A DNA stretch of 22,911 nt from a virus: positions 1 to 22,911 of IMG/VR virus record IMGVR_UViG_3300031951_020399. One strand, written 5' to 3'. Below, in pieces: positions 1 to 22,911 of the stretch. How positions within the stretch are numbered: the stretch's first letter is position 1; every line of letters begins with the position of its first letter. The notes under the pieces were generated by a model. It made no database searches. It was not told the DNA's origin and worked only from the letters and a program-made list of their open reading frames with translations. The translations under genes were made by a program, and so were the position numbers.

Positions 1-2
1 CT

Positions 3-374
3 ATAGCCCTTGGATTGATGTCTTCTTTAACAACCGTAAATTTACCATCTTTAGTGACAGTAAATGGAGCTATAACAATTACGTCATCTGCAACAGGATC
101 AAATATTACTGATTTTACTTTAGGATTAAACTTGAAATATGTTGGAGGTAATGTAACAATAACAGGACAAAAATTAACAGCAGCATCTATAGAAAATATA
201 TTAGTGAGATTAGCGGCACTAGATGGTACAAACGGAACAATAACATATGGTACTGGTAAAACAATAAATCTTAGCGGAGGAACCAGTTCCGGGATATCTG
301 CTTTAACAACAAATGCAAGTAATGCTAGAACAACGTTATTAGCCAGAGGCGTAACAATAACCCTAAATGCTTAA
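3..374 (+). CDS. C-terminal part of a phage tail/fibre-type repeat protein (5' truncated by window edge)
   Basis: The frame is open to the left edge of the window with no stop before the first ATG (position 15), so this is most likely the C-terminal end of a longer gene. The visible part is rich in Thr, Ser, Asn, Val and Gly. It has an alternating beta/leucine-rich pattern, then a stretch of the type LAALDGTNGT followed by NLSGGTS and a final ARGVTITLNA. That layout resembles the C-terminal leucine-rich beta-solenoid ends seen in many phage tail and receptor-binding proteins. A small ORF and a protease with an Ig-like domain follow directly, consistent with the end of a tail/host-interaction module. 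The exact role (fibre, baseplate or adhesin) cannot be told from this fragment. Confidence 0.6.
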   Translation: MALGLMSSLTTVNLPSLVTVNGAITITSSATGSNITDFTLGLNLKYVGGNVTITGQKLTAASIENILVRLAALDGTNGTITYGTGKTINLSGGTSSGISALTTNASNARTTLLARGVTITLNA

Positions 375-382
375 GAGAATAT

Positions 383-568
383 ATGAATAATAGCGAATCA
401 CAAAATAGTTGGAGACTAATTTATACAGATAATACTGTTTTAGATTTATTTGAAAGCGAAGGAGTCACTTCTACCATATACAATTTATTTGTAGCAGAAA
501 ATAAACAGGACTGTTTGGACCATATATCTTCTTTAAACTTATACTATAATAATGAAAATAATAGCTAA
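383..568 (+). CDS. small hypothetical protein, 61 aa
   Basis: This short acidic ORF begins 8 nt after the upstream stop, with a purine-rich AAGAGA a little before the ATG. It overlaps the next gene by 17 nt, as expected for translational coupling in a compact phage operon. The product is rich in Asn, Tyr and Leu, has no membrane segment, no cysteine pair and no motif I recognise. Its place between a tail-type protein and a protease suggests a small tail or chaperone-like accessory, but that is inference from position only. Confidence 0.55.
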   Translation: MNNSESQNSWRLIYTDNTVLDLFESEGVTSTIYNLFVAENKQDCLDHISSLNLYYNNENNS

Positions 569-1754
569 TACTAATAGTTCTAAAATTTCTATTACTAAAA
601 CTTTTAATTTATTGTCTTTGAATAGTATTCCTTATGTTAGGGTTATAGCGTCACAAGGATCTCTTTCATACGCAACAATTGAAGACAGGGTTTACACGAG
701 CTACCCAACTGCAACATGCGTTAATGATTATCAAATGAATCTTATCTCTATAGGTAAACAGTCAAATCCGAATGAGACAATAACCTGGTCATCCAGCAAC
801 CCAGCTATTGCAACAGTGAATTTAAATGGCTATGTTACTCATGTTTCCGATGGTACGTGCGATATAACGGCATCTATAGATGGAAAATCTTTATCTAAAA
901 CATTGATTTTTTCTACCGCTAATGTTCAAAATACACTATTTACTGGATATGAAAATTCTTCTCTAGCAAAAAATATTACTGAAACAATAAGTACTCAGGT
1001 TTTAGATAAATCAGCATCAACAGGCAAAAATATTTTTTCATTACAAGATCATGTTAATGGGATCTATACTAGGAATACACAATGCTGGGCGCACGGTTTA
1101 GACTTGACTTGTTGTAGTCCGTGGAATTCACTAGACGGACCACGCAGAGCCGGAACTCTTATAAGTCCTAGACACGTAATTTGCGCCCAACACTATCCCT
1201 TAAATGTTGGTACCTCGATTAGATTTGTTCGTTTAGACAATACTGTAATTACTAAAACAATAACAGCAACAGCAAATGTACCTAACACAGATATACAAAT
1301 AGCATTATTAGATTCCGATATTGAATCAGGTGTTTCTTTTGCTAAAATTTTACCAGAAAATTGGTTTAACTATCTTCCTTCAATATATTCAAACAGTACT
1401 ACTTCTTATGAAAGAAATTATACTTTTGGATTACCGTCTTTGTGCTTAGACCAAGAAGAAAAAGCTCTGATTCTTGATCTTGTCTCTTTCCCGGCTAATA
1501 AGCGAAACACTTCTTTCTCTGTTCCTAATAATAGTAAAAATGCAGAATTTTATGAAAATATTATTGGTGGAGATAGTGGAAATCCAGCATTTTTAATAAT
1601 TAATAATATATTAGTATTAACAAGTTTGTGGCATAATCCTGGATCAGGCCCTTTTGTTTCATACTATAAATCACAAATTAATAGTCTCATGTCTCAACTA
1701 GGAGGAAACTATCAGCTCACAGAGATTGATCTTAGTTCATTTTTAACATATTAA
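552..1754 (+). CDS. Ig-like (Big_2) domain plus chymotrypsin-like serine protease
   Basis: The 400-residue protein has two recognisable parts. Residues about 70-120 form a bacterial Ig-like fold of the Big_2 type (TWSSSNPAIATVN followed by G-V-T/S...G-T). Residues about 195-370 look like a trypsin/chymotrypsin-fold protease with an apparently intact triad: His214 in VICAQHYP (equivalent of TAAHC), Asp247 in NTDIQIALL, and Ser342 in GGDSGNP (equivalent of GDSGGP). There is no clear signal peptide, so if it acts outside the cell it is probably as a virion part or after lysis. Ig-like domains are common on phage structural proteins, and the gene follows a tail-type protein. A virion-borne protease that cuts a host surface protein, or a tail maturation protease, are the leading ideas; both are inferred. 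The start overlaps the preceding ORF by 17 nt and has no strong ribosome binding site. Confidence 0.75.
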   Translation: MKIIANTNSSKISITKTFNLLSLNSIPYVRVIASQGSLSYATIEDRVYTSYPTATCVNDYQMNLISIGKQSNPNETITWSSSNPAIATVNLNGYVTHVSDGTCDITASIDGKSLSKTLIFSTANVQNTLFTGYENSSLAKNITETISTQVLDKSASTGKNIFSLQDHVNGIYTRNTQCWAHGLDLTCCSPWNSLDGPRRAGTLISPRHVICAQHYPLNVGTSIRFVRLDNTVITKTITATANVPNTDIQIALLDSDIESGVSFAKILPENWFNYLPSIYSNSTTSYERNYTFGLPSLCLDQEEKALILDLVSFPANKRNTSFSVPNNSKNAEFYENIIGGDSGNPAFLIINNILVLTSLWHNPGSGPFVSYYKSQINSLMSQLGGNYQLTEIDLSSFLTY

Positions 1755-1758
1755 TATT

Positions 1759-1769
1759 GGTGTAATAAT
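1759..1769 (+). promoter_or_regulatory. GGTGTA-motif variant in the gap before the holin-like gene
   Basis: The sequence GGTGTAATAAT sits in the 32-bp gap after the serine protease stop, 28 nt before the next ATG. It matches the GGTGTATTAT element found in the three other true intergenic gaps except for T to A at the seventh base. The TAATAA-like part could be a -10 box. No convincing -35 is visible. It is proposed as a phage promoter element only because of the recurrence. Confidence 0.35.
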
Positions 1770-1786
1770 AACTATGGAGAAATACA

Positions 1787-2113
1787 ATGATTAAACCTGG
1801 TTATAGAACAAGTGAGTTTTGGTTTACTTTAGTAAGCTTTATTTTTAGTGGAGCTTATTTATTTGGAGTATTAGATGATTTCAATCAAAAAGAAGATTTA
1901 ATACAAGAAACAAGTAAAGGAGTAGAGGCAGTAATATTAATCATTGGTCAATTAACATTATTGTTTAGATACATAAAAGGAAGAGCAGATCTTAAAAAGA
2001 CTTGGTGGAATACAGCAACTCCAGAAGAGAGAAAAACGGTCGTTAAAAGGAACTCTCCTAAATCTAAAGCTAAAAAGAAAGTTAAAAAATCAATTCAGTC
2101 CAAAGTAAAGTAG
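1787..2113 (+). CDS. holin-like small membrane protein, two TM segments
   Basis: The 108-residue product has two hydrophobic segments (about residues 11-28 and 47-61), separated by a short acidic loop, and a strongly basic Lys-rich tail. This is the usual architecture of small phage holins. Such proteins form inner-membrane lesions that time lysis. GGAG lies 8 nt before the ATG, so the start is well supported. It opens a series of small membrane genes leading to a papain-like protease, so a lysis role is sensible. No specific holin family signature is decisive, and a structural or superinfection-exclusion membrane protein is possible. Confidence 0.5.
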   Translation: MIKPGYRTSEFWFTLVSFIFSGAYLFGVLDDFNQKEDLIQETSKGVEAVILIIGQLTLLFRYIKGRADLKKTWWNTATPEERKTVVKRNSPKSKAKKKVKKSIQSKVK

Positions 2114-2138
2114 ACAGTCTTGGTCGGTGTATTATAAT
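2111..2138 (+). promoter_or_regulatory. candidate promoter with GGTGTATTAT motif (motif at 2126-2135)
   Basis: In the 59-bp gap before the next gene there is TAGACA (2111-2116) and TATAAT (2133-2138) with a 16-nt spacer, close to a bacterial sigma-70 promoter. The shared GGTGTATTAT element overlaps the -10 side. This is the copy that looks most like a standard promoter. The first two bases of the -35 overlap the stop codon of the holin-like gene. Confidence 0.45.
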
Positions 2139-2172
2139 ATATAGGGTGTTTTTTCAAAAAGGATATTCTTTT

Positions 2173-2613
2173 ATGCCAGAAGCAGCTTCGATAGATTCTA
2201 TAAAAATACAAATGGATGGTTTTATTACACAGGTTAAAATCTCTTTAGGCGAAGTTAAATCTGTTGCTATATCTCAGGCTTGGAAAATATTACAACTTGC
2301 AGTTGCTGAAACTGTGCAGGTTTTAGAACAAAATTCTGGAGATTTAACAGGACCAGATAAAAAAACCATAGCTATGGATTATTTATCAAAATTTTATGAT
2401 AATGTTTTTGTTGTTATAGACGTGCCTATGGTTCCAAGCTTTATGCAAATAATTATTCGTAAATATATCAAAATATTCTTAATGGCACTGGTTAGCTCCA
2501 GCATTGATGCTATGGTAACAACCTTTAGACAAGTTGGAGTTTTTCCATCAAAAACAACAGTAGTTTCACAATCAATCAAACCCAAAGCTAAAAAAACGAG
2601 GAAAAAGAAATGA
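2173..2613 (+). CDS. hypothetical small phage protein with hydrophobic C-terminal half, 146 aa
   Basis: A longer frame begins at a GTG at 2146. The ATG at 2173 is preferred because AAAAGGA sits about 10 nt before it, while nothing comparable precedes 2146. The product has an amphipathic N-terminal half, a GPDKKTIAMDYL segment, and one or two hydrophobic stretches (about residues 77-110). It ends in a Lys/Arg-rich tail like that of the upstream holin-like protein. I do not recognise the family with certainty. The shared basic tail and position suggest a partner in the same membrane-associated module. Its stop overlaps the next start (ATGA). Confidence 0.6.
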   Translation: MPEAASIDSIKIQMDGFITQVKISLGEVKSVAISQAWKILQLAVAETVQVLEQNSGDLTGPDKKTIAMDYLSKFYDNVFVVIDVPMVPSFMQIIIRKYIKIFLMALVSSSIDAMVTTFRQVGVFPSKTTVVSQSIKPKAKKTRKKK

Positions 2614-2993
2614 ATTATACAGAAAGTTTCGATCAATTTGCTAGCAGAGTAACGCCAACAGATCTAGCTCTATATGCAGGAGTTGGCATCATATTATGGA
2701 TTCTATTCAAAGATAGACTAAGCCCTGTTCAAAAATTTTTAGGAGATATGGTTGGTGGATTAAAGTCCAAACTAAACCATGGGTCGTCAGTTGTCCCTGT
2801 TGTTGTTCCAGATGTTGCTCCTGTTGCCGTGTCCAAAGAAAGTAAAGAAGACAATTTCTTTAAATTAGTAGTTTCTTGGAAACAAACCAGAGATTTAGCA
2901 GTTAAGAGCGGATGCGAAGAGGCCGTTAAGGTTGCTGATCAGATGTTTCCATTCTTAAGTCCAACCGTTTGCTCAAAGGAAAAAAGTGTATGA
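2610..2993 (+). CDS. single-TM small protein, 127 aa
   Basis: The ATG overlaps the TGA of the preceding gene (ATGA). The protein has one hydrophobic segment at about residues 19-35 (ALYAGVGIILWIL), then a Val/Pro-rich linker (VVPVVVPDVAPVAV). The C-terminal soluble region has two cysteines about 23 residues apart. This is a membrane-anchored layout with a flexible spacer, as seen in many phage spanin-like or accessory lysis proteins. There is no lipobox and no nested reading frame typical of two-component spanins. Function unknown. Confidence 0.6.
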   Translation: MNYTESFDQFASRVTPTDLALYAGVGIILWILFKDRLSPVQKFLGDMVGGLKSKLNHGSSVVPVVVPDVAPVAVSKESKEDNFFKLVVSWKQTRDLAVKSGCEEAVKVADQMFPFLSPTVCSKEKSV

Positions 2994-3490
2994 ATCCCAA
3001 ACTTAAAACAGGTCTCTTGATACTTGCTCTTGCCCTATTAGGTATTGGAATACTAAAGCCTGATCTTGGTTTTATTAATAAGGCAGTATCGCCATCGGCT
3101 GTTGTTGAATTAGATGTTAAAGAGCCTGAGTCACCAGAACTAAAAGAAAAAGCTGATGCTGTAGTTAAGGCTTTGTCTGTAGATTCTGATCGTAAAACTG
3201 ACGGGTTGCGATTAGCCTATTTGTATAATGATATGGCAACCTTAGTTGGTCTTGATGGAGATGATGAGATTATTAAAAATACTGAAGAAATTAGACAAGC
3301 TAATAGATTAGTTGGCTTAATGCTAAGGTTAGATATTAAAGGAAAATATGAGGACCTCCCAGAGTCTGCTCAAGCATTGGTATTAACGGCTATTGGCGAT
3401 GATAATGTTTTATTAACTAAAGACCTTAGAGATAAAGCTGTTGAGGGCTTTAAGGCTTTATCCTGGGCCTGTTTACAAGGAAGCAAATAA
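2990..3490 (+). CDS. membrane-anchored or exported hypothetical protein, 166 aa
   Basis: The frame extends upstream to a TTG at 2969, but the ATG at 2990 is the likely start. It overlaps the upstream TGA (ATGA) and AAAGGA lies 9 nt before it. The N-terminus is MNPKLK followed by a 15-20 residue hydrophobic stretch, which is a signal anchor or signal peptide without a clear cleavage site. The remainder is acidic and helical (residues about 45-160). Family not recognised. It is directly upstream of, and overlaps by one base, the papain-like protease gene, so it may be a membrane partner, inhibitor or substrate of that enzyme (inference). Confidence 0.6.
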   Translation: MNPKLKTGLLILALALLGIGILKPDLGFINKAVSPSAVVELDVKEPESPELKEKADAVVKALSVDSDRKTDGLRLAYLYNDMATLVGLDGDDEIIKNTEEIRQANRLVGLMLRLDIKGKYEDLPESAQALVLTAIGDDNVLLTKDLRDKAVEGFKALSWACLQGSK

Positions 3491-4416
3491 TGCCAAGATA
3501 TTCACCACAAGAATTATACGATAATTATCGCAATGGTTTTAGCGGCTGTCTTTGGGAAGAGCATGTTTTTAATCATTTAATGGAAAATAGTAAATATCCA
3601 TTATTCGGAGATGCTAGTAAAAAAATTAAAAGCAGCGGTAAGGGTAAACTGTCAACACCGTATAAAAGTGTGTTAAAATTTGAAAAAAGTCCTTATAATG
3701 AAAGACAAACAACAGGAGATTGTGTATCTCACGGAACACGAAATGCTTGTGATGTTAGTCGAGCAGTAGAAATAGATGTTAATGGAGAGAAAGAAGCTTG
3801 GATAGCAAAAGGAGCAACAGAAGCAATTTATGGCGCTCGTGGTCACGGCGGAGAAGGAATGAGTTGCTCTAGAGCAGCCGAGTTTGTAAGCAAAAATGGC
3901 GGAATATTGTTACGCCAAAACTATAAAGGTATAGCAGACTTTACTAAATATAATGGTAATTTGGGCGCCGGATGGGGCGCCAGAGGACTACCAGATAAAG
4001 TTATTGACGCAGCAAACGATCATCAGATTAAAACAACTAGTTTAATACGAACCGTAGAAGAAGCACGAGATGCTCTAGCTAATGGTTATGGATTAGCAGT
4101 ATGTTCTAATTATGGGTTTAGTAATAAGAGAGATAAAAAAGGAATAGCTAACACTAGCGGTAGCTGGGGCCATTGTATGGCTTGGATAGCATGTGATGAT
4201 ACAGGAAGTGAGCCATTATTTTTGGTCCAAAATAGTTGGGGAAAATGGAATGATGGAGGCCATCCAGAATGGGGGCCTATACCAGACGGCAGTTTTTTAA
4301 TACGAGCCGACGTAGCAGCAGGGATGCTTTCACAAAATGGAAGTTATGCGTTTAGTAATTTTGACGGATTCCCTGTACAAAAGCTACCATCTTACGGTTT
4401 TGAAGACTATCTATAA
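3490..4416 (+). CDS. papain-like (C1 family) cysteine peptidase
   Basis: The 308-residue protein carries the ordered papain-fold motifs: Gln73 and Cys78 in RQTTGDCVSHG (oxyanion Gln and nucleophile), His228 in GSWGHCMAW, and Asn248 in LVQNSWGKW. The late aromatic/glycine pattern (WGPIPDGSFLI) also fits. All catalytic residues are present, so it is probably an active protease. There is no signal peptide. The start overlaps the previous stop (TAATG). It lies among small membrane proteins where an endolysin would be expected. Possible jobs are degradation of a host envelope protein during release, head/tail maturation, or shut-off of host proteins. The first is favoured by context, but nothing in the sequence proves it. 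Confidence 0.85.
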   Translation: MPRYSPQELYDNYRNGFSGCLWEEHVFNHLMENSKYPLFGDASKKIKSSGKGKLSTPYKSVLKFEKSPYNERQTTGDCVSHGTRNACDVSRAVEIDVNGEKEAWIAKGATEAIYGARGHGGEGMSCSRAAEFVSKNGGILLRQNYKGIADFTKYNGNLGAGWGARGLPDKVIDAANDHQIKTTSLIRTVEEARDALANGYGLAVCSNYGFSNKRDKKGIANTSGSWGHCMAWIACDDTGSEPLFLVQNSWGKWNDGGHPEWGPIPDGSFLIRADVAAGMLSQNGSYAFSNFDGFPVQKLPSYGFEDYL

Positions 4417-4446
4417 TATAGTAGCCTAAAAGCTAACCTTAAGTTT

Positions 4447-4456
4447 GGTGTATTAT
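4447..4456 (+). promoter_or_regulatory. GGTGTATTAT motif, candidate promoter element
   Basis: An exact copy of GGTGTATTAT lies in the 63-bp gap between the cysteine peptidase and the next small gene, 33 nt before its ATG, and is followed by an AT-rich TATTTATACC. The TATTAT half could be a -10 box. No good -35 lies 16-18 nt upstream. Confidence 0.4.
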
Positions 4457-4479
4457 ATTTATACCTTTAGGGTTATACT

Positions 4480-4674
4480 ATGAAACTATTAGATAGAATT
4501 GCTTTAAATAATTTTTTACGCATAATAAGATCGCTTATTATACGAATGGTTGATTTTTTTGAAAAACAAAAAAAACCAATCAAACCAGTGCCAAAACCAA
4601 AGCCCAATAGGCCGCGACCTTTGAAAAATATAATAGACCTGATTCCTGTTCCATGGAGAACAAAAGATGAATAA
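4480..4674 (+). CDS. small basic Pro/Lys-rich protein, 64 aa
   Basis: The product has an amphipathic N-terminus with Arg-flanked hydrophobic residues, then a repetitive KPKPNRPRP-type segment (about residues 31-48). The Pro/Lys pattern suggests an extended linker that could cross the periplasm or bind nucleic acid or polyanions. No family recognised. The ribosome binding site is weak (a TTTAGGG about 8 nt before the ATG). The stop overlaps the next start by 8 nt, so the two are probably coupled. Confidence 0.5.
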   Translation: MKLLDRIALNNFLRIIRSLIIRMVDFFEKQKKPIKPVPKPKPNRPRPLKNIIDLIPVPWRTKDE

Positions 4675-5014
4675 ATTACTAATACCGATGTTAGCTGCTG
4701 CTATGCTATTCGGCTCATATGGATATCATGGATCAACAACATCTGCCGTGACTCTTGTTGGCGGTATTGTCAAAGCCCAGCACACAGAAAGTGTTAAAAA
4801 ATATAAACGCAAAGATTGTCCGGTATGCAAGGGTACTGGTTATTATATTAGTGGAGATAAAATTACAAAAGTAAATTGTGGATATTGTATTCCTGAAAAA
4901 AGTGATGCTCCTAAAAATCAATTACCCCGAGAATATCCTAAAGTAATAGTTCATCCTCCTGTGACTATTCAACAAAATTGTCCTAATGGCGTTTGTCCAA
5001 TCCCTAAAAAATAA
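4667..5014 (+). CDS. exported protein with a DnaJ-type CxxCxGxG motif, 115 aa
   Basis: The N-terminus (MNKLLIPMLAAAMLFGSYGY) looks like a signal peptide with no lipobox. The mature part has CPVCKGTG (Cys51, Cys54), followed by CGYC (Cys71, Cys74), the spacing of one DnaJ-type zinc-binding half-repeat, and near the C-terminus a second pair in CPNGVC (Cys105, Cys110). In DnaJ the CxxCxGxG repeats bind zinc and unfolded protein in the cytosol. Here the motif is on a small, probably exported protein, so it may bind metal or form disulphides in the periplasm. It shares the small-gene cluster with the papain-like peptidase. Function unknown. Confidence 0.65.
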   Translation: MNKLLIPMLAAAMLFGSYGYHGSTTSAVTLVGGIVKAQHTESVKKYKRKDCPVCKGTGYYISGDKITKVNCGYCIPEKSDAPKNQLPREYPKVIVHPPVTIQQNCPNGVCPIPKK

Positions 5015-5024
5015 AGGTTTAAAA

Positions 5025-5423
5025 ATGGACGATAATCTTAAAGAAAAACTAAAAACCATAGCAGAAAAAGTGTTGAAACAAGCAAATGTACCAAATGATG
5101 AAAAATTTGGTAGCGTTATTGCAGTTTTAATGATGATTAGCATTATTCTTACAGTAATTAGAGTACTACAAGAATGCAATAAAAATAAAACAAAAGATAT
5201 GACAGCTGAAAATAAGTATGCTATATACGGTGCTAATATTAGAGAATTTAGTAAAAAACGTGGTTGGTTTACTAGACTAAGAATTAAAAGAATTCTAAAA
5301 AGAGAACTAACTAAAGACGAATATAATACATATGGTATAAAATTGACAGAAGCATTGTTAGACGTAGGAGAAAATCTCAAGGATGATGAAGTAGTAACCC
5401 TCGTGGAGGCAGCAAATGTTTAG
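5025..5423 (+). CDS. single-TM hypothetical protein, 132 aa
   Basis: The frame is open from an ATG at 4986 inside the preceding gene, but the ATG at 5025 has AAAGG about 8 nt upstream and avoids a 29-nt overlap, so it is chosen. The protein has a charged N-terminal helix, one hydrophobic segment at about residues 28-47 (VIAVLMMISIILTVIRVL) and a basic cytosolic-type C-terminus. Not recognised. It overlaps the GlsB-like gene downstream by 8 nt and is probably co-translated with it. Confidence 0.55.
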   Translation: MDDNLKEKLKTIAEKVLKQANVPNDEKFGSVIAVLMMISIILTVIRVLQECNKNKTKDMTAENKYAIYGANIREFSKKRGWFTRLRIKRILKRELTKDEYNTYGIKLTEALLDVGENLKDDEVVTLVEAANV

Positions 5424-5667
5424 TATATTAATCTGGTGTGTATATGGTATTTTTGTAGGCAGTATAGCCAAGAGCATAGTGCCTGGAGAAGAAAATTTTG
5501 GTTTTGTTAAAACAGTAGCACTAGGAGTATGTGGCTCCTACATGGGTGGAGCACTATTATACTTACTGGGTAAGTACGAGTCGGTGTCTCCTGCTGGATT
5601 GTTCATGGGAGTCGCCGGTGCTGTTCTAGCATTGGTGCTTTATAACAAACTACAAAAGAAAATCTAA
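5416..5667 (+). CDS. GlsB/YeaQ/YmgE-like (transglycosylase-associated) small membrane protein
   Basis: The 83-residue product has three hydrophobic segments with Gly-rich packing: FVGSIAKSIVPG, then an FG turn, then GVCGSYMGGALLYLLG and AGLFMGVAGAVLALVLY. This matches the Pfam Transgly_assoc pattern (AGxIAxxI..G...FG...GxxGAxxGG). Family members are small inner-membrane stress or envelope proteins of unclear activity; the family name does not imply enzymatic activity. In a phage membrane-gene cluster it may serve in lysis or membrane remodelling. Its reading frame ends just before the coding signal of the giant glycosyltransferase in the +1 frame; see the separate entry. Confidence 0.65.
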   Translation: MFSILIWCVYGIFVGSIAKSIVPGEENFGFVKTVALGVCGSYMGGALLYLLGKYESVSPAGLFMGVAGAVLALVLYNKLQKKI

Positions 5668-5668
5668 A

Positions 5669-5815
5669 AATAAATTAGCCATATCCGTATATCTATACCA
5701 TCTGGATCTATGGCCAGAAATATGCTCATTATTAAATAATATTAGTCAATCATATACTCTGTACGTTGGACTATGTGAAGATACTACTTATAAAAATATA
5801 GAAGAATATATTTCT
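5669..5815 (+). other. in-frame N-terminal extension of the RgpF-GT gene without a standard start codon
   Basis: Reading the glycosyltransferase frame backwards from its first TTG (5816), the frame stays open to a TAG at 5627. The translated stretch is protein-like: KLAISVYLYHLDLWPEI, then SYTLYVGL, leading directly into the NYGGDIAPFL motif. In RgpF-type proteins the domain normally starts with such an (I/V)AV-H-Y-DLW segment, so these roughly 48 codons are very probably coding. No ATG, GTG or TTG is in frame here; only ATA (5642, 5681) and CTG (5702, 5759) exist. Expression may use a rare start, a +1 frameshift from the GlsB-like gene, or the assembly may contain an indel in the A-rich run 5654-5674. 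Confidence 0.6.
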
Positions 5816-8800
5816 TTGTCTTTAACCAAAAGACCCGATATTGTTTTTACATATCACAAAAACTATGGAGGAGACATAGCGCCGTTCCTCCATCATATCT
5901 CTATAATCAAAGAACCGCTATTTATTAAATTGCACACAAAAAAATCTGTGCTAGGCAACAATAATCAAATCAATTGGAGATATGTGTGCTATCACGACCT
6001 GATAGGATCAGAACAGATAGTAGCACAAAACATTAAAGATATACAAAAATCAAATGCTGGACTTTTATGCAATAGTAACTTTCTATTTGACGCTCAAGAA
6101 CTAGCTCATTCCAACAAAATTAAAAAATTATCTCAAATTTTACACTTAAATTATGATGCCGTGAAAAATAAACCATTCCCAGCAGGCACCATGTTTATGG
6201 GGAAAACACAGATATTCAAAAAATACTTTACTAAAGCTAAAATTAATAAAATACAAAAATTGCTTAAATTAGAATCTGGTAAAGTTAACGAAGATTCGGT
6301 TAGTACATATTGTCATTCTTTGGAAAGAATTTTTGGATATATAATATCTGCATATAAAAAACAAATAATTCATCCACAACACACTGTTGTTAAAGTTATC
6401 AATAAAAAATCTGATACTGGATACTTTGAGCTGATTGTAATGAACAACAATGAATGCTACATTAAAGACTATATAAATACTTATGGTAGGATTTTAGAAA
6501 CTCATGATAAATACATATTGATACAATGGTTGCATTTGGATGGTCCAAATTTTCAAAAATACCAATTTTTAGATGATAATACAATTATTCAAAATGATCA
6601 CTATTACTGGGAACTCTCGTCCAGCACAAATGAAATATTAAAAAATTCTATGCCAGAAGATTTTGATTATATGCAATATCTCAAATACAATCCGGATTTG
6701 ATAGCCGGAGGAGCAATATCAGAACATGCATGTATAATGCACTATGGTTTCTTTGGATATAAAGAAAATAGAATTTATAGTGATTCTGTTATTAGAAACA
6801 AATTACCAATAAATTTTAACCCTAAAATATATAAAATACTTAACTTAGATTTATCTGATTTGTCTGATGAAGAAGCATCTAAGCATTATGTGTTTCATGG
6901 AGTTGCCGAGCATAGAAGATACACTACTAATGTATCAGATGAAAAAATACTTAAAGCATATAATATAACATATGATAAAAAATATGACAAATATAGAAAT
7001 CGCTGTGTTGTATTTATTAACCATGAAACTTCTGCAACTGGCGCTCCTATATTTTTAAAAACCTTTGTTCAAGACATATTAGATAAAAAACTTTTTGAAA
7101 ATGTGGTATTTATAGATGCTCATCCGTCGCAAGATTTTGATCCAATAGACAACTGTTTGTGGCTATATCACTTTAATGACAAGGACAAGCTATACAAAAT
7201 ACTACAGCAATTAAATCCGATACTTATTTATTCAAATTCTACAAATATATATGTAAAAAATATTCATGATATGCAGCCATTTCTACATAAAACCGTATTT
7301 CATTTTCATGAAACTTTTGAGGATTTAAAAAATTTCGTAGATTACTCTAATAAAAATAAGTTTGATGGATTTTTAAGTTTTATAGAAAATAATCAAAAAT
7401 ATTTTCCTGCTCAAGCTATTATTGATGATATTCAATATTATAATAAAACTGATAATATAGAATTATTTCCACCTTACATATCTTCAAAGAAAACTAAAAA
7501 GATATTACAAAATAACAGAGTACAGTCTGGTAAAAACAAAAAAATTACAGTTGGTATGTGTGGTATCATTTCCGAAAGGAAAAACTTTACATTATTTAAA
7601 CATATTGCTGAAAATAATCAAAATATAAATTTTGTTTGGATTGGTGATGATAAAAATACTTTTATAGAGAATAAACCAAAAAATCTACTAATTATTCCTC
7701 AGACAAATAATCCGTATAAAGAATTAAATAAATTAGACTATTTTTTTCTCACTAGCAAAAGCGATCCGTGTCCAATTGTTGTTTTAGAGTCCCTATTATT
7801 GAATAAAAAAATCATAGTCTTGGATAATAATATTAAATACGATCATTCTGATCAAGATCTAGAAAATTATTTAGTTATAAAAAATCATAATAACAATCCT
7901 GACATAATTCTAAAAAAATTCAATCAGCTTAAATTAAATAATCGTAAAAATTCAACTCTTAAAAATCAAAAATATATTTTACACAATTTCAATAAGCCGC
8001 GTATTCTACAAAAACCAGCGCAGAATAAAACTGATAATATCTTGTTGTCTTTTTTTGCTAATACAAACTATGAATTTGATAGTAATTATTTTGTTAACTT
8101 AATCAATCAAAAATTACTTTTTTCAGAAAAAAGAAGTTATAACGTAACAATAGCAATCACAGGTGACGATAAAACACTTATATCAAAAGCTAAAAAAGAA
8201 TTAAGTAAAATTCATTCAGATTGTATATTTATTGATCGTCCTAATGTAGGCAGAGACATTGGGGGATTATTAGATATGTATAAGTTATTAATAGAAAATA
8301 AATCTATTAATAAAAACTCTTACATATTATATATTCATAATAAATATAATTTAATATGGAGAGAAGAATTAGTTAAAATTATGTATAATAATTATTATTA
8401 TAAATATAATACTACAATTAGTAATAATTTCTTCATTGACTGTGACGCCAATGACATGAATCGGCAAAGAATGAAAACTGACAAGATAATGTGTAAAATT
8501 TATAATAAAAATTTTCAATATATTGGTGGAACTATGTTTATTACTCAATTTAATAATCTTAAGCCTTTATATGATAACTATAATTATTTTTATAATAATC
8601 TTACTACAATAGATAAAAATGATACATTTTGGACAAATGCTATGATCAATAAGTCTGTTTTTGACGAAATATACCATTCAACATCTGGTCACTGTTTGTG
8701 CAAACAAATGGATTACTCTTCCAGAGATACCGTAATAAGTAATGGTATTAAAAATTCTATTGAGCTTGAAACAGGCTACAACAAATTAGGCATACAAGAC

Positions 8801-8875
8801 TTACAATACGAGCACGCGTTAGAAAGATATATCGGATATCTAATTAGTCATCAAAAGAAAACTTTAACAGTATAA
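5816..8875 (+). CDS. giant multidomain glycosyltransferase: RgpF-like / GT-B (GT4-like) / RgpF-like
   Basis: From the first standard start (TTG) the product is 1019 residues; the true N-terminus probably lies about 48 codons upstream. Domain order by eye: an N-terminal RgpF-like region with NYGGDIAPFL (residues 16-25), HTKKS (40-44) and a PAGTMFMG segment near 123-128; two copies near residues 282-385 of the short module found between glycan-enzyme domains (YLKYNPDL...HYGFFGYKENR, then a diverged HYVFHGVAEHRR); a GT-B/GT4-like core at about 395-730 with GMCGIISERKN, WIGDD and the acceptor/donor signature DPCPIVVLESLL; and a second RgpF-like domain from about 740 with NVGRDIGGLL, IHNKYN and GGTMFI. 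RgpF proteins act in rhamnan-type surface polysaccharide synthesis. The protein probably builds or alters a host surface glycan or decorates a virion protein. Exact sugars cannot be inferred. A GT2 gene follows two bases downstream. Confidence 0.75.
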   Translation: MSLTKRPDIVFTYHKNYGGDIAPFLHHISIIKEPLFIKLHTKKSVLGNNNQINWRYVCYHDLIGSEQIVAQNIKDIQKSNAGLLCNSNFLFDAQELAHSNKIKKLSQILHLNYDAVKNKPFPAGTMFMGKTQIFKKYFTKAKINKIQKLLKLESGKVNEDSVSTYCHSLERIFGYIISAYKKQIIHPQHTVVKVINKKSDTGYFELIVMNNNECYIKDYINTYGRILETHDKYILIQWLHLDGPNFQKYQFLDDNTIIQNDHYYWELSSSTNEILKNSMPEDFDYMQYLKYNPDLIAGGAISEHACIMHYGFFGYKENRIYSDSVIRNKLPINFNPKIYKILNLDLSDLSDEEASKHYVFHGVAEHRRYTTNVSDEKILKAYNITYDKKYDKYRNRCVVFINHETSATGAPIFLKTFVQDILDKKLFENVVFIDAHPSQDFDPIDNCLWLYHFNDKDKLYKILQQLNPILIYSNSTNIYVKNIHDMQPFLHKTVFHFHETFEDLKNFVDYSNKNKFDGFLSFIENNQKYFPAQAIIDDIQYYNKTDNIELFPPYISSKKTKKILQNNRVQSGKNKKITVGMCGIISERKNFTLFKHIAENNQNINFVWIGDDKNTFIENKPKNLLIIPQTNNPYKELNKLDYFFLTSKSDPCPIVVLESLLLNKKIIVLDNNIKYDHSDQDLENYLVIKNHNNNPDIILKKFNQLKLNNRKNSTLKNQKYILHNFNKPRILQKPAQNKTDNILLSFFANTNYEFDSNYFVNLINQKLLFSEKRSYNVTIAITGDDKTLISKAKKELSKIHSDCIFIDRPNVGRDIGGLLDMYKLLIENKSINKNSYILYIHNKYNLIWREELVKIMYNNYYYKYNTTISNNFFIDCDANDMNRQRMKTDKIMCKIYNKNFQYIGGTMFITQFNNLKPLYDNYNYFYNNLTTIDKNDTFWTNAMINKSVFDEIYHSTSGHCLCKQMDYSSRDTVISNGIKNSIELETGYNKLGIQDLQYEHALERYIGYLISHQKKTLTV

Positions 8876-8877
8876 AC

Positions 8878-9675
8878 ATGAATAAAATAGAAATCATATC
8901 ATGCGTCAAAAATGAAGAAGAATTTATAAGATCATTCATAGAGTATCATAGTCAAATTGCAGATAAAATAACAATCATAGACAATGGCTCTACAGATAAT
9001 ACTTTAAATATAATTAATAAATATTTTAAGAATAAAATAAAACTTATTACATATTTAAATGATTTTGAACATAAGGGACAGATATGTACCAATGTTATGA
9101 AAGAATCAGATTGTGATTTGCTTATACCATTGGATGCCGATGAATTTTTGGTATACGACTATGGGATTAGAGTTGATGATAATCCTAAAATTGTCAAAAA
9201 ATATTTCCAGGATTTGCCCATCACAGGTAATAAATATAAAATAAAAAACGTATACAATCAAATAGGGAAAAGCAATCGTTACTCTTTGGATAAAACATAT
9301 AATTCTAGTAAAATGATTTTTCCCAAAAACGGATTCGTAGAAACAGACTGTGGATTTCATTTTGGGAAAGTAGAACTAGACAGCATCGAGCCAAAAATAA
9401 TCAACTTAGATATATCTCATTTACATTTACATTTTTATTCAAAGGCCAGATGGCTAAAAAGCTGTAATCAAAAACTAAAAGCTAGACTCAAAGAAAAATT
9501 TAATGATTTAAATACTATTGCAGAATTAGCAGGAACAAAACACAAGTCACACCATATAGCAAAGGAAATGATATATTATATTGCAACTAATCGATGGTAT
9601 AATTTAAAACACGATGCTTCCTTTGAAACTCCCTACTTGACTTCTCTTCTCCAAAGAGATATCATACCTCTATGA
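8878..9675 (+). CDS. GT2-type glycosyltransferase (Glyco_tranf_2_4-like), 265 aa
   Basis: The N-terminal half has the GT-A nucleotide-sugar fold signature: EIISCVKNEEEFI, then IIDNGSTDNT (Asp35-Asp40), and the metal-binding DAD in PLDADEF (Asp86-Asp88). The KNE..F...EYH pattern before it fits the Pfam Glyco_tranf_2_4 group. No membrane segments are seen, so it is probably cytosolic. The gene follows the giant RgpF-GT gene with a 2-nt gap and overlaps the dCMP deaminase start by 4 nt (ATGA), so the glycan genes and nucleotide metabolism genes are co-transcribed. It likely works with the upstream enzyme on the same glycan (inference). Confidence 0.85.
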   Translation: MNKIEIISCVKNEEEFIRSFIEYHSQIADKITIIDNGSTDNTLNIINKYFKNKIKLITYLNDFEHKGQICTNVMKESDCDLLIPLDADEFLVYDYGIRVDDNPKIVKKYFQDLPITGNKYKIKNVYNQIGKSNRYSLDKTYNSSKMIFPKNGFVETDCGFHFGKVELDSIEPKIINLDISHLHLHFYSKARWLKSCNQKLKARLKEKFNDLNTIAELAGTKHKSHHIAKEMIYYIATNRWYNLKHDASFETPYLTSLLQRDIIPL

Positions 9676-10139
9676 GACCACTATGGACAGATTATTTTCT
9701 GGGGTTGGCTAAAGTTGTTTCCCAACGAAGCCACGATCTTCAAACACAGCATGGCTGTATAATAACAGATAATAATAATCGTATTTTGGGTGTCGGATAT
9801 AACGGATTTGCAAGAGGACTAGACGACAAACAACTACCAAAAACACGACCAGAAAAGTACCCATGGATGATTCATGCCGAACGAAATGCTTTATCTAATT
9901 GTGTGGTTAGGCCAGATAACGGCATAGCATATGTTACCGGTCAATGCTGTAATGATTGTATTATGGCCTTATGGCAAGAAGGAGTAACTAAGGTTTTTAT
10001 GGCTGATGATCACGGAACAAAATTATTTGACCAAGATGCAAAAAAAAGATTTGATACATTTGTGAATATGAGTGGTATAGAAATTTTTTATATCAAACCA
10101 AATCTTTCTTGGCTCAAAGATCTGTGTGGTGTATTATGA
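9672..10139 (+). CDS. dCMP deaminase (cytidine/deoxycytidylate deaminase family)
   Basis: The enzyme converts dCMP to dUMP, the substrate for dTMP synthesis. The 155-residue protein has the zinc site: HAERNA with His68 and Glu70 (ligand and proton shuttle), and Cys93 and Cys96 in the QCCNDC segment. The N-terminal HGCIITDNNNRILGVGYNGF is typical of phage and bacterial dCMP deaminases. The usual PCxxC is CCNDC here, so the Pro before the first zinc cysteine is replaced by Cys92; the two cysteine ligands themselves are kept. It overlaps the GT2 gene and is followed by a tiny ORF and the ribonucleotide reductase. No thymidylate synthase is visible in the window. Confidence 0.9.
   Translation: MRPLWTDYFLGLAKVVSQRSHDLQTQHGCIITDNNNRILGVGYNGFARGLDDKQLPKTRPEKYPWMIHAERNALSNCVVRPDNGIAYVTGQCCNDCIMALWQEGVTKVFMADDHGTKLFDQDAKKRFDTFVNMSGIEIFYIKPNLSWLKDLCGVL
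10128..10137 (+). promoter_or_regulatory. GGTGTATTAT motif at the end of the dCMP deaminase gene
   Basis: An exact copy of the intergenic motif falls here inside the last codons of the deaminase (Gly-Val-Leu-stop) and is followed by a very AT-rich stretch (TTAATATATTATATATCG). It lies 147 nt upstream of the ribonucleotide reductase ATG and 8 nt before the start of the 45-codon ORF. Because it is coding, the match alone is weak, but its place ahead of a major gene agrees with the other copies. Confidence 0.25.
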
Positions 10140-10273
10140 ATTCATTAATATATTATATATCGTGTGCGATATATTTCTACAACAGGTGGTTTCATGGTAG
10201 CTCGGACACTACAGATTTTTCTTTTCAAACCGCCGTCTTAATAGGCATAATTGTAATTTTAAATAGGAGATAA
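10136..10273 (+). CDS. tiny membrane ORF, 45 aa
   Basis: The 135-nt space before the ribonucleotide reductase is filled by one open frame. Its ATG overlaps the deaminase stop (ATGA), and its TAA ends one base before the next ATG, which is exactly the packing used by neighbouring genes. The peptide has an aromatic N-terminal part (SLIYYISCAIYFYNRW) and a hydrophobic C-terminal segment (TAVLIGIIVIL) ending in NRR. That gives one or two short membrane segments. The AGGAGA for the downstream gene lies in its last codons. No homologue is recognised. The fit at both ends is the main reason to call it. Confidence 0.5.
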   Translation: MNSLIYYISCAIYFYNRWFHGSSDTTDFSFQTAVLIGIIVILNRR

Positions 10274-10274
10274 T

Positions 10275-12464
10275 ATGTCGGCCCTTCAAGAACTTCAGAA
10301 CTATACATTTGTTAGTAAATATGCTCGTTGGATAGAAGATAAGAATCGCAGAGAAACATGGAAAGAGGCTGTTGATCGTGTTAAAAACATGATGCACACA
10401 CAGTATCCTGAAGCAAAAGAAGATATTGATTGGGCATATGATATGATGTATAAGAAGAAGGTTTTAGGAAGCCAAAGAGCCCTCCAATTTGGCGGAGATC
10501 CGATTCTAAAAAGACACGCCAAAATATACAACTGCACAAGTTCGTATTGTGATCGCTTAAGATTTTTTCAAGAATGTTTTTGGTTACTTCTTTGTGGTAG
10601 CGGAACAGGATTTAGTGTTCAAAAGCACCATGTTGCCAAATTACCAACACTAGAACATGACCTTCCAGACAATAATGAAGGAGTAAAGTATGTAATAGAA
10701 GATAGCATTGAAGGTTGGGCTGATGCTTTAGGTGTTCTATTAAGTTCTTACTTTAGCAAACCTATTGAAGAATTTAAAATGTACAAGAACACTTATGTTG
10801 TATTTGACTATTCTAATATTCGATCAAAAGGATCATCTTTAGCGAGCGGTGTTGGCAAAGCTCCAGGATTTGAACCACTACAAAATGGATTAGAAAAAAT
10901 ACGAACATTACTTGATCGTTGCATAGCAAATAACCAAAAGAAGCTTCGTCCAATTGATGCTTATGATATTGTTATGCATAGTAGTGATGCTGTTCTAAGT
11001 GGAGGCGTTAGACGTTCTGCTAGTTTAGCACTATTTAGCCACGACGATGAAGAAATGGCAAAAGCCAAAACTGGCAATTGGTATATTGACAATCCTCAAC
11101 GAGCACGAAGTAATAACTCCGCACTTTTGCTAAAAGAAGAAACAACATTTGAGGAATTTAAAACACTCATGGAGAGTGTTAAAGAGTTTGGTGAGCCAGG
11201 ATTTATATGGAGCGACTCAACAGAGATGACTTTTAATCCTTGCGTAGAAGTTGGTATGTGGCCAGTAGATGAAGAAACTGGTAAAAGCGGATGGCAAGGA
11301 TGCAATTTGTCTACCATTAACTGTTCATCAATTGAAGACGAAGATGACTTTTACGAGAGATGCAGAGCCGCTGCTATAATAGGAACTTTACAAGCTGGTT
11401 TTACCAAATTAGACTATCTAGGAGAAACTAGTTGTCGAATCTTTGAAAGAGAAGCTCTATTAGGAGTATCTCTAACTGGAACAATGGAAAAGCATGACTT
11501 AGTACTTTCTGAAAAGGTTTTACGCAATGGTGCTAAAATTGCTGTAGAGACCAATAAAGATATAGCCAAAAAAATCAAAATCAATCAAGCGGCCAGAGTA
11601 ACTTGTTTAAAACCAGAAGGCACTAGTAGTAGTATGCTTGGTACAAGTTCGGGTATTCATCCGCATCATGCCAAACGATATATTCGCCATGTACAGGCCA
11701 ATGTTTTAGAAGCTCCATATCAACACTTTAAGAAAGTAAATCCACAAGCATGTGTAAAGTCTTCTTGGTCAGCCAATAATACTGACGAAGTTATAAAATT
11801 CCCTATAGAAGTGCCAGATGGTGCTAAATTAAAGAACCAATTACCTGCGGTAGAAATGCTCTCTGTTGTTAAAGACACACAAAAGAATTGGGTTCAAAGC
11901 GGCAAAAACAGATCATTATGTACACAAGATTATTTAAGTCATAATGTGAGTAATACAGTAACCGTTAAGCCAGATGAATGGGATGATGTTACAAAGTATA
12001 TTTATGATAATAGAAAATATTTTGCTGGAATAAGTTTGATTCCTCAAAGTGGAGATAAGGACTACCCACAAGCGCCATTCACTACTGTTTATACCAGCCG
12101 CGAAATTGTTAAAGAGTATGGAGATGCTGCATTGTGGTGCTCAGGACTAATTGAATTAGGACTCAATGCTTTCAATAATAATCTATGGGCAGCATGTGAT
12201 TATGTTAGTATGAATCAAGCCAAAGATAATGATAGTCAGGACAAACTATTGTTCATGACAAAGATGAAAAATTTTGCTGGAAAATATTTTGATAGTGATC
12301 TTAGGCGTTTAACATATTGCATGAAAGATGTTTACAACTGGAAAATCTATTGTGATCTTTATAATAGTTTTAAGAAAGTAGACTATACACAACTTCTAGA
12401 AAATGAAGACAATACTGCTGGGATAGAAGAAATTAGTTGTGCTGGTGGAGCGTGTTTATTATAG
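10275..12464 (+). CDS. nrdJ: class II (adenosylcobalamin-dependent) ribonucleoside-triphosphate reductase, monomeric type
   Basis: The enzyme reduces ribonucleotides to deoxyribonucleotides for phage DNA synthesis, using coenzyme B12 to generate the thiyl radical. The 729-residue length and motifs fit the monomeric Lactobacillus leichmannii RTPR type. Cys87 (YNCTSS) and Cys343 (GCNLSTIN) form the redox pair; Cys323 and Glu325 in NPCVEV are the radical Cys and catalytic Glu; Cys722 and Cys727 in CAGGACLL are the C-terminal shuttle cysteines. LLLCGSGTGFSVQ and LIPQSGDKDYPQAPF are further family landmarks. No intein or intron is present, judging by the normal length. AGGAGA 5 nt before the ATG gives a strong ribosome binding site. 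No R2 subunit or activase gene is needed or seen. The host must supply cobalamin. Confidence 0.93.
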   Translation: MSALQELQNYTFVSKYARWIEDKNRRETWKEAVDRVKNMMHTQYPEAKEDIDWAYDMMYKKKVLGSQRALQFGGDPILKRHAKIYNCTSSYCDRLRFFQECFWLLLCGSGTGFSVQKHHVAKLPTLEHDLPDNNEGVKYVIEDSIEGWADALGVLLSSYFSKPIEEFKMYKNTYVVFDYSNIRSKGSSLASGVGKAPGFEPLQNGLEKIRTLLDRCIANNQKKLRPIDAYDIVMHSSDAVLSGGVRRSASLALFSHDDEEMAKAKTGNWYIDNPQRARSNNSALLLKEETTFEEFKTLMESVKEFGEPGFIWSDSTEMTFNPCVEVGMWPVDEETGKSGWQGCNLSTINCSSIEDEDDFYERCRAAAIIGTLQAGFTKLDYLGETSCRIFEREALLGVSLTGTMEKHDLVLSEKVLRNGAKIAVETNKDIAKKIKINQAARVTCLKPEGTSSSMLGTSSGIHPHHAKRYIRHVQANVLEAPYQHFKKVNPQACVKSSWSANNTDEVIKFPIEVPDGAKLKNQLPAVEMLSVVKDTQKNWVQSGKNRSLCTQDYLSHNVSNTVTVKPDEWDDVTKYIYDNRKYFAGISLIPQSGDKDYPQAPFTTVYTSREIVKEYGDAALWCSGLIELGLNAFNNNLWAACDYVSMNQAKDNDSQDKLLFMTKMKNFAGKYFDSDLRRLTYCMKDVYNWKIYCDLYNSFKKVDYTQLLENEDNTAGIEEISCAGGACLL

Positions 12465-12491
12465 AACAATTTTTAAACTTATACTTATAAA

Positions 12492-12521
12492 GGTGTATTA
12501 TTTGTGTAGTATTTTAATACT
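12492..12521 (+). promoter_or_regulatory. GGTGTATTAT motif (12492-12501) plus small inverted repeat in the gap before phoH
   Basis: The 81-bp gap between the reductase and PhoH holds an exact GGTGTATTAT copy 54 nt before the TTG start. Right after it is AGTATT-TT-AATACT (12508-12521), a 6-bp inverted repeat with a 2-nt centre that could be an operator or a chance AT-rich palindrome. No copy is found in the following 10 kb, so this could be the promoter of the long replication operon. Confidence 0.4.
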
Positions 12522-12545
12522 CCTTATATAAGAAAAGGGCACACA

Positions 12546-13277
12546 TTGAGAAAAACTAATAAAAACTCAAAGAAAAAAGCTAAGGTTATTGATGCGACAA
12601 ATAGTTTGGAACCCAAAGGAGCTGCTTATAGAAATCGATTAAAACCAAGAACTGAAAACCAAAAAGAGTACATAAGGACGATTGCAGAAAATACTATAAC
12701 GTTTTGTCAAGGACTAGCCGGTAGTGGTAAAACACACATCGCTATTGGAATGGCTCTTGAATATCTTTTAGACGAAAAAGTAAAAAAGATTATTATCACA
12801 AGACCAATATTGGAAGCCGGAGAAAAAATGGGATATCTCCCAGGATCAGCAGAAGAAAAATTACATCCTTATCTATTGCCAATATTAGACGAAATCGGAC
12901 ACTTTATAAGTTCGGCCCACTACGCTTCACTCAGATTAAATAATAAGGTTGAGGTAGTACCACTAGGACTTATGAGAGGCCGTAACTTCCATAATGCTTT
13001 TATTGTTGCAGATGAGTGCCAAAATGCATCATATGAGCAACTAAAAATGTTAATAACAAGAACAGGACAGTCTAGTAAAATGGTTTTAACTGGTGACGTT
13101 GCTCAGTCTGATTTGAGTAGACATTTACAGGGTGGTTTTAGCGATATGATATCGGCACTTAATGGAGTTGAGGGCATAGGGTATTCTAAATTGGAAGCCT
13201 CAGATATTGTAAGAAATCCAATTATCTCTAAAATCTTATATAGACTTGATGATTATGAGCAGCAAAGCCGAAAATAG
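12546..13277 (+). CDS. phoH: PhoH-like P-loop ATPase
   Basis: The 243-residue protein has the PhoH ATPase core: Walker A GLAGSGKT (residues 56-63), IITRPILEAGEKMGYLPG, the RGRNFHNAFIVADECQNA Walker B (Asp156-Glu157), and LTGDVAQ. PhoH is very common in phages; proposed roles include RNA handling and phosphate-stress response, but its phage function is unsettled. The start is a TTG, chosen because AAAAGGG lies about 7 nt before it and no ATG follows until well into the protein. It heads a long gene run that leads into recombination and replication. The 3' end overlaps the HNH gene. Confidence 0.92.
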   Translation: MRKTNKNSKKKAKVIDATNSLEPKGAAYRNRLKPRTENQKEYIRTIAENTITFCQGLAGSGKTHIAIGMALEYLLDEKVKKIIITRPILEAGEKMGYLPGSAEEKLHPYLLPILDEIGHFISSAHYASLRLNNKVEVVPLGLMRGRNFHNAFIVADECQNASYEQLKMLITRTGQSSKMVLTGDVAQSDLSRHLQGGFSDMISALNGVEGIGYSKLEASDIVRNPIISKILYRLDDYEQQSRK

Positions 13278-13842
13278 TAAATGCTTATTATTAAATGCCG
13301 ATTATGTTCCGCTAAGAATTATATCTTGGCAGAGAGCCATAGTATGGTCTATTAGGTATGAGAATAATAATAATTATGGTATAGAAATAATATCTTATTA
13401 TAATGACAAGCACATACAAGGAGCAGGAAACAAACAGTATCCAGTTCCAGCTGTGGCCAAAACATTAAGATACTTTAATCTCTATAATCGAAAAATTAAT
13501 TTTTCTAGAAATAATTTATTTATTAGAGATAATTATACTTGTCAATATTGTGGAGTTCAATTTTGTTCTTCTCAATTAACATATGATCATATTATACCCA
13601 AGTGTAGGTTTGATCATGAAAAAAGAAAACAATCAACTAATTGGCAAAATATAGTAACGGCATGTAGACCATGTAATCACAAAAAAGGCAATAGAACACC
13701 AAAAGAAGCTGGTATGACCTTGATTGGAAACCCTATACAGCCCAATTATTCTGTTCAGTACTTGCCATGGTTTGGTGAACTCACTACTATAAGTAATAGT
13801 CCATCATATGAATTATGGAAACCCTTTATTGCTAATATCTAA
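13255..13842 (+). CDS. HNH endonuclease
   Basis: From the ATG at 13255 the product has 195 residues (TTG 13246 and ATG 13249 are in-frame alternatives). It carries a zinc-stabilised HNH core: Cys96-x2-Cys99 (TCQYCG), Asp111-His112 (TYDHIIPK), Asn132 (WQNIVTA), Cys137-x2-Cys140 and Asn141-His142 (CRPCNHKKGN). All key residues are present. Such enzymes nick or cut DNA. Phage copies include homing endonucleases, packaging-associated nucleases and defence/takeover enzymes. It is free-standing, with no intron or intein detected in adjacent genes, and overlaps the end of phoH by 23 nt. Whether it is a mobile homing gene or a fixed phage nuclease is open. Confidence 0.9.
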   Translation: MSSKAENSKCLLLNADYVPLRIISWQRAIVWSIRYENNNNYGIEIISYYNDKHIQGAGNKQYPVPAVAKTLRYFNLYNRKINFSRNNLFIRDNYTCQYCGVQFCSSQLTYDHIIPKCRFDHEKRKQSTNWQNIVTACRPCNHKKGNRTPKEAGMTLIGNPIQPNYSVQYLPWFGELTTISNSPSYELWKPFIANI

Positions 13843-13844
13843 TT

Positions 13845-14252
13845 ATGTCAAATTTTATTTTTAGTCCCAAGTCTAATTCAGATGTTGAAATGTTTTATTG
13901 CTTGAGAGGCAAGGAAGATTTCATAGACGATGATGGCAATTCCAGAGTAGAGTCCCAGGACTCCGATAATATTGCCGCAAAGTGTACACAAAACAAAAAA
14001 CCAAAAAGTTTTTCTAATAATGAATATCAATATAGTTATTATATAAGGACTACTCCAAATTCATCTCTATTTAATCCTATTGAATTACTTTCACCTATAA
14101 AAAATAAAAGAGAATTTGATTTTATAGATGGCGTTTGTAAAAATAAATGGATGTTTAAAGAAGTTTCCAAAATAACATTTGACAAATATCTTAAATTTTT
14201 AAATACAAAAATGGTATCTTGGTTAAAGGATGCTGAACGAGATCTGAAATAG
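13845..14252 (+). CDS. unknown protein, paralogue A of a duplicated pair, 135 aa
   Basis: I do not recognise the family. The product begins MSNFIF.P and ends SWLKDAERDLK. It is clearly related to the product of the gene at 14959-15339: in the last 43 residues, aligned without gaps, 18 are identical (including VCK, SWL and AER), and both share EDF near residue 25 and an LFNP.E segment in the middle. No membrane segment or catalytic motif is seen. It lies directly after the HNH gene (2-nt gap) and before the FmdB zinc ribbon. The middle of this copy carries an Asn/Lys/Ser-rich insertion absent from the other copy. Confidence 0.75.
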   Translation: MSNFIFSPKSNSDVEMFYCLRGKEDFIDDDGNSRVESQDSDNIAAKCTQNKKPKSFSNNEYQYSYYIRTTPNSSLFNPIELLSPIKNKREFDFIDGVCKNKWMFKEVSKITFDKYLKFLNTKMVSWLKDAERDLK

Positions 14253-14253
14253 T

Positions 14254-14604
14254 ATGCCGACATATTCATACAATTGTGAAAAATGCTCTACAGGATTTGA
14301 GCTATTTTTCTATATCAAAGACTACACAGATAAACCAGAGTGTATTCATTGTGGTTCATGCGATACTCACAGAGAATATATTAAAGATGTTTCAACTCAA
14401 AGTTCTTCTGTTAGAAAATCAGATACAGAGCTAAAAACTCTAGGAGATTTAGCAAATAGAAACAGAGATAAAATGACAGAGGATGAAAAAATACATCTGC
14501 ATAATAAGCACAATTCTTATAAAGAAGAACAACCCAAAACAGAATTGCCCAAAGGCATGAAACGACTTAAAAAACAGCCCAAAATTAAATGGACAGATAA
14601 ATAA
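14254..14604 (+). CDS. FmdB-type zinc ribbon protein
   Basis: The N-terminus MPTYSYNCEKCSTGFE followed by CIHCGSCDT is the FmdB/YfiI-like zinc ribbon (Cys8, Cys11, then a second CxxC pair). The family is small and putatively regulatory, with no known reaction. The usual family body is about 60-110 residues; this one adds a charged Lys/Glu-rich tail after residue 60. It lies between the two paralogous unknown genes, so it may have been part of the same duplicated or co-transferred cassette. The downstream start overlaps its stop (TAATG). Confidence 0.8.
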   Translation: MPTYSYNCEKCSTGFELFFYIKDYTDKPECIHCGSCDTHREYIKDVSTQSSSVRKSDTELKTLGDLANRNRDKMTEDEKIHLHNKHNSYKEEQPKTELPKGMKRLKKQPKIKWTDK

Positions 14605-14966
14605 TGAACAACACAAATACAGACAAGCCCAAAGAGATATCAGAAGAAGATAAACAGAAAATACTAGAAGCTATAGAAGCCATACAAAAACAACACGATT
14701 CTGCATCATTAGCTAATAATATTAGCATGTCATCAGATAAACTGATAGACTGCAGACACGAAATTGTAATCCAAGTTGTTGCTAAAATTCTAGAAGAGGA
14801 TCAAACGGGGATGACAATTGGAGCAAAAGAAATATGCCAAAAGAATTATCATATTCCCGTTCCTGCCAACAGAGACTATAATGAGTATACAAAAGGATTT
14901 TTCGATTTCTTAGAAAATTGCATGTCAACATCTGCCACAAATTTAGAAGAGGATACCAATGGATAA
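14604..14966 (+). CDS. unknown acidic protein, 120 aa
   Basis: The start overlaps the FmdB stop (TAATG) and the end overlaps the next gene by 8 nt. The N-terminus is rich in Lys, Glu and Asp and probably forms helices (EEDKQKILEAIEAIQKQ). The centre carries ADKLID-like and VVAKILEEDQ segments. The C-terminus is acidic. No motif recognised. Tight coupling on both sides supports that it is a real gene. Confidence 0.6.
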   Translation: MNNTNTDKPKEISEEDKQKILEAIEAIQKQHDSASLANNISMSSDKLIDCRHEIVIQVVAKILEEDQTGMTIGAKEICQKNYHIPVPANRDYNEYTKGFFDFLENCMSTSATNLEEDTNG

Positions 14967-15339
14967 TTTTATATTTAATCCAATCAATAAGACCGAAAGC
15001 TCTACCTCATTCGAATATTATGGGGTTTTGGGAGCAGAAGACTTTTTAGATAATGAAAGCATGCCAAGAATGTCTAGTGACAGTCCCAAGGTCTATGCTA
15101 AAAAAATAATAAACAGCGATTCAGGAACTAAATATTGTGTAAAAATATCTAACAATAATAAACTATTTAATCCATTAGAATACGGCTTAGACGAACGATC
15201 ATACAGCATACTAGATAATGTTTGTAAACCGTCTGATAAGTTTAAAATAGTTAATGAAAAAGTTTTTAACATGTATATTAGTTTTTTAAGTTCAAAAAAT
15301 ATCTCATGGTTAACACAAGCAGAAAGAGAGATGATATAA
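14959..15339 (+). CDS. unknown protein, paralogue B of a duplicated pair, 126 aa
   Basis: It starts MDNFIFNP and ends SWLTQAEREMI, matching the gene at 13845-14252 over its whole length (see that entry). Conserved parts are NFIF, EDF-D, LFNP-E, VCK, FK-V, F-Y-FL and SWL-AER. The conservation pattern, strongest at the C-terminus, points to that part as the functional or interaction core. The two genes are separated by the FmdB and acidic unknown genes, so either the duplication included intervening insertion or the copies arrived separately. Function unknown. Confidence 0.75.
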   Translation: MDNFIFNPINKTESSTSFEYYGVLGAEDFLDNESMPRMSSDSPKVYAKKIINSDSGTKYCVKISNNNKLFNPLEYGLDERSYSILDNVCKPSDKFKIVNEKVFNMYISFLSSKNISWLTQAEREMI

Positions 15340-15668
15340 TGCCTAAATTAAATAAAACACAAAAATACGCCATTCAATGGCTAAATCATAACGGCTCAGA
15401 CGCTGAAGAAATATCAAAAGAATTGAATCTTTCTCTGGATCAGGTGTCTGCTACTATAGAATCAAACGCAGCAATTAAAGACTCTACGCCCGATAAAAAG
15501 ACCACCAGAACAAGAGCATCAAACCTTATGATAACTCACACATCTGGTAAGAAAATAAATTCTGTTGCCATCATGACGAAAGAAGCATCAGAGGTTGGAG
15601 ATGAATCAAGAAAAAAGAGTAATTCATCAACCAATCAAAGTAAAGGAATTTTTAGACCAAAAAAATAA
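15339..15668 (+). CDS. small HTH-like DNA-binding protein, 109 aa
   Basis: The frame extends to an ATG at 15306, but the ATG at 15339 overlaps the previous stop (TAATG) and has AGAGAG about 9 nt upstream, so it is chosen. Residues about 8-40 (YAIQWLNHNGSDAEEISKELNLSLDQVSATIE) read as a sigma-like or MerR-like helix-turn-helix, with ELNLSLDQV as the probable recognition part. The rest is Lys/Ser/Thr-rich and likely disordered. It may be a small regulator or DNA-binding accessory. Its 3' end overlaps the next gene by 68 nt in another frame. Confidence 0.6.
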   Translation: MPKLNKTQKYAIQWLNHNGSDAEEISKELNLSLDQVSATIESNAAIKDSTPDKKTTRTRASNLMITHTSGKKINSVAIMTKEASEVGDESRKKSNSSTNQSKGIFRPKK

Positions 15669-16092
15669 AATGTATCCATCAAGATACTCTAACGGCAAAA
15701 CCGTATCTGCTGCTCAATATATTACGGAATTGATATGTGAGCACAAAGCTCGTATAGAAAAACTAGATTTGCACTATAGATTTTGGACAAATAAAGAATG
15801 GTCTAAATACTATAGAGATCAAATAGCCACAGCCAATAAGCTTTTAAAAAAATATAATCCCAAGGCTATAATAAGAGCGCTAAATGACAAAAAAGCAGAA
15901 AAAATCTATTCTTTGCGAGCGCCTCATCTATTGGCTATAATAGATCATCATGAGACTTTAATTGAATCTGAAAACACAGACTTAACTGAAAATATAGATA
16001 GGTCAGAAAAGAAAACTTTCAGACAAAAAACCAATTCAAAACAGGGCATACTTTCTAAGTTAAAGGAATTAGATAATGGCAACAACTCTTAA
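15601..16092 (+). CDS. unknown helical basic protein, 163 aa
   Basis: A TTG at 15595 is in frame, but the ATG at 15601 has GAGG 6 nt upstream and is preferred. The product is basic and helix-rich, with many Lys, Arg, Tyr and Trp (YRFWTNKEWSKYYRDQI) and a PHLLAIIDHHE segment. It overlaps the recombinase gene by 17 nt, and the ribosome binding site of the recombinase (AAAGGAA) lies in its last codons. A DNA-binding or recombinase accessory role is possible from position only. Not recognised. Confidence 0.6.
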   Translation: MNQEKRVIHQPIKVKEFLDQKNKMYPSRYSNGKTVSAAQYITELICEHKARIEKLDLHYRFWTNKEWSKYYRDQIATANKLLKKYNPKAIIRALNDKKAEKIYSLRAPHLLAIIDHHETLIESENTDLTENIDRSEKKTFRQKTNSKQGILSKLKELDNGNNS

Positions 16093-17095
16093 AGAAGATG
16101 TTATTAAAAATTTTGGTGATGAGATTATATTGTCTGGAAATGCTCTTGTAGACAAAAAAGTATTAACCATACCAGTTAGTCCGTCTTTAGATATGGCGCT
16201 TAATGGAGGAATACCAGAAGGAAGTTTTGTTGTACTAACAGGACAACCTAAGTGCGGCAAAACAACAACATCTCTGGCCTTCTCCGCAACGGCCCAACAA
16301 AAAGAATATGCTCATGGGTCTTTCAAAGAAGGTCGCCAAGTGTACTACCTTAACATCGAGGGTAGACTAAAGAAAAGAGACTTAGAAGGAATACCGGGAT
16401 TAGATCTTGCTAGATTTCATGTAATAGGTAGTCAACAAGGAAAAATTCTTCACGGAGAAGAATATCTACAAATTGCAGAAAGAATAATTAATGAAGTACC
16501 AGGATGTGTTCTTATCATAGACTCATACTCTGCACTGTGTACAGAAGCGGAAATTACTAGTGATATGGACAAAATGCAACGAGCGGACGGTGCTAAATTA
16601 TTAGCTAAGTTTTGTCGTAAAGTAGCTAATGTTATACCCGTTAATAGAAATATTGTTATTGGGATTACTCACCTTATGGGAAATCCTACAGGCTATGGTG
16701 CAGAGTTCAAAGAAAAAAGCGGTCAAGCCATAGCATACCAGACCGATATTAAGCTCAGGGCGAAGACATTTAAACCATGGGTCATCGGAACCGATAATAC
16801 TCAAATCGGGCAGGAAATCGAATGGCAAGTGGTCTGTTCCGCACTAGGGCCACCAGGGGCCGTCACCACCAGTTTTATCAGATACGGCCAAGGTATTGAT
16901 AAGTATACAGAATTGATTAATTTAGCTTCTGATGTTGGTATTATTAATAAAGGTGGCGCTTGGTATACTATTACGGTACTTGATGATAAGCCCAAATTTC
17001 AAGGAACAGAAAAAGTTAGAAATTTTCTATTAGAGAGTAAAGAAGCATATGACACTGTTGAAAAATCAGTTAAAGAGGTTTTAGGAGTAAAATGA
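16076..17095 (+). CDS. recA: RecA/UvsX-like recombinase
   Basis: The 339-residue protein promotes homologous strand exchange. It has the RecA core: Walker A GQPKCGKTT (residues 56-64), the catalytic-Glu segment YYLNIEGR (Glu95), Walker B CVLIIDSYSAL (144-154), an L2-like loop GITHLMGNPTGYG and the QTDIKLRAK strand. The end has the RecA-type LASDVGIINKGGAWYT. The sequence is diverged and resembles phage versions more than host RecA. A strong AAAGGAA precedes the ATG. It overlaps a PD-(D/E)XK-like nuclease gene (ATGA). Bases about 16800-16870 are much richer in G+C (about 60%) than the rest of the gene; see findings. It probably serves recombination-dependent replication and repair. Confidence 0.9.
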   Translation: MATTLKEDVIKNFGDEIILSGNALVDKKVLTIPVSPSLDMALNGGIPEGSFVVLTGQPKCGKTTTSLAFSATAQQKEYAHGSFKEGRQVYYLNIEGRLKKRDLEGIPGLDLARFHVIGSQQGKILHGEEYLQIAERIINEVPGCVLIIDSYSALCTEAEITSDMDKMQRADGAKLLAKFCRKVANVIPVNRNIVIGITHLMGNPTGYGAEFKEKSGQAIAYQTDIKLRAKTFKPWVIGTDNTQIGQEIEWQVVCSALGPPGAVTTSFIRYGQGIDKYTELINLASDVGIINKGGAWYTITVLDDKPKFQGTEKVRNFLLESKEAYDTVEKSVKEVLGVK

Positions 17096-17511
17096 ATATT
17101 GTTGATTTGGATGGACATAATATTAATTGGAGTTTAACTGGCCATATTTCAAAAGGAAGAATTAATGATAAATCTTCTTTTCATTTAGCTGCCAGAAAGC
17201 TATTGGTAGAAATGTTCCCAACTCTACAAATATTAGAGGAAGTGCCAATTCCTTTGAGAAAGTCCGAAACCCTATACTTAGATTTTTATCTGCCTTTGAT
17301 TAAAAGGGTTGTTGAAGTTCATGGAGAACAACACTATAAATTTATACCTTTTTATCATAGCTCTAAAATGAATTTTCTAAAATCTCAAAGAAGAGATAAT
17401 GAAAAACAAGAATGGTGCGAAAAGAACGGGATTACACATACGGTATTACCATATAATGAATCAATAGAAACATGGAGAAAAATATTATCTTATGAGCACA
17501 CGAACAGCTAA
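17092..17511 (+). CDS. PD-(D/E)XK-like (Vsr/DUF559-type) nuclease, 139 aa
   Basis: The protein shows LYLDFYLPLI (Asp64), then VVEVHGEQHY (Glu75, His77, His81). This is the DFxLP...(I/V)EvdGxQH pattern of Vsr/DUF559-type small nucleases of the PD-(D/E)XK fold. The position of the usual D or K after the Glu is His77, so the catalytic set is Asp64-Glu75-x-His77. A Glu pair at 49-50 could be the extra acidic residue. It overlaps recA (ATGA), which suggests a job in recombination, such as resolving or trimming DNA. The assignment rests on motif reading only and activity is not certain. Confidence 0.65.
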   Translation: MNIVDLDGHNINWSLTGHISKGRINDKSSFHLAARKLLVEMFPTLQILEEVPIPLRKSETLYLDFYLPLIKRVVEVHGEQHYKFIPFYHSSKMNFLKSQRRDNEKQEWCEKNGITHTVLPYNESIETWRKILSYEHTNS

Positions 17512-17989
17512 AGAGGATTTACAGTATTGGGATAATATTCTGGATGAATACGAAGCAACTCTGTCGCTACCGAAATACTCTGCACAATACGGAGTATCAG
17601 AAAGTGAGATTAATCAATACTTAACAATGACCCGCGACGAAATAGAAAAATTATCTCCTGAAGATTGTGCTCAGATATCTTACAGATTAGCCCAATTTGC
17701 ATTTCATGTTCAAAGAACCATTAACAGAGAAATAGCAAGATCAAATTGGTCAGAAGAAACCATAAAAGAAACTATAGCCGATGAGATTAATAATTATAAA
17801 GGATATGGTTTTGTAGAAAAATCACTTCAAGCAATAAAACATAATGACAAAGCTTCATCTTTGAATAGTATAAAGAAATATGCTAAACAAAGAATCGATA
17901 GATTGTCATATATCGCTAATAGTATAAAAAATCTATCTGATATCATGATGGCTATACAAAAGACAAAGGTGCAACATGGATCCAAATGA
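17492..17989 (+). CDS. unknown helical protein, 165 aa
   Basis: The start overlaps the nuclease gene by 20 nt. The product is charged and predicted helical throughout (DEIEKLSPEDCAQISYRLAQFAF, then a Lys/Arg-rich C-terminus), with no membrane segment or catalytic motif. It sits between the recombination nuclease and a zinc ribbon gene ahead of the helicase. A recombination mediator, single-strand DNA-binding accessory or helicase loader is conceivable from context. None is supported by a specific motif. Confidence 0.6.
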   Translation: MSTRTAKEDLQYWDNILDEYEATLSLPKYSAQYGVSESEINQYLTMTRDEIEKLSPEDCAQISYRLAQFAFHVQRTINREIARSNWSEETIKETIADEINNYKGYGFVEKSLQAIKHNDKASSLNSIKKYAKQRIDRLSYIANSIKNLSDIMMAIQKTKVQHGSK

Positions 17990-18419
17990 AATATTAAAAA
18001 ATCCAGAACAACTAAAAAGTTTAATATCGCTATTACAAGGATTGGTTGATCAAGTAGAACAAACCAAAAACGATGAGGAGGAACCTAAAAATACTAGGGT
18101 GGCTCCATCCAAACCCTCATCTACTATAAAAACGAAGAATCGTCAAAAGGTTGGCGGAAATAACTCTATCAAGTCAAAAAAGACCAAGCCAGACAATATA
18201 AATCAATTTGAAAAAATGTCTGAATTTCGAATGCATAAGGATGATTGTGCTATTGACAAGAAACTGTCAGCAGTACCTCCTGTTGCAAGAATGAGGGACT
18301 TTGAATTTGTCGATGTTGTTTGTCGTGTTTGCGGCAGAAAAGAGTCTATTGCCCCAACGCTACTATTTGATTCTCCTTCAAGATACAAGTGCAATAATTG
18401 TTCAACCCAATCTGGTTAA
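17976..18419 (+). CDS. C-terminal zinc ribbon protein, 147 aa
   Basis: The first 90 residues are low-complexity and basic (Lys/Ser/Asn/Pro) after a short N-terminal helix. The C-terminus, from about residue 100, holds a conserved-looking domain: RDFEFVDVVCRVCGRKE, then RYKCNNCS. This gives two CxxC pairs for one zinc ribbon. I have seen this C-terminal pattern in other phage genomes, where it also lacks a known function. It starts inside the preceding gene (14-nt overlap) and ends 3 nt before DnaB. It may be a DNA-binding factor for replication or transcription. Confidence 0.65.
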   Translation: MDPNEILKNPEQLKSLISLLQGLVDQVEQTKNDEEEPKNTRVAPSKPSSTIKTKNRQKVGGNNSIKSKKTKPDNINQFEKMSEFRMHKDDCAIDKKLSAVPPVARMRDFEFVDVVCRVCGRKESIAPTLLFDSPSRYKCNNCSTQSG

Positions 18420-18422
18420 AAT

Positions 18423-19892
18423 ATGATTTTGTGTGATCCTTCTGCTGAAAGAGCAGTGCTAAGCGGTATATTAAAGTATGGAGAGGATGCCTATTTAGAT
18501 ATAGCAGATATCTTACAGGAGTCCTCTTTTACAATAGACAGTAATCAAATACTGTTTAAGTGTTTGAAAAATATTTGCGAAACAGAACCAAAGCCCAATA
18601 TTGATTTGGCTTCTGTATATTCTTCAGCACAAGAACTAGGGCTGTCTCATATTATTTCGACTAAAGACGAGGCTCAACATCTAAAAGCGATTTTTGATTT
18701 TCCTGTTAATCTAGAAAATGTTAGAAAATTTGCTTCCAAAATAAAAAAGCTAGAGATAGCAAGACTTCTTCACAAAGAAATGGATGAAGTCCAAGAGAGA
18801 CTGCTTGATGTTACCGGGAGTGAATCTATATCAAGCATTATAGGAATAGCAGAAGAATCAATTTTTAATTTCTCATCATCCCTGTCAAATGACAGTGAGT
18901 CTGCTCCAGTATTTATTGCAAATGATATTGATAACTATATAGACTTTTTACAAAGCAATAAGGTCGATCAGATAGGAATATCCACAGGATTTCCTGTTTA
19001 TGATCAGGCTATTGGTGGAGGATTAAGAAAAGGAACCGTTAATGTTATAGCGGCCCGACCCAAGGTTGGTAAGACATTGTTGTCTGACAATATGGGTTAT
19101 TATATTGCTAGTCAATTAAAAATTCCAGTATTGAATATGGATACGGAAATGACAAAAGAAGACCATATTCATAGAATTTTGGCCATGTCATCAGAAATAG
19201 AAATTTCTAAAATAGAAACCGGTAAATTCTCTGACACTCCTAGTTCGTTTTCCAAAATACAAGACGCTATTAAACAACTAAAAGAGAGTCGATTATACCA
19301 TAAGAGCATTGCAGGAAAACCGTTTGAAGAACAGCTATCTATAATGAGGAGATGGTTAGTAAAAGAGGTTGGACTTAACGAGGATGGAACAGCCAAAGAC
19401 TGCGTTATCATATATGACTATCTAAAGCTGATGGATAGTGCTGGGATTAGCCAAGATATGAAAGAGTATCAGGTTTTGGGATTCATGATGACAGCATTGC
19501 ATAACTTTGCTATACAATATAAAGTTCCTATCTTGTCATTCATTCAATTAAACAGAGACGGAATTACAAAAGAAAGCACAGATACAGCAAGCGGATCGGA
19601 TAGAATTATTTGGCTTTGTAGTAATTTTACCATCTTTAAGAGAAAAAGCGATGAAGAAATTGCTGAAGATGGTCAAGACGCAGGAAATAGAAAGCTTGTG
19701 CCTCTTATTAGTCGCCACGGAGGAGGATTAGATGACAACGATTATATTAACTGCCATATGAAGGGTTGGTGTGCTAAGATTACAGAAGGCAAAACTCGTT
19801 TAGAATTAATGAGCGGATCTAATAAACAAAAAGACGGATTTATAATTAATGAAGACAATAATGAAGAAACTGAAGAAATCCCATTCGTATGA
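18423..19892 (+). CDS. dnaB: DnaB-like replicative helicase
   Basis: The 489-residue protein unwinds the fork as a hexamer. The N-terminal domain (about residues 1-130) opens with the typical EAxxLxxIL pattern (PSAERAVLSGIL). The RecA-like C-terminal domain has GGGLRKGTVNVIAARPKVGKT with Walker A at 211-218, MDTEMT, Walker B VIIYDYLKLMD, and the FIQLNR motif. Length is normal and no intein is present. The start lies 3 nt after the zinc ribbon stop. It overlaps the primase gene, so helicase and primase are made together. Confidence 0.93.
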   Translation: MILCDPSAERAVLSGILKYGEDAYLDIADILQESSFTIDSNQILFKCLKNICETEPKPNIDLASVYSSAQELGLSHIISTKDEAQHLKAIFDFPVNLENVRKFASKIKKLEIARLLHKEMDEVQERLLDVTGSESISSIIGIAEESIFNFSSSLSNDSESAPVFIANDIDNYIDFLQSNKVDQIGISTGFPVYDQAIGGGLRKGTVNVIAARPKVGKTLLSDNMGYYIASQLKIPVLNMDTEMTKEDHIHRILAMSSEIEISKIETGKFSDTPSSFSKIQDAIKQLKESRLYHKSIAGKPFEEQLSIMRRWLVKEVGLNEDGTAKDCVIIYDYLKLMDSAGISQDMKEYQVLGFMMTALHNFAIQYKVPILSFIQLNRDGITKESTDTASGSDRIIWLCSNFTIFKRKSDEEIAEDGQDAGNRKLVPLISRHGGGLDDNDYINCHMKGWCAKITEGKTRLELMSGSNKQKDGFIINEDNNEETEEIPFV

Positions 19893-21018
19893 CCAGCATC
19901 AACTAAAACAGATATCTGATTTAGTTTGTGATGATATAGAAAACCTTTTGTCTAGTTTGGGCATAGACTCTTATAAGATGCTAGATAAAATGGTTATTAT
20001 GAGTTGTCCCATTCATGGTGGAGACAATGATTCTGCATTTAATTTGTATCATCAAGGAGATACATATCGAGGAAATTGGAAGTGTAGAACACATGGATGT
20101 GAAAACACATTCAAATCTTCTATCATAGGATTTATTAGAGGGTGTTTATCTCATGAAGACGGTTGGCAGAAACCAGGGGATCCCGTAGTATCATTTCAGA
20201 AGGCTTTAGAATTTGCTATTGACTTTGGCAAATATAATCCATCACATAATAAAGAATCCAAAAAAATTCGAGAAAAGAATAATTTTGTTAATACTGTCAA
20301 AAACATTACTCAGGAACCAGCAACAAAGACACAATCTGTTCCTAGAAAACTGGTGCAAAAAGCTCTTGATATACCATCCAAATATTTCTTACAAAGAGGA
20401 TTCTCTAAAGAGATACTTATTAAGTATGATGTTGGAGATTGTATTGGACAGGGTAAAGAAATGAGTGATAGGGCCGTTGTTCCAGTATATGATAACGATA
20501 TGACGGGAATGATAGGTTGCTCAGGAAGAAGTATTTTCCCCAAATGCAAAGAATGCGGATGCTTTCATAAGGAAAACAATAAATGTCCAGCAAATCAAGA
20601 AAAGTGGCTACAGTCTAAGTGGAGACATAGTAAGAATTTTAAAACACAGGAATGTCTTTACAACTATTGGTTTGCTAAAGATTACATACTAAAAACAAAA
20701 ACGGCTATTATAGTAGAAAGCCCAGGAAATGTTTGGAGATTGGAAGAGGCAGGAATACATAATAGCGTTGCTATATTTGGTTCATCCATGGGAAATAAAC
20801 AAAAAATTTTGCTAGATACATCTGGTGCCATGAACATTATTACTATAATGGACAATGATGATGCTGGACAAGAAGCCGCTAAAAATATTGCTGCCAAATG
20901 CGACAGAATTTATAATATCAAAAATATTAAATTATCAGCTAATGACATAGCAGAAATGAGTTTAGATCAAATTAAACAAGAAATTTTACCACAATTAGAA
21001 GAGTATCAACTATGTTAG
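19849..21018 (+). CDS. dnaG: DnaG-type primase with inserted cysteine cluster
   Basis: The 389-residue protein makes RNA primers. It has an N-terminal CHC2-type zinc finger (Cys53-x2-His56 ... Cys79-x4-Cys84), a catalytic core, and a TOPRIM domain with Glu290 (AIIVESPGN) and Asp335/Asp337 (IMDNDDAG). Between the GCSGRS strand and the WRHSKNFKTQECLYNYW segment (the KYxNSxET...LYN region of DnaG) lies an extra cluster, CKECGCFHKENNKC (Cys233, Cys236, Cys238, Cys246), that I do not expect in bacterial DnaG. There is no helicase-interaction C-terminal domain, so it is shorter than host DnaG (about 580 residues). The ATG at 19849 overlaps DnaB; ATG 19861 is an alternative. It overlaps the dNMP kinase by 7 nt. 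Confidence 0.88.
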   Translation: MKTIMKKLKKSHSYDQHQLKQISDLVCDDIENLLSSLGIDSYKMLDKMVIMSCPIHGGDNDSAFNLYHQGDTYRGNWKCRTHGCENTFKSSIIGFIRGCLSHEDGWQKPGDPVVSFQKALEFAIDFGKYNPSHNKESKKIREKNNFVNTVKNITQEPATKTQSVPRKLVQKALDIPSKYFLQRGFSKEILIKYDVGDCIGQGKEMSDRAVVPVYDNDMTGMIGCSGRSIFPKCKECGCFHKENNKCPANQEKWLQSKWRHSKNFKTQECLYNYWFAKDYILKTKTAIIVESPGNVWRLEEAGIHNSVAIFGSSMGNKQKILLDTSGAMNIITIMDNDDAGQEAAKNIAAKCDRIYNIKNIKLSANDIAEMSLDQIKQEILPQLEEYQLC

Positions 21019-21749
21019 TAATAGGAATCTCTGGAAGAAAACAGTCAGGCAAAAGCACACTAGGAAGATTTATGCTTTCTTTGTCTTTAGCACAATTGGA
21101 TTACTGTAATAATATTTATATGGATGAAGAAACCGGAGAACTATTAGTTTCTGATATCTTAGGAGATGAAAGATTTAAGGGCGTTTTTGACGTTAGAGAG
21201 TACGAGGAAAAATTTAACGATCCACGACTAAATCAAGCTATAGATAAATTAAATAAAAAAATTAAGATATATAATTTTGCCGATGTTTTAAAAACAGACA
21301 TATGTATGAACATATTTGGATTAACTTATGATCAATGTTATGGTTCTGATGAAAATAAAAATGAACAAACCCACATGGAATGGGAAGGAAAAAAGTTAAC
21401 GGCCAGAGAAGTAATGCAAATAATTGGCACTGATATATTTCGTAAAATGGATACGAATGTTTGGGTTAGGGCAACTATTAATAAAATTGTACACGACCAA
21501 CCAGAAATAGCAGTTATAACAGATTGTAGATTTCCTAATGAGGTAGAATCAATTAAGTCTATAGGAGGAAAAGTAATTAGATTAACTAGAAATCCATTCA
21601 ATTCTGATCATATTAGTGAATCTGTATTAGATGAAGATAAATATGATTGGTCTAATTTTGATTATGTTTTAGACAATAAAAACTCATCCATCTATGAACA
21701 ATTTTCTGAAGCTAAAAAAATTCTAGAAACAATACTAACTAATAAATAA
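21012..21749 (+). CDS. deoxynucleoside monophosphate kinase (T4 gp1-like)
   Basis: The enzyme phosphorylates dNMPs to dNDPs. The 245-residue protein starts with a P-loop, GISGRKQSGKST (Lys and Ser/Thr at residues 14-16). Further along are LTAREVMQIIGTDIFR and TDCRFPNEVESI, followed by KVIRLTRNPF, all landmarks of phage dNMP kinases. Together with the dCMP deaminase and ribonucleotide reductase upstream it completes a dNTP supply set. The gene is embedded in the replication block rather than beside the other nucleotide genes. Confidence 0.88.
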   Translation: MLVIGISGRKQSGKSTLGRFMLSLSLAQLDYCNNIYMDEETGELLVSDILGDERFKGVFDVREYEEKFNDPRLNQAIDKLNKKIKIYNFADVLKTDICMNIFGLTYDQCYGSDENKNEQTHMEWEGKKLTAREVMQIIGTDIFRKMDTNVWVRATINKIVHDQPEIAVITDCRFPNEVESIKSIGGKVIRLTRNPFNSDHISESVLDEDKYDWSNFDYVLDNKNSSIYEQFSEAKKILETILTNK

Positions 21750-21760
21750 GGACACCATAA

Positions 21761-22801
21761 GTGATTATCACATACTTCAGAAGCAGTTCATACAATACTC
21801 ATAATATGTGTGAACAACAGTATTTTGCAGAATACGTCTTGGGCTGGCGAGGTCCGTCGGGACAAAAGGCAGACAAGGGTACTATAACACACAAAATACT
21901 AGAAATACTTGCGGTAATCAAAAAAGCAAACCAGGATGGACAAACTAAAATTAATGATGATCTCATAGGAGATATAGATACTACAAATTACAATTTAGAC
22001 AATATAATCGATACTGTATACGACTATTATATCAGTAACACACAACACCACAAATGGACACCCAAGGATCTTAGAGATTGCAAAAGCTGGACTTATAAAG
22101 CAATAGAATTTAATAATGGTATGTTCGACCCTAGAAACCGTAACATCCTCCAGCCTGAACAACATTTTGATTTTGAAATAAACAAACCTTGGGCGAAATA
22201 TTCTTACAATGTAGATGGTCAACAAATAACTGGTAATTTGGCACTCAAAGGAACCATAGACCTAATAACACAAGTTAATGACTCTACAATAGAAGTTATA
22301 GACTGGAAAACAGGTCGCAGATTAGATTGGGCAACTGGCGAAGAGAAGACGCAAGAAAAACTAGAAAAAGATCCACAGTTAAAAATATATCATTATGCGA
22401 TTAAGCATTTATATCCTCATATTAAAAATATAATTTTTTCAATCTATTTTATTAATGACGGTGGACCATTTTCTATCTGTTTTCATGATTCTGATCTTCA
22501 GTCAACAGAAGATATGCTACGTCAAAAATTTGAAGCTATTAAAAGCACTAAAAAGCCCAGACTTAATAAAAGTTGGATGTGTAATAAATTATGTCATTTT
22601 GGTAAAACAACATTCGAGGGTACTCATGTTGAAGCAGCAGAAGAATATAGAGACGGCCAAGTGTGTAAAATTGGTCAAGTAATGACAAAATGTGAACAAA
22701 TAAAACACGATCTTGACCTGTATGGCATCGACACTACAATGATTATGTACAAAAACAAAAATCACTCTATTGGACACTACAAGGCTCCTGGATCTTTATG
22801 A
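21761..22801 (+). CDS. PD-(D/E)XK nuclease, Cas4/RecB-like, with possible Fe-S cysteines
   Basis: The start is a GTG, chosen because AAGGA sits about 8 nt before it; there is no earlier in-frame ATG. The 346-residue protein has the RecB/Cas4 nuclease order: His44 (GTITHKIL), Asp167 (LKGTIDLI), Asp181-x-Lys183 (EVIDWKTG) and QLKIYHYA (Gln206...Tyr210), the QxxxY motif. Cys17 near the N-terminus (NMCEQQYF) plus Cys274, Cys278, Cys302 and Cys311 late in the chain resemble the one-plus-three cysteine layout that holds a 4Fe-4S cluster in Cas4 and AddB, with one extra. It probably resects DNA ends, next to the polymerase gene. A Cas4 role in adaptation is unlikely with no CRISPR locus in view. Confidence 0.82.
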   Translation: MIITYFRSSSYNTHNMCEQQYFAEYVLGWRGPSGQKADKGTITHKILEILAVIKKANQDGQTKINDDLIGDIDTTNYNLDNIIDTVYDYYISNTQHHKWTPKDLRDCKSWTYKAIEFNNGMFDPRNRNILQPEQHFDFEINKPWAKYSYNVDGQQITGNLALKGTIDLITQVNDSTIEVIDWKTGRRLDWATGEEKTQEKLEKDPQLKIYHYAIKHLYPHIKNIIFSIYFINDGGPFSICFHDSDLQSTEDMLRQKFEAIKSTKKPRLNKSWMCNKLCHFGKTTFEGTHVEAAEEYRDGQVCKIGQVMTKCEQIKHDLDLYGIDTTMIMYKNKNHSIGHYKAPGSL

Positions 22802-22911
22802 CCAAAAGTTACTCTGTTCTTCACGCCCATTCTCACTATAGCCTTCTGGATGGACTCAGTAAGCCTTCAAAAATGGCAGAACGTTGTGTGTCAGCAGGAA
22901 TTAAAACCTGC
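22798..22911 (+). CDS. dnaE: DNA polymerase III alpha (family C, DnaE-like), N-terminal PHP domain; truncated by window edge
   Basis: Only the first 38 codons are present. They read as the start of a PHP domain: VLHAHSHYSLLDGLSKPSKM, with the His-x-His metal ligands and the SLLDG signature of DnaE polymerases. The ATG overlaps the upstream TGA (ATGA), so it is coupled to the nuclease. A phage-coded family C polymerase would complete the replisome with the helicase and primase. The rest lies outside the window, so the polymerase core is not verified here. Confidence 0.85.
   Translation, partial: MTKSYSVLHAHSHYSLLDGLSKPSKMAERCVSAGIKTC

Follow-up and report, generated by a model that had tools for sequence, protein, structure and literature searches.

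Five copies of a GGTGTAT motif in a metagenomic phage sequence are probably middle or late promoters read by the host RNA polymerase carrying a phage-encoded σ factor. With moderate confidence, we further propose that the motif and the factor form an undescribed promoter-σ pair, in which GGTGTAT, lying at the −10 position, would suffice as a promoter for a divergent, cysteine-rich (possibly metal-binding) σ70-family factor; the pair would have arisen independently of T4 gp55 and would control head, lysis, and nucleotide/replication genes in a widespread uncultured lineage. Such a pair would allow early genes to be told from middle/late ones, and hence transcription to be mapped for the first time, in a widespread phage group whose genes are mostly unnameable and for which the collections searched contain no cultured relative. 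Moreover, it would make late genes recognizable without homology, offer a specific σ-promoter combination, and suggest that T4 is not the only phage line to have reduced a late promoter to a −10 element, the second line using a different σ factor.

Five motif copies in the window

The window, i.e., the whole stretch of DNA analyzed here, comprises 22,911 bases of the IMG/VR record IMGVR_UViG_3300031951_020399, with 33% GC and all evident genes on the plus strand; compared with the phage collection, it gave no close match. A first-pass annotation had noticed a shared motif, GGTGTA(T/A)TA(A/T), in the four intergenic gaps longer than 30 bp and once where the dCMP deaminase gene ends, and had proposed a phage-specific promoter. 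The sites, with their scores in a position weight matrix (PWM), and two associated genes are as follows.

1759 to 1768, plus strand: GGTGTAATAA, predicted to drive the small membrane-protein gene at 1787 to 2113; PWM score, 11.9
2126 to 2135, plus strand: GGTGTATTAT, predicted promoter of a holin-like gene and the genes following it (2173 to 4416); PWM score, 15.6
4447 to 4456, plus strand: GGTGTATTAT, predicted to drive the genes clustered from 4480 onward; PWM score, 18.4
10128 to 10137, plus strand: GGTGTATTAT, within the 3′ end of the dCMP deaminase gene and overlapping the ATG of the 45-codon open reading frame (ORF), predicted promoter of the reductase; PWM score, 14.8
10136 to 10273, plus strand: 45-codon ORF for a small membrane-type protein, with similar ORFs in most listed relatives
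10275 to 12464, plus strand: ribonucleotide reductase (class II type, by Pfam and phage homologues), downstream of the 10128 site
12492 to 12501, plus strand: GGTGTATTAT, predicted to drive the PhoH gene and the subsequent replication block; PWM score, 13.6

The holin-like gene has a weak PHROG holin match, and the gene after the 12492 site is PhoH by Pfam. We confirmed the exact 10-mer at 2126, 4447, 10128, and 12492 and found zero exact copies on the minus strand. The copy at 1759 fits GGTGTA(T/A)TA(A/T) but is not the one-base variant it had been called, as it differs from the 10-mer at two positions. The distances from motif to next start (28, 47, 33, and 54 nt for 1759, 2126, 4447, and 12492, respectively) agree with the claimed 28 to 54 nt, and the claimed absence from the following 10 kb holds, with zero sites downstream of 12,546.

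A PWM trained on relatives only ranked exactly these five sites highest in the window, with a clear drop thereafter (next plus-strand score, 9.5; best minus-strand score, 9.4). Markov shuffles contained a mean of 1.8 and a maximum of 7 such sites on both strands, so the bare count is only mildly unusual. It is the location that is unusual, because four of the five sites fall in gaps making up 1.0% of the window (probability of at least four of five in gaps, 5e-8). Two gene calls underlie this list of gaps: conservation in relatives shows that the 45-codon ORF behind the deaminase gene is real, whereas the coding status of 5668 to 5815, an open frame running into a 1019-aa gene without a usual start codon, is a judgement. 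The 1019-aa glycosyltransferase-type ORF (5668 to 8875) is open and coding-looking upstream of its first usual start (5816, TTG), which leaves an unusual start, a frameshift from the preceding gene, or a sequence error as options. A TAGACA-N16-TATAAT match does exist at 2111 to 2138, where the first-pass annotation had seen a possible promoter, but such matches are equally common in shuffles (68 versus 66.8).

The motif is upstream enriched and oriented in relatives

Scanning viral contigs once with the ribonucleotide reductase and once with a papain-like peptidase yielded about 156 related loci on contigs of 6 to 244 kb. Nine whole records were used for motif training and four were held out, with genes called by a codon-model script. 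The records are metagenomic, possibly incomplete, and mutually related, so the counts are not independent events. Over the approximately 156 loci, GGTGTATTAT occurred 161 times on the coding strand and 0 times on the other, compared with 22 and 1 for the reversed sequence. Genome-wide, however, the exact 10-mer is too strict, with 0 to 6 copies per record. In the nine relatives, no 6-mer was more enriched upstream of genes than GGTGTA, which was found in 108 of 525 upstream regions with 5 expected and 11 for its reverse; it again ranked first in the four held-out relatives (46 versus 3.9 expected). Fitting gave the consensus [A/G]GGTGTAT with an A/T run after it and without an upstream element.

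At a PWM threshold of 11, site densities per 10 kb in the nine relatives were 25.3 upstream, 0.60 in sense coding, and 0.22 in antisense coding sequence; the corresponding values in the held-out relatives were 15.5, 0.60, and 0.17. The genome-wide comparison of gaps with genes and of the two orientations, which had been suggested as a check, returned an upstream-enriched, oriented motif in whole relatives, with low intragenic and antisense densities. The identical pipeline recovered TATAAATA from T4 as a positive control. Chance or base composition is ruled out by the orientation, the upstream enrichment, the held-out genomes, and a codon constraint described below. A literature search for the stand-alone word GGTGTA alongside phage and promoter returned no paper, and the occurrences of the exact 10-mer, among the matches listed, appeared unrelated by title. 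GCCGAT and GTCGAT(A) were also enriched upstream of genes in the relatives, in forward orientation and in some cases right after a −10 box.

GGTGTAT occupies the −10 position and excludes host-type promoters

The second enriched signal upstream of genes was the host-type TTGACA-N16/17-TATAAT, with sharp spacing. The two promoter classes were never seen in one upstream region, with 14.4 such cases expected, and 301 of the 525 upstream regions fit neither class. The TAT of the motif begins at a median of 43 nt before the start codon, compared to 41 nt for the σ70 −10 element (P = 0.35) and 64 nt for the σ70 −35 element (P = 1e-17); for most sites, the distance to the start codon varies between 25 and 56 nt. 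TTGACA showed no preferred spacing before GGTGTA, and the TTGACA 16 to 18 bp upstream that characterizes σ70 promoters was not found. GGTGTAT is a single −10-like element without a −35 element.

The two classes serve different genes. Conserved core genes accounted for 76 of 113 genes served by GGTGTAT versus 5 of 67 in the TTGACA class (P = 2e-16). GGTGTAT serves the portal, holin-like, PhoH, and reductase blocks; the motif was found at 26 of 54 loci upstream of the portal gene, with σ70 promoters at 0, and at 27 of 50 loci upstream of the gene after it, with a classical promoter at none. TTGACA promoters serve small, poorly conserved genes, largely in one block, which is the usual look of early genes. 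The motif was conserved at the places orthologous to all five window sites, namely, in 51% of 75 relatives for 1759, 31% of 49 for 2126, 88% of 25 for 4447, 71% of 78 for 10128, and 42% of 59 for 12492. Most of the window's other 24 genes have no orthologous upstream motif, and the rest have it in ≤11% of relatives. The proposal of a phage-specific promoter is thus supported, with the refinement that copies are spread over both arms of whole genomes, head genes included. Since the motif precedes both nucleotide-metabolism and head genes, middle and late timing appear indistinguishable by sequence.

The copy at 10128 may have a second role

The homologues of the 45-codon ORF lie between the deaminase and reductase genes, end mostly in LNRR, and are joined by an ATGA stop-start overlap. 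The C-terminal Gly-Val of the deaminase is encoded by GGT GTA in 78 of 78 relatives that have this ending, whereas codon usage predicts about 11%; the adjoining Cys and Leu codons vary among relatives. Because it overlaps the ATG of a conserved ORF and places GGTG at ribosome-site spacing, the 10128 copy may also serve as the ribosome-binding site of this small ORF. Among 13 relatives, GGTG stands at this spacing, eight bases before ATG, at 49 of 2353 ATG starts, versus 4 for GGAG, and possibly represents a second type of ribosome-binding site. The best matches of the reductase in the phage collection are about 47% identical, and none of its relatives were found in bacterial or archaeal genomes. 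Neither this search nor that of the window in the phage collection pointed to a host.

The relatives encode a divergent σ factor

Relatives encode a protein of 209 to 231 aa with σ70 region 2 (Pfam PF04542, Sigma70_r2). Its gene, located outside the window, was detected in 17 of 18 records with a profile of its own that includes some of these records, and it is missing from one large, possibly incomplete record. Matches to σ families are weak, with E values of about 1e-5, and the structure prediction is of moderate confidence (pLDDT, 74; pTM, 0.43); σ factors dominate the Foldseek fold matches, yet with E values above 0.04. The protein carries the conserved stretch RPLENFLWTHVRNRLFNYKR, invariant cysteines, and a helical C terminus. 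In L211:7096-7773 and its relatives, a cysteine-rich stretch after region 2 has four invariant Cys residues and is possibly metal binding. The gene after the σ gene weakly matches a D5-like transcription regulator. The σ operon itself is preceded by σ70 promoters at 58 of 103 loci, against a background of 6%.

A phage-specific promoter used through a phage σ factor, one of the options in the first-pass annotation, is the reading that the relatives support best, and we infer that the factor described here is the one that recognizes GGTGTAT. This reading is favored because the motif is upstream specific, oriented, at −10 distance, without a −35 element, exclusive of the host-type class, and conserved, and because the clade encodes a σ factor. 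In the proposed mechanism, host σ70 would transcribe the early genes, including the σ operon, from TTGACA-N16/17-TATAAT. The phage σ would then replace the host σ on the host core RNA polymerase, and the new holoenzyme would initiate at GGTGTAT upstream of head, lysis, and nucleotide-metabolism/replication genes. The promoter would be a stand-alone −10-like element made of [A/G]GGTG, TAT, and A/T-rich DNA, with no −35 element, and start sites are predicted approximately 7 nt after the hexamer.

T4 late promoters, which are used by the short phage σ gp55 with gp33, the gp45 clamp, and the host core polymerase (PMC2988020), resemble this scheme in having a phage-encoded short σ with region 2, a −10-like element without a −35 element, late genes as targets, and the host core polymerase. 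The systems differ in consensus (TATAAATA, which the pipeline recovered from T4 only, versus [A/G]GGTGTAT plus an A/T run in the clade) and in that the clade motif also precedes nucleotide-metabolism genes. The late-σ family phrog_234 did not match three clade σ factors scanned alongside T4 gp55, which itself matched at an E value of 2.9e-69, nor did it match a fourth. The gp45 clamp (PF02916) was found in 0 of 8 records in a search in which no control gave a match, and the cluster profiles likewise lacked a T4 gp45 match; they also gave no match to T4 gp33, though gp33 is poorly conserved. A T4-like phage was considered and rejected, as matches of the cluster profiles to T4 proteins were few and included no virion genes.

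Alternative readings of the motif

The sites might instead be read by host σ70, possibly in a modified polymerase, as extended −10 promoters without any phage σ. As in that promoter type, a TAT(A/T)AT-like hexamer is closely preceded by TG and no −35 element is needed; the hexamer fits TATAAT at ≥5 of 6 positions in 61 of 143 sites, and site 2126 is additionally accompanied by TAGACA at a spacing of 16 bp. However, GGTG abuts TAT directly rather than with a one-base gap, the last hexamer position is not fixed (T in 51% of GGTGTAT sites versus 97% in the clade's own σ70 promoters), and the two classes exclude each other and differ in the genes they serve, which makes host σ70 alone an unlikely reader. 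An activator box upstream of a σ70 −10 element, like the MotA box of T4 middle promoters, would accord with the D5-like regulator match next to the σ gene. Nonetheless, no second −10 element was found at a fixed offset downstream of GGTGTAT, and the motif lies at −10 rather than −30 distance from start codons; this reading is very improbable and was rejected.

Single-block, AT-rich promoters near the start site are known for phage-encoded RNA polymerases, and GGTGTAT is similar in form to those of the φKZ/AR9 type. Its consensus is nevertheless different from that of AR9 early promoters, which contain AAATATATATTAT (PMC5312081). Furthermore, the β subunit of multisubunit RNA polymerase (PF00562) was found in 0 of 12 large records but in 14 of 14 control genomes; a T7-like polymerase (PF00940) was found in 0 of 12 records in a search without a working control. 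We rejected the φKZ type and give a phage-encoded polymerase in general even less chance than an activator box. The least probable reading is an RNA-level signal for ribosome binding or processing, or a partly chance pattern. The ribosome-site spacing of GGTG in 49 genes and the overlap of the 10128 copy with an ATG point toward it, while the distance and variable spacing of most sites, together with the T-A part and A/T run that ribosome binding leaves unexplained, argue against it; held-out genomes exclude chance.

Apart from the promoters, the relatives showed unusual genes. Giant ORFs of 5,000 to 6,000 aa are present in G001 (99161 to 117121) and other relatives, and in two of these (G005_48 and G007_16) they lie directly downstream of GGTGTA sites. 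The phrog_405 DNA polymerase model is split over two ORFs (L163:14958-16829 and L163:17711-19336), with two called genes between them.
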